A stretch of DNA of 64,000 bases from Paraburkholderia sp. Tr-20389 (GTDB taxonomy: Bacteria; Pseudomonadota; Gammaproteobacteria; Burkholderiales; Burkholderiaceae): assembly GCF_017104565.1 (NCBI RefSeq), contig NZ_JAAGPD010000003.1, positions 1-64,000 on the forward strand, given 5' to 3'. How positions within the stretch are numbered: position 1 is the first letter of the stretch; the number at the start of each line of letters is the position of its first letter. Below the pieces are notes generated by a model. The model was given only the letters and a program-made list of their open reading frames with translations. It searched no databases and was not told the DNA's origin. Below, piece after piece: positions 1 to 64,000 of the stretch. A program made the translations under genes and the position numbers.

Positions 1-302
1 TCGCGAAGAAGCTGTCGAAGGAGCAGTCGAACATGAAGCTGTTCGACATCGCGGAACGCCTCGAAACCGTGATGGCCGACGTGAAGAAGATGTTCCCCAA
101 TCTCGACTGGTTCAGCGCCGTGTCGTATCACATGATGGGCGTGCCGACGGCCATGTTCACGCCGCTGTTCGTGATCTCGCGCACGTCCGGCTGGGCCGCG
201 CACATCATCGAGCAACGTGTCGACAACAAGATCATTCGGCCTAGCGCGAATTACACGGGACCGGAGAATTTGAAGTTCGTGGCGCTAAATAGGAGAAAAT
301 AG
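1..302 (+). CDS. prpC: 2-methylcitrate synthase, C-terminal fragment
   Basis: The gene is cut by the left edge; the reading frame is open from base 3 and about 99 residues are visible. They contain the citrate-synthase-family C-terminal region, with the segment [20 protein letters not shown], then [14 protein letters not shown] and a tail around [13 protein letters not shown]. This is the part of the family carrying the late active-site residues and the dimer-facing C-terminus. The enzyme condenses propionyl-CoA with oxaloacetate in the methylcitrate cycle. The choice of methylcitrate over citrate synthase comes from the wording of the tail and from prpD lying about 620 bases downstream on the same strand. 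An ordinary citrate synthase is the alternative, considered less likely. Confidence 0.85.
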
Positions 303-404
303 CGTCCGCTGTGCGCTCTCGGGGCGCGTGCAGTCCCCGGCGGTTGCGAAGTTGCAATCGCGCACTGTTTAATCTCTTGAAATTAGATAGAAAGGTTCTC
401 TCCC

Positions 405-899
405 ATGAAAAAACTGCTGATCGCTACCGTTATTGGCGCTCTGTCTTCGACACTGCTGGTGACGGCGCCCAGCGCGTTCGCACAATCGTCAACCACGACG
501 ACCCACGCCAAGCCGAAGGCACCGCAGCCCAAGCGCCTGATCAAGCGCAAGCCGAACCCGGCCAAGGAAGCCAAGGTCGATCCGGTACCGGAAGGCGCGG
601 AAAAGTGGTCGTGCAACGAAGGTCTGTCGTTCGAAATGAAGGGCGACATGAAGCGCGACCAGATCGTCACGGTCCACTGGGGCAACAAGAACTACAACCT
701 GCCGCGTGAAACCACGACGACGGGCGCAGACCGTTTCCACGACGCGGCAAGCGGCATGGACCTCGTCGTGATCCCGACCAAGGCGATGCTGTTCTCGGAC
801 AAGGACAGCTCGCGTCTGGCCGACGAGTGCAAGACGGCTGCCATGACGGAAGGCGCACCTGCGCCGACGCAGTCGAACGCCATCAACAAGGCTCAGTAA
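405..899 (+). CDS. exported protein of unknown function between prpC and prpD
   Basis: A 164-residue protein with a clear Sec signal peptide: MKK start, hydrophobic stretch LLIATVIGALSSTLLVTAPS, and a likely cut after AFA at about residue 26. The mature part is rich in Lys and Pro at first (about residues 30–60). It then has a compact region with single Cys residues at W-S-C-N and D-E-C-K that could form one disulphide. An AGAAAGG-like ribosome site lies just upstream. I do not recognise the family. It sits on the same strand between two methylcitrate genes, 102 bases after prpC and 24 before prpD, so it is probably cotranscribed. Nothing in the sequence links it to propionate chemistry. Confidence 0.75.
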   Translation: MKKLLIATVIGALSSTLLVTAPSAFAQSSTTTTHAKPKAPQPKRLIKRKPNPAKEAKVDPVPEGAEKWSCNEGLSFEMKGDMKRDQIVTVHWGNKNYNLPRETTTTGADRFHDAASGMDLVVIPTKAMLFSDKDSSRLADECKTAAMTEGAPAPTQSNAINKAQ

Positions 900-923
900 C
901 ACGGAGCTGACGGGATAACCTCG

Positions 924-2375
924 ATGTCCGCACCGATCTCCAACGTCCGGCCCGATCCGGACACAGTACTGGTCGATATCGTCGACTACGTGCTGAATCA
1001 CAGGCTCGAGAGCGATCTCGCGCTGGAGACGGCGCGCAACTGCCTGATCGATACGCTCGGCTGCGGACTCGAGGCCCTGTCCTACCCTGCCTGCACCAAG
1101 CTGATGGGACCGATCGTGCCGGGCACGATCGTCCCGAACGGCGCCAAGGTGCCGGGCACGTCGTTCCAGCTGGATCCTGTGCAAGCCGCGTTCAACATCG
1201 GCGCGATGATCCGCTGGCTCGACTTCAACGACACCTGGCTCGCGGCCGAATGGGGCCATCCGTCGGACAACCTCGGCGGCATTCTCGCGACGGCCGACTG
1301 GCTCTCGCGCACCGCCATCGCCAACGGCAAACAGCCGCTGGTCATGAAAGACGTCCTGATCGGCATGATCAAGGCGCACGAAATTCAAGGCTGCATCGCG
1401 CTCGAAAACTCGTTCAACAAGGTCGGCCTCGACCATGTGCTGCTCGTGAAGCTGGCTTCGACGGCCGTCGTCGGCCAGATGCTCGGTCTGACGCGCGATG
1501 AGCTGATCAACGCAGTCTCGCAGGCGTTCGTCGACGGACATGCGCTGCGCACCTATCGCCATGCGCCGAACACGGGCTCGCGCAAGTCCTGGGCAGCAGG
1601 CGATGCGACCTCGCGTGCGGTGCGTCTCGCGCTGATCGCGAAGACGGGAGAAATGGGCTACCCGTCGGTGCTGACCGCGAAGACGTGGGGCTTCTACGAC
1701 GTGCTGTTCAAAGGACAGCCGTTCCGCTTCCAGCGCCCGTACGGTTCGTACGTGATGGAGAACGTGCTCTTCAAGATCTCGTTCCCCGCCGAATTCCACG
1801 CGCAGACGGCTGCCGAAGCAGCGATGACGCTGCACGGGCAGTTGCGCGCGAGCGGCAAGCGCGTCGAAGACATCGCGAAGATCACGATCCGCACGCACGA
1901 AGCCGCCATCCGCATCATCGATAAAAAAGGCCCGCTGAATAATCCAGCCGACCGCGATCACTGCATCCAGTACATGATCGCCGTGCCGCTGATTTTCGGT
2001 CGACTCACCGCGGCGGATTACGAAGACGAAGTCGCGCGCGATCCGCGCATCGACGCGTTGCGCGCGAAGATGCAATGCGTGGAAGACCCGCAATTCACGA
2101 AGAATTACCACGACCCGGACAAGCGCTCGATTGCGAATGCGCTGACGGTCGAGTTCGCCGACGGTTCGACATTCGACGAAGTAGTCGTCGAATACCCGAT
2201 CGGTCACAAGCGTCGCCGCGCCGAGGGCATTCCGTTGCTGGTGGAGAAGTTCAGGACGAATCTCGCGCGGCGCTTTCCGGCGAAGCAGCAACAGGCGATC
2301 CTCGATGTGTCGCTGGATCAGGCAAAGCTCGAAGCGATGCCGGTCAATGAATACGTCGATCTGTACGTTATTTGA
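924..2375 (+). CDS. prpD: 2-methylcitrate dehydratase
   Basis: 483 residues, the usual length for MmgE/PrpD-family methylcitrate dehydratase. The N-terminal helical domain carries the characteristic [20 protein letters not shown] segment and the [19 protein letters not shown] region. The family's later [23 protein letters not shown] region and C-terminal domain ([16 protein letters not shown]) are present and uninterrupted. The enzyme removes water from 2-methylcitrate to give 2-methylaconitate in propionate breakdown, and acts in the cytoplasm. It lies between the exported unknown and acnA on the same strand, with 50 bases to acnA. Because PrpD and an aconitase are both present, the dehydration and rehydration steps can be supplied from this one block. 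Confidence 0.95.
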
Positions 2376-2425
2376 GTTAAGAAGCGTAGCAACGTCATTT
2401 CCTCGAAAACCCCAGGAAAATTATC

Positions 2426-5143
2426 ATGGCCCACAACCTCCACAAAACGCTCAAGGAATTCGACAGCGGTTCCGGCAAAGGCAAGTTGTATTCGCTGCCG
2501 CAGCTCGGCAAGGCACTGAACGTGAAGATCGACCGTCTCCCGGTGTCGATCCGCCTCGTGCTGGAATCGGTGCTGCGTAACTACGACGGCAAGAAGATCT
2601 CGGAAGAGCACATCGAACAGCTCGCGAACTGGAAGCCGACGGCAGCGCGCGTCGATGAAATTCCGTTCGTCGTGGCGCGCGTGGTGCTGCAGGACTTCAC
2701 GGGCGTGCCGCTGCTGGCAGACATCGCAGCCATGCGCGGCGTCGCGCAGCGCGCGGGCAAGAACCCGAAGTCGATCGAGCCGCTGGTTCCCGTGGATCTC
2801 GTCGTCGACCACTCGGTGCAGATCGACCACTTCCGCGAGAAGGGTGCGCTGGATCTGAACATGAAGCTGGAATTCCAGCGCAACAACGAGCGCTACCAGT
2901 TCATGAAGTGGGGCATGCAGGCGTTCGACACGTTCAAGGTCGTGCCGCCGGGCGTCGGCATCGTTCACCAGGTGAACCTCGAATACCTCGCACGCGGCGT
3001 GCACAAGAAGGCTGAGAACGGCGACACCGTGTACTACCCGGACACGCTGGTCGGCACGGACAGCCACACCACGATGATCAACGGCATCGGTGTGGTCGGC
3101 TGGGGCGTGGGCGGCATCGAAGCGGAAGCGGGCATGCTCGGTCAGCCGGTGTACTTCCTGACGCCCGACGTCGTCGGCGTGCACCTGAAGGGCAAGCTGC
3201 GCGAAGGCGTGACGGCGACGGACCTGGTTCTGACCATCACCGAACTGCTGCGCAAGGAGAAGGTTGTCGGCAAGTTCGTCGAGTTCTTCGGCGAAGGCAC
3301 GCGCTCGCTGTCGCTGCCGGACCGCGCGACGATCGGCAACATGGCGCCGGAATACGGCGCGACGATGGGCTTCTTCCCGGTCGACGAAAAGACGATCGAC
3401 TACTTCAAGGGCACGGGCCGCACGGACGCCGAAATCTCGTCCTTCGAAAACTACTTCAAGGCGCAGGAGCTGTTCGGCATTCCCGACGCCGGCGACATCG
3501 ACTACACGAAGGTCGTCACGCTCGATCTGGGCACGGTCGCGCCGTCGCTGGCCGGTCCGAAGCGTCCGCAAGACCGCATCGAGATCACCCACGTCAAGTC
3601 GACGTTCACCGACCTGTTCTCGAAGCCCGTCAACGAAAACGGCTTCGCGAAGAAGGCGGCCGATCTCGACACGCAATACACGACGACCAACGGCGTCAAC
3701 GTGAAGAACGGCGACATCCTGATCGCCGCGATCACGTCGTGCACGAACACGTCGAACCCGAGCGTGCTGCTGGCCGCCGGCCTGCTGGCGAAGAAGGCCG
3801 TCGAAGCCGGTCTGGAAGTGGCACCGCACATCAAGACGTCGCTGGCTCCGGGATCGCGCATCGTCACCGAATACCTGACGAAGACGGGCCTGCTGCCGTA
3901 CCTCGACAAGCTCGGCTTCACGCTGGCTGCCTACGGCTGCACGACCTGTATCGGCAACGCGGGCGACCTGACGCCGGAACTGAACGAAGCGATCACGAAG
4001 AACGACATCGTCGCGGCAGCCGTGCTGTCGGGCAACCGTAACTTCGAAGCGCGTATCCACCCGAACATCCGCGCGAACTTCCTGGCGTCGCCGCCGCTGG
4101 TCGTCGCTTACGCAATCGCGGGCAACATCACGCGCGACCTGATGACGGAACCCGTCGGCAAGGGCAAGGGCGGCCGCGACATCTATCTCGGCGACATCTG
4201 GCCGTCGAGCGAAGAAGTCAACGCGCTGCTCAAGTTCGCACTGGACGCCGACGCGTTCCGCACGAACTACGCGCAGCTCACGAAGAAGGGCGACCTGTGG
4301 AGCAAGATCGAAGGCGAAGAAGGCCAGGTCTACGACTGGCCGAAGTCGACCTACATCGCCGAGCCGCCGTTCTTCGGCACGGACTTCTCGATGGAGCCGG
4401 CGTCGAGCATCGCCGCCGTGAAGGGCGCGCGCGCACTGGGCATCTTCGGTGACTCGGTCACGACCGACCACATCAGCCCGGCAGGCTCGATCAAGGAAGA
4501 TTCGCCCGCAGGCAAGTGGCTGAAGGCAAACGGCGTGCAGAAGGCCGACTTCAACAGCTACGGCTCGCGCCGCGGCAACCACGACGTGATGATGCGCGGC
4601 ACGTTCGCGAACGTCCGCATCAAGAACCTGATGATCCCGGCGAAGGAAGACGGCACGCGCGTCGAAGGCGGCCTGACGATTCACCAGCCGAGCGGCGAAC
4701 AGATGTCGATCTACGACGCAGCGATGAAGTACATCGATGCCGACACGCAGACCGTCATCTTCGCTGGTGAAGAGTACGGCACGGGCTCGTCGCGCGACTG
4801 GGCGGCGAAGGGCACGCAGTTGCTGGGCGTGAAGGCTGTCGTCGCACGCAGCTTCGAGCGTATCCACCGTTCGAACCTGGTCGGCATGGGCGTCCTGCCG
4901 CTGCAGTTCAAGGGCTCGGACAGCATCCAGTCGCTGAACATCACGGGCGAAGAAACGTACGACATCGAAGGTCTCGGCGAAGACTTCAAGCCGCAACAGG
5001 AAGTCACGCTGGTGATCCATCGCAAGGACGGTTCGGAACAGCGCGTGCAGGTGCTGCTGCGTATCGATACGCCGATCGAAGTCGATTACTACAAGCACGG
5101 CGGTATCCTGCCGTTCGTGCTGCGCTCGCTGCTCGCGGCGTAA
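2426..5143 (+). CDS. acnA: aconitate hydratase A
   Basis: 905 residues, the full AcnA/IRP-type length. The [4Fe-4S] ligands are visible as Cys439 (in [12 protein letters not shown]) and Cys505 and Cys508 (in YGCTTCIGN). The substrate-binding segments [20 protein letters not shown] and [16 protein letters not shown] are intact, and the swivelling C-terminal domain is complete. It interconverts citrate and isocitrate via cis-aconitate. In a prp context it could also hydrate 2-methyl-cis-aconitate to methylisocitrate. An AGGAAA ribosome site lies seven bases before the ATG. It is the last gene of the block and is followed by an intrinsic terminator. The alternative name AcnD was considered, but no prpF partner is seen here and AcnA wording fits better. 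Confidence 0.95.
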
Positions 5144-5195
5144 GTCATCGCTTTGCAGGTGCTGCGTTCTCTGTGAGGACGCAGTAACTTTTAGA

Positions 5196-5222
5196 AGCCC
5201 GGTCATGCCGGGCTTTTTTTTG
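5196..5222 (+). terminator. intrinsic terminator after acnA
   Basis: A seven-pair GC-rich stem (AGCCCGG / CCGGGCT) around a five-base loop is followed by an uninterrupted T run. It lies about 50 bases after the acnA stop. It also abuts the end of the opposing Tad operon and may stop both. Confidence 0.9.
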
Positions 5223-5223
5223 T

Positions 5224-5808
5224 TCAGCGCCGATAGGCCGCCACTCGCTCCATCACGCGCTGCACATACTTTCGCGTCTCCGCATACGGCGGAATCGTGT
5301 CGCCATATTTGCGCACTGCCCCTTCCCCGGCGTTGTATGCGGCAAGCGCCAGCGATACATCGCCAAATGTGGCGAGGAGCGCATCGAGCAAACGCGCGCC
5401 CGCCATCACGTTCTGGTAAGGATCGAACAGATTATCCGCGCCTTGCAGCAGGCCTGTTTGAGGCATCAGTTGCATCAAACCTCTTGCGCCCTTCGGCGAC
5501 ACGGCCAACGCATTCCCGCCCGATTCGACATCGATCACAGCCATCAGCAACGCCTGATCGACACCGATACGCTTCGCAACCCGCTCGACGAGCGATGTCC
5601 ACGCGAGCACTTTCGAAAGCGCAGCATGGGTGTCGCCATACGCGTCGCCGAACTCGACGATAAGCGGCTGATCCATCACAGCGTTCGCATCGACATCACG
5701 CGTTCCGCCGATCAACATCTCGACCGTGCCGCCCGCTTTCGCTTCGCAGACGCAACGGCCCACTCCGCAAGCCACGATCGCGGCGAAGACGAAATGACGC
5801 ATCGGCAT
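5224..5808 (-). CDS. SLT-type lytic transglycosylase of the Tad cluster
   Basis: 194 residues when started at 5808, where the ATG shares one base with the stop of the upstream TadE-like gene (TAATG). A second ATG lies two codons later. The N-terminus is hydrophobic (HFVFAAIVACGVG) and looks like a signal peptide. The soluble lysozyme-like transglycosylase domain follows: catalytic Glu in AVIDVESGGNALAVSPKGA, then GLMQLMPQT and LALAAYNAGEGAV. Such enzymes cut peptidoglycan glycan strands. In this position it most likely opens a path through the wall for pilus assembly. It is the last gene of the minus-strand operon. The frame remains open far upstream, but that part overlaps TadE-like coding sequence and has no domain character. 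Confidence 0.88.
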   Translation of the reverse strand: MPMRHFVFAAIVACGVGRCVCEAKAGGTVEMLIGGTRDVDANAVMDQPLIVEFGDAYGDTHAALSKVLAWTSLVERVAKRIGVDQALLMAVIDVESGGNALAVSPKGARGLMQLMPQTGLLQGADNLFDPYQNVMAGARLLDALLATFGDVSLALAAYNAGEGAVRKYGDTIPPYAETRKYVQRVMERVAAYRR

Positions 5809-6605
5809 TACCGTCGTGTCGCCGCAAGTGCATCGTTCGCCGCATCCGCGCGAAACGGCGACTGCATCCGCACGATCGCCTCCGACTCCAGCGCAACCGG
5901 CCAGTGCTGGCGCATCGATCCATCGAATAGCGTCGTTCTGCACATACTGTCGGGCCGCCTCGGCGAGCCATATGCATCGACATTCGCGTCCGCCGGTTCG
6001 CGCGTGAACACGCCATTGGCGGCGATATTGCCGATCACATTCGTCGCGTAATAGAGCACCTTGTTCGCCAAAGGCACGACCAGATCGAAGCAATAGTGCA
6101 CCCGCAGCTTCAGCAGATTCGCGTCCTGCACATTCACATCCGATTCCGCACCGTGCGCTGTGTCGCGATACATCAGCGTGTCGTTGGGGATTTCATCGTG
6201 CGCGACGCCTTCATCCGGATAGAAACGCGGACGCGCGAAGTCGCGCACCATCGCGGCCGTCGGGCTGACGATCATCATCGACGACGCCTCCGACGCAGCG
6301 CGTTGCCCGCCGGCAAGCGCAGACCGCACACCCGCCACATCTGCGCGGCGCGCATACAGCGGCGCGAGTCCGCGCGCGAGCCCCGCCTGCATCGCCCGCA
6401 TCGAACCGTGACTGACGGCTCCTTCGCGCGCGGCTTCGAGCACGGCAACATCGAGTGTCGACCTGGCCTGATACAGCAGCACGAACTGCACGGTCACAAA
6501 GCCGAAGAACAACAGCAGCGGCACGACGACGAGAAACTCCGTCATGCCCTGCCCCGTCACACGGCGTTTGCCGGAGTTGCGCGACTTCACGCCGAAGCCC
6601 TCCAT
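5808..6605 (-). CDS. tadE: TadE-family pseudopilin-like protein
   Basis: 265 residues from an ATG at 6605; a GTG at 6590 that overlaps the upstream stop is an equally plausible start. Near the N-terminus is the class III prepilin-like motif GQGMTEFLVVVPLLLFFGFV, with Glu at +5 after the Gly cleavage point and then a single membrane helix. The remainder is a long periplasmic domain with a Cys pair (CFDL and SMCRTT). TadE-type minor pseudopilins are processed by a prepilin peptidase and are needed for Flp pilus assembly. It is longer than a classic TadE (about 190 residues). It overlaps the DUF192 gene upstream and the transglycosylase gene downstream. Confidence 0.85.
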   Translation of the reverse strand: MEGFGVKSRNSGKRRVTGQGMTEFLVVVPLLLFFGFVTVQFVLLYQARSTLDVAVLEAAREGAVSHGSMRAMQAGLARGLAPLYARRADVAGVRSALAGGQRAASEASSMMIVSPTAAMVRDFARPRFYPDEGVAHDEIPNDTLMYRDTAHGAESDVNVQDANLLKLRVHYCFDLVVPLANKVLYYATNVIGNIAANGVFTREPADANVDAYGSPRRPDSMCRTTLFDGSMRQHWPVALESEAIVRMQSPFRADAANDALAATRR

Positions 6606-6937
6606 GCAAGCGTATCGCCGACATCGATATGCCACGCCTGCGCCGCATGCGCGCGCATTTCCACCGTGCTGCGCGCCCGCCGGCAAACGAGCACTCGTGC
6701 GCGGCCCACGTTGCGATGAACGGCCAGCACGCAGCCGCATCTATCGATAAAGACCACGTCGATCGGAAAGCGCATGCCGAACGTATGCACGGCGTTGCAT
6801 GGTTCGAGCCACAGTGCACGGTCCGCATCGATGCCCGAGCGTCCGAGCAATCCACGCATGCGCTCGAACGGCCTGTCAGCCACGTCGACCGCAATACGCC
6901 TCGCTTCGCCACGATGAATCAGATGCGCGTGCTTCAC
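6587..6937 (-). CDS. DUF192-family small protein
   Basis: 116 residues. The family signature is clear: RMRGLLGRSG, then LWLEPCNAVHTFGMRFPIDVVFID and the later GCVLAVHRNV and ALVCRR-like strand. No signal peptide or membrane segment is seen at the N-terminus, although many relatives are exported. Family members form a small beta-barrel of unknown biochemical role. It overlaps tadC upstream by an ATGA junction and the TadE-like gene downstream, so it is translated as part of the Tad operon. A role in assembly is suggested only by this position. Confidence 0.85.
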   Translation of the reverse strand: MKHAHLIHRGEARRIAVDVADRPFERMRGLLGRSGIDADRALWLEPCNAVHTFGMRFPIDVVFIDRCGCVLAVHRNVGRARVLVCRRARSTVEMRAHAAQAWHIDVGDTLAWRASA

Positions 6938-7812
6938 AACAGGCCTTCTTGCATGAACTTCATCGCAATCGGGAAAAATAGAACGATGAACGTCACGGGA
7001 AAGATGAACACGAGCAACGGGAACACCAGTTTGACGGGGGCCTCCATCGCCTGCTTCTCTGCTCGCTGGAAGCGTTCCGCGCGCCGCTGCCCGGACTGGA
7101 AGCGCAACGTCTTCGCGAGCCCTGAACCCATTCGTTCCGCTTGCGCTATCGTGCGAACCAGGTTCGACACTTCGCCGATCCGCTGACGTTCGTCGAAGCG
7201 CCGCAACGCATCGCTACGGTTCAAGCCCGATTTCAGATCGCGCAGCACGTGCTCGAATTCGCGCCGCAGCGGCCCATCCGGGCCTTTCTCGACGGCCTTT
7301 TGTATGGCGCCGTTGATGTTGAGTCCCGCTTCGACGGCAAGCGTCAGAAAGTCCAGATAGATCGGCAACTGCCGCAGCACGGTGGCGACGTGACGCCGCC
7401 GCACGTCGCGCATCCAGATGCGCGGATAGAAAAAGCCGACACACATCGCGAGACACAGAACGGCCGCTGAAAACAGGCCGCTCGCGAGCATCACGATCGA
7501 CGCGACAAGCACGACGCCGAACGACGACACCATCGACAACGCCAGAAACTGCCGCGCGTTCATCAGGAAGTTGAGCGACGTGAGACGCAGTTGTGCGTTG
7601 GTGCGTTCAATCAAACGCTCGCTGAACCAGCCAGCGCTGTAATGCGCGAGAAAATTGACGATGGGCCAGATGAATCGCAGCAGCAGCGGCAGCGCATCGA
7701 GCCACGTTCGATCTTCGTTCGGCACATTGCGCAACAGGCGCAGCGCCGCATACAGCGCGAGCACGCACACCAGCACGAGCCCCACGCCTATCGCAATCGA
7801 CACAGTCAGCAT
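6934..7812 (-). CDS. tadC: Tad inner-membrane platform protein TadC
   Basis: 292 residues with the type II secretion F-domain. The core is IYLDFLTLAVEAGLNINGAIQKAVEKGPDGPLRREFEHVLRD with FDERQRIGEVSNLVRTIAQAERMGSGL, and a C-terminal hydrophobic hairpin LVFPLLVFIFPVTFIVLFFP. An N-terminal membrane helix and a central pair complete the expected GspF-like topology. TadB and TadC form the inner-membrane base on which the TadA ATPase drives pilus assembly. It starts six bases after tadB ends and overlaps the DUF192 gene by four bases. Confidence 0.92.
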   Translation of the reverse strand: MLTVSIAIGVGLVLVCVLALYAALRLLRNVPNEDRTWLDALPLLLRFIWPIVNFLAHYSAGWFSERLIERTNAQLRLTSLNFLMNARQFLALSMVSSFGVVLVASIVMLASGLFSAAVLCLAMCVGFFYPRIWMRDVRRRHVATVLRQLPIYLDFLTLAVEAGLNINGAIQKAVEKGPDGPLRREFEHVLRDLKSGLNRSDALRRFDERQRIGEVSNLVRTIAQAERMGSGLAKTLRFQSGQRRAERFQRAEKQAMEAPVKLVFPLLVFIFPVTFIVLFFPIAMKFMQEGLL

Positions 7813-7818
7813 GGGCGC

Positions 7819-8661
7819 CTACACATTGATGCGCACGATGCGCGCAATCGATGCATAGCCGAGCAGCTCCATCACCGCGATCACTGCGAGCGTCGCCCAG
7901 CCGATGGGTGACGCGAAAAGCGGCGCCATCGCAATGGGCTCCATCGCGCGCAGCACCATCATCAGGAAGAGCGGCAAGCAGGTCATCACGATGCCCTGCA
8001 TGCGTCCCTGCGATGTCAGCGCGCGAATCTTGCCCTCCATTTGCAGCTTGTCTCGCAGCGTACTCGCGACGGATTCGAGTGCTTCCGCGAGATTGCCGCC
8101 GACTTCGCGCGATATCGTCACGGCGGCCGTCACCATCATGAAGTCGGGTACAGGTATGCGCTTTTCGATATTGCGCATCGCGACATCGAGATCGATACCG
8201 AGGCGAATCTCGCGCAGCAACAGATCGAATTCCTGCGCGATTGGCGGCCCCGATTCCTGCACCGCGCTTTCGAGCGCGATCGGAAAGCTCGCGCCTGCCC
8301 GCAAGCCGCCTGCGATCATCAACAGCATGTCGGGTAACTGGCGCTCGAGCGTGCGGATGCGCCGCGCACGCATCCATGCGAGCACCCTTCGCGGCACGCA
8401 CCATACGAACGGCAGCGACGCGAACGCAACCAGAAAACTGCCGCTCAATAGCAACGCAAGCACGGGCACTACGGCCATCACGATCAGGGTCGCGGCCGCT
8501 GTCTTCTGGCGATTCACGAACACGAAGACATCGGCGAGCGATCGTTCGACTTCGCTCGCGAGATGACGCGAGCCGTTCGCGAGCGACGCCCGCACCGCAT
8601 AAGCAATGAACCAGATCGAGAGCGATGCGCCGAAAAACACGAACAGAAGAAGGGAATTCAT
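7819..8661 (-). CDS. tadB: Tad inner-membrane platform protein TadB
   Basis: 280 residues, slightly short for TadB. N-terminal membrane helix (LLLFVFFGASLSIWFIAYAV), a central pair around TLIVMAVVPVLALLLSGSFLVAF, and the F-domain with LPDMLLMIAGGLRAGASFPIALESAVQE and VTAAVTISREVGGNLAEALE. The C-terminus holds two further helices. It pairs with TadC as the GspF-like platform. It lies between the ATPase gene (10 bases upstream) and tadC on the same strand. Confidence 0.92.
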   Translation of the reverse strand: MNSLLLFVFFGASLSIWFIAYAVRASLANGSRHLASEVERSLADVFVFVNRQKTAAATLIVMAVVPVLALLLSGSFLVAFASLPFVWCVPRRVLAWMRARRIRTLERQLPDMLLMIAGGLRAGASFPIALESAVQESGPPIAQEFDLLLREIRLGIDLDVAMRNIEKRIPVPDFMMVTAAVTISREVGGNLAEALESVASTLRDKLQMEGKIRALTSQGRMQGIVMTCLPLFLMMVLRAMEPIAMAPLFASPIGWATLAVIAVMELLGYASIARIVRINV

Positions 8662-8671
8662 CAGTAGAGCC

Positions 8672-10363
8672 TCACTCGCTGTGCGTAAAAATGGCGGTGT
8701 CGACGGGAATACGGCGGCGCATCAGATCCTGATAGAAGTCGGGGATATACGAAGTGGGCACGAAATGCCCGCGAATCTTGCCGTTTTCGTCGAGGCCCGC
8801 TTCCATGAACACGAAGACATCCAGCAACTGGATCACACCCGATTCGATACCGCTGACTTCCGTGATGTGCGTGACGCGCCGCGAGCCGCACGAGAAGCGC
8901 GTCTGCTGCACGATGATGTCGACGGCCGCGCAAACCTGTTCGCGTATCGCCTGCACGGGCAGATCGAGTCCCGCCATCAAGGTCATCACTTCGAGACGCG
9001 CGATGCAATCGCGCGGCGAGTTCGCGTGCGCCGTGGTCAGCGAGCCGTCGTGTCCCGTGTTCATCGCCTGCAGCATGTCGAGCGCTTCGCCGCCTCTGCA
9101 TTCGCCGACCACGATACGATCGGGCCGCATCCGCAAACAGTTGCGCACGAGTTCGCGTATCGTGACGGCGCCCTTGCCTTCCAGGTTCGCCGGTCTCGTT
9201 TCGAGCGCGACGAGATTGGGCTGCGACAGTTGCAGTTCGGCCGCGTCCTCGACTGTGACGATGCGCTCTTCGTCCGGAATATAGTCGGACAGCACGTTGA
9301 GCAGCGTCGTCTTGCCCGAGCCCGTGCCGCCCGATATCACGATGTTCGCGCGATGTTCGACAGCCGTGCGCAAGAACGCGAGCATCGCGGGCGACAGCGA
9401 GCCGAAGGCCTGCAGATCGTTGCCGCGCAGCTTGTGCTGCGGAAACTTTCGCACCGTCATGCTCGGCCCTTTCAGCGCGAGCGGTGGAATCACGGCGTTC
9501 ACGCGCGAGCCGTCCCTGAGACGCGCGTCGACCATCGGCGAACTTTCGTCGATACGCCGTCCGATCGGTGCGACGATCCGCTCGATGGCGCCGAGCACCG
9601 CGCGCTCGTCGGTGAAAATCACGGGCGAGCGCCGCAATCGCCCTTGCTGTTCGACGAAAATTTCATCGTGCCGGTTGACCATGATTTCGGAAATCGTCGG
9701 ATCGGCGATCAGTTCTTCGAGCGGACCGAGTCCGATGATTTCGTCGAACACGCTCTTCTTGAGCGTCGGCAGCGGAATGTCCGTGCGATGAAAATTCGTA
9801 TCGCGCGCGAGGATATCGTCGAGCGCGTCGCCGACTGTCGCGCGCAGTTCGTCGTCGGCCATCCGCGAGACGTTCAGGCGGCGCAGATCGAGCGCGTCGA
9901 TCACCTTCATGTGCAACAGCTTGCGCAAGTCGATGCCTTCGGGGCTGTTGATCGGCGCGATGTATTGCGACTCGTCGGTACGTGGAGGTTTCATCTCCTC
10001 TCGCGTGCCGGCATCGACGCAAGCGGGTTCGTCCGGCACGGGCCGCGCCGCATGCGCCGGAGCGGCAAGCGTCACCTGCGCCGCCTCGACTATGAGCAGC
10101 GTCGTGCCGATCTCGATCTGATCGCCTTCCGCAAGCGGTCCATAGCGCACGACCGGCGCGCCGTTCACCGTCGTCGCGACGATGCCGCCCTGATCCTCGA
10201 CATACCACGCATGAAAGTCCTTCACGATGCGCGCATGCGTACGGCCGACCAGCATGCCTTTGATCACGATATTGCAAGACGGGTCGCGGCCGATCGTGCA
10301 CACGCCGTCGATGTGGACCTTGCGCGCGGGCGCATTGCGCGATTGCACTTGCAGTTTCAGCAT
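8672..10363 (-). CDS. tadA: FHA-domain fused TadA/CpaF assembly ATPase
   Basis: 563 residues. Residues 1–95 form a forkhead-associated domain: GR at 25–26, GRTHARI at 40–46 and the TTVNG loop at 64–68, the usual phosphothreonine-binding positions. A linker rich in Pro and Ala follows, then the CpaF-type secretion ATPase. That part has an N-terminal domain around VFDEIIGLGPLEELIADPTI, Walker A GGTGSGKT at 345–352, the Walker B region RIVVGECRGGEALDML and LTTAHANSP. It powers Flp pilus extension or retraction at the inner membrane. The fused FHA domain suggests control by a Ser/Thr kinase, or docking to a phosphorylated partner; no such kinase is in the window. Confidence 0.93.
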   Translation of the reverse strand: MLKLQVQSRNAPARKVHIDGVCTIGRDPSCNIVIKGMLVGRTHARIVKDFHAWYVEDQGGIVATTVNGAPVVRYGPLAEGDQIEIGTTLLIVEAAQVTLAAPAHAARPVPDEPACVDAGTREEMKPPRTDESQYIAPINSPEGIDLRKLLHMKVIDALDLRRLNVSRMADDELRATVGDALDDILARDTNFHRTDIPLPTLKKSVFDEIIGLGPLEELIADPTISEIMVNRHDEIFVEQQGRLRRSPVIFTDERAVLGAIERIVAPIGRRIDESSPMVDARLRDGSRVNAVIPPLALKGPSMTVRKFPQHKLRGNDLQAFGSLSPAMLAFLRTAVEHRANIVISGGTGSGKTTLLNVLSDYIPDEERIVTVEDAAELQLSQPNLVALETRPANLEGKGAVTIRELVRNCLRMRPDRIVVGECRGGEALDMLQAMNTGHDGSLTTAHANSPRDCIARLEVMTLMAGLDLPVQAIREQVCAAVDIIVQQTRFSCGSRRVTHITEVSGIESGVIQLLDVFVFMEAGLDENGKIRGHFVPTSYIPDFYQDLMRRRIPVDTAIFTHSE

Positions 10364-10368
10364 GTTCT

Positions 10369-11697
10369 TCAGTGTGAGGGATTGTGTGGTGCGTCCGAAG
10401 GCGCCGGCGGTAGAACGGGCACATCGAGCGGACTGCGCGCACCGTACTGTTCCGCATAGCGTCGTGCGCCTTCCTGCGCACGCGCCAGCAGCGTGGTATT
10501 CGGTTCACGCGACGGCTCCGAGATCAGCGGTGTGACGAAGATCACGAGATCGCTGTTCTTCGCGCGAAAGCTGTCCGAGCGGAACAGTTGCCCGATGATG
10601 GGCAGCCTCGCGAGAAACGGCATACCCGCCGATGCATTCAACGCATCCGCACTGACGAGGCCCGAAATGGCGATCGTTTCGCCCGCGCGCAGAGAAATGT
10701 CCGAACTGGCGCTGCGCGTCAGAAAGCCAGGAAATCCGCCATACGACACCGACGGATCGATCTGGCTGATCTCCGTCTGGACGGTCGCCGAGATGACGTC
10801 GTTCGCATCGACAACGGGCTTGATGTTCAACCGGATACCGTACGGCTTGTATTCGACGTCGGTCGTGCCGAGCGCGCCCGCCTTTGGAATCGGCACTTCG
10901 CCGCCCGCGAGAAACGATGCCGTGCCGCCGCTCTTCGTATTCAGCTCGGGGGCCGCAAGAATGAACGCGTCGCCGTTGTTGATCGCGAAGTTGATGCGCG
11001 AGGTGATGGTCGACGCAATCCCCGCAAGAAAGAAGTTTGCGCCGCTCGCTGCGCCGGAACCGATAAAGCCCTGCCCCGACACCTGCGGTCCAGCGAACTG
11101 GCTGTCCCAGGCAATGCCGATGTCCTTCTGCCCTGTGCGCGTCACTTCCATGATTTGCACCTTGAAATGCAGGGTCTTCTTGAGCGCGTCGCCTTCGTCG
11201 ATCATCGTCGTGTCGATCACGTTCGTCATATCGGCGATGGCGGCTTTCACCGCGGCCGCCTTGTCGCGATGCACGCTGCCGGACAACACGATGTTCGGCC
11301 CGACTTCCTGCACGCGCAGGCCGGGCACCGCCGCCAATACGCTGCGCAACTGAGCCGCCGACATGCCGACGTCGCCTTTCGCGATGCGCAGCGTCGTCTG
11401 CAGCGCGACACCGCGCTCGTTCCACACGACGAGCGACGTGATGCCCGCGCTTTCGGCAAGCAGCATCACGCGCCCATCGACGACATTCGCCGTCACGAGC
11501 TTGCCGTTGCCGATCGCGATGCGTCTGATCGTACCGGGCACGTCGAGCATGCGCACCTCGCCCTTGTACAGATCGAGCACGGCGGCGCTTTGCGCGGCGA
11601 GTGCATCTGCTGCGCTCGTACCAAAGGCGGGACAGGTCATGAAAAGTGCTGCACTCGTGCAGCATCGCAGCGCATTGGAATAGAAACCTGCTTTCAT
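10369..11697 (-). CDS. rcpA: Tad secretin (RcpA/CpaC)
   Basis: 442 residues with a signal peptide (CCTSAALFMTCPAFGTSA). The N-terminal pilus-associated domain contains RMLDVPGTIRRIAIGNGKLV, then a BON-like segment VLAAVPGLRVQEVGPNIVLSG. The secretin core follows, with LNTKSGGTASFLAGGEVPIP, VEYKPYGIRLNIKPVV and GFLTRSASSDISLRAGETIAISGL. It ends with FRAKNSDLVIFVTPLI. Secretins form the outer-membrane gate through which the pilus exits. It begins 17 bases after cpaB and ends five bases before the ATPase gene. Its own lipoprotein pilotin is not seen nearby. Confidence 0.93.
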   Translation of the reverse strand: MKAGFYSNALRCCTSAALFMTCPAFGTSAADALAAQSAAVLDLYKGEVRMLDVPGTIRRIAIGNGKLVTANVVDGRVMLLAESAGITSLVVWNERGVALQTTLRIAKGDVGMSAAQLRSVLAAVPGLRVQEVGPNIVLSGSVHRDKAAAVKAAIADMTNVIDTTMIDEGDALKKTLHFKVQIMEVTRTGQKDIGIAWDSQFAGPQVSGQGFIGSGAASGANFFLAGIASTITSRINFAINNGDAFILAAPELNTKSGGTASFLAGGEVPIPKAGALGTTDVEYKPYGIRLNIKPVVDANDVISATVQTEISQIDPSVSYGGFPGFLTRSASSDISLRAGETIAISGLVSADALNASAGMPFLARLPIIGQLFRSDSFRAKNSDLVIFVTPLISEPSREPNTTLLARAQEGARRYAEQYGARSPLDVPVLPPAPSDAPHNPSH

Positions 11698-11714
11698 CGA
11701 TGACTCAAGATTTT

Positions 11715-12731
11715 TTAGTTCTGCCCGCCGATGCGGTGCGTAGCGTGTTGCTGCAATTGCTTCGCGATGACGGCAGCGCTATCGAACAGCGTCGGCGAAG
11801 TGGACGCGGGTTCGCTCGCACTGAGACTGCGCTCGCGCGGATTCGCCGCGTCGCCCGATGACATCGGTGCGACCTGTGCGACGCTCGCCGTCGGCGCGCC
11901 TGAGCCACCGCCCGCAATCACTTCGACAGACTCGGAGTGCGCCGCACGCTGCGCGCCGAACACGTCGCCTTCCGTCAACGCAACGGGTGATGCCGACGTG
12001 TCGTCATCGGCGTTGCGAAGAATGAGCCGCAACGTGCCGATCTTTTGCGCGAGCACGATGCGCGGCGCGTCGGCAGCGGGCACCTGCATCGTGACGGTGT
12101 CATAGCGCGAGGCGTTGGCCGGTTCGTCCACGTCGCCTGCATCGCGGGCTTTCACGCTGTGGCCGGTCGCGAGCACCAGCACAGCGGGAAGCAACAGGCG
12201 CACCGCGTTGCCCTCGCCTGCCGACGTATCGGCTTGCGCGCCGACCCAGTACATGTCGACGCGATTGCCGGGCCGCAGCATCGACGCCGTCGAATTCACC
12301 GCGTCGATTTCCAGTGTCAACGCGCGCTGTCCGGCGGGCAGCGTGTCGGAGAAGTCGCGCCCACGCAGCGCGTCGATATCGCTCATGCGCAGCGGCCGAC
12401 CATGCATCACGGCACGTACGAGCTTCGCCTTGCGGAATGCGTCGAAAGCATCGACCCGAACCATGTCGTCGTAAACGAGATCGGCGGCAATCTCGCGCGC
12501 TACGAACGCATCGCTCGACAAGGGCGTGCCGGCCGGCACATCGCGGCGCGGCACGACGACTTCGACGCCGCGCTGCGTGAGCTTGCCCGTCACTTCGGCG
12601 CGCACATGCGCTTCGCGCTCGCCGAGATAGCGATAGACGAACCACGTGAGCGCGCCCGCCGTCAGCACGGCAGCGAGCAACAGCAGCCACGCATTGCCCA
12701 GCAGCGAATGGAACTTGATCTTCCTGAACAT
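11715..12731 (-). CDS. rcpC: Tad assembly protein CpaB/RcpC
   Basis: 338 residues from the ATG at 12731; the upstream open frame adds Arg-rich non-domain sequence and was not used. One N-terminal membrane helix (AWLLLLAAVLTAGALTWFVY) precedes an SAF-like domain with VEVVVPRRDVPAGTPLSSDAFV. The RcpC/CpaB domain follows (RALTLEIDAVNSTASMLRPG and VDMYWVG). The C-terminal 80 residues are low-complexity Ser/Ala. RcpC proteins act in the periplasm alongside the secretin. It lies 20 bases after the small pilin-like gene. Confidence 0.88.
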   Translation of the reverse strand: MFRKIKFHSLLGNAWLLLLAAVLTAGALTWFVYRYLGEREAHVRAEVTGKLTQRGVEVVVPRRDVPAGTPLSSDAFVAREIAADLVYDDMVRVDAFDAFRKAKLVRAVMHGRPLRMSDIDALRGRDFSDTLPAGQRALTLEIDAVNSTASMLRPGNRVDMYWVGAQADTSAGEGNAVRLLLPAVLVLATGHSVKARDAGDVDEPANASRYDTVTMQVPAADAPRIVLAQKIGTLRLILRNADDDTSASPVALTEGDVFGAQRAAHSESVEVIAGGGSGAPTASVAQVAPMSSGDAANPRERSLSASEPASTSPTLFDSAAVIAKQLQQHATHRIGGQN

Positions 12732-12750
12732 CGTATTCAAAGCGAAGTGG

Positions 12751-12948
12751 CTACGGTAAGGAGAGCGCGAAGCTATACGCGCGATACAGCGATCTGAACG
12801 CCGCACAAAGCTGACTGATGATCGACTGATCGCCGCCCGCGACCAGTGCGGCCACGATCACAGCCGTCACGACGAGATACTCGACGGCTGCCTGGCCGCG
12901 CTGCATCCCGCTGCGCGGGCATCTGATTTCAAGGGCCCGTCGTCGCAT
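12751..12948 (-). CDS. small Flp/TadE-type pilin-like protein
   Basis: 65 residues. The class III prepilin motif is at residues 18–35: GQAAVEYLVVTAVIVAALVAG, with Glu and Tyr at +5 and +6 after the Gly cleavage point, followed by one membrane helix and a short tail. The start at 12948 overlaps the upstream gene's end by 20 bases; an internal ATG at 12906 just before the motif is possible. The long basic leader is unusual for Flp pilins. It is most likely a minor pilin, translationally linked to the preceding gene. Confidence 0.7.
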   Translation of the reverse strand: MRRRALEIRCPRSGMQRGQAAVEYLVVTAVIVAALVAGGDQSIISQLCAAFRSLYRAYSFALSLP

Positions 12949-13645
12949 GGATCACGGCCTCCGTCGGTCCGTTGCGGTTGGAGAAAACGGCGTCGATCCG
13001 CTCGCTGCCGCGCTGCATCGCGAGCATGTGACCCGTTGTGTGCTGTGATCCGTCGAGCCGCAGCGCGGGCATCTGCGTAACGACTCGCCAGCCGGATTGT
13101 TGAAGCTGACGCGCGTAGCGTTGCGCGCTTTCCTTCGTTTCGCCTGACATGTCGAATAGCCACGTGCGCCCTGCCTGTCGTCCGTCACGGCTTTCGACAT
13201 CTAAAACCGTTCGCGCTCCATCAGGCAGCCGAACGAGCGATGCATCGACGCGATGCGTGGCGCCTGCGCCGTCCAGACGCATGACGCTCAGCAACCCCTT
13301 CGTCGGCCCGCTGTCTCCTCGCGACGGCATGACGAGCACGTAATGACACACGCCGTCGAGTGCCGCGAGCAGAAGCCCCGATACGTCGCGGCGCTCGATT
13401 GAAGGAACGTGTGCCTGCGCCCAGAACGCACGGAATTCGTTCGACACTTCCGTGGACGTCCCGCTGAACGTCATGCCGTAGATGGACGCCGGTACGCCTT
13501 CGATGAGCATGTCGCGGCCGATCATCTGCACATGCGATGCGTGGACAGGCTGACGGTCGCAAGCTGGGCCTGCGGCCATTGCTTGAAGCGGTGACATCGA
13601 CAGCATCACGGCCCAAGCGAAGAACCACATCGATGCGACCTTCAT
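12929..13645 (-). CDS. exported protein of unknown function in the Tad operon
   Basis: 238 residues with a signal peptide (MWFFAWAVMLSMSPLQAMAA). The mature protein has no family I recognise. It carries two Cys (GPACDRQ and GVCHYVL), likely one disulphide, and a C-terminal stretch ending in DAVFSNRNGPTEAVIHATTG. It overlaps the TadE-like gene upstream by four bases (ATGA) and the small pilin gene downstream by 20. It is therefore an integral operon member and probably a periplasmic assembly factor; that role is inferred from position only. Confidence 0.72.
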   Translation of the reverse strand: MKVASMWFFAWAVMLSMSPLQAMAAGPACDRQPVHASHVQMIGRDMLIEGVPASIYGMTFSGTSTEVSNEFRAFWAQAHVPSIERRDVSGLLLAALDGVCHYVLVMPSRGDSGPTKGLLSVMRLDGAGATHRVDASLVRLPDGARTVLDVESRDGRQAGRTWLFDMSGETKESAQRYARQLQQSGWRVVTQMPALRLDGSQHTTGHMLAMQRGSERIDAVFSNRNGPTEAVIHATTGP

Positions 13646-14463
13646 CGCGCAAGCCGGTCCGCAGGCACGACGTCGGCGCGGATGCGGCCGAATTCGAGCG
13701 TATCGATTTCAGGCGCATACACACGCAACTTCCGATACAGCGAAGGCACGATCAACGGCGCGTTTGCTGCGGGAACGGCCTGCGCGAACAACGCTTCGGC
13801 GCGCGGCGCACCTTCGGGCAGCCAGGTGTTGGCGAGCAGCACATTCGTGTCATCGATCACGAAGCCGTCGAAGCCTTTCCAGAGGCGCCGCAACGCGTCG
13901 CTGTGCATGCCCGTCGCGATCCGCAATGTGGCGGATCGCAGAGCATCCGACGGCAAATCGAGCGTCGCGGAGAACGGCGCACCGCCTGCTGCCGTCGGCA
14001 TCGAGCCAAAACCGTTCGACATATAAGCGTCGAGTTGCAGCGACAGGCCGGATTCGTTCGTACGGACCGTGACATCGCGCGCGTCGTCGAGAAGCGCGGT
14101 TCCGCTGGGGTCTTTCCACATCGCAGGTTGTGAGCGACGCTCTGCATCACCGCCTGCCATCAAGCGCGCAAGCAACTCGCGTTGAATCTGCTGATCGCTT
14201 TTCTGCACCTGCAACGCGTCGGTGCCGTAGCGCGCGAACCAGTTGCGCGTCGTGGGGCCGCTCGCTGCTGCATCGATCCACACAGTGCGTTCCCACGCCG
14301 CGTAACGCGCGCCCATCAGCGTGTGATTGCGGATATCGTTGAACCTGCCGAGCATGACGATACCCAGCAGCAGCACGCTCGTCGCAAGCATCGTCGCGAC
14401 GAGAAACTCCATCAGCGCCTGACCGGATTGCGCGCGGGCGCGCCGTCTCATGCATGTCTTCAT
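13642..14463 (-). CDS. second TadE-like pseudopilin
   Basis: 273 residues from an ATG at 14463 that overlaps the stop of the TadG-like gene (ATGA). Arg-rich leader, then GQALMEFLVATMLATSVLLLGIV, a prepilin-type motif with Glu at +5 and a single membrane helix. The following periplasmic part contains RYAAWERTVW, typical of TadE/TadG-related proteins that begin with a short helix after the anchor. The frame continues open far upstream across the neighbouring gene but has no protein-like character there. Likely a minor pseudopilin working with the other TadE-like protein and TadG. Confidence 0.83.
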   Translation of the reverse strand: MKTCMRRRARAQSGQALMEFLVATMLATSVLLLGIVMLGRFNDIRNHTLMGARYAAWERTVWIDAAASGPTTRNWFARYGTDALQVQKSDQQIQRELLARLMAGGDAERRSQPAMWKDPSGTALLDDARDVTVRTNESGLSLQLDAYMSNGFGSMPTAAGGAPFSATLDLPSDALRSATLRIATGMHSDALRRLWKGFDGFVIDDTNVLLANTWLPEGAPRAEALFAQAVPAANAPLIVPSLYRKLRVYAPEIDTLEFGRIRADVVPADRLAR

Positions 14464-15980
14464 GGCGTGGTGGCGCGTGCATCCGACGGAAACTGAGCGG
14501 CCTGCGCGGCGGCGCGTTCTTCCTCGCTGACGGGTGCAAGCGACGCCTGCCAGTAAGGACTGAATGTGCTCGGATACTCGATCTTGCCGTCCTCGCGCCG
14601 CCATGCGCCCGCATCGAGCAACGCGCCTGCGAGCCCGTCGTCCAGCGCGTTCGAAGACGGTCGCACGAAGAAAGCATGCGCACTTGCCAGCGTGCGCATC
14701 GCGCCGCTCGCGCTGCCGTCGTCGACGCGCATGCGGCCCGCTCCGCCGATGCCCGCTGTCTTCGCGAGCGTCGCGGCCATGCGCTCCACTTCTATCGTGA
14801 TGCGCGGCGCTTCGCTCGCAAGCGGCGCATGCGCGATGTCCTGATACGGCAACAAGCCGCCGTTTGCCGTATCGAGTGAAACACCCGGACCTTGCGTGAA
14901 CTGCTCGGCCATCGCGGCGGGCACGTTCATGCCCGGTTGCGTGCTGTCCGGATCGCCAAAGTTCATATAGCCGCCGTAGCCCTTCCAGTCGCTCCACGCG
15001 ACGAACGGCGGATGCGTCATGTAGCTCCTCACTTCGCCGTTCGTGCTGCCGCCGTGACCCGCAATGGCGTCGAATGTATCGACGCAGGTGATCGTGATGT
15101 GCGCCGTGCTTGCGTCGATCGATTGCCAGCCCTTCTTGTCGCTGCGCAATTGCGTACCGCCGACATGCGCGACGCGAATCGCGATACGTCCGCCACCCGG
15201 ACAGCGCGCACTCGAATCGTCGAGCTGCTGATAATCGGGCGCGACGCTGCGCGACGACACACGCGCTTTCACGAAGTGGTCGAGCGTCGACGGATCGGTC
15301 ACGACGCCGGCGAAATGATCGGCGTCGAGATTGCCTGCGGGCGTGACGGTGCGCGTGTACGTATGCCACGCGGCGAGTTGCGCGGCGTTGCGCGGACTCG
15401 TGAAGTAGCCGGACGTGACGTGCGTGTCGTGCTGATTGTGCTGCGCGACGTCGTTCGCGACCTCGGGCACAGCTGCAAACGTCGCAGCGTGATAGTTCGC
15501 CTGCGCATCGCTGAGCGCGCGCGTGATGCCGCCGACGCCTTTCGCGACGGCAGGCAGCAGCGCATCGAGCGTCGCGCGCACAGGCGCGATATCGAGCCGC
15601 GCACGGTCCTTCGGCGTGCGCCACAACGCAGGATGGTCGGCGAAGGTCGTCACGAGTTGCTCGGTGTCGGGGTTGCCCATATACGTGTTGTCGAGTTCGT
15701 CGATCCACGACTTCAGCGCGACCACCTGCGCGGCGCTCACCTGATTGGCGACCATCGCGCGGTTCGTGTACGCGGAGAAGTTGTAGTCGCGGGCCTGCAG
15801 AACGGCGGCGCTGTACGCAGCGGCATCGGCCGTGTTCTGCAGCTTGATCTTTGCGCTCGTCATCTGGAACGACCCGAAGGCGACATACAGACCGACGCCG
15901 CCGACCAGCAGGAACAGCAGCGCGGGCACCAGCGCCTGGCCTGCGTGCGAGCCCGATCGCCGACGGGACGTGCGTTTCAT
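14460..15980 (-). CDS. tadG: TadG-like pilus assembly protein
   Basis: 506 residues. The N-terminus has the Tad domain pattern: HAGQALVPALLFLLVGGVGLYVAFG as membrane anchor, then KIKLQNTADAAAYSAAVLQARDYNFSAYTNRAMVANQVS, the conserved stretch after the anchor. No Glu at +5 is present, so cleavage as a pseudopilin is doubtful. The long periplasmic region has Cys pairs and no von Willebrand domain that I could recognise. It is second in the operon, 18 bases after the pilin gene. Confidence 0.82.
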   Translation of the reverse strand: MKRTSRRRSGSHAGQALVPALLFLLVGGVGLYVAFGSFQMTSAKIKLQNTADAAAYSAAVLQARDYNFSAYTNRAMVANQVSAAQVVALKSWIDELDNTYMGNPDTEQLVTTFADHPALWRTPKDRARLDIAPVRATLDALLPAVAKGVGGITRALSDAQANYHAATFAAVPEVANDVAQHNQHDTHVTSGYFTSPRNAAQLAAWHTYTRTVTPAGNLDADHFAGVVTDPSTLDHFVKARVSSRSVAPDYQQLDDSSARCPGGGRIAIRVAHVGGTQLRSDKKGWQSIDASTAHITITCVDTFDAIAGHGGSTNGEVRSYMTHPPFVAWSDWKGYGGYMNFGDPDSTQPGMNVPAAMAEQFTQGPGVSLDTANGGLLPYQDIAHAPLASEAPRITIEVERMAATLAKTAGIGGAGRMRVDDGSASGAMRTLASAHAFFVRPSSNALDDGLAGALLDAGAWRREDGKIEYPSTFSPYWQASLAPVSEEERAAAQAAQFPSDARATTP

Positions 15981-15998
15981 GACGACGACGCGCGACGC

Positions 15999-16289
15999 TT
16001 ACTTGTTGCCCGTCGACAGACTGCCGTCGCTGCCGTACGCACCCATGCCCTTGTTCTTGTCGGCCTGGCTCTTGCCGTCCGTTGCCGCTGCGCGTGCGTC
16101 GTTGATATCGGACGTGCTGTCCGTGCCCGACATTTCATGCGTGAGACCGGCCGTCTGCTCGCGAATCGTCTTGCCGAACGACGCATACACGGCGATCGCC
16201 GAGACCGCGATCAGCGCCACGATGATGATGTACTCGGTCATGCCCTGACCGGCCTGTTTGCGAAGTTGACGTTTGAGGGAGATTTTCAT
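15999..16289 (-). CDS. flp: Flp-type pilin, first gene of the Tad operon
   Basis: 96 residues. A basic leader (MKISLKRQLRKQA) precedes GQGMTEYIIIVALIAVSAIAVY, the Flp/type IVb motif with Glu and Tyr at +5/+6 after the Gly cleavage site. A hydrophilic tail of about 50 residues follows, rich in Ser, Asp, Lys and Gly. That tail makes it longer than classic Flp pilins (about 50–80). As the promoter-proximal gene it is the best candidate for the major pilin. No obvious Shine–Dalgarno is visible before the ATG. No prepilin peptidase (TadV) is in the cluster, so processing must be supplied from elsewhere. Confidence 0.82.
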   Translation of the reverse strand: MKISLKRQLRKQAGQGMTEYIIIVALIAVSAIAVYASFGKTIREQTAGLTHEMSGTDSTSDINDARAAATDGKSQADKNKGMGAYGSDGSLSTGNK

Positions 16290-16720
16290 AAGGACGAGCC
16301 AGAAATAATAAAGGGAATTACACGATACGGAATCAATTCATTGCCTCGTTATTCGGTTCAATAACCAGACAGGGAAACCAGTATAAAAACGCCGAATTGA
16401 AATTCGCTGAAGACATTTCTGCATTTTTCAAGTCAATTTTCCCAATCGATTACCCGACCGATCTGGCGTATCCGCCATACCACACAACCATCCAGGCGTA
16501 TCGGCATTACGTGCAATCGATAAAACGCCTGAAGACATTAATCGATTCCATTCTTCCTGCAAATATCCAGCAAATTCCTACACACGACGCCTTTTCAACT
16601 GATATTTAGAAACACCGCTCGCGAATAGATTTCCCCGTCGAACCGGAACCGGCAACGGCGTTTTAAAGCCGCGTTGCCATTCCGCTCGATTCATCGTTTA
16701 TTCAAGGGAAAACGCGAGGC
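16290..16720. other. divergent promoter region between Tad operon and giant adhesin
   Basis: 431 bases, clearly richer in A/T than the surroundings, between two divergent adhesion loci. It holds no convincing gene; the only longer frame needs a TTG start without a ribosome site. An imperfect hairpin (GGCAACGGC at 16651 against the GTTGCC region ending 16678) would lie in the adhesin's 5' leader. An AAGGGA ribosome site at 16704–16709 precedes the adhesin ATG. Shared regulation of pilus and adhesin is a fair inference. Confidence 0.6.
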
Positions 16721-19700
16721 ATGAACAAAACCTATCAATCCGTGTGGAACGAAGCGGCAGGCACCTACGTCGCCGCGGCGGAAAACATTCGCGCACACGG
16801 CAAGAAGTCGAGCCGCTGTGCGCTCAACATTGCATCGGCGGCGCTTGCATCGGCCGTCACGTTCGGCACATACGGCGCGGCCTGGGCGGCCGATCCCGCA
16901 CTGACGCCGAAGCCGACTTCGAGCGCGGCGAACCTCACGACGCCCACCCCGACCAGCGACTTCTTCTGCTTCCTCTTCTGGTGCGGAGGCGGCGGCAATA
17001 CGACGAACATCACGTACAACGGCGTCAATGCGCAGGATGCGTACGCGTACACCTACGACCGCAACAACCTGAAGTACTTCCATGTCGACTCGAAGCTCGG
17101 CGAATCGTCGGCGAGCGGTGGTGGCGGCGATGCAATCGCGATCGGCGGCGCGGCGAAGGCGAACGGCGTCAGCAAGGACGGCTCGACCTATGGCTGGCCC
17201 GGCTCGACGGCGGGCAACGGACCGATCGCGATCGGCGGCGAAGCGCTCGCGCAGGGTGCGGCCAATCTCGCCGTCGGCATCGATGCAAAGGCTGACGGCC
17301 TGTATCACGCCGTCGCGGTAGGCGGCAACGCGCAGGCGGCGGATATCTACACCGTCGCCGTCGGCGGACACGCGCTCGCATCCGCGCAGACTTCGACGGC
17401 GCTCGGCTCGCATGCCGCCGCGCTCGCGAACGGCTCGGTCGCACTCGGCGAAAGCTCGGTCGCGACGCGCAGCAATACGGTGTCGGTGGGCAAGCAAGGC
17501 GCCGAGCGGCAGATCGTCAACGTCGCGGCGGGATCGGCAGGCACGGATGCCGTCAACGTGAACCAGTTGAATGCCGCCATCGCGGGTGCCGGCGGCAACG
17601 GCGGCGGAGGGGGCGGCGGCGGGGGTGGTGGCGGCAACGTCGTCCTGCCCACGGACCTGAAATATTTCCACGCGGCGTCGACGCTCGCCGATGCATCGGC
17701 GGCGGGCCAGGAAACGGTCGCGTTGGGCGGCAATGCGACGGCGCTCGCCAGCGGCTCGGTTGCGCTCGGTTCCCGTTCGGTCGCCGACCGCGTGAACACG
17801 GTTTCGGTAGGCAACGATCTCACCCGCCGCCAGATCACACACCTGGCAGCCGGCACGGCGGACAACGACGCCGTCAACGTCGCGCAGTTGAACACCACCG
17901 TGCAGAACGCGCTGACGGGCGGCACGCTGCCGAATCTCGTCGTCTACGACTCGGTGTCGCACGACGCGCTGACGCTGGGCGGCATCGGCGCGACGCATCC
18001 CGTGAAGCTGATGAACGTCGCCGGCGGCGCGATCACGCAAACCAGCACCGACGCGATCAACGGCTCGCAAATGTTCCAGCTCGCGCAGGCGACTCAGCAA
18101 GGTTTTAGCGACGTGGGCAGCGGCATGAGCGCGCTGGCACAGAGCACGGCGGCGTCGTTCGGCGGAGACGCGAGTGCCAACACCGCCGACGGCTCGATCA
18201 CGCCGCCCAGCTACAAGATCGGCGGCCAGACCTATCACAACGTCGGGCAAGCGCTCGACGCGCTAGCGGCGGGCGGCGGCGGCGGCGGTGGCGGCTCCGC
18301 CAGCAGCGTCAACTACGATACGGCCGCGCACAACAGCGTGACGTTCGGCAGCACGCTCGCGCATGCCCCCGTCGCGCTGACGAACATCGCGAACGGCGCG
18401 ATCAACGCGAGCAGCACGGACGCCGTCACCGGCAAGCAGATCTACGCGACGACCAGCAGCGTGGCGAGCGCGATCGGCGCGGGCGCGTCGGTGAAGGTAG
18501 ACGGCACGCTCGCGGCGCCCGCCTATGTGATCTCCGGCGTCACCTATAACGACATGGGCAGCGCGATCAACGCGATCGGCGCGGTCGGTCAGGACGTGCA
18601 AGTGACGGCGAAGTACGTGAAGGTGTCGTCGACGGCTTCGCAGGCGCTGTCCAACGGTGTCGAGACCACCGCCATCGGCGGCGCGGCGTATGCATCGGGC
18701 GATCGCGCGGTCGCGATCGGCGCGGGCGCACGTGCGCAATACGACGACTCGGTGGCGATCGGCTCGAATGCGCAGGCGTATGAATCCGGTACGGTGTCGG
18801 TGGGCCGCAAAGGCGGCGAGAAGCGCGTGACCAACGTCGCGGACGGCGTCAAGGCAACGGACGCCGCGACCGTCGGCCAACTGAGCGCGCTGCAAAAATC
18901 GCTGTCGACGCAGACGCAGCCCACGCTGCGCTCGGCCCTGCTCACCGAGACCTCGGTGCTCGACTACATCAAGGTCAGCCCAAACGTGATGACGGGCTCG
19001 CCCACCGAGGTATCGAGCGATCTGAACGCGATGGCAATCGGACCTTCAGCGAACGCGTCAGGCGTGAATGCCGTCGCCGTGGGTGCGGGCTCGGGTGCCG
19101 CGCGCGCCGGATCGACGGCCGTCGGCTCGCGTGCCGCCGCGCTCGCGCTCAACTCGACCGTGATCGGCCAGGGCGCTTCGACGGGTTTCAATGCGCAGAA
19201 CGGCGTGTCGATCGGCTACATGGCGGATGCCGAAGGCGCCAACGCGATGGGCTTCGGCTCGTTCTCGATTGCGGGCGGCGCGGGTTCGGTGGCGATCGGC
19301 TATAACGCGCTCGTGTACACCGTCGCCAGCAACGCGATGGCGTTCGGCACGGCGGCGACGGCGACGGCCGCGAACACCATCGCGCTGGGCAGCGGTTCGA
19401 TCGCGGATCGTGCGAACTCGATCTCTGTCGGCAATGCGGCCACGCAGCGCCAGGTCGTCAACGTTGCAGCGGGCACGGCGAATACCGACGCCGTCAACGT
19501 CGCGCAACTCAGGGGCGTGACGTCGGCACTCGGCGGCGGCGCGAGCGTCGGCGCGGACGGCTTGCTGGTGAATCCTTCATACGTGCTCGGCGGCACGACC
19601 TATAACGACGTCGGCGCGGCGCTCACCGCGGCTGCGGGCGCAGGCTCGCCCGATGCCGTGAAATACGACACGAGCGCACACAACAAGGTGACGCTGGGCG

Positions 19701-22700
19701 GCACGGGCGCAGCGTCGCCGGTGAAGCTGGCGAACGTCGCGGCGGGCAGCGCGAACACCGATGCGGTGAACGTGAAGCAACTGAAGGATCTCGGCGCGAA
19801 CATCGACGCCAGCGGCGCGGTCACGAGCGCTTTCGTCGCGTACGACGACGCGTCGAACGCGAGCGTCTCGCTGAAGGGCGCTGGCGGCACGAAGATCCGG
19901 AACGTCGCGGCGGGCAGCCTGAGCGCGTCGAGCCTCGATGCCGTCAATGGATCGCAGTTGTATCAGACGAACCAGAACGTCGCGAACGTCATCGCCGGCC
20001 TGAGCAACGCGAGCAACACGCTCAACAACATGAACGACGGCGGTGGCCTGAAGTATTTCCACGCGAACTCGTCGCTGATCGACTCGCAGGCGGGAGCGGA
20101 ATCGGTCGCGATCGGCGGCAATGCGCAGGCGACGGCATCGAATGCCATTGCGCTCGGCAGCAATTCACGCGTCACGGCGAACAATGCCGTTGCGATCGGC
20201 GCCAACGCGCTTGCGGATCGCGCGAACAGCGTCTCCGTCGGCGCGAGCGGCGCGGAGCGGCAAATCGTCAACGTCGCGGCGGGCACGCAGAACACCGATG
20301 CCGTAAACCTCAAGCAGTTGAAGGATCTCGGCGCGAACGTCGACACCAACGGCAACCTGACGAACGCCTTCGTCGCCTACGACGATGCGTCGAAGACACG
20401 CGTGACGCTCGGAGGCTCGGGTGCTGCGAACGCGGTGAAGATGACGAACGTCGCCGCCGGTACTGCAAACAGCGACGCAGTGAACCTCAAGCAGCTGAAA
20501 GACCTCGGCGGGTCGTTCGATACGAACGGCAACGTGGCGAACGCGTTCGTGGCGTATGACGATGCGACGTCGAAGGGCACGGTCACGTTGAAGGGCGCGA
20601 GCGGCACGAAGATCGCCAATCTGTCCGCAGGCGCGCTGAACGCGGCGAGCAAGGACGCCGTCAACGGCGCGCAGCTGTACCAGACGAACCAGAATGTCGC
20701 GAACGTCGGCGCAAACGTAGTCAACGTATCGAACACGGTCAACAACATCATGACCGGCGGCGGCATCAGGTATTTCCACACGACTTCGCAACTCGACGAC
20801 TCCAGCGCCACTGGCAGCGACTCGATCGCCATCGGCGGCGCCGCGCAGGCAGCGGACGCGAATGCAATCGCGCTCGGCGCCAACGCGCACGCCAACGCGT
20901 CGAACGCCATCGCGCTCGGCAGCGGATCGGTCGCCGACCGCGCGAACACGCTGTCCGTTGGAGCAAGCGGCGCGGAACGCCAGATCGTCAACGTCGCGGC
21001 GGGCACGCAGAACACGGACGCCGTCAACGTGACGCAGCTCAAGGGCGTGACGAGCGCGCTTGGCGGCGGCGCAAGCGTCGGCAGCGACGGTGCGGTCGCG
21101 AAGCCGACCTATGTGATCGGCGGAACGACGTACAACGATGTCGGCGCCGCCATCGACGCCGCCGCACACAGCGGCGGCGATGTGACCGATGCCGTCAGAT
21201 ACGACACCGCCGCGCACAACAAGGTGACGCTCGGCGGCGTGGGTGCTGCTTCACCCGTCAAGCTGTCGAACGTCGCGGCGGGCAGTGCGAACACCGATGC
21301 CGTGAACCTCAAGCAGCTGAAAGATCTCGGTGCAACATTCGACGCGAGCGGCAACGCGACGGGCGCGTTCGTCGCGTATGACGACGCGCAGAAGCGCACA
21401 GTCACGCTCAAGGGCGCGGGCGGCACGAAGCTGACGAATCTGCTGGCAGGCGCGCTGAATGCCAGCAGCACAGACGCCGTCAACGGTTCGCAGCTGTACC
21501 AGACGAATCAGGACGTAGCGAATCTCTCGGGCTCGCTCAACAACATGGGCGACACGCTCAACAATCTGAACGACGGCGGCGGCCTGAAGTATTTCCACGC
21601 GAGTTCGGTACTCGCCGATTCACAGGCGACGGGCGCGAATTCGGTGGCGATCGGCGGCAATGCGCAGGCGTCGACGGACGATGCGATCGCGGTCGGCAGC
21701 AACGCGCGTTCGACAGCTTCCAGTGCGGTGGCGCTCGGCACGGGTTCGCTCGCGGATCGCGCGAATACGGTCTCTGTCGGCGCAGGTGGTGCGGAACGTC
21801 AGATCGTCAACGTCGCGGCAGGCACGCAGAACACGGACGCCGTGAATCTCAAGCAGCTGAAAGACCTGGGCGCTTCGTTCGATAACAACGGCAACGTGTC
21901 GAGCGCATTCGTCACGTACGACAGCGCGTCGAAGAACAAGGTCACATTCGGCGGCGTGGGCGCGACGACGGCCGTGAAGCTCTCGAACGTCGCGGCGGGC
22001 AGTTCGAACACCGATGCCGTCAACGTGAAGCAACTGAAAGACCTCGGTGCTTCGTTCGATAACAACGGCAACGTGTCGAGCGCATTCGTCGCGTATGACG
22101 ACGCATCGTCGAAGGGCACAGTCACGTTGAGGGGCGCGAGCGGCACGAAGATCACCAATCTCGCGACAGGCGCGCTGAACGCCAACAGCATGGACGCCGT
22201 CAACGGCTCGCAGCTGTACCAGACAAACCAGAACGTCGCGAACGTCGCCGGCAATGTGGCGAATCTCGCAGGCAACGTGAGCAACATGAGCGACACGCTC
22301 AACAATCTCGCGACAGGCGGCGGCTTGAAGTATTTCCACGCGACTTCGGATCTCGCCGATTCGCAGGCGACGGGCGCGAATTCGGTGGCGATCGGCGGCA
22401 ATGCGCAGGCGTCGATGGACAATGCGATCGCGATCGGCAGTAACGCACATACCACAGCGGTCGGTTCAGTCGCGCTCGGTACGGGCTCGATCGCGGATCG
22501 CGCGAATACGGTGTCTGTCGGTGCAGGTGGTGCGGAACGGCAGATCGTGAACGTCGCGGCCGGCACGCAAAACACGGATGCCGTCAACCTCAAGCAGCTA
22601 AAAGACCTGGGTGCTTCGTTCGATAACAACGGCAACGTGTCGAGCGCATTCGTCGCGTACGACAGCGCGTCGAAAAACAAGGTCACATTCGGCGGCGTGG

Positions 22701-25700
22701 GCGCGACGACGGCCGTGAAGCTGTCGAACGTCGCGGCGGGCAGCGCGAACACCGATGCCGTCAACGTGAAGCAACTGAAAGACCTCGGCGCTACGTTCGA
22801 TACGAGTGGCAACGCGACGAGCGCATTTGTCGCCTACGACGACGCATCGTCGAAAGCCACGGTCACGTTGAGAGGTGCGAGCGGCACGAAGATCACCAAT
22901 CTCGCGACAGGCGCGCTGAACGCCAACAGCATGGACGCCGTCAACGGCTCGCAGCTGTACCAGACGAACCAGAACGTCGCGAACGTCGGCGCAAATGTCG
23001 GCAACGTATCGAACACGATCAACAACATCATGCTCGGCGGCGGCATCCGGTATTTCCATGCGAATTCGGCGCACGACGATTCGCTCGCAAGCGGCGAAGA
23101 CGCGATCGCGATCGGCGGCGAAGCCCAGGCAAACGATACGGGTGCCGTGGCGATCGGCGCACATGCGCAGGCCACGCAGGCCGGTTCGATGGCGCTCGGC
23201 AACAACGCGCAGGCAAGCGCGTCGAACTCGGTGGCGCTCGGTGCGAACGCGTCGACGAATGCGGTGTTGACGATGCCCGCCTATCAACCCGGCACGACGG
23301 CGCTGGCGGGCACGACACCCGTCGGCGAAGTCTCCGTCGGATCGACAGGCAACGAGCGCCGTGTGACGAACGTCGCGGCAGGGGCGGCGGAAACCGATGC
23401 CGTCAACGTGAGCCAGCTCAGGTCGGCCGTCGATGCATCGTCCAGCGGCGTACTCGCGGCCGCCGTGCTATATGACGACGCCACGCAGCGCAACAGCGTG
23501 ACGCTGGGCGGCACGACGGTCACTTCGCCCGTCGCGCTGAAGAACGTCGCGGCGGGGTCGATCGCCTCGAACAGCCGCGACGCGGTCAACGGCTCGCAGC
23601 TCTTCAATGTCGCGAGTTCGACGGCGGCGGTGCTGGGCGGCGGTGCGGCCGTCGGCAGCGATGGGAAGATCGGCGCGCCGACTTATGTGATCGGTGAGAA
23701 GTCGTATAGCGATGTGGGCAATGCGCTGACGGCAGTGGATAAGACGATCCGCTATTTCAAGATCCGCCCGCCCGAGAACACCACCGACCAGGCGCTGCCC
23801 GTCGCAACGGGCGAGGTTGCGCTTGCACTCGGAGCAGGCGCCGCGAGCAACGGCAATTACGCGATGTCCATTGGGCCTGGCGCACGCGCGACCGGCGTAG
23901 GCACCGTCGCGGTCGGTCACAACGCGGTGGCGAACTTCGACGGCTCGACGGCCATTGGCGAAGGGTCGCAGACCTACGAGGATAACGTCATTTCCGTGGG
24001 GGCGAAGGGAGCACTGAGACGCATCACAAAACTCGCCGACGGCGTCAACTCGGACGACGCCGTCACGATGAAGCAATTAGCCGAACTGCAAGATCAGATA
24101 CCGCACTCGGGTAGCGGCCTTCGCTCGACGTTGCTCGGCGCGCCGAATCCGCTGGATTACATCGCCGTCAGTGCGACCACCACGGCGGCCAATGCGACGT
24201 TGACGTCGAACGACGCGAATGCGTTGGCGATCGGTCCCGGCGCAAGCTCGACTTCGGTCAATACCACCAGCGTCGGCACGCTCGCGACGGCGGGCGGCGC
24301 CAAGGCCACGGCCGTCGGCGCGGGCGCCGGGGCCGCGCGCGAAGGTTCGACGGCGGTCGGTCAGGGGACGGCCGCGCTGGCAGTCAATGCGACGGTCATC
24401 GGCACGGGCGCGTCGACGGGCTTCAACGCGACGAACGGCGTCGCGCTCGGCTATATGGCTACCGCAGAGGCAGACGGCTCGATGGGCTTCGGCTCGAACG
24501 CGGACGCCAACGGCATCGGCTCGATCGCCCTCGGCAACGGGTCGACGACCTTCACGACCGCCTCGAACGCCGTCGCCCTCGGCGCCAACTCGATCGCCTC
24601 GCGTGCAAACACGATCTCCGTCGGCAGCGAGTCATTTCAGCGGCAGATCATCAACGTCGCAGCAGGCACGTCGACGACCGACGCCGTCAACGTCTTGCAA
24701 CTCAAGGGTGTGGCGAATCTGCTCGGCGGCGGCGCGGACCTCGCCAGCGACGGCTCGGTGAAACAGCCGGTCTATACGATCAGCGGGCGCACCTACAACG
24801 ACGTCGGCACGGCGCTTGCCGCTGCGGCTGCGTCGGGAGGCGGCGCTTCGCCCGATGCCGTCTCGTACGACACGTCCGCGCACGATCGCGTCACCTTGGG
24901 CGGCGCGGGCGCATCCGCACCCGTCAAACTCACGAACGTCGCGCCTGCTCTGCTCGTGTCCGGCGGCACGGATGCCGTGAACGGCGGCCAGCTCTTCAAC
25001 ACGGCCAACACGGTCGCGGGCGCGCTCGGCAGCGGCGCCGCAGTCGGCGCGGACGGCAAGGTCAAGGCGCCCGCCTATGCAATCGGCGGATCGACCTACA
25101 GCAGCGTCGGCGGCGCGCTGGCCGCCGTCGATTCCGCACTCGCGACGGGCGGCAATCCGAACGGGCTCGTGTACGACTCGTCGGCGCGCAACAAGGTCAC
25201 GCTCGGCGGCGCGGGTGCAAGCACGCCCGTCACGCTGACGAACGTCGCCGACGCGAAGCTCGACAGCGACGCCGTCAACCTGAAGCAGCTGAAGGCAGCG
25301 GGCATTGCCGTCGATCCGTCGACGGGCGTCGTCACCAACGCCCTCGTCGCGTACGACGGCGCGTCGAAATCGAGTGTCACGTTCAACGCGGGCGGCTCGC
25401 CGACGCAGCTGAAGAACGTCGCCGATGCCGTCGATGCGTTCGACGCCGTGAACCTGCGGCAGATGCAGAGCTACGTGTCGACGCAGATCACGAACTTCAC
25501 GCCGGCCGTCGTCGTCGACGATCTGCCCGTGGGCACGGCGACGGGCCAGGACGCCATCGCGATCGGCACCGGCGCGAACGCGTCAGGGAACTCGGCGATC
25601 GCGATCGGTGCGCGCACATCGACGACGGGCGATCAGTCCGTCGCGCTCGGCGCGGGCGCATCGGCTCCATCTGCGAATGCCGTCGCGCTCGGCGCGAACT

Positions 25701-26095
25701 CGGTGGCCGATCGCGACAACAGCGTATCGGTAGGCGCAGCGGGAGCGGAGCGTCAGATCACCAACGTCGCGGCGGGCACGGCGGCAACGGATGCCGTCAA
25801 CGTCGGGCAGATGAGCAGCGCGATCAACGGCGTCTACAAGAGCATGCAGGACATGGACCGCGACAACCGGCGCGGCATCGCATCCGCGTCGGCGTTGAAC
25901 ATCGTCACGCCGTATCTGCCCGGACGCACGACGCTCAATGCGGGCGTCGCCGGCTATCGCGGCACGGCGGCGCTCGGCGTCGGCGTTTCGCGCTGGAACG
26001 AGAAGGGCACGGTGAACTACAACCTCGGCGTGTCGAGCGCGGGCGGCAACAGCACGATCGTCCGCGCGGGCCTCGGCATCGTGTTCGGCAACTGA
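16721..26095 (+). CDS. giant trimeric autotransporter adhesin (YadA/BpaC-like)
   Basis: 3124 residues. The N-terminus is an extended signal peptide (ESPR: MNKTYQSVWNEAAGTYVAAA) followed by a hydrophobic core and a likely AWA cleavage near residue 57. The passenger is built from YadA-head repeats of the type AIALGSNA/SVALG, necks of the type GAERQIVNVAAGT with TDAVNLKQLK, and stalk segments with Asn-rich coiled-coil tracts. Poly-Gly linkers occur near residues 290–305 and 516–524. Modules beginning GGGLKYFH or GGGIRYFH recur about every 720–820 bases from about 20040 to 23040. A larger LDYI-type head domain occurs twice (about 18920 and 24115). The C-terminal ~110 residues form the YadA membrane anchor, ending LGIVFGN. 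It would act at the cell surface as a trimer binding host or abiotic surfaces. Confidence 0.95.
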   Translation: MNKTYQSVWNEAAGTYVAAAENIRAHGKKSSRCALNIASAALASAVTFGTYGAAWAADPALTPKPTSSAANLTTPTPTSDFFCFLFWCGGGGNTTNITYNGVNAQDAYAYTYDRNNLKYFHVDSKLGESSASGGGGDAIAIGGAAKANGVSKDGSTYGWPGSTAGNGPIAIGGEALAQGAANLAVGIDAKADGLYHAVAVGGNAQAADIYTVAVGGHALASAQTSTALGSHAAALANGSVALGESSVATRSNTVSVGKQGAERQIVNVAAGSAGTDAVNVNQLNAAIAGAGGNGGGGGGGGGGGGNVVLPTDLKYFHAASTLADASAAGQETVALGGNATALASGSVALGSRSVADRVNTVSVGNDLTRRQITHLAAGTADNDAVNVAQLNTTVQNALTGGTLPNLVVYDSVSHDALTLGGIGATHPVKLMNVAGGAITQTSTDAINGSQMFQLAQATQQGFSDVGSGMSALAQSTAASFGGDASANTADGSITPPSYKIGGQTYHNVGQALDALAAGGGGGGGGSASSVNYDTAAHNSVTFGSTLAHAPVALTNIANGAINASSTDAVTGKQIYATTSSVASAIGAGASVKVDGTLAAPAYVISGVTYNDMGSAINAIGAVGQDVQVTAKYVKVSSTASQALSNGVETTAIGGAAYASGDRAVAIGAGARAQYDDSVAIGSNAQAYESGTVSVGRKGGEKRVTNVADGVKATDAATVGQLSALQKSLSTQTQPTLRSALLTETSVLDYIKVSPNVMTGSPTEVSSDLNAMAIGPSANASGVNAVAVGAGSGAARAGSTAVGSRAAALALNSTVIGQGASTGFNAQNGVSIGYMADAEGANAMGFGSFSIAGGAGSVAIGYNALVYTVASNAMAFGTAATATAANTIALGSGSIADRANSISVGNAATQRQVVNVAAGTANTDAVNVAQLRGVTSALGGGASVGADGLLVNPSYVLGGTTYNDVGAALTAAAGAGSPDAVKYDTSAHNKVTLGGTGAASPVKLANVAAGSANTDAVNVKQLKDLGANIDASGAVTSAFVAYDDASNASVSLKGAGGTKIRNVAAGSLSASSLDAVNGSQLYQTNQNVANVIAGLSNASNTLNNMNDGGGLKYFHANSSLIDSQAGAESVAIGGNAQATASNAIALGSNSRVTANNAVAIGANALADRANSVSVGASGAERQIVNVAAGTQNTDAVNLKQLKDLGANVDTNGNLTNAFVAYDDASKTRVTLGGSGAANAVKMTNVAAGTANSDAVNLKQLKDLGGSFDTNGNVANAFVAYDDATSKGTVTLKGASGTKIANLSAGALNAASKDAVNGAQLYQTNQNVANVGANVVNVSNTVNNIMTGGGIRYFHTTSQLDDSSATGSDSIAIGGAAQAADANAIALGANAHANASNAIALGSGSVADRANTLSVGASGAERQIVNVAAGTQNTDAVNVTQLKGVTSALGGGASVGSDGAVAKPTYVIGGTTYNDVGAAIDAAAHSGGDVTDAVRYDTAAHNKVTLGGVGAASPVKLSNVAAGSANTDAVNLKQLKDLGATFDASGNATGAFVAYDDAQKRTVTLKGAGGTKLTNLLAGALNASSTDAVNGSQLYQTNQDVANLSGSLNNMGDTLNNLNDGGGLKYFHASSVLADSQATGANSVAIGGNAQASTDDAIAVGSNARSTASSAVALGTGSLADRANTVSVGAGGAERQIVNVAAGTQNTDAVNLKQLKDLGASFDNNGNVSSAFVTYDSASKNKVTFGGVGATTAVKLSNVAAGSSNTDAVNVKQLKDLGASFDNNGNVSSAFVAYDDASSKGTVTLRGASGTKITNLATGALNANSMDAVNGSQLYQTNQNVANVAGNVANLAGNVSNMSDTLNNLATGGGLKYFHATSDLADSQATGANSVAIGGNAQASMDNAIAIGSNAHTTAVGSVALGTGSIADRANTVSVGAGGAERQIVNVAAGTQNTDAVNLKQLKDLGASFDNNGNVSSAFVAYDSASKNKVTFGGVGATTAVKLSNVAAGSANTDAVNVKQLKDLGATFDTSGNATSAFVAYDDASSKATVTLRGASGTKITNLATGALNANSMDAVNGSQLYQTNQNVANVGANVGNVSNTINNIMLGGGIRYFHANSAHDDSLASGEDAIAIGGEAQANDTGAVAIGAHAQATQAGSMALGNNAQASASNSVALGANASTNAVLTMPAYQPGTTALAGTTPVGEVSVGSTGNERRVTNVAAGAAETDAVNVSQLRSAVDASSSGVLAAAVLYDDATQRNSVTLGGTTVTSPVALKNVAAGSIASNSRDAVNGSQLFNVASSTAAVLGGGAAVGSDGKIGAPTYVIGEKSYSDVGNALTAVDKTIRYFKIRPPENTTDQALPVATGEVALALGAGAASNGNYAMSIGPGARATGVGTVAVGHNAVANFDGSTAIGEGSQTYEDNVISVGAKGALRRITKLADGVNSDDAVTMKQLAELQDQIPHSGSGLRSTLLGAPNPLDYIAVSATTTAANATLTSNDANALAIGPGASSTSVNTTSVGTLATAGGAKATAVGAGAGAAREGSTAVGQGTAALAVNATVIGTGASTGFNATNGVALGYMATAEADGSMGFGSNADANGIGSIALGNGSTTFTTASNAVALGANSIASRANTISVGSESFQRQIINVAAGTSTTDAVNVLQLKGVANLLGGGADLASDGSVKQPVYTISGRTYNDVGTALAAAAASGGGASPDAVSYDTSAHDRVTLGGAGASAPVKLTNVAPALLVSGGTDAVNGGQLFNTANTVAGALGSGAAVGADGKVKAPAYAIGGSTYSSVGGALAAVDSALATGGNPNGLVYDSSARNKVTLGGAGASTPVTLTNVADAKLDSDAVNLKQLKAAGIAVDPSTGVVTNALVAYDGASKSSVTFNAGGSPTQLKNVADAVDAFDAVNLRQMQSYVSTQITNFTPAVVVDDLPVGTATGQDAIAIGTGANASGNSAIAIGARTSTTGDQSVALGAGASAPSANAVALGANSVADRDNSVSVGAAGAERQITNVAAGTAATDAVNVGQMSSAINGVYKSMQDMDRDNRRGIASASALNIVTPYLPGRTTLNAGVAGYRGTAALGVGVSRWNEKGTVNYNLGVSSAGGNSTIVRAGLGIVFGN
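20040..23040 (+). repeat. near-identical tandem modules inside the adhesin
   Basis: Units start at about 20040, 20758, 21576, 22318 and 23037, each opening with a G-G-G-x-[KR]-YFH segment and continuing through head, neck and stalk. The third and fourth units are almost identical at the DNA level over several hundred bases. This is within-gene duplication and a likely site for length change by recombination or for assembly collapse. Confidence 0.85.
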
Positions 26096-26110
26096 TCCGC
26101 TGATCTGACC

Positions 26111-26143
26111 GGGCTGCGCGGCAGGCAAGCCGCGCAGCCCTTT
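26111..26143 (+). terminator. 12-bp perfect hairpin between adhesin and OmpA-lipoprotein genes
   Basis: GGGCTGCGCGGC pairs perfectly with GCCGCGCAGCCC around a six-base loop and is followed by only three T. It sits 15 bases after the adhesin stop and ends 17 bases before the next ATG. It may act as a leaky terminator or mRNA-stabilising hairpin setting the ratio of the two proteins. Confidence 0.6.
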
Positions 26144-26159
26144 CCTGATGGAATCACAC

Positions 26160-27236
26160 ATGAAGCATTCATTGATGACGCGGACGTGCGTCGCGTTGTC
26201 GGCGCTCGTCGCCGGCTGCACGTCGACGGCCTCGCGCGACGCGCTGCAGGTGCAGAACCCGACCGTTCTGCAACGTGGTTTCGACGCGACGCAGGACGAC
26301 GCGGCGGGCGCGGCCAACCCGGCATGGCTCGATCTGCATCGCACCGCCGACAACGCAAGCGCGATCGACTCGATTCAGGCGCGTCTCGACGCGCTCGGTC
26401 CGCACAAGGACAACTATTTCGGATTCAAGGCGCAATGCTGGCTCGATGCCGCGCGCGAAGAGCGCTCGCACTGGAATCACTGGGGTTTCGTCGAAGAAGC
26501 GTTGCGCGAAGCGAGCCGTCTCGCGGCCGCGCTGGAGACGGGCGGCGGACTGTACGCAGAAAATCCCGATTTGCGCACCTCGGCCGTCGTGCGACCGGAT
26601 CTGTGGAAGCAGATTCTTACGGCGAAGGCAGCGCCGGCGTTCGCTTCGTGTTCGCATGCGCAGCGCCTGACCGCCTGCGCCGAGGTCGAGATGATTCACG
26701 CGGGTCACGAGGCGTGGACGCGGGACTTCAAGGCGGGCACGCAGCGCGTCGACGAGGTGACGAAGACCTTGCCGCAAATCGATGCGGCGCTCGCCGCGTG
26801 CACGCCGCCTGTCGTCGCGCCGTCGCCGGAACCCGCGCCGAAGGTGACGCTGCAAGGCGACGCGACGTTTGCGTTCGACCGCGGCGACATCGAAGGTCTG
26901 TTGCCTGAAGGCAGGGTCAAGCTCGATCAGTTGATACGCGACATGAAGCAGGCCGGCGACGTGACGGCCATTCGCGTCGAAGGCTACACGGACAGGCTGG
27001 GCAGCGGCGCGCATAACGCGCGGCTTTCGGCGATGCGCGCGGAGACCGTGAAGCGTTATCTCACTGCGGGTGGCATCGAAGCGCCGATCGGCGCGCGAGG
27101 AATGGGCGCCGCGAATCCACTCGCGCAATGCGACGAACGCAACCAGCAGCAGTTGATTCGCTGCCTCGCGCCTGATCGGCGGGTCGAATTGAGCATCACA
27201 CGCGGCGCTGTCACTACTGGAGTTCCCGTCCGCTGA
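26160..27236 (+). CDS. OmpA-domain lipoprotein, probable adhesin partner
   Basis: 358 residues from the ATG at 26160, which has a GGA site six bases upstream; an in-frame ATG at 26148 adds four residues. A lipoprotein signal ends in LSALVAGC (lipidation Cys about residue 17). The middle region is helical with Cys at AQCWLDAA and elsewhere. The C-terminal third is an OmpA-like peptidoglycan-binding domain (TFAFDRGDIEGLLPEG, IRVEGYTDRLGSGAHNARLS, CLAPDRRVELSI). It lies 64 bases after the trimeric adhesin. In Acinetobacter, AtaA is paired with the OmpA-like TpgA, which anchors and stabilises it; this gene has the same placement. The 3' end overlaps the convergent HPt gene by 23 bases. Confidence 0.85.
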   Translation: MKHSLMTRTCVALSALVAGCTSTASRDALQVQNPTVLQRGFDATQDDAAGAANPAWLDLHRTADNASAIDSIQARLDALGPHKDNYFGFKAQCWLDAAREERSHWNHWGFVEEALREASRLAAALETGGGLYAENPDLRTSAVVRPDLWKQILTAKAAPAFASCSHAQRLTACAEVEMIHAGHEAWTRDFKAGTQRVDEVTKTLPQIDAALAACTPPVVAPSPEPAPKVTLQGDATFAFDRGDIEGLLPEGRVKLDQLIRDMKQAGDVTAIRVEGYTDRLGSGAHNARLSAMRAETVKRYLTAGGIEAPIGARGMGAANPLAQCDERNQQQLIRCLAPDRRVELSITRGAVTTGVPVR

Positions 27237-27543
27237 CAGGCGAAGCATCGCCGGCTCGCGCGGCGCTAAAGGCACATCTGAGCGCCACCAGCAGCAGGCG
27301 GGCGCGTTCGATATCGCTTGCCTGCCCCGTCGCTTCCAGCGCGGCGCACAGCGCTGTCGCGTGCTCATCGCCAGACAGCTGCGCCGCGCCCTTCAACCGA
27401 TGCGCGAAATGAGCGACGCGTACTGCGTCGCCTTCGGCGAGCGCATCGAAGGCGGCATTCAGGTCGTCGCGGATGGCTTGCATCAGCGTCGCCCGCAGAT
27501 CGTCCGGCCCTTCGGCAAGCACGCGCCCCCATCCATCCGTCAT
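27214..27543 (-). CDS. stand-alone HPt phosphotransfer protein
   Basis: 109 residues, essentially one HPt domain. The phosphoacceptor His is in VAHFAHRLKGAAQLSG, and surrounding helices match the four-helix-bundle pattern. It has no kinase or output domain. It lies 21 bases downstream of the BvgA-like regulator at 27565–28194 on the same strand and is probably cotranscribed with it. It would shuttle phosphate between a hybrid kinase and a response regulator. The C-terminus overlaps the convergent lipoprotein gene by 23 bases. Confidence 0.85.
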   Translation of the reverse strand: MTDGWGRVLAEGPDDLRATLMQAIRDDLNAAFDALAEGDAVRVAHFAHRLKGAAQLSGDEHATALCAALEATGQASDIERARLLLVALRCAFSAARAGDASPVSGRELQ

Positions 27544-27564
27544 CGCAGCCGCTCCATTGCCGGG

Positions 27565-28194
27565 CTAGTTCGTGAGCCCGTTTGTCTTCGCGTATTCGAC
27601 CAGATCGACGACGTTTTGCAGATCGAGCTTTTGCATGATCCGCATCTTGTACGTGCTGACCGTCTTGGGGCTCAGATTGAGCGACGACGCGATATCGACA
27701 TTGCTCTGTCCGCGAATCAAGCGATGCAACACGGAGGTTTCCCGCCGCGACAGCGTCACGCTCCCGGGTTCGACGAGTTCGGACGCAAAGCAGGTGTAGC
27801 CGATCATCACCAGTCTCAGGCTGGCGAGCAGCTCATCCGGGCCGCGAAGCTTGCTGACGAAACCATGGGCGCCGGCGTTGCGCACAGGCACGCCATTGAG
27901 CCGCTCGTCGACGGACGAAAAGACCACGATTCGCAATCCCGGCTTCGCGTTGCGCAGCTGTGCGATCAGATCGAGTCCGTCGCCATCGGGCAAACGCAGA
28001 TCGACGATTGCGAGCGAGAGATCGAACGCCACTGCCGACGCCAAGGCTTCGGCCACGGAGCCGGCCTCGGCGACCATGTCGAAATCGGTGGATTCGTCGA
28101 GCACATAGCGCAGTGCGCGCCGCATGACCGGATGATCGTCAACGATCATCGTTCGAAAGGGTCTTGAATTGTTAGGAACGGTATTCGGATTCAC
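27565..28194 (-). CDS. BvgA-like NarL/LuxR-family response regulator (first copy)
   Basis: 209 residues. The receiver domain has the acidic pair in MIVDDHPVMRRAL, the phosphoacceptor Asp in LAIVDLRLPDGDGL and the conserved Lys in GFVSKLRG. The C-terminal LuxR-type helix-turn-helix is SRRETSVLHRLIRGQSNVDIA then LSPKTVSTYKMRIMQKL. The closing segment VVDLVEYAKTNGL resembles that of Bordetella BvgA. It is the partner of the HPt gene just downstream and is divergent from a second similar regulator. Targets are unknown; the nearby adhesin is an obvious candidate. Confidence 0.92.
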   Translation of the reverse strand: MNPNTVPNNSRPFRTMIVDDHPVMRRALRYVLDESTDFDMVAEAGSVAEALASAVAFDLSLAIVDLRLPDGDGLDLIAQLRNAKPGLRIVVFSSVDERLNGVPVRNAGAHGFVSKLRGPDELLASLRLVMIGYTCFASELVEPGSVTLSRRETSVLHRLIRGQSNVDIASSLNLSPKTVSTYKMRIMQKLDLQNVVDLVEYAKTNGLTN

Positions 28195-28347
28195 TGTAAG
28201 AATGTAGGATCTTTCCTTCTACACAAACTGAGCGGTCTCTATAGTTAATCAGCAATCCGGAGTTTTCCGCTTTGCTAGAATCCTACCTGATTTTTCTCGC
28301 AGTGATCCTTTGAAAAACGGCAGGTTTTCGGGTCACGATGATAAGAA
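28195..28347. promoter_or_regulatory. divergent promoter region of two BvgA-like regulators
   Basis: 153 A/T-rich bases between divergent regulator genes. It contains an imperfect 7-N7-7 inverted repeat (TGTAGGA at 28203–28209, TTCTACA at 28217–28223) and, further along, a related TAGAATCCTAC motif. Heptad-like inverted pairs are what BvgA-type regulators bind, so autoregulation is plausible but unproven. Confidence 0.5.
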
Positions 28348-28968
28348 ATGGGCCAAAAAATGAAAAGAATTGTCATCGTTGACGACCATCCGATGATTCG
28401 CGACGCAATCGCAAGCGTGTTTCGTTCGGACACTGAACTACAGGTTGTAGGAGAATCTGGCGACGGCGAAGAAGGATTGAGAATGGTGCTATCGCTGAAT
28501 CCAGACCTCGTCGTGCTCGATCTCGATCTGCCGAGCCTCGATGGCCTCTCGATGATTCGCCGCATTCGCGCACAGGACGACCGTATGCGCATCCTGGTGC
28601 TGTCCGCCAAACCCGATCACGTGATGTCGCTTCACACGCAGCAGGCAGGTGCGAATGGTTATGTCAGCAAGGGCCGCGAACTGACGGAAATGCTGACTGC
28701 CGCGCGCACGGTGCTGCTGGGTTTCGACTGCTTTCCAGCCAACGCGCCGCACGCGAACAAACCGGGCGGGCTTAACGTGTTGTCGCCGCGCGAAATGGAA
28801 GTGCTGCAATACCTGGCGCGCGGCGTCAGCAACAAGGAAATCGCAAGCCGGCTCTTCCTCAGCGACAAGACGGTGAGCACCTACAAGACGCGGCTATGCG
28901 AAAAGCTGGGCCTGTCGTCGCTCGCCGCGCTGATCGAGTTTGCGACGCTCCACAAACTGATCGACTGA
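28348..28968 (+). CDS. BvgA-like NarL/LuxR-family response regulator (second copy)
   Basis: 206 residues; an in-frame ATG at 28360 is an alternative start. Receiver features: IVIVDDHPMIRDAI, phosphoacceptor Asp in LVVLDLDLPSLDG, Lys in GYVSKGRE. Output helix-turn-helix: SPREMEVLQYLARGVSNKEIASRLFLSDKTVSTYKTRLCEKL, the sequence order of BvgA. It is followed after 12 bases by the hybrid kinase-like gene on the same strand, the BvgA–BvgS order. It differs from the other two copies in its receiver surface, so the three are not recent duplicates. Confidence 0.93.
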   Translation: MGQKMKRIVIVDDHPMIRDAIASVFRSDTELQVVGESGDGEEGLRMVLSLNPDLVVLDLDLPSLDGLSMIRRIRAQDDRMRILVLSAKPDHVMSLHTQQAGANGYVSKGRELTEMLTAARTVLLGFDCFPANAPHANKPGGLNVLSPREMEVLQYLARGVSNKEIASRLFLSDKTVSTYKTRLCEKLGLSSLAALIEFATLHKLID

Positions 28969-28980
28969 CGCGGTGTCCGC

Positions 28981-31080
28981 ATGAACCTGCGTCCGTCCGG
29001 CACTGCATCGTTGCTCGCTCGTACTTTTGGACTGCGCGCGCCCGTCGGCGCACTCGCGCTGTTCGGCTCGTTCGCGGCATACGATGAGCCGCTCGCGGGC
29101 TCGACGGCGGCTGCGCTGCTCCTGCTGGCGCGCGGACTGTGCGCCGCCGCCCACTCGTACGACGCACAGCACGCGCTCGCGCTCCAGATCGACCATCTCG
29201 ACGCATCGCTGCGCAGCGCGCAGCAAGACAATGCGACGCTCAAGGCCGGCCTCGCGCAAACGCAACGCGAAGCCGCACGGACCGAGCGCGCGGCAGCGAT
29301 CGCCGAATATCTCCGCATGTTGCAACGCGCGCAGCACAAGATCGTGTCGGGCGCGCAAGCGTTGAGCAATGGGCTCGATCCCGAGACGGGCAGTAGTGCG
29401 ACGCTGCACTCCGCGGCCGCAACGTTCGCGCTGGTCGCGCACGATGCGCTCGACAGCATCCCGCCCGCAGACCGCGATGTCGTCTTCGATGAAGATGCCG
29501 TCGATCTACGCGAACTGATCGACGCTGCCGCGCTGCTCGTTGCGCCCATCGCTGCGGCAAGGCAAATGCGGCTGCAAGTGTGCATTGACCGTTCGGTTGC
29601 GGCGCGCATACTCGCCGACCGCGCGCGACTCGGGCAAATCGTATTCAACCTGCTTGCGTACACGGTGGAAGCGGCCGGCCCGGGCGTCGTCACGCTCTCG
29701 GCGCGTGCGGAGTCGCTGAACGCGGGTGCGCAGCGCATCGTGATCGGCATCAATGGCGCGGCAGTGGCGACAGTAGCGAACGCGCAGATACACCCTCCTC
29801 ATTCCGGAGCGCATCCGGCCATCATGGAATCGACCGGCCTGCGCGAGCATCCCGACCTCGCGCTTGCTCGCGTGATCGCGCGAAAAATGGGCGGCGACAT
29901 TACGATCCTCGAAGGCAAACGCGTCGGCGTGTGCGTCGCGCTGCATGCGCCGTTCACGATCGAGCGGCACGAGTGGCCCGCGTACGGCCACGAGCGTCGC
30001 TGGGCCAGCGTCGACGTCGACAACTATGCGGATCGCCAGTCGATCTGCGAACTCTTGAGAAAGCTCGGCATTACGACATTGCAGTCGGATGCGAAGCCGC
30101 CCGTGCAAATCGACTATCGCTTCGTCGAAGCGGGTCAGGCACCGTCGGCGCATGGCGAGAAGCGCCTGATCGTCGTCACGCGCGATGCGCTGCCGGGCGG
30201 CGTGCGCAATCGCGACGGCCGCATCGAACTCTCGCTGAATCCGCTTTCGTGGGCGGCGCTCAGGAAAATCTGCGATGCGCGCAGCGGCCCCGAAATGCGT
30301 GCCATGCCGTTGCAGGCACCCGTCCGTCCCGCTTCGAACCGGCCTGACATCCTCGTCGTCGACGACAACGAGGTCAACCGCAAGGTGCTCGCACGGCAAC
30401 TGGATGTGCTCGGCTATCGCTGTGTCAGCGCGAGTTCGGGCAAAGAAGCGCTTGGCTTGCTTCGCCGCGAACGCGTCGATCTGCTGATCACCGACCTGCA
30501 GATGCCCGGCATGAACGGTGTCGAGCTTGCACGTCACGTGCGCGCGTCGTCTGGTGATTCTGGCCACGACGTGCCGATCATCCTGCTGTCGGCGAATCCG
30601 GATACGAAGCTGAGCGATCGCGACCGCACATTGTTCGGTGCGATTCTCGTCAAAACGTCCGGATTGAACGCACTCGATGCGGCCCTCGTGCGGCTGCTTC
30701 CCGCCGGTTCACGACACCGTGCGGCGCCCGCCGCGATACATCTCGAGACATACGATTTCACCGCGCTCGATTCGCTCGCCGCGCAAGGCGTGGACATCGA
30801 TGGCTTGTTGCGCGACTGGCAACAGTCGATGGAAAACGACCTCGATCATCTCGCAGAGCGCCGCGCATCGGGCGATGCGCCAGGCACGCGGCGCGCGTTG
30901 CACAAGCTCGCGGGCGCCGTGGGCATCGTCGGAAATCAAGGCCTCATGCACGCATTGCAGCGCATGAGTTCTGCTCCGGAGCGCGACGACGACGCGTTGC
31001 TCGACGGACTCGTCGAGCGCATCAGGGCGCAGATGAACGACCTCGCCAGCCGCGGATCGCGCTGGCAATCCGGCACCTGA
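28981..31080 (+). CDS. hybrid kinase-like protein with degenerate catalytic core, REC and HPt
   Basis: 699 residues. Order: hydrophobic N-terminus (about 20–55), coiled coil (about 62–112), a DHp-like helix with His119 in RAQHKIVSG, and an ATPase-like region 175–325. A receiver-like stretch of weak character (about 338–435) follows, then a true receiver (acidic Asp461/Asp462, phosphoacceptor Asp505, Lys558) and an HPt domain (His641 in ALHKLAGAVG). In the ATPase region the N-box reads NLLAYTVEA, with Tyr227 where the catalytic Asn is expected. No DxGxG G1 motif and no GLGL G2 motif are seen. The C-terminal relay is thus intact while ATP use looks lost. Its order after a BvgA-like gene suggests BvgS ancestry, without the periplasmic sensor domains. 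Confidence 0.85.
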   Translation: MNLRPSGTASLLARTFGLRAPVGALALFGSFAAYDEPLAGSTAAALLLLARGLCAAAHSYDAQHALALQIDHLDASLRSAQQDNATLKAGLAQTQREAARTERAAAIAEYLRMLQRAQHKIVSGAQALSNGLDPETGSSATLHSAAATFALVAHDALDSIPPADRDVVFDEDAVDLRELIDAAALLVAPIAAARQMRLQVCIDRSVAARILADRARLGQIVFNLLAYTVEAAGPGVVTLSARAESLNAGAQRIVIGINGAAVATVANAQIHPPHSGAHPAIMESTGLREHPDLALARVIARKMGGDITILEGKRVGVCVALHAPFTIERHEWPAYGHERRWASVDVDNYADRQSICELLRKLGITTLQSDAKPPVQIDYRFVEAGQAPSAHGEKRLIVVTRDALPGGVRNRDGRIELSLNPLSWAALRKICDARSGPEMRAMPLQAPVRPASNRPDILVVDDNEVNRKVLARQLDVLGYRCVSASSGKEALGLLRRERVDLLITDLQMPGMNGVELARHVRASSGDSGHDVPIILLSANPDTKLSDRDRTLFGAILVKTSGLNALDAALVRLLPAGSRHRAAPAAIHLETYDFTALDSLAAQGVDIDGLLRDWQQSMENDLDHLAERRASGDAPGTRRALHKLAGAVGIVGNQGLMHALQRMSSAPERDDDALLDGLVERIRAQMNDLASRGSRWQSGT

Positions 31081-31097
31081 GCGGGCAGGCACCGACG

Positions 31098-31122
31098 ATA
31101 AAAGGCCCGCAGAACGCGGGCC
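31098..31122 (-). terminator. terminator for the minus-strand RR–HPt pair
   Basis: GGCCCGC / GCGGGCC seven-pair stem with a five-base loop (31104–31122). Read on the minus strand it is followed by TTTT. It lies about 205 bases beyond the stop of the HPt gene at 31327 and 20 bases beyond the opposing hybrid gene. Confidence 0.7.
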
Positions 31123-31326
31123 CAAACACCGCGAGACACGGTGGAGACGATCAGAGAACCGTGCGCGGTTTGCGCAACTGGTCGATGCTGCCCCGGGGAA
31201 GGCTGCTCAGCCGCGCTATCGATCAGTATAGAGCGTCAATTTGTCTGTGCAGGAGAAAATGCCTGTCTCGACGCTCACAAGTATTAATTGCCGCAACGTC
31301 AACGATAGATGCCAGACGCTCGCTGC

Positions 31327-31704
31327 TCAGGCAAGCAGTGCACTGAGCTGCTCGTTCAAACGGGCAATCGCTTTCGTCACGATGGGAAGCAACGTGGCGA
31401 TCGCCCATGCGTCATGCTCGAGTGCCGCCCGCTCCAGACGCATCGCCAGCGCAATCTCTCGACTGCATTGCAGCATGCTCAACGAACCCGCGAGCCGATG
31501 TGCCGCGCGCCCCATGCCGTCCCAGTCCCCGCTCTCCTGAGCGGTGCTCATGTAGCGCAGCGTTGCGCCATTCGTATCAATCAGCGCACTTGTGACGTCC
31601 TGCGCAACGGCACGGTCACCGAGCGCGAGCACATCGATTCTTTCCTGCAGTGCATTCGCTTCCACCGCGCGCCCGAACGCGCGGCGCGCGCAAGCGGCCA
31701 TCAT
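31327..31704 (-). CDS. second stand-alone HPt phosphotransfer protein
   Basis: 125 residues. An HPt motif, GMGRAAHRLAGSLSMLQ, carries the probable phosphoacceptor His in the middle of the protein, flanked by helical sequence (LQERIDVLALGDRAVAQDV before, LERAALEHDAWAIATLLPIV after). It overlaps the regulator gene upstream by four bases (ATGA), implying coupled translation. The first HPt in the window is paired with a regulator in the same way. HPt specificity cannot be read from the sequence. Confidence 0.8.
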   Translation of the reverse strand: MMAACARRAFGRAVEANALQERIDVLALGDRAVAQDVTSALIDTNGATLRYMSTAQESGDWDGMGRAAHRLAGSLSMLQCSREIALAMRLERAALEHDAWAIATLLPIVTKAIARLNEQLSALLA

Positions 31705-32339
31705 TGCTGGGCCGTGGCGATGCCACAGCGCCGCGCGAAGTCGACCAGTTCGACGAGCGTTTCCACGCCTACCTTGGTCATCAAGCGCGTCTTGTGACTG
31801 CTGACCGTCTTGTTGCTGATGAAGAGCGCGTCGCCGATGGTCTTGTTCGACAGGCCTTTGGCGAGCATTTGCAGAATCACGAGTTCCTTGTCGGACAGCA
31901 GATCCAGCCGGCTCTCTTCGACGAAGCCCTGCGCGCCCGGACCCGCACCCACGGGTGCGACGGGAAACACGCTGTAGCCCGACATCACCGCCTCGACGCT
32001 GCGCATGATTTCCTTCACGTCCTGCGACTTGCTGACGAAACCTTGAGCGCCCGCGCGCATGGCGCGGGAAATGAAAGTGGCCGCATCGTGACTCGACAGG
32101 ATCAGCACGCGCATGCCGGGATATACGGCTTTCAGGCGCGCGAGCACATCGAGGCCATTTATGCGCGGAATATCCAGATCGAGAATGGTCAGGTCCGGTG
32201 TAAATTGACGTGCCATTTCCAGCGCGGATTGACCATTGTCCGCTTCAAAGACTTCCTGACAGCCGAGCAATTGCAATAGATGAGTCTTGATGACAAGACG
32301 AAATGCCGGATGATCGTCCACGATGAGTATAGAAGCCAA
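31701..32339 (-). CDS. BvgA-like NarL/LuxR-family response regulator (third copy)
   Basis: 212 residues. Receiver: ILIVDDHPAFRLVI, phosphoacceptor Asp in LTILDLDIPRINGL, Lys in GFVSKSQD. Output: LSDKELVILQMLAKGLSNKTIGDALFISNKTVSSHKTRLMTKV, ending LVELVDFARRCGIA, the strongest resemblance to the BvgA C-terminus of the three. It is first in a two-gene unit with the HPt gene. Its upstream region (32340–32689) is A/T-rich. Confidence 0.92.
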   Translation of the reverse strand: MASILIVDDHPAFRLVIKTHLLQLLGCQEVFEADNGQSALEMARQFTPDLTILDLDIPRINGLDVLARLKAVYPGMRVLILSSHDAATFISRAMRAGAQGFVSKSQDVKEIMRSVEAVMSGYSVFPVAPVGAGPGAQGFVEESRLDLLSDKELVILQMLAKGLSNKTIGDALFISNKTVSSHKTRLMTKVGVETLVELVDFARRCGIATAQQ

Positions 32340-32689
32340 CTGCCTTTCTCCATATTGATTCGCGGTGCAGCTGCCAATGCGTGCGAGATGCCTGTCGATT
32401 ACATACCCGTTACGGCGATGATTCTAATTCATTACCACCTCATTTATTCTGCGGAATATTCTGCATTCCCTATCTTTTTCCTCGCGCCTTTTCACCGCTG
32501 ATTTGTTATTTGACTTCGGATAATGCTGACGGCATAGGTCAGTAAATCGGGCGAGCGAAAGCTTTCTCCGGCGGGACAGGCACGACGACGTTCGGAACAG
32601 ACGCGTTCGACATCCAGCGAGAGGCAGGTTGCCGCACTTGAGGTAAACCCGCTTGAATTTAACTAACTCGTCAATTAGTCTTCCGTCTC
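32340..32689. other. intergenic region upstream of third regulator and TetR gene
   Basis: 350 bases, A/T-rich in its first half, holding the promoters of two divergent genes. A possible plus-strand promoter is TTGACT near 32508 with CATAGG 17 bases later. No gene, RNA or repeat beyond the TetR-type inverted repeat at 32662–32679 was recognised. Confidence 0.5.
32662..32679. promoter_or_regulatory. candidate TetR operator
   Basis: ACTAA-N8-TTAGT inverted repeat ending 10 bases before the TetR start codon. Position and size fit an autoregulatory TetR-family site for the efflux operon; only half-sites of five bases are perfect. Confidence 0.5.
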
Positions 32690-33397
32690 ATGAACCCGAA
32701 CCGTCAACCGGCCAAACCGCGCGGCCGCCGCCCTGCCATCGAGAATTTCGACGTGCGCGAGCACCTGCTCGATACCGCCACCCGCCTTTTCTCCGAACGC
32801 GGCATCGCGGCCACCACGGTCGCGCAGATCGCGGCGGGTGCGGAGGTCACGTCGGCGCTCGTGCACTACTACTTCACGAATCGCGAGACGCTGCTCGACG
32901 CGATCGTCGAGGAACGGCTTGCGCCTTCTGTCGGTTTCGTCTGGAGCGCCGCCGGGGACGATTCAAACGAGGACCCATTTGTGATGGTCGGTGAATTCGT
33001 CACGCGTCTGTTCGACGTAACGGCCCGCATGCCCTGGCTGCCGCCGCTCTGGCTGCGCGAAGTCATCAATGAAGGCGGCATGCTGCGCGACCGCATGATC
33101 ACGCGCATTCCGTTCGACAACATCAAACGCTTCGGCGCACGCATCAAGAAAGCGCAGCAGGCAGGCGCGGTCAATCCCGATCTCGATCCGCTCCTGATGT
33201 TCAACTCGATCATCGCGCTCGTGATGCTGCCGCAAGCCGCGGCGAAAGTATGGCAAAGCATTCGCGGCTTCCCCGCCATCGATCGCGAAACGCTGCAGCA
33301 ACACGTGACGGCGTTGCTGCTCGGCGGCATGCGTGCGCCGGCCGCGCGTACGGCGCGCAAGACGGCACGCCGTCCTTCCACGAGATCCAGCACATGA
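32690..33397 (+). CDS. TetR-family repressor of the efflux operon
   Basis: 235 residues. The N-terminal helix-turn-helix is at about 24–70: HLLDTATRLFSERGIAATTVAQIAAGAEVTSALVHYYFTNRETLLDAI. The ligand-binding domain follows and resembles the CecR/YbiH group (PWLPPLWLREVINEGGMLRD). The C-terminus is basic. It overlaps the next gene by four bases (ATGA) and heads a four-gene efflux unit. CecR in E. coli controls the related ybhGFSR efflux genes; similar control here is inferred. Confidence 0.9.
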   Translation: MNPNRQPAKPRGRRPAIENFDVREHLLDTATRLFSERGIAATTVAQIAAGAEVTSALVHYYFTNRETLLDAIVEERLAPSVGFVWSAAGDDSNEDPFVMVGEFVTRLFDVTARMPWLPPLWLREVINEGGMLRDRMITRIPFDNIKRFGARIKKAQQAGAVNPDLDPLLMFNSIIALVMLPQAAAKVWQSIRGFPAIDRETLQQHVTALLLGGMRAPAARTARKTARRPSTRSST

Positions 33398-34368
33398 AGC
33401 CGTTCCCTTTCCCCTGGCGCACCGTATGGCTAGTCATCGCCCTCGTCGCATGCGGCACGCTTGGTGCATGCTCGCATCGTGCCGACAACACCTGGCAGGG
33501 CTATGTCGAAGGCGAGTTCGTGTATCTCGGCTCGTCGCAGTCGGGCAAGCTCACGCGGCTCGACGTCGCGCGCGGCGATCAGATTGCCGCGGACGCGCCC
33601 GTCTTCACGCTGGAATCCGTCGACGAAACGGCGGCATTGCAGCAGGCGCAGCAGCAACTCGCGTCGGCCCGCGCGCAATACGCCGATATCCAGACGGGCA
33701 AGCGCCCGCCCGAAGTCGACGTGACGAAGGCGCAACTCGCACAGGCCATCGCGAATGCGCGCAAGGCTACGCTGCAACTGACGCGCGACGAAGCCCAGTA
33801 TCGCGTCGGCGGCATTCCGAAGGGCCAGCTCGACGATTCTCGCGCCGCCGCCGATGCCGCCAACGCACAGGTGCGCGAGCTGACGCATGAGGTTCAGGTC
33901 GCGCGGCTGCCGGGCCGCTCGCAGCAGTTGCTCGCGCAGTCCGCGCAGGTCGAAGCGGCGCAGGCGGCCGTCGCGCAGGCCCAATGGAAGCTCGACCAGA
34001 AACGCGTGAACGCGCCCGCCAAGGGTCGCATCTACGACACGCTGTACCGCGTCGGCGAATGGGTGCAGGCGGGCAGCCCCGTCGTGCAGATGCTGCCGCC
34101 GCAAAACGTGAAGGTGCGCTTCTTCGTCCCCGAGACCGTGGTCGGCTCGCTCGCGCCGGGCCGCACGCTGGTCATTCACTGTGACGGCTGCGCAGCGGAC
34201 GTGAACGCGAAGATCACCTACGTGTCGAGTTCGGCTGAATACACGCCGCCTGTCATCTACAGCAACGAAAGCCGCGCGAAGCTCATGTTCATGATCGAAG
34301 CCCATCCTTCCGTCGACGATGCACCGCGCCTGCATCCCGGCCAGCCCGTTTCGGTGACGCTGCGATGA
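33394..34368 (+). CDS. HlyD-type membrane fusion protein, probably lipid-anchored
   Basis: 324 residues from the ATG overlapping the TetR stop. The signal region ends in TLGAC (Cys26), a good lipobox, so the protein is probably a periplasmic lipoprotein. The barrel-sandwich half-motifs are GYVEGEFVYLGSSQSGKLTRLDVARGDQI and VNAPAKGRIYDTLYRVGEWVQAGSPV. Between them is a long Ala/Gln-rich coiled-coil hairpin (about residues 85–205). It would bridge the inner-membrane ABC pump to the outer-membrane channel encoded two genes later. The frame stays open upstream, but those residues overlap the repressor gene. Confidence 0.92.
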   Translation: MKPFPFPWRTVWLVIALVACGTLGACSHRADNTWQGYVEGEFVYLGSSQSGKLTRLDVARGDQIAADAPVFTLESVDETAALQQAQQQLASARAQYADIQTGKRPPEVDVTKAQLAQAIANARKATLQLTRDEAQYRVGGIPKGQLDDSRAAADAANAQVRELTHEVQVARLPGRSQQLLAQSAQVEAAQAAVAQAQWKLDQKRVNAPAKGRIYDTLYRVGEWVQAGSPVVQMLPPQNVKVRFFVPETVVGSLAPGRTLVIHCDGCAADVNAKITYVSSSAEYTPPVIYSNESRAKLMFMIEAHPSVDDAPRLHPGQPVSVTLR

Positions 34369-35321
34369 ATACCCAAAACGGTTCGCAGCAAGGCTCGCTT
34401 GCGATCGACGTGCACAACCTCAACAAGCATTTCGGCGACAAGCACGTCGTCAACGACGTGACGCTGCAGGTCGCGCACGGCGAGATCTTCGGCTTTCTCG
34501 GCCCGAACGGCAGCGGCAAGACGACATCGATCCGCCTGATGTGCGGTCTGCTCACACCCGATTCCGGCAGCGGCACCTGCCTCGGCTACGACATCGTGCG
34601 CGACAGTGCGCAGATCAAGCGCAATGTCGGCTATATGACGCAACGCTTCTCGTACTGGGAAGACATGACGATTCGCGAGAACCTCGATTTCGTCGCACGG
34701 ATCTATCAGATGCGCGACCGCAAGGAGAAGGTCGACCGCGCGCTCGAAACGCTCGGCTTGCAGACGCGCGCTGACCAGATGACGGGCGCGCTGTCGGGTG
34801 GCTGGAAACAGCGGCTCGCGCTCGCCGCGTGCATGCTGCACGAACCGAAGCTGCTGTTGCTCGACGAGCCGACGGCCGGCGTCGATCCCACCGCGCGCCG
34901 CGACTTCTGGGAAGAACTGCACCGACTCGCCGCGCAGGGCATCTCGGTGCTGGTGAGCACGCACTACATGGACGAAGCGGAGCGCTGCCACAAGCTCGCG
35001 TACATCGCTTACGGCAAGCTGCTCGCGCAGGGCACGGCGCAGCAGGTCATCGATTCGCAGGCGCTCGCCACCTGGTCCATCCACGGCGAGCGTCTGACGG
35101 AACTGTCGGAGCGCTTGCGCAACACGCCCGGCGTCGATCAGACCGTCGTGTTCGGCTCCGCGCTGCATGCGAGCGGCCACGACCATGCAGCGCTCGAAAA
35201 GGCGATTGGAGAAGTGACCTCCGGCCTGCCCGTTCGCATCGAACAGATCGATACCGGTCTCGAAGACGTGTTCATCTACATGATGGCGCGCTCGGCCGAC
35301 AACTACGGAAAATCATCGTGA
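34365..35321 (+). CDS. ABC-2 type exporter ATP-binding protein
   Basis: 318 residues with one nucleotide-binding domain: Walker A GPNGSGKTT (about residues 47–55), Q-loop region YMTQRFSYWEDMTI, signature LSGGWKQRLALA, Walker B LLLLDEPTAGVD and switch His in STHYMDEAERC. The C-terminal ~90 residues are a substrate-type extension common in drug/polyketide exporter ATPases. It overlaps the fusion protein gene (ATGA) and the permease gene (GTGA). E. coli YbhF has two such domains; this one has one. Confidence 0.95.
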   Translation: MNTQNGSQQGSLAIDVHNLNKHFGDKHVVNDVTLQVAHGEIFGFLGPNGSGKTTSIRLMCGLLTPDSGSGTCLGYDIVRDSAQIKRNVGYMTQRFSYWEDMTIRENLDFVARIYQMRDRKEKVDRALETLGLQTRADQMTGALSGGWKQRLALAACMLHEPKLLLLDEPTAGVDPTARRDFWEELHRLAAQGISVLVSTHYMDEAERCHKLAYIAYGKLLAQGTAQQVIDSQALATWSIHGERLTELSERLRNTPGVDQTVVFGSALHASGHDHAALEKAIGEVTSGLPVRIEQIDTGLEDVFIYMMARSADNYGKSS

Positions 35322-36454
35322 ACCGCTTCTTTTCCGTGACGCGCTGGTGGGGCATCGTGCTCAAGGAGTTCATCCAGTTGCGGCGCGACCGCATCACGTT
35401 CGGCATGATCGTCGGCTTGCCGATCATGCAGCTCGCGCTGTTCGGCTTCGCGATCAACACCGATCCGAAGCATTTGCACACGGCTATCATCGTCGGCGAT
35501 CAGAGTCCGTTTTCGCGCAGCTTCGTCGCCGCGATGAAGAACTCCGACTACTTTCATATCGTCGATACGCTGCCCGACGACGAAGCGGGCCGCCAGGCGC
35601 TGGCGCGCGGCGACGTGACGTTCGTCCTATCGATTCCCGCCGATTTCTCGCGACGGCTGTTGCGCGGCGAGCGGCCCGCGCTGCTCGTCGAGGCCGACGC
35701 CACCGATCCCACCGCGACACAGGCGCCGCTCGCGGCGCTGCCTGGCATCGTGCAGTCGGTCGCGGACAAGGACCTCACCGGACCGCTCGCCCGCCTGAAC
35801 GGCGCGCCTGCCGCTTTCGACGTGCAGATCCACAAGCTGTACAACCCCGAAGGCGTCACACAGTACAACGTCGTGCCGGGCCTGATGGGCACGATTCTCA
35901 CGCTGACGATGGTGATGATGACGGGCCTGGCGATGACGCGCGAGCGCGAGCGCGGCACGATGGAAAACCTGCTCGCGACACCCGTGCTGCCGCTCGAAGT
36001 GATCGCGGGCAAGCTGGTGCCGTATATCGCCATCGGGCTCGTGCAGTCGTCGATTATTCTGGCGGCGGCGCGTTTCGTCTTCAACGTGCCGTTCGTCGGC
36101 AGTCTGGTGGCGCTGTATGTCGCGGCGCTGCTGTTCATCGCGGCGAACCTGACTGTCGGCATCACGTTGTCGTCGATTGCGCAGAACCAGTTGCAGGCGA
36201 TGCAGCTCACCGTCTTCTACTTTCTGCCGAGCCTGCTGCTGTCGGGCTTTATGTTCCCGTTCGCGGGCATGCCCGTGTGGGCGCAATGGATCGGCAATCT
36301 GCTGCCGCTCACCTACTTCAACCGGCTCGTGCGTGGCATTCTGCTCAAGGGCAATGGCTGGGCGGACCTGTGGCCGTCCGTGTGGCCCGTCGCGATCTTC
36401 ACCGTCATCGTGATGGCCGTTGCCGTGCGCTTCTATCGGCGCACGCTGGATTAG
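35318..36454 (+). CDS. ABC-2 type exporter permease
   Basis: 378 residues from a GTG start at 35318 that overlaps the ATPase stop (GTGA); translation then begins NRFFSVTRWWGIVLKEFIQLRRDR. Topology is that of ABC-2 permeases: one N-terminal helix (MIVGLPIMQLALFGFAI), a large periplasmic domain (about 45–180), then five C-terminal helices. The family motif TRERERGTMENLLATPVLPLEVIAGKLVPY is present. Unlike ybhS/ybhR, only one permease gene is present, so the pump is probably a homodimer. Confidence 0.92.
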   Translation: MNRFFSVTRWWGIVLKEFIQLRRDRITFGMIVGLPIMQLALFGFAINTDPKHLHTAIIVGDQSPFSRSFVAAMKNSDYFHIVDTLPDDEAGRQALARGDVTFVLSIPADFSRRLLRGERPALLVEADATDPTATQAPLAALPGIVQSVADKDLTGPLARLNGAPAAFDVQIHKLYNPEGVTQYNVVPGLMGTILTLTMVMMTGLAMTRERERGTMENLLATPVLPLEVIAGKLVPYIAIGLVQSSIILAAARFVFNVPFVGSLVALYVAALLFIAANLTVGITLSSIAQNQLQAMQLTVFYFLPSLLLSGFMFPFAGMPVWAQWIGNLLPLTYFNRLVRGILLKGNGWADLWPSVWPVAIFTVIVMAVAVRFYRRTLD

Positions 36455-36465
36455 GAGGGTCGACG

Positions 36466-37920
36466 ATGAAACGCTACGTACCCTTGTTCGCACTCGCGCT
36501 ATACGGCTGCGCGGTCGGCCCGGACTTTCATTCGCCCGCCGCGCCCGACGCACCGTCGTACACGCGCGAAACGCTGCCCGCCACGACGCAGGCCGCGGGT
36601 GCTGCGCAGACGCTCGTTTCCGCTGACCATGCGCTGCCTGCATGGTGGACGCAGTTTCAGTCGGACGCGCTGAACCGCCTCGTCGACACAGCGTTGCAAC
36701 ACAGCCTCACACTCGACGAAGCGCGCGCCAAACTTATCGAGGCGCGCGAAAACTACGTTGCGCAAGCGGGCGCAACGCAGTTCCCCGCAGTCGACGCGAA
36801 GCTCTCTGGCTCGCGTCAGAAGGTCGATCCTGCTGCATTCGGCATTCCGAACGTGCAGAACCCCGGACCGTTCACGTTGTTCAATGCGTCGGTGAGCGTG
36901 TCGTATGCGCTCGATGTGTTCGGCGGCAACCGTCGCGCGCTCGAAGCGCTGCTCGCGCAAGTCGACTATCAGACGTATGAACTCGATGCCGCGCGTCTGA
37001 CGCTGGCGGGCAATGTCGTATCGGCGGCGATCCGGCGCGCGTCGCTGCAACAGCAGCTTGCGTTGACGCAGCAACTCGCGGATGCGCAGACTCGACAGTT
37101 GACGATCATCGAAGGACGCTACGCGGCGGGTGGCGTTGCGCAACTCGATGTACGCACGCAGCGCACGCTGCTCGCGCAGACGCGCGCACAGATTCCGCCA
37201 CTTGAGACACAGCTCGCGCAGGCCGATCATCAGCTCGCGATTCTGCTTGGCGTCGCGCCGTCGCAGGCGCATTTCGACGACATCACGCTTGATGCGCTGC
37301 ATCTTCCCGACACCGTGCCCGTCACGCTGCCGTCGACGCTCGCGCGGGAGCGGCCCGACATTCGCGCATCGGAGGCGCTGTTGCATCAGGCGAGCGCGAA
37401 CGTCGGCGTCGCCACGGCAAATCTGTATCCGCAGTTCATCGTGTCGGCGGGATTTGGTTCCGAGCGCACGCGCATCGAGGATGTCGTCAATGGATTGAAC
37501 GTGTGGAATATCGGCTTGAATCTGACGCAGCCGATTTTTCGCGGCGGCGAACTGCGCGCGAAGAAGCGTGCCGCGCAGGCTGCTTACGATGCGGCTTCCG
37601 CGTCGTATCGGCAGACGGTGTTGCAGGCGCTGCAGCAGGTCGCCGATACGCTGCACGCACTGAACGACGACGCGCACGCATTGCAGGCGCGCGACGAAGC
37701 GGATTCGGAGGCACAAGCGAGCGTGAAGATTGCGCAGGCGCAATATGCGGCGGGCGGGGTCAGTCAGTTCGGCTTGATCGATACGCAGCGACAGGCGTTG
37801 CAGACGGCACTCGACAGAACGCGCGCGCAGGCTGATCGACTCGCTGATACGGCGGCGCTGTTTCAGGCGCTGGGCGGGATGACGCCGATGGGATCGGCGG
37901 ATCAGACAGCGGGACGTTAG
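36466..37920 (+). CDS. NodT/OprM-type outer-membrane efflux channel
   Basis: 484 residues from an ATG with an AGGAGG site eight bases upstream. A lipoprotein signal ends ALALYGCAVGPDF (Cys15). Two outer-membrane efflux (OEP) repeats follow, with WWTQFQSDALNRLVDTALQHS, FNASVSVSYALDVFGGNRRAL, LARERPDIRASEALLHQASANVGVATANLYPQF and WNIGLNLTQPIFRGGELRAKK. It would form a trimeric TolC-like tunnel for the pump encoded upstream. It closes the operon, followed by a stem-loop shared with the convergent gene. Confidence 0.95.
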   Translation: MKRYVPLFALALYGCAVGPDFHSPAAPDAPSYTRETLPATTQAAGAAQTLVSADHALPAWWTQFQSDALNRLVDTALQHSLTLDEARAKLIEARENYVAQAGATQFPAVDAKLSGSRQKVDPAAFGIPNVQNPGPFTLFNASVSVSYALDVFGGNRRALEALLAQVDYQTYELDAARLTLAGNVVSAAIRRASLQQQLALTQQLADAQTRQLTIIEGRYAAGGVAQLDVRTQRTLLAQTRAQIPPLETQLAQADHQLAILLGVAPSQAHFDDITLDALHLPDTVPVTLPSTLARERPDIRASEALLHQASANVGVATANLYPQFIVSAGFGSERTRIEDVVNGLNVWNIGLNLTQPIFRGGELRAKKRAAQAAYDAASASYRQTVLQALQQVADTLHALNDDAHALQARDEADSEAQASVKIAQAQYAAGGVSQFGLIDTQRQALQTALDRTRAQADRLADTAALFQALGGMTPMGSADQTAGR

Positions 37921-37928
37921 CGTCCAAA

Positions 37929-37954
37929 GCTAACCCGGACACGGCCGGGTTAGC
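37929..37954. terminator. bidirectional stem-loop between efflux operon and GlsB-like gene
   Basis: A perfect 10-pair stem (GCTAACCCGG / CCGGGTTAGC) with a six-base loop lies eight bases after the channel gene's stop and 15 bases beyond the convergent gene's stop. T tracts are weak on both strands. Confidence 0.65.
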
Positions 37955-37968
37955 ATGTTGGCCGGTTG

Positions 37969-38220
37969 TTATCCGCGGCGGAAAAGCCGAATGACGAACA
38001 GCAGGATCACAGCGCCGATGAGCGCGGTGATGATCGAGCCGATGAAACCGCTGCCGATCGAGATATGCAGTGCGCCTGACAGCCATCCGCCGATGAACGC
38101 GCCCACGATGCCGATGACGATGTCGATGATGACGCCGAAGCCGCCGCCCGCGACGAGGACGCTGGCGAGCCAGCCCGCGACGCAGCCGATGATCAGCCAG
38201 GCAATGATGCCGTGTTCCAT
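37969..38220 (-). CDS. GlsB/YeaQ/YmgE-family small membrane protein
   Basis: 83 residues from the ATG at 38220, which has a GGA site 10 bases upstream; an ATG at 38235 adds five residues. The family pattern is clear: MEHGIIAWLIIGCVAGWLAS, then a Gly-rich GGGFGVIIDIVIGIVGAFIGGWL and a last helix ending IRLFRRG. Three membrane helices. Family members (formerly transglycosylase-associated proteins) are linked to stress responses, without a defined activity. Confidence 0.9.
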   Translation of the reverse strand: MEHGIIAWLIIGCVAGWLASVLVAGGGFGVIIDIVIGIVGAFIGGWLSGALHISIGSGFIGSIITALIGAVILLFVIRLFRRG

Positions 38221-38322
38221 AGATTTAGGTTCCATTGTTAGGGATTGGAACCGGTGTTTTAACGCAGTGCGTGACTTGAGTTGTCAACGTTTGTGAAGGG
38301 CTTTGCGGTGTTGCTGGGAGCC

Positions 38323-38394
38323 GGTTTGCCTGTTGGTGTGCTGTTGTCGCTGGCATCCGGTTTGCCTGTTGCTGTGCTGTTGTCGCTGGCATCC
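38323..38394. repeat. two tandem 36-bp repeats
   Basis: Two adjacent copies of a 36-base unit (38323–38358 and 38359–38394) that differ at one position, starting GGTTTGCCTG and ending GGCATCC. They run into the left end of the long inverted repeat. Confidence 0.8.
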
Positions 38395-39036
38395 GCGTTT
38401 TGTCTTCGGTTTGCTAGCGTTGCCCCTGTGCGGGGCGGCACTTACTTTCTTTGCCGCCGCAAAGAAAGTAAGCAAAGAAAGCGGGCTCACCCCGCCAGCC
38501 CGTGTTCTTGCCTGCGGGCCCCCACCGGGTCCCGCACTCCACACGGCAACACTTTGTTTTGCGCCCGTTGCCAGCGCCTCGAACAGGCGCACAACCCGCT
38601 CCAGTCACCCGCAGCCAGCCAGCGGCAGCGACTCGTCTACGCCGCCCAGGTGGCAAACTGTGTGTAGGTGGTCGCGCCATATACGTTCGCGCTTCTACGA
38701 CACCGATCCCGCTTTTCGGTCCGGAGTGGTGCACTTTCGTCGCGATGGCCTACACACAGTTTGCCACCTGGGCGGCCGTGGACGTCTGGTAACGCAGTCC
38801 GTGACGCGGGAGTGTGAAGCGGGTGATGCGTGAGTGAGCACGCTGGCAACGGGCGCGAACAAGCACGTTGCCGCGTGAAGTGTAAGAACTGTTGGGGGCC
38901 CGCAGGCAAGAACAAGGATTGGCGGTGTGAGCGGCTTTCTTTTGCCTACTTTTCTTTGCCGCTGCAAAGAAAAGTAGGTGCCGCCCCGCACAGGGGCAAC
39001 GCATGAACGACCAACACCAAAACGCGGATGCCAGCG
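38384..39036. repeat. long imperfect inverted repeat, about 650 bp
   Basis: Two arms of about 285 bases (about 38384–38668 and 38749–39036) are reverse complements of each other over their length with scattered changes. The innermost 28 bases (38641–38668 against 38749–38776) are perfect, around an 80-base centre. Each arm contains a smaller palindrome built on ACTTTCTTTGC / GCAAAGAAAGT. The outer ends pair as CGCTGGCATCCGCGTTTT against its complement at 39019–39036. Several short frames run through it, but all look like by-products of the repeat. No transposase is present. It fills the gap between the GlsB-like gene and the polyamine transporter, and probably belongs to a dispersed family. 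Confidence 0.8.
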
Positions 39037-39063
39037 AACCAACACCAACACCCACACCTCCCC

Positions 39064-39903
39064 CTACACCGCCACAGCCCGCGCAGCATTCCTCCCCCGC
39101 AGCCACTCAAGCGCAAGCAGCAAACAGGTTGAAAACACAATAAGAATCGTAGCCAGCGCAGCAATAGTAGGACTGATGTTCTCGCGAATACCGGTAAACA
39201 TCTGCCGCGGCAAAGTAGTCTGATCCGCGCCAGCGAGAAACAGCGTAACGACGACCTCATCGAACGATGTGGCAAACGCGAACAGTGCACCCGAAATCAC
39301 ACCAGGCGCAATCACCGGCAACGTGATACTAAAAAAGGTCTTCACAGGACTCGCGCCTAACGACAAACTCGCCCGCACAAGGTTGTAATTGAAGCCTTGA
39401 AGCGTAGCGGCAACCGTAGTCACGACGAATGGCACACCAAGAGAAGCATGCGCCATGATCAACCCGATATACGTGTTCGCCAGCCCCAGCGGCGCAAAAA
39501 ACAGATACATCCCCACACCGACCACAACGACAGGCACGATCATCGGCGAGATCAGTATCGCCATCAGCAACGCCTTGCCCTTGAAGTTGGCTTTGGTCAG
39601 CCCGATCGCCGCGAGCGTCCCAAGCACGGTCGCCAGCACCGTCGCCGACGGCGCGACGATGAAGCTGTTCTTCGCGGCCATCCGCCATTCATCGGAGGCG
39701 ACCAGGTTCTGATACCAGCGCAGCGACCAGCCCGGAATCGGATAAACGAGGAACGTGCTCGACGAGAACGACAGCGGCACGATCGCGAGCACAGGCAGGA
39801 TCAGATACAGCAGCGTCAACACGGCAAGCCCGCGCAATGTGAAGTACCAGATGCGTTCGATCGTCGACGTGTGCGGCGCGAACATCGGTTTGGCCATTTT
39901 CAT
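39064..39903 (-). CDS. polyamine-type ABC transporter permease (PotC-like)
   Basis: 279 residues with six membrane helices and the binding-protein-dependent permease motif near LSLGASPVKTFFSITLPVIAPGVISGALFAFATSFDEVVVTLFLAG, characteristic of PotC-like subunits. The N-terminal helix follows RIWYFTLRGLAVLTLLYLILPVLAIVPLSF. It is the last gene of a four-gene minus-strand operon, 10 bases after the partner permease. Substrate is probably putrescine, spermidine or a related amine; the sequence does not decide which. Confidence 0.92.
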   Translation of the reverse strand: MKMAKPMFAPHTSTIERIWYFTLRGLAVLTLLYLILPVLAIVPLSFSSSTFLVYPIPGWSLRWYQNLVASDEWRMAAKNSFIVAPSATVLATVLGTLAAIGLTKANFKGKALLMAILISPMIVPVVVVGVGMYLFFAPLGLANTYIGLIMAHASLGVPFVVTTVAATLQGFNYNLVRASLSLGASPVKTFFSITLPVIAPGVISGALFAFATSFDEVVVTLFLAGADQTTLPRQMFTGIRENISPTIAALATILIVFSTCLLLALEWLRGRNAARAVAV

Positions 39904-39913
39904 CGCGCGCTCC

Positions 39914-41185
39914 TCAACCCAGGCTCACGTTCGAACGCGTGAAGCGTCCGTAAATCACATACAGCACGAGCGTCGCAGCGAGCAACAGTCCGCCGAGCGC
40001 ACACGCCATGCCCCAGTTGATCGTCACGTTGGTGAAGTACGCAACGTAGTAGCTGACCATCTGATCGTTCGGTCCGCCGAGCAAAGCCGGCGTGATGTAG
40101 TAGCCGATCGCGAGTATGAACACCAGCAGCGCGCCCGCGCCGATACCCGGATAAGTCTGCGGCACATACACGCGCCAGAATGCGGCAAACGGATGCGAAC
40201 CGAGCGAAACCGCCGCCCGCTGATAGGTGGGCGGAATCGACTTCATCACGCTGTAAAGCGGCAGGATCATGAACGGCAACAGGATGTGCGTCATCGAGAT
40301 ATATACGCCGACGCGGTTGAACAGCAGCGCGAACGGATCGTGTATCACGCCCATGCCGATCAGCGCCTTGTTCACGAGACCTTCGCTCTGCAAAATCACG
40401 ATCCACGCGGCGACGCGCACGAGAATCGACGTCCAGAACGGAATCAGCACCAGGATCATCACCAGGTTCGCGCGCCGTTCGTTGAGCGTCGAGATCCAGT
40501 ACGCGAGCGGATAACCGAGCAGCAAAGCGAACACCGTCACCGCGAAACCGATCACGAAGGTGCGGCTGAACACAGCGAGATAGATCTGCTGTTCGGGATC
40601 GGTCGGAATGATGTTGCCGAATGCGTCCTGCTTGTGATCGAGCGCGGCGAGCAGATAGAACGGCGAATATGTGCTGCCGTTCTTGGCGATCGCCTGCCAG
40701 TACTTCGCGTCGCCCCAGCGCTCGTCGACTTCGAGAATCTTCGCCTTCACCTGCGCCGGCGGCAGCGCGTGTCCCGCGTCGTCGTTGAGCGGCATCGCAC
40801 GCGCCGTCTTCGCGACGAGCGAGCGATAACCGGGAATCTCCGTATTCAGACGCCGTGCGAGCGCGCCCATCGCTTCGCCGTCGGCGACCGCGGTGAGATC
40901 GGTCGCGAGGGCCGCGTAAGCAGCATCAGTCGGCGCCGACTTGCGATCCCAGTCGCGCAACGCCGTGATGGTATGCGGCAGCGCCGTCGCGATCTCGGGG
41001 TTTTGAACCGCTCGCGTCAGCAGCGCGCCGATCGGCACGACAAAAATCATCAGCAGAAAAATCGCGAGCGGCGCGATCAGCAGCAGCGCCACTGCGCGCT
41101 TCTTCGCTTCCGCTGCCTTCAGCTCGCGCTTGAGTTTGCCCGTCGACTCGGGAGCCGCGTCGGCGGCGATCGTGATCGTGGTCAC
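39914..41185 (-). CDS. polyamine-type ABC transporter permease (PotB-like)
   Basis: 423 residues, longer than PotB of E. coli (about 285) because of an extra region of about 130 residues between the first and second membrane helices (about residues 65–195). The remaining helices and the EAA-type motif RAAVSLGSHPFAAFWRVYVPQTYPGIGAGALLVFILAIG are standard. The insertion is hydrophilic and would lie in the periplasm. The binding-protein gene lies 105 bases upstream. Confidence 0.92.
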   Translation of the reverse strand: MTTITIAADAAPESTGKLKRELKAAEAKKRAVALLLIAPLAIFLLMIFVVPIGALLTRAVQNPEIATALPHTITALRDWDRKSAPTDAAYAALATDLTAVADGEAMGALARRLNTEIPGYRSLVAKTARAMPLNDDAGHALPPAQVKAKILEVDERWGDAKYWQAIAKNGSTYSPFYLLAALDHKQDAFGNIIPTDPEQQIYLAVFSRTFVIGFAVTVFALLLGYPLAYWISTLNERRANLVMILVLIPFWTSILVRVAAWIVILQSEGLVNKALIGMGVIHDPFALLFNRVGVYISMTHILLPFMILPLYSVMKSIPPTYQRAAVSLGSHPFAAFWRVYVPQTYPGIGAGALLVFILAIGYYITPALLGGPNDQMVSYYVAYFTNVTINWGMACALGGLLLAATLVLYVIYGRFTRSNVSLG

Positions 41186-41290
41186 ACTATTCTCCTGCCT
41201 CTCATGCAGCCATGCATGCCGTTGCTTCGTACAGCGGCGATGCGGCTTTCTCCTTCCGCCAGGAAAGCCGCATCGTTCAACGCGAAACGC

Positions 41291-42343
41291 TTACTTCGAC
41301 GCCCACGACGCGAAACGCTGCTCCAGTTCGTCGCCGTGATCGGTCCAGAACGTCAGGTTCTGCAGCACGGCGTTCTTGCCGTTGGCAGGCGAATTCGGCA
41401 GATTGGCGAGCGTCTTCGCGTCGAGCGACTTGATCGCCGACTCGTTCACCGGGCCGTACGCGATGTGCTTCGCGTACTCCTGCTGAGGCTTCGACGAAAT
41501 CGTGTACGCGATGTACTTCTCGGCCAGCGCCTTGTTCGGCGTGCCCTTCGGCATTGCCCAGTAGTCGAGGTCGTAGATGCTGCCGTTCCACACGACCTTC
41601 AGGTTCTTGCCTTCCTTCTGCGCGGCATCGATACGGCCGTTATACGCCGTCGACATCACCACGTCGCCCGCGACGAGGAATTGCGGCGGCTGCGCGCCCG
41701 CTTCCCACCACTGGATATTCGGCTTCAGCTCGTCGAGCTTCTTGAACGCGCGGTCCTGGCCTTCCTTCGTGCCGAGCACCTTGTAGACGTCCTTCGGCGC
41801 AACGCCGTCGGCCATCAGCGCGAACTCCAGGTTGTAGCGCGCGCCCTTGCGCATGCCGCGCTTGCCGGGGAATTTCTTGGTGTCCCAGAAGTCGGCCCAG
41901 CTCGCGGGCGCCGTCTTCAGCTTGTCGGCGTTGTACGCCATCGCCGTCGACCACACGAAGATGCCGACGCCGCACGTTTGCGGCGCTTCCGGAATCAGAT
42001 CCGATTTCTTGCCGAGCTTCGACCAGTCGAGCTTTTCGTACAGACCTTCGTCGCAGCCACGGCCGAGATCGCCCGATTCGACTTCGACGACGTCCCAGTT
42101 CACATGCTTCGCTTCGACCATCGCCTTCACTTTGGCCTGCTCGCCGTTGTATTCGACGGCCGTCACCTTCGAGCCGCTGCTCGCTTCGAACGGCTGGTTG
42201 AATGCCGCCTTCTGCGCGTCGCCATTCGCGCCGCCGAAGTTCACGACCGTCAGTTCCGCCGCGTTCGCCTGCGCGACAGCGCCGAGCGCGAGGACGAAAG
42301 CGCCGACAGCCACGGCACAGCGCGATTGCACGATCTTCTTCAT
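41291..42343 (-). CDS. polyamine-type periplasmic substrate-binding protein (PotD/F-like)
   Basis: 350 residues from an ATG with AGAGGAACC upstream. Signal peptide 1–28 (cleavage after AQANA). The mature part has the PotD/PotF fold pattern, starting ELTVVNFGGANGDAQKAAF, with WDVVEVESGDLGRGCDEGLYEKLDW, CGVGIFVWSTAMAYNADKL, PASWADFWDTKKFPGKRGM and a C-terminal WTDHGDELEQRFASW. Two Cys pairs are possible. It delivers substrate to the two permeases encoded downstream. Confidence 0.92.
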   Translation of the reverse strand: MKKIVQSRCAVAVGAFVLALGAVAQANAAELTVVNFGGANGDAQKAAFNQPFEASSGSKVTAVEYNGEQAKVKAMVEAKHVNWDVVEVESGDLGRGCDEGLYEKLDWSKLGKKSDLIPEAPQTCGVGIFVWSTAMAYNADKLKTAPASWADFWDTKKFPGKRGMRKGARYNLEFALMADGVAPKDVYKVLGTKEGQDRAFKKLDELKPNIQWWEAGAQPPQFLVAGDVVMSTAYNGRIDAAQKEGKNLKVVWNGSIYDLDYWAMPKGTPNKALAEKYIAYTISSKPQQEYAKHIAYGPVNESAIKSLDAKTLANLPNSPANGKNAVLQNLTFWTDHGDELEQRFASWASK

Positions 42344-42401
42344 GATGGTTCCTCTATGGTGTGATGGACTGCTTACGACGTTGACGTTGTTGTGTTTCTG
42401 T

Positions 42402-43493
42402 TCACGCGAATACGCGCAGATGTTCCGGCGCGAACTCGAGCGCGATGGGCACGCCCGGTGCGAAGCCGTCGAGCGCGTCCGTGCCGAGCGGCACCTTGAC
42501 GAAGCACTCGTCCTGTTGCGGCAGACCGCAGCGCATGCGCACGTGGTCGCCGAAATAGATGAGGCCGCGCGCCTCGCCCGCCAGCGCATTCGCGCCGGGC
42601 TTCGACGCACCCGCCGCGAGTTTCATGCGCTCAGGCCGGATACATGCGATGCCTTGCGCACCCGCCTGCGCGCCACCGATATTGCGCCCGACGAGCCGCG
42701 TGCCGTCGATCAGGTGAAACTCGCAGTAGTCGCCGTCGACATTCGCGATCGTGCCGCGCAGCCGGTTGCTGTCGCCGATGAAGTTCGCGACGAACTCGTT
42801 GCACGGCGATTCGTACAGGCTGTCGACGGTATCGAGCTGCTGCACGATGCCCTTGTCGAACACGGCGACGCGGTCGGACATGGTCAGCGCCTCGCCCTGA
42901 TCGTGCGTGACGTAGACGAACGTCACGCCGAGCTTTTCGTGCAGCGACTTGAGTTCGTATTGCATGTGCTCGCGCAACTGTTTGTCGAGTGCGCCGAGCG
43001 GCTCGTCCATCAACACGAGCTTGGGTTCGAACACCAGCGCACGCGCCAGCGCGATACGCTGCTGCTGGCCGCCGGACAGCTGTGCGGGATAACGCTTCGC
43101 GAAGCCTTCCATGCGGACCATCTTCAGCGCGTTGTTGACCTTGTGCGCGCGTTCGTCGGCGGGCAGCTTGCGCACCGTCAGCGGATACGCGACGTTCTGC
43201 TCGACGGTGAGATGCGGGAACAGTGCGTAGTTCTGGAACACCATGCCGATGTTGCGCTTGTGCGGCGGCACGTTGTTGAGCAGTTGGCCGTCGAGCCAGA
43301 TTTCGCCGCCCGTCGGGAATTCGAAGCCCGCGAGCATCATCAGGCAGGTGGTCTTGCCCGAGCCCGACGGCCCGAGCAGCGTGAGGAACTCGCCTTGATA
43401 GATGTCGAGATCGAGTTGCTTGACGACGAGCGTTTCGCCGTCATAGGTCTTGCGCACACCCCGAAAGCTGACGATTACGTCTTCGGTCTTCAT
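42402..43493 (-). CDS. potA: polyamine-type ABC transporter ATP-binding protein (PotA-like)
   Basis: 363 residues: Walker A GPSGSGKTT, signature LSGGQQQRIALARAL, Walker B LVLMDEPLGALD and switch His in YVTHDQGEAL. A C-terminal TOBE-type regulatory domain follows (FIGDSNRLRGTIANVDGDYCEF and IACIRPERMKLA). It is the first gene of the importer operon. The 49-bp hairpin repeats begin 13 bases upstream of its start codon and would lie in its 5' leader. Confidence 0.92.
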   Translation of the reverse strand: MKTEDVIVSFRGVRKTYDGETLVVKQLDLDIYQGEFLTLLGPSGSGKTTCLMMLAGFEFPTGGEIWLDGQLLNNVPPHKRNIGMVFQNYALFPHLTVEQNVAYPLTVRKLPADERAHKVNNALKMVRMEGFAKRYPAQLSGGQQQRIALARALVFEPKLVLMDEPLGALDKQLREHMQYELKSLHEKLGVTFVYVTHDQGEALTMSDRVAVFDKGIVQQLDTVDSLYESPCNEFVANFIGDSNRLRGTIANVDGDYCEFHLIDGTRLVGRNIGGAQAGAQGIACIRPERMKLAAGASKPGANALAGEARGLIYFGDHVRMRCGLPQQDECFVKVPLGTDALDGFAPGVPIALEFAPEHLRVFA

Positions 43494-43506
43494 CGTGTCG
43501 GTCTCC

Positions 43507-43751
43507 TGTCGACCCGAGTTAGCGCTTTAGCGCTTACTCGGGTCCCATGCAAAGCTGTCGACCCGAGTTAGCGCTTTAGCGCTTACTCGGGTCCCATGCA
43601 AAGCTGTCGGCCGCAGTTGGCGCTTTAGCGCTTACTGCGGCCCCATGCAAAGCTGTCGGCCCGAGTTGGCGCTTTAGCGCTTACTTGGGTCCCATGCAAA
43701 GCTGTCGGCCGCAGTTAGCGCTTTAGCGCGAATTGCGGCCCCATGCAAAGC
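43507..43751. repeat. five tandem 49-bp hairpin repeats upstream of the polyamine operon
   Basis: Five units start at 43507, 43556, 43605, 43654 and 43703, with a partial sixth of six bases. Each has the shape CCCGAGT–(G/A)GCGC–TTTA–GCGC–ACTCGGG, a long stem with a TTTA loop, and ends CCCATGCAAAGC. In units 3 and 5 the outer arms are CCGCAGT with ACTGCGG or ATTGCGG, mostly compensated changes that keep the pairing. On the minus strand every unit carries ATG-GGN-CCN. Units 1–4 then stop (GPE, GPE, GPQ, GPK); unit 5 reads MGPQFALKR and stops. Unit spacing is exactly 49 bases with no unique spacers, so it is not a CRISPR array. Confidence 0.9.
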
Positions 43752-43801
43752 TGTCGAAGCTCGCGTCAATTCCACAATATCTACGGGTTTCTACGCAGAT
43801 A

Positions 43802-43901
43802 TGGTTCCACCCGTTTTGAAGAATCGCGTCGATTGCGTGATCCACTATAGCCCGTTACGGTTCTACAATAGGGAACCATTTCATAATTCCGGATAGAACC
43901 A
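43802..43901. promoter_or_regulatory. clustered TGGTTCYA-type motifs, candidate MocR operators
   Basis: TGGTTCCA at 43802–43809 and CGGTTCTA at 43858–43865 on the plus strand; the same motif reversed at 43871–43879 (GGGAACCAT) and 43894–43901 (TAGAACCA). The middle two form GGTTC-N9-GAACC. All lie within 100 bases of the MocR start and between it and the polyamine operon. Repeated half-sites in both orientations suit a dimeric MocR regulator. Confidence 0.55.
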
Positions 43902-43902
43902 C

Positions 43903-45471
43903 TTGGACCACGTCATCCTGTCGGACTGGCTCGCCGCGCGGCTTGACCGGACGGCGGCCGAACCCGTCTACCGTCAAGTGCTAGAACTGATGCAGCAGGC
44001 CATCCTGACGGGCCAACTGCTGCCGGGCGCGAAGCTGCCCAGCTCGCGCGTGCTGGCGTCGGACCTCGGCATCGCGCGCAATACCGTGCTGCACGTGTAC
44101 GACCAGCTCACGGCCGAAGGCTATGTGATCTCGACCACGGGCAGCGGCACCTATGTCGCCGACACGCGGCCGGACACGGCCGCCGTCAACGCACGCAAGG
44201 TGTCATCGGCGGCGAGTGGCTCCATTGGCGCGGTCGGTACGCTTGCGAGCGCGGCCGGCAGTGCGTCGTCTGCTGCACCGGCGCAAAGCGGCCTGTCGAC
44301 GCGCGGCGCGCGGCTCATTCGACAGGCTGGCGTGTCGGCCAAACAGTGGGGCGCATTCATGCCGGGCGTGCCGGATGTCGCCGAGTTTCCGGCGCGCACG
44401 TGGAGCCGCCTGCAAGCCAAGCTCTGGAAGGAAGCGAATCCCGATCTGCTGACCTATGCGCCCGGCGGCGGCTATCGTCCGCTGCGGCGCGCGTTGTCGG
44501 ACTATCTGCGGGTCGCGCGTTCGGTCAAGTGCACGCCGGACCAGATCATCATCACGACGGGCATTCACCAGTCGATCGATCTCGCCGTGCGTCTGCTGAC
44601 GGATGTCGGCGACCGCGCGTGGGTCGAAGAGCCGTGTTATTGGGGCGCGCGCAGCGTGTTGCAATCGTCGGGGCTGACGCTCGTGCCCGTGCCCGTCGAC
44701 GACGAAGGGCTCAATCCGCGCGAATCCGACTTGCAGTCGCCGCCGCGCATCGCACTCGTGACGCCGTCGCATCAGTATCCGCTCGGCATGGTGATGAGCC
44801 TCGCGCGCCGCCGCACGCTGCTCGAATACGCGCGCCAGCACGGCACGTGGATCATCGAGGACGACTACGACAGCGAGTTCCGCTATGGCAGCCGGCCGCT
44901 CGCGTCGCTGCAGGGCCTCGACGACGCGGGCCAGGTGATCTACGTCGGCAGTCTGGGGAAGATGCTGTTTCCGGGCTTGCGGATCGGCTACATGATCGCG
45001 CCGGAGCATCTGGTCGATACGTTCCGCACGGGCGTCGCCGAGCTGTATCGCGAAGGACAGCTAATGCAGCAGGCGGTGCTGACGGAATTCATCATGGACG
45101 GCTATCTGACCTCGCACGTGCGGCGCATGCGGGCGCTGTACGGCGAGCGCCGCCAGATCCTGATCGACGCGATCACCGCGCGCTTCGGCGACGCGCTGCC
45201 CGTGATGGGCGACGAAGCGGGGCTGCATCTGGTGCTCGGTCTGCCCGACCACGCGAACGACCGCGAGGTGACGGCGGCTTCCTACGATGCGGGCGTGATC
45301 GTGCGTCCGCTCGCGTCGTACTACAACAGCGAAACACCGGAGCGCCGCGGCCTGCTGCTCGGCTATGCATGCGTGCCGAACGAACGCATCGGGCCGTCGT
45401 TCGACACGCTCGCCCGCGTGATCGAGCGCACTGCATTGAATACGGCGGTCGTGCCGACGCGGGCGGCTTGA
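43903..45471 (+). CDS. MocR/GntR-type regulator with aminotransferase-like domain
   Basis: 522 residues from a TTG at 43903; an in-frame stop lies three codons upstream and the next ATG (43990) would cut into the DNA-binding domain. The GntR winged helix is at about 15–85 (PVYRQVLELMQQAILTGQLLPGAKLPSSRVLASDLGIARNTVLHVYDQLTAEGYV). A Ser/Ala linker leads to a type I aminotransferase-like domain with IIEDDYDSEFRYGSRPL and the PLP Lys in GSLGKMLFPGLRIGYM. MocR proteins use a PLP-bound ligand to control amine or vitamin B6 genes. It is divergent from the polyamine importer, its probable target. Confidence 0.9.
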   Translation: MDHVILSDWLAARLDRTAAEPVYRQVLELMQQAILTGQLLPGAKLPSSRVLASDLGIARNTVLHVYDQLTAEGYVISTTGSGTYVADTRPDTAAVNARKVSSAASGSIGAVGTLASAAGSASSAAPAQSGLSTRGARLIRQAGVSAKQWGAFMPGVPDVAEFPARTWSRLQAKLWKEANPDLLTYAPGGGYRPLRRALSDYLRVARSVKCTPDQIIITTGIHQSIDLAVRLLTDVGDRAWVEEPCYWGARSVLQSSGLTLVPVPVDDEGLNPRESDLQSPPRIALVTPSHQYPLGMVMSLARRRTLLEYARQHGTWIIEDDYDSEFRYGSRPLASLQGLDDAGQVIYVGSLGKMLFPGLRIGYMIAPEHLVDTFRTGVAELYREGQLMQQAVLTEFIMDGYLTSHVRRMRALYGERRQILIDAITARFGDALPVMGDEAGLHLVLGLPDHANDREVTAASYDAGVIVRPLASYYNSETPERRGLLLGYACVPNERIGPSFDTLARVIERTALNTAVVPTRAA

Positions 45472-45487
45472 CGAGGCAAGTGGCGCG

Positions 45488-46114
45488 TTACCCGTGCGCC
45501 GTCAGATGCATCTGACGATGCGCGATCCGCTCCACCTCGGGCTTGTCGACGCGCTCGATCGCCACCTTCGTCACGCCCGCGCGATGCATCCCGAGCTCCG
45601 ACGCAGCCAGATACGACAGATCGATCACGCGGCCGCGCGCGTAGGGCCCGCGGTCGTTGATGCGCACCACCACGGTTCTCGCATTCGCCAGCGACGTCAC
45701 GCGCACATACGAACCAAGCGGCAAGGTGCGGTGCGCGGCCGTCATCGCGTACATGTCGTAGTGCTCGCCGTTCGCGGTGCGGCGTCCATGAAAGCCGCGT
45801 CCGTACCAGGACGCGAGCCCCAGTTGCCGGAAGCGCGATGCGTGCCCTTTCACGCTCGCCGCGTGGGCGATGTGCGCAGCCCGATTGGCCTGATGTCTCG
45901 GGTCAGCGTGTGTATCCGTATGTGAAGCAGTATGTGAAGCGGCGTGCGGATCGACGGTCGCGCCGTGCTGCGCATTCTTCGCCCGTTGACGCGGCCGGGG
46001 ATCAGCCGGCTTGTGTTTCGCGCCAGCCGCCGATGCCGCTGCAGGCAACACACTCGCGAGCAGCAGGAAGGACACGGAAGCTCCGAGGCGGCGCAGCAAG
46101 GGTTTCTTTTTCAA
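45488..46114 (-). CDS. RlpA-like septal lytic transglycosylase-type protein
   Basis: 208 residues. Signal peptide about 1–29 ([15 protein letters not shown]). A His/Ala-rich low-complexity stretch (about 35–90) precedes the double-psi beta-barrel: [45 protein letters not shown], with [25 protein letters not shown]. No SPOR domain follows, so septal targeting may differ from RlpA proper. It is convergent with the MocR gene, 17 bases apart. Confidence 0.88.
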
Positions 46115-46400
46115 GCGATAGCTCGTCTTCGGAATGGCATCGGACGATGCGCATCGACGGTTTTCTCGCAGTTCCTCGACCGGGCCGCTTGCGTGAGCGC
46201 GACGCGCATAGCCAGGTGCCCTGGTTAGCCGGAATCGTTGCGCCCAGGCGGCGCAAAGGCTGGCATCCTAAACGAACCCGCTCGCGATCCGTCATCCTTG
46301 ACGATTGTTGACGTGCGCGCGCTCGAACGCGGCAAACATGTGAAGAAGCGTGAGCGCGGCGCCGCATGACGGGCGCCGGCTCCATTGATCGAAACGCGCG

Positions 46401-49400
46401 TTACTTCAACCCGAAATCCACCCGAGTCGTCGCGCCCTTGTCGCTGATGCCCGAAGCGTCGAGCTTTGGCGCCACGATAAACACGCGCCCACTGTCGATC
46501 TTGCCTTCGAAGTACTGCTGCACGGCCTGTGCGCGCCGCTGGGCGAGATCGCGCAGGCTCGCGTCGTTGACGGGCGCATGCTCGGCGAGCGCGGCCTTCA
46601 TCTCGTCGTCGGGCAGCGTCTTGGTCAGGCCGACGATATTGCGCGGCTTCTTGAAGTCCGAATCCTTGTAGACCTTGGTCAGGTACTTGTCGTATTCCTT
46701 GTCGTCGACCTTGATCGTCATCGGATCGACGCTCTCGCCGTTGCCGACGGTGTCCTTGATCTTCTGCTGACGCACAAGCCGGTCGACATACAAGGTGCGC
46801 AGCGCCGGCGTATCGACGGCGGGATCGACGCGCCCGATGATGTCGAGGCGGATCGACGGCTTGTCGGACAGCGCCTTTACGATCGTGTCGAGCTTCTTCT
46901 GCGACGTGTCGGACAACACGGCCGAACCCGCGTCAAACTCGACATAGCCGAGTTCTTCGCCGTTGCCGCCGAATGCGTGTGCGAGCAGTGTGAACGGCGC
47001 CGTCACGGCCTTCTGCAGCAGATTGAGCACCGCATGCCAGATCAGCCCGCCGACGCTGAATTCCGGGTTCGCGAGCGAACCCGACACGGGAATGTCCACG
47101 TCGATCTCGCCGCGCGAGTTCTTCAGCAGCGAAATGGCGAGCTTCACGGGCAGCTTCGTCGCCGTGTCGTTGTCGACGTGATCGCCGAACGTCAGCTGGT
47201 CGATGAAGATGTGGTTGTTCGCCGTCAACTGGTCGTTCGCCAGTTGATAGTGCAGATCGACGTTCAGCTTGCCCTTCGTGATCGGATAACCCGCGTACTT
47301 CGCCGAGTACGGCGTCAGATTGGTCAGTTCGATGCCGTGCGCCGTGGCGGTCAGATCGAGCGCAGGCTTCGCGATCAGCGGATTGACCGAACCACGGATC
47401 GTGATGGGGCCGTTGGCCGCGAGCTTCGCCGACACGTCGACGGGCGCCGACTGCTTCGACTCCGTGCCGAATGCGCCCACCGTGCCCTGGATCGCGATCA
47501 GGTTCGCCGAGTAGTTTGGCTTGATGAAGTTGTCGGTGTAGTTGACGCGGCCGTTTTGCAGCACGAGCTGGCCGAAGTGCAGACGCACGGGACTTTGCGG
47601 CGGCGTCGCCGCCGTCACGGCCGTATTCGTCGAGGAAGCAGCAGAAGCAGGCGTCGCCGCGGCTTGCGCTTCCGACGCGGCAGGCGGACTCAACGGAATC
47701 GGCTCCTTGCCCTTGCCGCTCTGATCGCGTGTCAGCGACTGCGGCGCGCCAGATTCGTGCGCGACCACGTCCTTCAGATTCAGCTTGCCTTGCGCGTCGA
47801 GCAGCACGCGGCCGTAGAAGTTCGCGAACGTGACCTTGGCGGCATCCACGTCCGTGCCGCGCTCGTCGTAATTCGCCTTGATGCCCGTCAGCGCCAGCGA
47901 GCGCCAGCCCGCGAACGGGTCCGACGTGGCCTTGTCGATCATCCGCACGTCGACGAGCGCGGCGTCGCCGCGATACGTCGCACGCACGCCCTTCGCTTTC
48001 TCCCCTTGTGCCAGCGTGACGTCGCCGCTCGCGTTGAGCAGCGCGCTCGCGACGGTCGCGTTCAACGCGCTGCCGAAGTACGGCTCGAACGCGGCGGCAT
48101 CCAGCCGGTTCGCGTCGACCTTCAGCGCGAGCTTGAGCGGCGTCGCCGTCACGTCGCCCTTCACGCCGAGCGTGCCCTTGCCGTTCACCGTCGCCTGCAG
48201 ATCGACGGGCAGCGCGCGGCTCAGGTCGTCGCTGATCTTCTGCACCTTGAGGTTCAGCGGCGTCACGTCAACTTTGACGGGGCGTGGCGTCGTGTTGTCG
48301 GTGAAGGTCGCCGCACTGTTCTTCAGATTCAGTTCGCCGATGCTGTAGTGCCACGGCGGTCCTTCCTGCGTCGCCTTCTTCGCCGCGTGGATCACGGTGC
48401 GCTCGTGCACTTCCTCGTGCGGCGGACCGGCGAGCGCGGCCAGATCGATGGTGCCGTCTTTCAGGCGCTGCGCGTCGACCGACAGTCCCGTCAAATCGAC
48501 GCCGTCGATCTCCGCCTTGCGCGCCGCCAGATCCACATGCTTGATGCTCGCCTTGCCGTCCGCAATCGCAACGGCCGGCTGCTTCGCGCCTGCGGCCGCC
48601 AGCTTCAGCGATTGCAGGTCGAGCTGGCTCTCGCCGATCTGCAGATCCACGGGCTCTTTCGACCAGTTCGCGCTCAGGTTCGACTGCACGCTGAGCGTGC
48701 CGTCGAGCACCTTCGCCGCCGTCACCGTGTCGAGATACGGCTGCAGAATGGGCAGTTGCGCCGACTTCAGGTCGATCTTCGCATCGGCCGTTTTGGCAGC
48801 GAGCGTCAGGTTGCCCGTGACGCCGAGCGTGCTCTGCGGATGGTTCTGGACCTTCGTGTTCAGCGTGTAGCGCGCGGGGGTCTTGCCGAGCGTCGTGAAG
48901 TCGTCGAGCGTGACGGCCAGATTGTTCAGCCCCGCCGATACGGGTCGCGATGCCGCTTCGTCCTGCACGTCGACAACACCGTCGGACAACGCGAAATGCT
49001 TGATCTGCAGATCGAGCGGCGGCGCCGCCTTGGCGGCTTCGGCTGCCGCTGCGCCGCTCGCGCCGGATGCCACGGCGGGCGCGGCAGGCGCGCTGGCGGC
49101 TTTCGGCTCACTCGCGGCCGGCGCGGGCGCGAATGTGCGCTGCACGCTCAGCACCCCGCTCTTGTCGCGCGCGAGATGCACGGTTGGCGAGTCGAGGCGG
49201 ATGTCGTCGAAACGATAGACGCTCTTCAGCGGCTCCAGCGTCTGCGCGGCCACATGCAGCGAACGCGCGGCGAAGAACGGCGCCTTGTGCTCGTCGAGCA
49301 CGTCGATGTCGGTGAGATCCGTCGTGCCCGTGATGCGCAGCGTCGGCGCGTCTTCCGTCATCACGAAGGTCACGTTCAGATCGCTCGACAGCTTGCCTGC

Positions 49401-50189
49401 CTGCACCGTGACAGGCAGCTTCGACGGCGAATACGACAGCAGCTTCGGCACATCGAGCCCTTCGAAGCGCAACGACACTTGCGATTCGTGCGACTTGGCG
49501 AACGGCTTGGTCCGTCCGTCGATCGCGAGCGGACTGCCGTCGATGCGCGCGCGCAACAGCGGCTCGACGAAGATGTCCGTCTTCGACGGCAGCGTGGCAA
49601 TGAACGGAATGCCGAGTCGCCATTGATCGATCACATGCGTGACGCCGAGCAGCCGGTCGTCGAAGGTGATCTTGCCGTTCTCGATACGGATGTTCGAGAT
49701 CGAGAACTGTGCGGGCTTGCTGTCGGGCTTCGACGGCTGCTTCGAGAACTTCTCGATCAGGTCGGTGAAATTGAAGCGCTGCGCGTCGTAGCGGACGATC
49801 GTGAAGCGCGGCGAATCGATATGCACTTCATCGACGACGGGCGCGAGCCGGAAAATCGAACTCCACGACGTGCGCACGATCAGCCGTTCGATGTCGACGA
49901 AATCGCCCTGGCCGCCGCGCTCGCCGATATGCACGCGGTCGGCTTCGAAATTGAGCGTGTACGGATTGAGCGCGATCCGGCCGATGCTGGCGGGCCGGTC
50001 CAGTTGCTGGCTCAGCTGCTGTTCGGCGATGTGACGGATCAGCGGCGGCGCCGCGAAGAAACCCAGCAGGCCGAATACGACCAGCACGGCGAAAACGATG
50101 AGAACGATGCGTCTTGCGCGCCGTCCTTGCGCTACTTCGCGGACGGTCTGAAAGGAGGAAGCGAGTGTTGCTTTGGTGGGGCTTGCCAT
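46401..50189 (-). CDS. large DUF748/AsmA-like envelope protein
   Basis: 1262 residues. One N-terminal membrane helix (about 28–50, VLIVFAVLVVFGLLGFFAAP), then LIRHIAEQQLSQQLDRPASIGRIALNPYTLNFEADRVHIGE, the AsmA/DUF748 opening. Long beta-rich repeats follow with Ala/Pro linkers near residues 350–385 and 785–820. Later YSANLIAIQGTVGAFGTESK and INPLIAKPALDLTATAHGIELTNLTPYSAKYAGYPITKGKLNVDLHY are hallmark DUF748. The C-terminal ~150 residues have an OmpA-like flavour (GSAVLSDTSQKKLDTIVKAL). Relatives of AsmA span the periplasm and handle phospholipid traffic; a matching role is inferred. A long antisense frame covers it and is a composition artefact. Confidence 0.9.
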   Translation of the reverse strand: MASPTKATLASSFQTVREVAQGRRARRIVLIVFAVLVVFGLLGFFAAPPLIRHIAEQQLSQQLDRPASIGRIALNPYTLNFEADRVHIGERGGQGDFVDIERLIVRTSWSSIFRLAPVVDEVHIDSPRFTIVRYDAQRFNFTDLIEKFSKQPSKPDSKPAQFSISNIRIENGKITFDDRLLGVTHVIDQWRLGIPFIATLPSKTDIFVEPLLRARIDGSPLAIDGRTKPFAKSHESQVSLRFEGLDVPKLLSYSPSKLPVTVQAGKLSSDLNVTFVMTEDAPTLRITGTTDLTDIDVLDEHKAPFFAARSLHVAAQTLEPLKSVYRFDDIRLDSPTVHLARDKSGVLSVQRTFAPAPAASEPKAASAPAAPAVASGASGAAAAEAAKAAPPLDLQIKHFALSDGVVDVQDEAASRPVSAGLNNLAVTLDDFTTLGKTPARYTLNTKVQNHPQSTLGVTGNLTLAAKTADAKIDLKSAQLPILQPYLDTVTAAKVLDGTLSVQSNLSANWSKEPVDLQIGESQLDLQSLKLAAAGAKQPAVAIADGKASIKHVDLAARKAEIDGVDLTGLSVDAQRLKDGTIDLAALAGPPHEEVHERTVIHAAKKATQEGPPWHYSIGELNLKNSAATFTDNTTPRPVKVDVTPLNLKVQKISDDLSRALPVDLQATVNGKGTLGVKGDVTATPLKLALKVDANRLDAAAFEPYFGSALNATVASALLNASGDVTLAQGEKAKGVRATYRGDAALVDVRMIDKATSDPFAGWRSLALTGIKANYDERGTDVDAAKVTFANFYGRVLLDAQGKLNLKDVVAHESGAPQSLTRDQSGKGKEPIPLSPPAASEAQAAATPASAASSTNTAVTAATPPQSPVRLHFGQLVLQNGRVNYTDNFIKPNYSANLIAIQGTVGAFGTESKQSAPVDVSAKLAANGPITIRGSVNPLIAKPALDLTATAHGIELTNLTPYSAKYAGYPITKGKLNVDLHYQLANDQLTANNHIFIDQLTFGDHVDNDTATKLPVKLAISLLKNSRGEIDVDIPVSGSLANPEFSVGGLIWHAVLNLLQKAVTAPFTLLAHAFGGNGEELGYVEFDAGSAVLSDTSQKKLDTIVKALSDKPSIRLDIIGRVDPAVDTPALRTLYVDRLVRQQKIKDTVGNGESVDPMTIKVDDKEYDKYLTKVYKDSDFKKPRNIVGLTKTLPDDEMKAALAEHAPVNDASLRDLAQRRAQAVQQYFEGKIDSGRVFIVAPKLDASGISDKGATTRVDFGLK

Positions 50190-50242
50190 GCTCGGTCGCG
50201 GGTAGGGCGGCGCAAAGCTCGCCGTTGTGACGAAGATCCAGC

Positions 50243-50275
50243 TTGCCGGAAGTATACGTCGCGAACTTCCGGCAA
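50243..50275. promoter_or_regulatory. 11-bp perfect inverted repeat upstream of the DUF748 gene
   Basis: TTGCCGGAAGT at 50243–50253 and ACTTCCGGCAA at 50265–50275, separated by 11 bases. It lies 54 bases before the DUF748 start and 143 bases beyond the stop of the DUF1254 gene. No T tract follows on either strand, so an operator is about as likely as a terminator. Confidence 0.5.
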
Positions 50276-50418
50276 ACCATCAAATGTCATGAGAATGACG
50301 ACCGTTGCAGGCGAATAAAAGTGAGAAAGTGTAAGCGGCCCGATTTCAGTTGTGAGAACGTGCCGCGCCGTCATGCGACCGACACGTTTGCCATTTGTCG
50401 AGCCGCTTATCGATACCC

Positions 50419-51858
50419 TTATTGACGAACGACGGCAGGCGGCTGCCAGGTGCCGTCGCTGGCTTCGGGCTTCGGTGCGTAGAGGCGCATCACCATCTGG
50501 AAATCGCCGCGCGGGGCGGGCAACCAGTTGGACGCCTTGCGCGGTTTCGCCGCCGACACCGTCACGTCGACCGAGCCGTCGCGATTGCGCCGCACGCCCG
50601 CCTTGTCGCCGACGGACGCCCGCGACGGCGTGCTGTCGCCGAGCGCGCCGTCTTTCGTGTACGCCGTGACCGACCAGAAGCCACGCACGGGTGGCACCTG
50701 GTTCGGCGCGAAGTGCATCACGTAGCGGTTCGCGCCGTTCAGCGCATGGCCGTCGCTGTCGAGCGATACGCTGCCGCGCACTTCGTCGTCCTTCGTGCCG
50801 ATGCCCGGCTGCGCGTACGCCGCATATGCACGTAGCGCGTAGTCGGGGCCGTAGTTGCCGACGCCTTCGCCGAAAAAGCTCCAGCCGTTCGCCGTCAGCA
50901 TGTTGCTGGGCGGCGTCGCGATGCGCGCACGGCCGTCGGCGAGACCGCCGGCGATCGCGTCCGTGGCTTTGGCGGGCAACTCGACCGGCTCGTCAGGTTT
51001 GACGCCCAGGTCCGAGAGAAACTTGAGCGCATGCGGATCGTCGGGGGAAGGCGGATTGTCGGGCAGCAGTTGCGCGACGCGATCGAAGAAGCCTTTCGCG
51101 TCGAGTGCCGCGACCTGCTCGGTGGGCGTGCCGGGGTTCGCGTCGGCGGGCATGCTGCGCGGCGCAACGGACGCAGCCGACTCCTCGCCCACATAGACGG
51201 ACAGCGGCAGCACGCGTACGCCGCGCTGCAGCTTGCGCACGGCCGTCAGGTCGCGCCCGCCGTTCGACTGGATTCGTACGTCGAGCCAGACATTGCGCGT
51301 GGGCGCGTCGATACGCTTCACGCCCTTGGGCAGATCGCCCTTCCAGTCAGGCTTCGCGAACGCCACCGCCTGCGCCTTGATGCCCGACACATGCGCCGTG
51401 CCCGGCGTACTCGTCGACCACAGCACGTTGGTCCACATGTCGAGCGCGCGCGCATCCAGATAGCGGCCCGCCGACGACGGCAGTGACACGATCACCGGCT
51501 CGTCGCCGACGTCGAGCCACGCGGTCGAATCGAGCGTGTCGATGCCGGGCGTCGGCGGATTGTGCGCACCGACGGGCGGCAGCGCCGACGCGTGACGCAG
51601 CGTGTTCACGGGCGCCTGGCCTGGACCCGTGCCGACGGCGGCGTCGCGCGCCGCGCCCATCAGCACGAGTGGGTACGCGAAGACATAGGAGTCGGCGACT
51701 TCGTCCTTGATCCAGCCCGTGGGCTTGGGCGCCACGATGGGCGTCGACGAGCAGCCGGAGAGGAATGCCACGCCTGCGAGCGTCGCGCAGGCCAATTGAA
51801 ACGGAAACTGATCTCGGCGATTTTTTATCATTCGATGAACCGCGGTCCTGGATGTCAT
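50419..51858 (-). CDS. DUF1254/DUF1214-type lipoprotein
   Basis: 479 residues; an ATG at 51831 would give a tighter lipoprotein signal. The lipobox is FLSGCSS. The DUF1254 half holds WIKDEVADSYVFAYPLVLMGAARD and TPGIDTLDSTAWLDVGDEPVIVSLPSSAGRYLDARALDMWTNV. The DUF1214 half ends with FAPNQVPPVRGFWSVTAYTKDG and WLPAPRGDFQMVMRLYAPK. Family members are abundant envelope proteins of unknown reaction. The gene is monocistronic as far as can be seen. Confidence 0.9.
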   Translation of the reverse strand: MTSRTAVHRMIKNRRDQFPFQLACATLAGVAFLSGCSSTPIVAPKPTGWIKDEVADSYVFAYPLVLMGAARDAAVGTGPGQAPVNTLRHASALPPVGAHNPPTPGIDTLDSTAWLDVGDEPVIVSLPSSAGRYLDARALDMWTNVLWSTSTPGTAHVSGIKAQAVAFAKPDWKGDLPKGVKRIDAPTRNVWLDVRIQSNGGRDLTAVRKLQRGVRVLPLSVYVGEESAASVAPRSMPADANPGTPTEQVAALDAKGFFDRVAQLLPDNPPSPDDPHALKFLSDLGVKPDEPVELPAKATDAIAGGLADGRARIATPPSNMLTANGWSFFGEGVGNYGPDYALRAYAAYAQPGIGTKDDEVRGSVSLDSDGHALNGANRYVMHFAPNQVPPVRGFWSVTAYTKDGALGDSTPSRASVGDKAGVRRNRDGSVDVTVSAAKPRKASNWLPAPRGDFQMVMRLYAPKPEASDGTWQPPAVVRQ

Positions 51859-52069
51859 CTCGAGCCAGGACGGGCCCGATCCGCCGAGCCCCCGCCCGCG
51901 CCAGACTTGCCGAATTGTCCTGACATTCCTGTTCTGAGATCGGGTTTTAACTTATCCGCGCCCAGCCCGCAAGCAATAAGGCGAGAACGTGAGCGCCCAC
52001 GCGAATTTTGCGGTACGGTTAGCCGTTTGGCGGCGGCCAAACCGCCGTTTCACGCCCTGGAGCCGAGTC

Positions 52070-52714
52070 ATGTATGTGCCCGCCCATTTCGAAGAAAACC
52101 GTCCGGAAACGCTCCATCGGCTGATCGCCGATCATCCGCTCGGCGCGCTCGTGACCATCGGCCCGAATGGGCTCGATGCCAATCACGTTCCGTTCGAATT
52201 CGACGCCGAAAAAGGTCCGCACGGCACGCTACGGGCCCACGTCGCGCGCGGCAATCCCGTCTGGCAGGAAGCGGCCGAGCGGCCCGATGCCCTCGTGATC
52301 TTCCAGGGGCCAACCGCCTACATCTCGCCGACGTGGTATCCGAGCAAGCACGAGACACATCGCCAGGTGCCGACTTACAACTATATGGTGGTGCATGCGC
52401 ACGGCCGGATCGCCGTGCGCGACGACGAAGCGTTCGTGCGCGGGCTGGTCGCGAGGCTCACGCGCAAGATGGAAGCCGGCGAGCCAGTACCGTGGAAGAT
52501 GGGCGACGCACCCGCCGACTTCATCTCGCAGATGCTCGGCGCCATCGTCGGCATCGAAATCGAGGTGACCCGGCTGACGGGCAAATGGAAACTGGGCCAG
52601 AACAAGGCATCCGTCGACCGGCGCGGTGCGGCCAGCGCACTGGGCGAGCGCGGCAGCGATGCGCAGCGCGCGGTGTCGGAGGCGATGCTGGAAGCGCCGC
52701 CTGCTCTCGATTAG
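52070..52714 (+). CDS. PaiB-type FMN-binding protein
   Basis: 214 residues from the ATG at 52070; the frame upstream is open but non-domain. Sequence features of the PaiB/FMN-binding split-barrel family: [72 protein letters not shown] and the late [11 protein letters not shown]. The Bacillus namesake was described as a negative regulator of sporulation and protease genes, but most relatives are probably flavin or haem-handling enzymes. It is followed 44 bases later by a CueR-type promoter and the copper ATPase. Confidence 0.9.
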
Positions 52715-52758
52715 GACTGACTTTACGCATGACGTCGGGCAAATCTGCAATCTCCCCC

Positions 52759-52789
52759 TTGACCTTCCCATCATGGGAAGGTCAATACT
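52759..52789 (+). promoter_or_regulatory. CueR-type copper promoter of copA
   Basis: −35 TTGACC (52759–52764) and −10 AATACT (52784–52789) with a 19-base spacer, the overlong spacing typical of MerR-family promoters. The spacer carries a near-perfect palindrome, ACCTTCC-N7-GGAAGGT, which matches the known CueR box. It lies 44 bases before the copA start. No cueR gene is in the window. Confidence 0.88.
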
Positions 52790-52832
52790 GGTTCCAACGA
52801 TGCGCCCTCGCGCGAACTGGAGCCTCGCAGTC

Positions 52833-55348
<2,516 letters not shown>

Positions 55349-55352
<4 letters not shown>

Positions 55353-55362
55353 TTTAAATCAA
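55349..55362. promoter_or_regulatory. FNR/Anr-like box upstream of the chemoreceptor gene
   Basis: TTGATTTAAATCAA, a perfect 14-base palindrome equal to the FNR consensus TTGAT-N4-ATCAA. It overlaps the copA stop codon and lies about 120 bases before the chemoreceptor ATG. Its centre is about 61 bases upstream of where transcription would start from the σ28-like promoter at 55381. Confidence 0.6.
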
Positions 55363-55380
55363 ATCTCTACCTTTCAAAAT

Positions 55381-55408
55381 TAAAGGAAAGGCCCGGTTTT
55401 GCCGTAAA
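55381..55408 (+). promoter_or_regulatory. σ28 (FliA)-like promoter of the chemoreceptor gene
   Basis: TAAA at 55381–55384 and GCCGTAAA at 55401–55408, separated by 16 bases; the FliA consensus is TAAA-N15-GCCGATAA. Position 75 bases before a chemoreceptor start supports it; the spacing is one base long and one −10 base differs. Confidence 0.55.
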
Positions 55409-55483
55409 TAGGTTTCAGCCTGTCTCTACACGTCGCTCGACGCACTGGGGGCAGCTCTCATCCCATTATCTGCAAAACCACAC

Positions 55484-57454
55484 ATGGATATCCTTTCATT
55501 GCGCCGCGCCAGCGTGGGCGCCAGGCTCGCCATGCTGTCGTGCGCGCTGGTCGCCGCCATTTTCGCGGCGTTCACATTTGCGGTGACCCGCACCGCCGGC
55601 ACACAGATCAGCGACCAGGTGCTGTCGCGCATGACCGAGAAAGATCGCTCGATCGCGGCGATGATCTCGTTGTTCGACAAGGCGCTCACCGCCGAAGTCG
55701 GCCGCTCGATGACGCTCTTCGCGAGCTTCCTGCCGCCGAACTACTCGCTCGACGAGTCGCAGAAAATCGACGTCAGCGGCACCCAGGCGCCCGTCTTCAA
55801 GGCGGGCGACAAGGTGCTGGACAACGACTTCTCGATTCCCGACCAGTTCCTCACGCAAAGCGGCGCAATCGCGACGATTTTCGCCCGCACAGGCGACGAT
55901 TTCGTGCGCGTGACGACCTCGCTCAAAAAGCAGGACGGCTCGCGCGCGATCGGCACGCTGCTCGACCGCAAGGGCCCGGCTTACGGCCCGGTCGCGGCGA
56001 ACAAGACCTACACGGGTCTCGCGACACTGTTCGGCAAGCGCTACATCACGCAGTACAAACCGATCAACGATGCGAGCGGCAAGGTGATCGGCGCGCTGTT
56101 CGTCGGCGTCGACGTGGACACGCAGATCAAGTCGGTCGAAGACGGCATCCGTCAGCTGAAGATCGGCGACACGGGCTACTACTTCGTGATGAATGCGTCG
56201 AATGGCGCGGATCGCGGCAAGCTGCTCGTGCATCCGGCGGCAGCGGGCCAGGTCGGCGACGAGAACGCGGCGCCCTACAAGCGCATGCTCGACGAGAAAG
56301 AAGGCCAGATCGAATACAAGAGCGCGGACGCGACGCTCGGCGAAACGGGCGCGCAGGACAAATTCGTGTCGTTCGTCACGGTGCCGGAGTGGAGCTGGCT
56401 GGTCGGCGGCGTCGCGAAGCGCGACGAAGTGATGGCCGACGTGGTCTCGACGCGCAACCGCTTCATGCTGATCGGCTTCGTGCTGGTCGGCGTGTTTGCT
56501 GTCGTGTTCCTGATCGCCGTGCGCCGCCTCGTGTCGCGCCCGCTCGACGAAGCGGCGAAGGCGTCGGAGCGTTTCGCGTCGGGCGACCTGAGCGTGCGCG
56601 TGTCGGCGAGTCACGACCGGCGCGCCGATGAAATCGGCCGTCTGATGCAGGCCATCGACGGCATCGGCGAAGGTCTGGCGCGCATCGTCACGCAGGTGCG
56701 CACCGCCTCGTCCGATATGACGGACGGCACGGCGAAGATCGCAGCGAGCAGTGAAGAGATCGCGTCGCGTATCGGCACGCAGGCCGCGAGCCTCGAAGAA
56801 ACGGCGGCGAGCATGCAGGAAATCACGTCGACGGTGCAGCAGAACGCCGGTCACGCGGCGCAGGCGAACACGCTGGTGACGAGCGCATCGGAAGCGGCGC
56901 TCGACGGCGGCCGCGCGGTCGAACGCGTCGTCACGACGATGGGCGAGATCAGCCAGTCGTCGAAGAAGATCGCGGACATCACGACCGTGATCGAAGGCAT
57001 CGCGTTCCAGACCAACATTCTCGCGTTGAACGCAGCCGTCGAAGCGGCGCGCGCGGGCGAGCACGGCAAGGGCTTCGCGGTGGTCGCGTCGGAAGTGCGC
57101 GCGCTCGCGCAGCGCAGCGCGGCGGCGGCGAAGGAAATCGAAGCGGTCATTACCGAATCGACGGCGACGGTGTCGAGCGGCTTCCGCATCGCCGAGGAAG
57201 CGAGCACGACGATGCGCTCGATCGTCGAGCGCGTCGGCCAGGTGCAGACGATCATCGGCGAAATCAGCGTCGCTTCGAAGGAGCAGTCGAGCGGCATCGA
57301 GCAGGTGAACACGGCCGTCACGCAGATCGGCGAAGTGACGCAGCAGAACGCGGCGCTCGTCAGCGATGCCGAACAGGCCGCCGCCGACCTGAGCGCGCAA
57401 GCCGACAAGCTCGCGGAAGTCGTCTCGGTGTTCAAGCTGAGCGGGCGCAAATAA
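55484..57454 (+). CDS. methyl-accepting chemotaxis protein with single-Cache-like sensor
   Basis: 656 residues. TM1 about 13–35, a periplasmic ligand domain of Cache type (about 40–320; [54 protein letters not shown]), TM2 about 326–346, HAMP, then the signalling hairpin with the tip [43 protein letters not shown]. No C-terminal CheR-binding pentapeptide is present; it ends VFKLSGRK. Ligand unknown; Cache domains of this type often bind small organic acids. No che genes are in the window. Confidence 0.93.
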
Positions 57455-57469
57455 ATCGGTACGGCAGCA

Positions 57470-57492
57470 ACGCGGCGCCCCGTGCGCCGCGT
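57470..57492. terminator. stem-loop between chemoreceptor and GST genes
   Basis: A perfect nine-pair stem (ACGCGGCGC / GCGCCGCGT) with a five-base loop lies between two convergent genes. It lacks a T tract. Confidence 0.5.
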
Positions 57493-57508
57493 CTAAAACG
57501 CTCGAACG

Positions 57509-58174
57509 CTAGAACTCGACGTCGAGTTCGTCGATTTCATCGACTTCCTTCTGTGCTTCGGCGATCCACTGTTGCATTTCGGGCAGCGCGAGAATGCGCT
57601 CCCCATACGCGACGATATCGGGATCGAGTTGCACGTCATACGTGACGAAGCGCGTGACCACGGGCGCGTACATCGCGTCCGCGGCGCTTCGCTCGCCGAA
57701 CAGATACGGCCCGCCGTATTGCTCCAGACATTCGCGCCAGATCGTCACGATACGTTCGATATCGGACTGCGCGCGCGCCCACACCTTGAAGCCTGGAAAA
57801 TGCGCCTTCAGGTTCATCGGCAGCGCCGAGCGCAACGAACTGAAGCCCGAATGCATTTCGCCGCAGATCGCGCGGCAGTGCGCGCGCGCCTTGCGGTCCT
57901 TCGGCAGAAGACCGGCTTCCGGACGCACTTCATTCAGATATTCGGCGATCGCGAGCGTGTCCCACACCTTGACGCCGTCGTGCACGAGACACGGCACGAG
58001 TATCGACGGCGACAGCAGCAGCAGTTCGGCACGCGCGGCGGGATCGTCGACGGGCATCACGATTTCTTCGAAAGGCAAGCCGCTGAACTTCGCGAGCAGC
58101 CAGCCGCGCAGCGACCACGAAGAATAGTTGCGGCTGCTGATGGTCAACGTGCTGGTAGCCGACGTGTTCGCCAT
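57509..58174 (-). CDS. glutathione S-transferase family protein
   Basis: 221 residues from an ATG with AAGGAG upstream. N-terminal thioredoxin-like domain: LTISSRNYSSWSLRGWLLAKFSGLPFEEI with the likely catalytic Ser in NYSSWSLRGW, LLLLSPSILVPCLVHDG for the cis-Pro region and VWDTLAIAEYLNEVRPEAGLLP. The C-terminal helical domain has PYLFGERSAADAMYAPVVTRF. It resembles the subgroup that includes YfcF/maleylacetoacetate-isomerase-like GSTs, but the exact substrate cannot be read. It is a single gene, convergent with the chemoreceptor. Confidence 0.9.
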   Translation of the reverse strand: MANTSATSTLTISSRNYSSWSLRGWLLAKFSGLPFEEIVMPVDDPAARAELLLLSPSILVPCLVHDGVKVWDTLAIAEYLNEVRPEAGLLPKDRKARAHCRAICGEMHSGFSSLRSALPMNLKAHFPGFKVWARAQSDIERIVTIWRECLEQYGGPYLFGERSAADAMYAPVVTRFVTYDVQLDPDIVAYGERILALPEMQQWIAEAQKEVDEIDELDVEF

Positions 58175-58400
58175 TGCTTCGCTCCTTGAAGGATCATCGC
58201 GCCGCGCTTCGCCGCCCGCGATGCACGATGCCGTGCATCGACGCACCAATTAGCGGCATGACTGGCACCTTGCGCAGTGAGGCGCAAGGGCTATGCCAAC
58301 GTATGGGTACGGCACGTCATTCCGTCGACGCTGTCTGCGACGCTATTGGCATATGACTTGCCTCTTATCGCGCCTGATTCTAATCTTGTGTGCGAAAGCC

Positions 58401-59783
58401 ATGAATCCGCTCGCTTATCCGGCGTACCAGGCGTTCGCCAATCTCATGCTGCCGCTGCGTCACGGCGCGTCGCTGGTCCGCGGCGCGCTCGACGCGTGGC
58501 CCGAGTACGCGGCCACGCCATCCGGCCGCACGCTGCGTGCATCGGCCGATCTGCTGACGCTGGCTGGCCTCACGCATACGCGTCCGCCGTTCGGCATTCG
58601 CACCGTCGATGTCGAAGGACAACCGGTCGACGTGTTCGAAGAGGTCGTGCAGTCGACGCCCTTCTGTTCGCTGCTGCATTTCCGCAAACATGCTTCGTTC
58701 GACGTGCCGCAGCCGCGCGTGCTCGTGATCGCGCCGATGTCCGGCCACTTCGCGACGCTGCTGCGCGGCACCGTCCGCACGATGCTCACCGAGCACGACG
58801 TGTACATCACCGACTGGCACAACCCGCGCGACGTGCCGCTGTCGGCGGGACGCTTCGGCTTCGACGAGTTCGTGCAGCACGTGATCGACTTCACCGAAAC
58901 GATCGGCCAGGGCACGCATCTGCTCGCCGTCTGCCAGCCGACCGTCGCCGCGCTCGCCGCCGTCGCGCTGATGGCTGCCGACGATCATCCCGCGCAGCCC
59001 GCCAGCATGACCTTGATGGCTGGCCCCATCGATACGCGCGTGAACCCGACGCGTGTGAACGAGCTTGCGAAGAGCAAGCCGATCGAGTGGTTCGAGCAGA
59101 ATCTGATCAGCGCCGTGCCGTTCGGCTTTCGGGGCGCGTTCCGGCGCGTCTATCCGGGCTTCGTGCAGTTGAACGCGTTCATGTCGATGAATCTGGACCG
59201 GCATCTCGAGTCGTTCGAAACGATGTATCACGAGTGTTCGAAAGGCGACCCGGAAAAAGCCGAGGCCATTCGTGTCTTCTATGAAGAATACTTCGCGACG
59301 ATGGATCTGACGGCGGACTTTTACCTCGAAACCGTCGATACCGTTTTTCAGCGGCACGCCCTGCCGCTGCATGAACTGGAGGTGAGAGGGCGGCGCGTCG
59401 AGCCGTCGAAGATAAGGCGCACCGCGCTATTCACCGTGGAAGGCGAGCGCGACGATATTTGCGCCGTGGGGCAGACGCTTGCCGCGCAGGATCTGTGCGA
59501 GAAGCTTCGGCCGTATCTGAAGACGCATCATGTGCAGACGGGCGTCGGCCACTATGGCGTGTTCAATGGGCAGCGTTGGGAGCGGCAGATCTATCCGCGC
59601 ATTCGCGCCGTGATTCACGACAACGAGCCGCGCGCCGTGCCGGTGGGCGCGCGCGGCATGCAGAGTTCGCTGACGCTGGCGCCTGCGGCTGCATCGAGTT
59701 CGGCTGCGCCGGCGGGCACGACACCCGCCGCCACGGAAGCCGCCGACGTCGATCTGTCGTCCGACGAAGCCGCCACGGAATGA
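58401..59783 (+). CDS. phaZ: intracellular polyhydroxyalkanoate depolymerase
   Basis: 460 residues from the ATG at 58401. It begins NPLAYPAYQAFANLMLPLRHGA, has YITDWHNPRDVPLSAGRFG and the active-site Cys178 in HLLAVCQPTVAAL, as in the Cys–Asp–His intracellular depolymerases of Ralstonia. The Asp is probably in TVEGERDDICAVGQT and the His in TGVGHYGVFNG. It degrades native PHB granules in the cytoplasm. The last 45 residues are an Ala/Ser-rich tail beyond the usual family end. The hydroxyacyl-CoA dehydrogenase 700 bases on could act on related intermediates. Confidence 0.95.
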   Translation: MNPLAYPAYQAFANLMLPLRHGASLVRGALDAWPEYAATPSGRTLRASADLLTLAGLTHTRPPFGIRTVDVEGQPVDVFEEVVQSTPFCSLLHFRKHASFDVPQPRVLVIAPMSGHFATLLRGTVRTMLTEHDVYITDWHNPRDVPLSAGRFGFDEFVQHVIDFTETIGQGTHLLAVCQPTVAALAAVALMAADDHPAQPASMTLMAGPIDTRVNPTRVNELAKSKPIEWFEQNLISAVPFGFRGAFRRVYPGFVQLNAFMSMNLDRHLESFETMYHECSKGDPEKAEAIRVFYEEYFATMDLTADFYLETVDTVFQRHALPLHELEVRGRRVEPSKIRRTALFTVEGERDDICAVGQTLAAQDLCEKLRPYLKTHHVQTGVGHYGVFNGQRWERQIYPRIRAVIHDNEPRAVPVGARGMQSSLTLAPAAASSSAAPAGTTPAATEAADVDLSSDEAATE

Positions 59784-59802
59784 GCGCCGACGCGAACGAT
59801 AG

Positions 59803-60420
59803 TCAGGACGTCGGACGAATCATCTGGAACATCTCGCCGATCTGCGCGTAGTCGGCGCGATAGCCCGCGCGCATGATCGGCTGCGCGGCGTGCGTGTCGA
59901 ACAGGCCGTCCTTCAGATACGCCTTCTGGATATGCACGCCGACCACCTGACCGAGCGCGAGCCAGTTGTCCATCGGCGTGCCGTTCAGGTCATGCAGCTG
60001 CACGATCTGCAGCAGCTTGCATTCGAGCGCAGCCGGCGATTCGCCGACATGCGGTACTTCGACATTGCGTCCCGCGACGGGCGTGAGGCCCGACAACGCG
60101 AACTCGTCGACGTCCGGCGCGACGGGCGCGGACGTACGGTTCATCTGTTCGGCGAGCGGGCGTGTCGCGAGATTCCAGACGAACTCGCGCGTCTCTTCGA
60201 TGTTGCGGATACTGTCCTTGCGGCCTTCGCTGGCGAAACCGATGATCGACGGGAACGTGGCGAATGCGCCGAAGAAGCTGTACGGCGCGAGATTCAGCCG
60301 GCCGCTCGCCGAGCGCGTCGAGACCCAGCCGATCAGGCGCGGCGCGACGATCGCCTTGAACGGGTCGTGGGGCAGGCCGTGGCCTGCGGCGGGATCGTAG
60401 AAATAGACGTCGTCCGACAT
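59803..60420 (-). CDS. flavin reductase-like split-barrel protein
   Basis: 205 residues from an ATG preceded by AGGG. Pattern of the DIM6/NTAB flavin reductase family: HDPFKAIVAPRLIGWVSTRSASGRLNLAPYSFFGAFATFPSIIGFASEG, KDSIRNIEETREFVWNLAT and ECKLLQIVQL. It binds FMN and would reduce flavin with NAD(P)H or serve a partner oxygenase; no oxygenase is adjacent. It lies 42 bases downstream of the dehydrogenase gene on the same strand, so the two form a likely pair. Confidence 0.9.
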   Translation of the reverse strand: MSDDVYFYDPAAGHGLPHDPFKAIVAPRLIGWVSTRSASGRLNLAPYSFFGAFATFPSIIGFASEGRKDSIRNIEETREFVWNLATRPLAEQMNRTSAPVAPDVDEFALSGLTPVAGRNVEVPHVGESPAALECKLLQIVQLHDLNGTPMDNWLALGQVVGVHIQKAYLKDGLFDTHAAQPIMRAGYRADYAQIGEMFQMIRPTS

Positions 60421-60462
60421 GGTGTCGCCCTGGTTGTGGTTCACGATGTGCGGCGGCGCCGC

Positions 60463-61386
60463 TCAGTTGTTTCCGTTCGACTGGATCACGCGCTTGCGCC
60501 CTGCCTTGACCTTCGCGGTCTGCGTGTCGTCCCAATCGTAAAAGCCCGCGCCGCTGCGCACACCGACACGGCCCGCCTGCACCTGCTCGCGCAGCAGATC
60601 GAGCACGTCTTCGTCCTTCGCGAGCGCGGGCATCAGGTGGCTGCCGATATCGACGAACGTATCGAGGCCGCCCATATCGGCGCCTTCGAACGGACCGACG
60701 ATACCCCATCGCTTGCCGAGCGACGACTTCATCACACGATCGACGACATCGGGCGTCGCCGCACCCGAACGCACGATGTTCAGCGCTTCGCGCAGCACCG
60801 CGAACTGCAGGCGATTGCCGACGAAGCCCGGTATCGCTTTCGTCAGCACCACCGGCTCCATGCCGATCGCGTGCATCAGCGCGACGGTCGAATCAATCGC
60901 GTCTGCGGACGTGGCGCTGCCCGGCACGACTTCGACGAGCGGAATCATATGCGGCGGATTCCAGAAGTGCGCGATCAGAAAGCGCTCGGGCGCGTGCAGC
61001 GGCACGGAGAGTTGGTCAGGCGGAAAGCCGCTCGTGTTGCTCGCGAGAATCGCGTCGTCGCGCAGCACGCCGTTCAGCTTCGCATACAGGCGATGCTTGA
61101 GGTCGAGCACTTCGGGAATCGCTTCGATCACGACGTGCGCGTCGGCCATTGCATCGAGCGTGGCGCTCGTTTCGATGCGCGCGAGCGCGGCCTGTTTGGC
61201 TTGTCCATCGATGCGGCCTGCGTCGATGAGTTCGTCGAGCACAGCCTGCGCTTTCGGCACGACGCTTTCGAGTCGCGCGGGATCGACGTCGTTGACGATC
61301 GTCCGGTGTCCGTGCAACGCGCTTTGCGTCGCAATGCCGACGCCCATCAATCCCGTTCCCACCACGCCTACGACTGGCTTGCTCAA
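60463..61386 (-). CDS. 3-hydroxyacyl-CoA dehydrogenase family protein
   Basis: 307 residues from a TTG at 61386 (SKPVVGVVGTGLMG follows), chosen because GGGGGAA lies eight bases upstream and the Rossmann motif begins at once; no ATG is suitably placed. N-terminal NAD domain: GVVGTGLMGVGIA, IPEVLDLKHRLYAKL, ILASNTSGFPPDQLS, FLIAHFWNPPHMIPLVEVV. C-terminal domain: KAIPGFVGNRLQFAVLREALNIV and GADMGGLDTFVDIG. It oxidises a 3-hydroxy(acyl) substrate with NAD. Alternatives in the same fold, such as carnitine dehydrogenase, cannot be excluded. Confidence 0.9.
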   Translation of the reverse strand: MSKPVVGVVGTGLMGVGIATQSALHGHRTIVNDVDPARLESVVPKAQAVLDELIDAGRIDGQAKQAALARIETSATLDAMADAHVVIEAIPEVLDLKHRLYAKLNGVLRDDAILASNTSGFPPDQLSVPLHAPERFLIAHFWNPPHMIPLVEVVPGSATSADAIDSTVALMHAIGMEPVVLTKAIPGFVGNRLQFAVLREALNIVRSGAATPDVVDRVMKSSLGKRWGIVGPFEGADMGGLDTFVDIGSHLMPALAKDEDVLDLLREQVQAGRVGVRSGAGFYDWDDTQTAKVKAGRKRVIQSNGNN

Positions 61387-61477
61387 ACCTGTTTCCCCCG
61401 GCTGTTGCTGTGTTGCCGATCCTGTCGATCGAAACTCGAAAGCATAGCGCAGCACAGATTTTCCCGACGCCAGACAT

Positions 61478-61511
61478 GACAAGGCCGGCACGCTCTTGCG
61501 AGCGGCCGGCC
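61478..61511 (-). terminator. terminator-like stem-loop after the His-rich protein gene
   Basis: GGCCGGC-A-CGCTC pairs with GAGCG-GCCGGCC around a TTGC loop, a 12-pair stem with one bulge. Minus-strand reading continues TTGTCATGTCT. It is 55 bases beyond the stop at 61566. Confidence 0.6.
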
Positions 61512-61565
61512 CTGGTTCATCCTCGCGGCGTCACATCAGATGACGCGATGGGTGCCGTCGGCGAA

Positions 61566-61844
61566 TTAGTAGTAACGCGGCGGCGGCGGACGGTGGCCCT
61601 CGTCGTGGTGCGGATCGCGGTCGTGCGGGTGATGGCGCATCCAGTCGTCGTGTGCCCAGTAGCGGTGGCCGTCCCAGTAACGGTCGCCGTGCCAGCCGAT
61701 ATCGGCATGCACGCCGGCGGGCATCATGTGCGGCTGTGCATAAACGGGTGCGTGCTGCGCGAAGGCGCTACCGGCGCCGAGCAGAGCGCCACCGGCGATC
61801 AGGGCGGCGACGATCGAACGCGAAGTCTTCTTGAAGGCATTCAT
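61566..61844 (-). CDS. small exported His-rich protein
   Basis: 92 residues from an ATG with AGGGAG upstream. Signal peptide 1–29 (SIVAALIAGGALLGAGSAFA). The mature part of about 63 residues is rich in His, Asp, Trp and Tyr (WHGDRYWDGHRYWAHDDW and a His/Asp tail ending PPPPRYY) with no Cys. I do not recognise a defined family, though many proteobacteria have similar small exported proteins. The composition would allow metal binding; this is speculation. Confidence 0.8.
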   Translation of the reverse strand: MNAFKKTSRSIVAALIAGGALLGAGSAFAQHAPVYAQPHMMPAGVHADIGWHGDRYWDGHRYWAHDDWMRHHPHDRDPHHDEGHRPPPPRYY

Positions 61845-62291
61845 GGCTATTCTCCCTTTCGAGTTTCGTTGCGAGCGACGGCTGGATCGACCAGGACGGT
61901 TTTGAGATTTGCGCCGTTCGCTTGAGACCCACTTTAGCGGCGCAGAACTTTCATAGACGTGAGGACTTGTAAGCGCACATTTCACAAATCGTCAGACGTC
62001 AAGTGACGGTTCGGGCGGGGATTTGCCGTGTTTTCAGAAGGCCCCGCGCACGGGGCCTTCCTGCTGCGGCTCCTTTCCGTTAAAGCCGGTGTTACATTCA
62101 TTTCGGTCGCGAAATAATGCGCGGCGGATTATGACGACGCCCGCAACGCCGTGCGCCGACCTTCGGCCCCGCCGCCCATTGGACGCAGCGGAAAAAACAA
62201 AAGCCCGGCAATGCCGGGCTTATCAGCTTCGCCGCTTCTGGATGGCGGCGAGATGCGCAGTACAACGTCTTTTTGTTGGACGTCTTACCGA
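61845..62291. other. intergenic region with two hairpins
   Basis: 447 bases upstream of the His-rich protein gene. It contains a nine-pair hairpin (62038–62059, AAGGCCCCG / CGGGGCCTT) without an adjacent gene on either strand, and the terminator at 62192–62220. No gene was supported; an unannotated small RNA ending at the first hairpin is possible but unsupported by a promoter. Confidence 0.4.
62192..62220 (-). terminator. terminator of the 52-residue protein gene
   Basis: AGCCCGGC / GCCGGGCT eight-pair stem with an AAT loop. On the minus strand it is followed by TTTTGTTTTTTCC, a good T tract. It lies about 70 bases after the stop at 62292. Confidence 0.88.
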
Positions 62292-62450
62292 TTAGTCGGT
62301 CAGACGGATACCAAACAAGGTTGATTGCGACTTGCGAACACGCTCCGCTTCGCGATGACGTGCTTCGTACGAATAATCCGAATCCAGAGGCAAGTGAGGC
62401 GACGCGAAGAGGTCGCTAACCTTTTGGAACAGCGCGAAAAGATAGTTCAT
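62292..62450 (-). CDS. 52-residue protein, possibly DUF3563-like
   Basis: 52 residues from an ATG with GGGAG five bases upstream. It begins MNYLFALFQKVSDLFASPHL and ends EAERVRKSQSTLFGIRLTD, with an amphipathic N-terminal helix and a charged second half. The pattern resembles the small DUF3563 proteins common in Burkholderia; this assignment is tentative. It has its own terminator and a promoter region with two identical palindromes. No function is known. Confidence 0.72.
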   Translation of the reverse strand: MNYLFALFQKVSDLFASPHLPLDSDYSYEARHREAERVRKSQSTLFGIRLTD

Positions 62451-62778
62451 GGCGACTCCCGGTTGGTTTGGTGATTCAGGGTTTTCCCTTAAGAAGAAGT
62501 ATAGGGTTTTCCCTAGATTTGCGCTAGTGCAATGCAGCAAATTTTTTGCGTGGTCGTTCGTCGCAACGTCGATTCATTCATATTGCATCGCAACATCACC
62601 ACTCCATGCACCTTCCAGCCCTGCCCCTGTTTTAGAGACGGCTGATGTGTGAATGCAACGGCCCGCTCTATGTCGTCATGACGTGTGAAAATCAGACAGT
62701 TAGTTGCTTTTTAGGTGCCGCCAAGAAGGGAATATCCAGATCCAGCCGCATGAACGTGCGGCTGGGCGTCGAGAGACC
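62451..62778. other. intergenic region upstream of the 52-residue protein gene
   Basis: 328 bases. The first 65 hold a pair of identical palindromes; the rest, to the stop of the next minus-strand gene, shows no gene, hairpin or repeat that I could support. Confidence 0.5.
62478..62514. promoter_or_regulatory. two copies of the palindrome AGGGTTTTCCCT
   Basis: AGGGTTTTCCCT at 62478–62489 and again at 62503–62514, 25 bases start to start, 28 bases upstream of the 52-residue gene's ATG. Identical paired palindromes in a promoter point to a specific binding protein, at a distance of about 2.4 helical turns. Confidence 0.6.
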
Positions 62779-64000
62779 TTAGTGAGTGTGCGCTGACTTG
62801 CGCCGTTGAGCGTGATGCGGGGAGGCGACGTGCGCTGCGGCTGGCTTGGCCGCGGGCGCAGCCGGTGCCGGAGCGGCAGGCGTCGAAGGCTGAGCGCTGA
62901 CGGGAAGACTCGTCGTCGAGGAATCGGTGTCCAGCAGCGTCGCCAGCGTGGCCTGCTGGTTCAGCAACATCTGTTCGATGCGCTGCTCGTGCGCGGTCGA
63001 CTGATGCGCGAGGCGGAACAGCAACATCGTCTGCGCGATACCGATCGCAATCGACATCAGCAGCGCGCACACGACGATCGACAGCAACCATTTCATGCGC
63101 CGCGTATGGTCGACGGCGGCACGCCGCTGATCGGCGATCACGCCGTAGAGCGCATCGACGGTGTCGGCGAACGCGGTCGCGCGGGCATGGTCGAGTTCGA
63201 GCGTCGCGCGCGGCGCATGTGGTTGGGGCTGCGGCGCGAACTGCGAGGCGGCGCGCGCGGGTTGCGCGACTGCAGCCGCCGCCGTGGTGGCTTCCGGCGC
63301 GGGCGTATCGGATGAATTACTATCGGGCGCGTCAGCCTCAATCACAGACGTCGTGGGTTTGGCAAAAGCGGGCGCAGGACGCTCCTGCACGTCGCCCGCT
63401 GCGGGCAGGTTCGCGCTTCGGCCGTCAGCGGCATCAGTCGACGGCGGCACCGTGCGCAAAGCCGCGAAGCTGCGGACGACGCTTGCGGCCGCCAGCGACG
63501 CAGCTTGCATCGGTGCATCCGGTTTCGCGGCAGGTTCGCTATCGACAGAAACAGCCAGCGCCACCTCTTCAGCGCCGTCCGTCACGACGACAGCCGGCTC
63601 GGGCGCACCGGCTTCCGTGTCGATGACCATCTGCCCGTCGTGCGGATCGGCAGCTGCCGGCAGATCTTTCGATGCCGCCGCCCCGCGCGCCGCACGCCCA
63701 CCCTTGCCTTCCGTCGCACCCGCTGCAAAACCGACGCCATCCGGCGCACCGGCGGCCGCCAGCACGACATCGGGTAATTCAAAGCCTTGCAGCGTGCCTT
63801 GCCGCACGTCGATGTTCAGCGCCTGCTGCTCGGCGCGAGCGATGTCGTCGGGGAAAAGGTCGAGCGTGCCGCCGTCGTGCGCGGCGTCGCTCAGCTGCGC
63901 GAGGCGTTGTGCCGAGCGGGCGGCGCGCGCCAGCTTGTTTTCGGTTTCGGGTGAGACAGTCGATGCGCGCGGCTTCTGCGAACGGGCGCGCGCCGGACGG
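62779..64000 (-). CDS. membrane-anchored protein of unknown function, N-terminus beyond window
   Basis: The frame is open to the right edge, giving about 406 visible residues. The visible N-terminal part is acidic and Ala-rich with little structure (RLAQLSDAAHDGG, LDLFPDDIARAEQQALNIDVRQGTLQGFELPD). A region near DHARATAFADTVDALYGVIADQRRAAVDHTRR precedes a single membrane helix (MKWLLSIVVCALLMSIAIGI). A helical segment (LLFRLAHQSTAHEQRIEQMLLNQQATLATLL) and an Ala/Pro/His/Lys tail follow. The basic tail would be in the periplasm if the long part is cytoplasmic. I do not recognise the family. No neighbour to the right is visible. Confidence 0.7.
   Translation of the reverse strand, partial: RPARARSQKPRASTVSPETENKLARAARSAQRLAQLSDAAHDGGTLDLFPDDIARAEQQALNIDVRQGTLQGFELPDVVLAAAGAPDGVGFAAGATEGKGGRAARGAAASKDLPAAADPHDGQMVIDTEAGAPEPAVVVTDGAEEVALAVSVDSEPAAKPDAPMQAASLAAASVVRSFAALRTVPPSTDAADGRSANLPAAGDVQERPAPAFAKPTTSVIEADAPDSNSSDTPAPEATTAAAAVAQPARAASQFAPQPQPHAPRATLELDHARATAFADTVDALYGVIADQRRAAVDHTRRMKWLLSIVVCALLMSIAIGIAQTMLLFRLAHQSTAHEQRIEQMLLNQQATLATLLDTDSSTTSLPVSAQPSTPAAPAPAAPAAKPAAAHVASPHHAQRRKSAHTH

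Follow-up and report, generated by a model that had tools for sequence, protein, structure and literature searches.

We find that the repeat array in front of potA, a polyamine importer gene of Paraburkholderia sp. Tr-20389, is one member of a dispersed, mobile-looking family of REP-like palindromes of the Burkholderiaceae. The palindrome itself is of a known, REP-like kind; what sets it apart is its unusual usual position, against the Shine-Dalgarno sequence (SD) of a gene. The array lies in what we call the window, the whole 64,000-nt stretch analysed (positions 1 to 64,000 of contig NZ_JAAGPD010000003.1, forward strand).

Positions 43507-43751 of the window consist of five head-to-tail units of exactly 49 bp each, with no gaps in the period, as the initial annotation had proposed from inspection of the sequence. 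Repeat finding confirms this organization (TRF: 5.1 copies, score 371; period 98 scores 413), and the minus strand across 43480-43760 is predicted to fold at -148.1 kcal/mol, with a z-score of -9.4 relative to shuffled sequences. Each unit reads NGTCG-ACCCGAGT-T-AGCGC-TTTA-GCGC-T-T-ACTCGGGT-CCCATGCAAAGC and is built from a TGTCG tag, a 9-bp stem, a T.T mismatch, an inner 5-bp stem, a TTTA loop, a CCC tail and a linker; the fuller tail of the family, accompanied by the same TGTCG tag, is CCCATGC. The earlier description of the units as lying "without spacers" is loose, the hairpins being 41-nt cores joined by a constant linker, ATGCAAAGC. The unit adjoining the potA SD (unit 1, 43506..43546, plus strand) has the TGTCG tag, the 9+5 bp hairpin, the TTTA loop and the CCC tail, and matches our R2 model at 69.0 bits (E 5.9e-14). 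It is followed on the same strand by unit 2 (43555..43595, 69.0 bits), whose hairpin is identical to that of unit 1, by unit 3 (43604..43644, 64.0 bits) and unit 4 (43653..43693, 62.6 bits), and by unit 5 (43702..43742, 54.6 bits), the most distant from the SD and the lowest match. Arms of the type CCGCAGT/ACTGCGG occur in units 3 and 5 and arms of the type CCCGAGT/ACTCGGG in the remaining units, with some arm mismatches in units 4 and 5. A probable degenerate sixth unit, CTGTCGAAGCTCGCGTCAATTCC, can be read at 43751..43773 (plus strand), where the R2 model gives no match.

The array abuts the SD of potA, 14 nt upstream of the start codon: the SD, AGGAGAC, occupies 43501..43507 on the minus strand, and its complement, GTCTCCT, runs directly into the GTCG of unit 1. 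potA itself (42402..43493, minus strand) encodes the ATP-binding subunit of a polyamine ABC importer (NCBIfam TIGR01187, 363.1 bits against a cut-off of 355.6), and a divergent gene for a MocR/PdxR-like regulator (43903..45471, plus strand; NCBIfam NF052282, 416.7 bits, cut-off 320) stands on the far side of the array. An Rfam scan of 42400-45500 returned no match above gathering score, and a search of a phage collection with the element likewise gave no match, leaving a phage origin unsupported. The intergenic region between potA and the regulator gene also contains, at 43790-43900, a strongly conserved block (AAGTGGTTCTATCC...AATGGTTCC...GTAGAACC) that recurs with small changes in the relatives compared at potA, the most diverged version being that of L062; this block is a possible regulator binding site. 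Elsewhere in the window, a 36-bp tandem repeat of 2.5 copies lies downstream of the pot operon at 38309-38400, and several tandem repeats of 21 to 27 bp at 19497-24625 could possibly belong to one long repetitive surface-protein gene.

Among 24 distinct units from the strain's own genome, 97.1% of cells pair, two-sided changes occur at 7 of 13 pairs, and no slid version of the pairing comes near that value, indicating that the palindrome is maintained; the joint change of outer arms recorded in the initial annotation thus holds within the array, as its two arm types, and across the genome. (The alignment left out L005, which overlaps L006, and three odd-length units were left out of alignment A1.) A further argument of that annotation, that the plus strand keeps G·U pairs, stands for units 4 and 5, which fold at -23.5 and -25.3 kcal/mol on the plus strand and at -16.9 and -21.9 on the minus strand, but does not generalize to the family, because 120 distinct units from 100 regions contain 28 G.T cells against 46 A.C cells (a count that kept 228 of 276 aligned units, with at most three gaps each). 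A strand-specific RNA reading drawn from such pairs is therefore unsupported family-wide. Small ATG-GGN-CCN frames are present on the minus strand, as had been noted, with unit 5 reading MGPQFALKR; most units read MGPE or MGSE, 217 of 276 units having the ATG and 200 of those 217 stopping at codon 5. We attribute this frame to the conservation of tail and stem, and by eye no SD serves the frame itself. In the predicted fold of the potA transcript, only a few nucleotides separate the end of the first hairpin from the SD, which is largely unpaired save for a weak 2-bp helix. With each copy the mRNA would acquire a stable hairpin lying 3 to 5 nt 5' of the SD, and this could plausibly alter, to a modest degree, how stable the leader is or how well the gene is translated, at potA as elsewhere.

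Searches with the unit place the family well beyond this locus. In the 9.0-Mb genome of the strain (129 contigs), 37 matches to the unit have E values of 0.0011 or less, and nine clusters were found among the 12 loci given to nhmmer; three weak R2 matches (L343, L344 and L345) had no nhmmer match and fall outside the nine. Of 145 genomes of the genus, 144 contain a match with an E value of 0.001 or less, at most 45 candidates having been scored per genome, and in a sample of 200 Burkholderiaceae genomes the 1e-4 threshold is passed in 81 genomes and in 8 of 25 genera. An order-level sample of 200 genomes, in which few members of the family were represented and strict filters lose weak matches, gave the strain's own genome as the sole match at 1e-6. 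Single units of about 46-49 nt stand at many loci, mostly in one orientation; the only opposite-strand cluster among 103 is itself a mirror image. In genome G017, none of 51 listed clusters, mirror images counted, lies inside a called gene (43 clusters are left once mirrors are removed, with no score floor). Twenty records matched in a search of plasmid records, and three of the 11 examined are annotated near the match (L158, L264 and L268). This dispersed palindrome family with covarying arms supports the reading as a structural DNA repeat, which the initial annotation had listed among several possible roles.

The position of these units is not arbitrary with respect to genes. We examined 100 regions of about 4 kb drawn from the best genus-scan matches, which hold 103 clusters, and called a cluster anchored when CTCC, the complement of the SD core, lay within 10 nt 5' of the GTCG of its first unit. 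By this measure 77 clusters are anchored and 26 are not, as compared with CTCC at 203 of 10,300 random noncoding positions in the same regions (about 2%, 9-nt window). The junction is close to exact: CTCC and GTCG are separated by 1 nt in 47 clusters and by 3 nt in 28, together 75 of the 77, and T precedes GTCG in every one of the 101 first units where GTCG is present. On the TGTCG side, the adjacent gene is oriented opposite to the unit in 91 clusters and like it in 10, and has no call in two; in 67 of 103 both neighboring genes run opposite to the unit, which thus sits between co-directional genes. Gene starts in this analysis come from a home-made codon-usage caller, trained on five genes of the window, that misses or misplaces some starts.

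Since the 100 regions had been chosen by score, the count was repeated on all regions of G017 with matches at E up to 0.01. Here 38 of 43 clusters are anchored and 32 lie at a called SD; among the five unanchored clusters, two have a weaker SD-like sequence at a distance of 15-17 nt from a start, and another comes after a half unit. Anchoring is likewise seen in 12 of 17 clusters from other genera, in seven of the nine own-genome clusters (one very weak, L346 at 11 bits; L002 and L004 are unanchored) and in 6 of 11 plasmid-record loci, the unanchored ones being L158, L159, L262, L264 and L268, which include all three annotated loci; L158 has TCTCCT about 20 nt from its first unit. SD anchoring is thus the rule, with exceptions, and the searched genomes, with units mostly at SDs, do not bear out the prospect, entertained in the initial annotation as grounds for discarding its readings, that the unit would turn up only at random intergenic sites. 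Genes at unit-bearing SDs, named from their protein starts, include lpxD, glgC, a thiolase, a LysR-type gene and an ABC transporter, and some (thiolase, lpxD and a glycine-betaine-type ABC gene) are preceded by the element in several species. In another genus of the family, L324 and L325 hold single units away from CTCC that have a common 5' flank, CCCACGCTC...CGTTC, which perhaps represents a second type of site.

Comparison of filled and empty sites in the pot operon gives a direction to these events. The potA SD of the window is filled, as are those of Paraburkholderia sp. SG-MS1 (L060) and, with a more decayed element, P. franconis (L048): two of the 14 relatives compared at potA are filled, and the other 12 lack the unit and all have GGAGAC. 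Because the relatives with empty sites already have the SD, the SD predates the element. At the permease SD of the same operon the pattern differs, with the element present in 7 of 24 relatives (L051, L053, L055, L057, L059, L077 and L110) and the site empty in the other 17 and in the window, where the corresponding intercistronic gap lies at 41186..41290 (minus strand). Different species have therefore received the element at different SDs of one operon. The filled and empty sites compared, the empty ones being diverged, show no evident target duplication.

To what extent do these positions reflect the target sequence, and to what extent retention? Among CTCC-type SDs, 70 of 77 with an element read TCTCC, as opposed to 55 of 124 without one (Fisher 5e-12); as the base 5' of CTCC lies outside the element and TCTCC is nevertheless enriched, the element prefers a particular SD sequence. 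Sequence preference does not account for everything. Noncoding TCTCCT occurs 28 times at SDs and 24 times elsewhere, with 51 more occurrences in coding sequence, whereas 59 anchored insertions lie at called SDs, 17 beside a start-like codon with no called gene, and one beside neither. The resulting excess at SDs over noncoding TCTCCT (Fisher 0.008, counting all 18 as non-SD) is greater than the motif alone predicts, which argues for an additional influence, either selection or a second feature of the target. Placement thus seems to depend both on sequence targeting and on retention or targeting of some kind linked to the SD.

Units also occur within units. By a loose test, a unit lies between two half units that pair at 7 or more of 8 positions at 21 of 100 loci, a count to be read with the family-wide likeness of arms in mind: four of the 21 have identical inner and outer arms and are uninformative, and four more are ambiguous. 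By a stricter test, 13 of 100 loci have outer arms that show better mutual pairing than pairing with the inner arms, and 12 of these loci span 84-88 nt rather than the roughly 36 nt of a plain unit. From their arm sequences we take these 13 loci to be true nesting, in which one unit would have entered the loop of another; L194 appears to hold three levels, the outermost of them ambiguous. Nested insertions come after AGC, not at a pre-existing C|T. Arrays, in turn, show a consistent polarity: in those of three or more units the SD-proximal unit outscores the last in 41 of 48 (Wilcoxon 6.5e-6), as it does in 18 of 20 arrays in G017 and in 6 of 6 in other genera, and the array at potA follows the same trend (69, 69, 64, 62.6 and 54.6 bits outward from the SD). 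Arrays decay away from the SD, and the SD end is the best preserved. Tandem periods of 46, 49 and 54 occur among arrays, together with 25-nt spacings that arise from half units.

No mobilizing enzyme was identified, the strain's own genome and G017 showing only RAYT-like proteins that lack the HUH motif. At the HUH position, where HVH is the expected text of a RAYT protein, both RAYT-like proteins of the own genome and the single one of G017 read AVQ, and no unit lies near either of the former; one of the two (L009 1459-2163, G000:C12), encoded upstream of a gltB-like gene, also matches Y1_Tnp. RAYT-like matches, none above the curated cut-off, occur in 142 of 143 genus genomes, and in the 31 loci read the HUH position is A/S-V-Q in every case and no unit lies nearby. 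Across the family, RAYT-like proteins are found in 19 of 25 genera, as opposed to 8 of 25 for the units. A role of the resident RAYT-like proteins as mobilizer is consequently unsupported, given the missing motif, the absence of nearby units and the wider spread among genera; because these proteins are present in nearly every genus genome and all 31 loci read lack the HUH motif, their sequences suggest that they were domesticated for a function other than cutting. An IS200-like protein that does have HVH is encoded in one genome (G091) of nine checked (L329, G091:C1:785026-785391).

REPs are usually described near the 3' ends of open reading frames, as inverted dimers and tied to RAYT proteins, and placement at SDs is unusual for REP-like repeats. 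The GTAG-type REP/BIME elements of E. coli and Pseudomonas resemble the present family as short imperfect palindromes with an internal mismatch, a 5' unpaired tag and dispersed extragenic copies, and the REP size range of 20-40 bp with many dispersed extragenic copies has its counterpart here in a 41-nt hairpin core and 43 G017 clusters. They differ in their tag (GTAG or GTRG, as opposed to TGTCG), in forming head-to-head or tail-to-tail dimers rather than head-to-tail and nested arrays, in lying at the 3' end of the previous gene rather than at the SD of the next, and in having a cognate intact RAYT flanked by repeats, in contrast to HUH-less RAYT-like proteins with no units near. Insertion sequences of the IS200/IS605 family (IS608, ISDra2) insert immediately 3' of a fixed, short target, which they do not duplicate. 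They share with our units strand-specific insertion, a single orientation and a fixed target 5' of the left hairpin (compare TCTCC|T, in most clusters but not all), but encode an intact HUH transposase, whereas the unit here is about 49 nt, carries no transposase and has its target in SD complements. The Rfam family naRNA4 (RF02564), which derives from an E. coli REP, gives a weak cross-match at 43609-43691 (32.4 bits, E 0.003; gathering score 59.5) that probably reflects likeness of a two-hairpin shape only. C. taiwanensis, a species that figures in a survey of CGTC-tagged REPs, is presumably a Cupriavidus and hence of the same family as our strain. That survey names C. taiwanensis, and its main text does not contain the word Burkholderia (Di Nocera et al. 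2013, PMC3733652). CGTC-tagged REPs, including dRS3 of Neisseria, are the nearest to the present family in tag and tail: their tags, which read CGTC, TGTC or CCTC, include the TGTC variant, and they have an unpaired CCA tail and lack a dedicated transposase (PMC3733652), and most units here have the TGTC tag and a CCCA tail. Their stems have 8-9 bp with AT at the first two positions and a loop of 4-5, in contrast to 9+5 bp with a mismatch and G-C and A-T as first pairs, and they lie near the 3' ends of open reading frames with negligible head-to-tail dimers, in contrast to the SD-sited, head-to-tail units described here (PMC3733652). A literature search that took in few subscription journals retrieved no description of the family as an SD-anchored repeat; a term look-up in PMC6006769 returned no mention of Burkholderia, and the portion of a B. 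cenocepacia transcription-start paper that was available does not mention such a repeat (PMC4603805).

Taken together, we consider it somewhat better than an even prospect that the family is a REP-like, non-autonomous palindromic element whose single units are placed at strong SD complements, probably by a single-strand process acting beside them. Single units would be cut and joined as single strands, with strand specificity, at a C|T step, much as TnpAREP acts in vitro; that enzyme cuts single-stranded REP at C|T on either the 5' or the 3' side of the hairpin, which may be compared with the C|TGTCG junction here, and strand specificity and guide sequences are features of IS200/IS605 (PMC8266576). 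The element would target strong SDs, on the strand complementary to them (TCTCC|T), as well as the loops of units already in place, and arrays would then grow by tandem duplication. Copies just upstream of an SD would leave both the SD and the gene intact, which may partly explain their survival. A different account, which we regard as unlikely though still deserving of weight, holds that the unit is a functional mRNA hairpin that protects or tunes the downstream cistron, is spread by ordinary recombination and is kept by selection. The excess of SD-bound copies over the motif-only prediction, the preservation of the SD-proximal unit, the recurrence before the same genes in several species, the frequent position between co-directional genes, and a predicted hairpin that leaves the SD mostly unpaired would all suit such a function. 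By contrast, sequence-specific placement is indicated by junctions that are near-exact (1 or 3 nt) and by the strong preference for TCTCC, and the genes served are unrelated. The mRNA-strand G.U pairs expected of an RNA under selection are in the majority over all distinct units (46 versus 28) but not among well-paired ones (7 versus 15, p 0.13), a comparison that decides little either way.

The other readings fare worse. That these are neutral palindromes, arising by host recombination or hairpin-templated slippage with quasi-palindrome correction and found at SDs because they are purged elsewhere, would fit periods of 46, 49 and 54 and 25-nt half-unit spacings that resemble slippage products, as well as G.T/A.C counts without a consistent strand preference, as expected without strand-specific selection; we nonetheless judge it improbable, since neither the one-orientation TCTCC junction nor the nests with distinct inner and outer arms are explained by it. 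The initial annotation had also raised a repeated leader peptide for polyamine-sensitive translation or a repeated small RNA, a proposal to which the location in the potA leader and the ATG-led four-codon frames of most units lend some appeal. We give it very little credence: the frame has no visible SD, its third codon changes along with the stem, such units also precede many unrelated genes, and seven relatives have the unit at the permease SD of the pot operon and not at that of potA, such that polyamine specificity of the array is unsupported. An orphan CRISPR array is the least credible of all. In one survey a 25-nt P. terrae core of this kind appears among the CRISPR repeats, its cas genes entered as 'NI', and Table 4 of that survey reportedly assigns orphan CRISPRs to about 90% of the Paraburkholderia species covered (PMC5968390). 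Because the linkers here are constant (ATGCAAAGC) rather than variable spacers, we exclude a CRISPR at this locus; the units are, moreover, single, nested and located at SDs.

Under the REP-like element that we favor, the family as a whole might, at a tentative estimate falling just short of an even chance, be described as an SD-homing mobile palindrome family that inserts single units in one orientation, at a C|T step and in resident loops, through a novel strand-transfer activity, leaving up to dozens of ribosome-binding sites per genome with a hairpin or a polar array. Arrays of this type may also account for some of the orphan CRISPRs reported for Paraburkholderia, given that at least the 25-nt repeat of P. 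terrae has its core in common with our palindrome (PMC5968390). A genus-wide family that is sited at ribosome-binding sites, nests within itself and has no obvious active transposase would widen the roles ascribed to REP-like elements, and it would make two matters testable: the choice of sites by non-autonomous palindromes, and a possible retuning of translation, at individual genes, by transposed hairpins.
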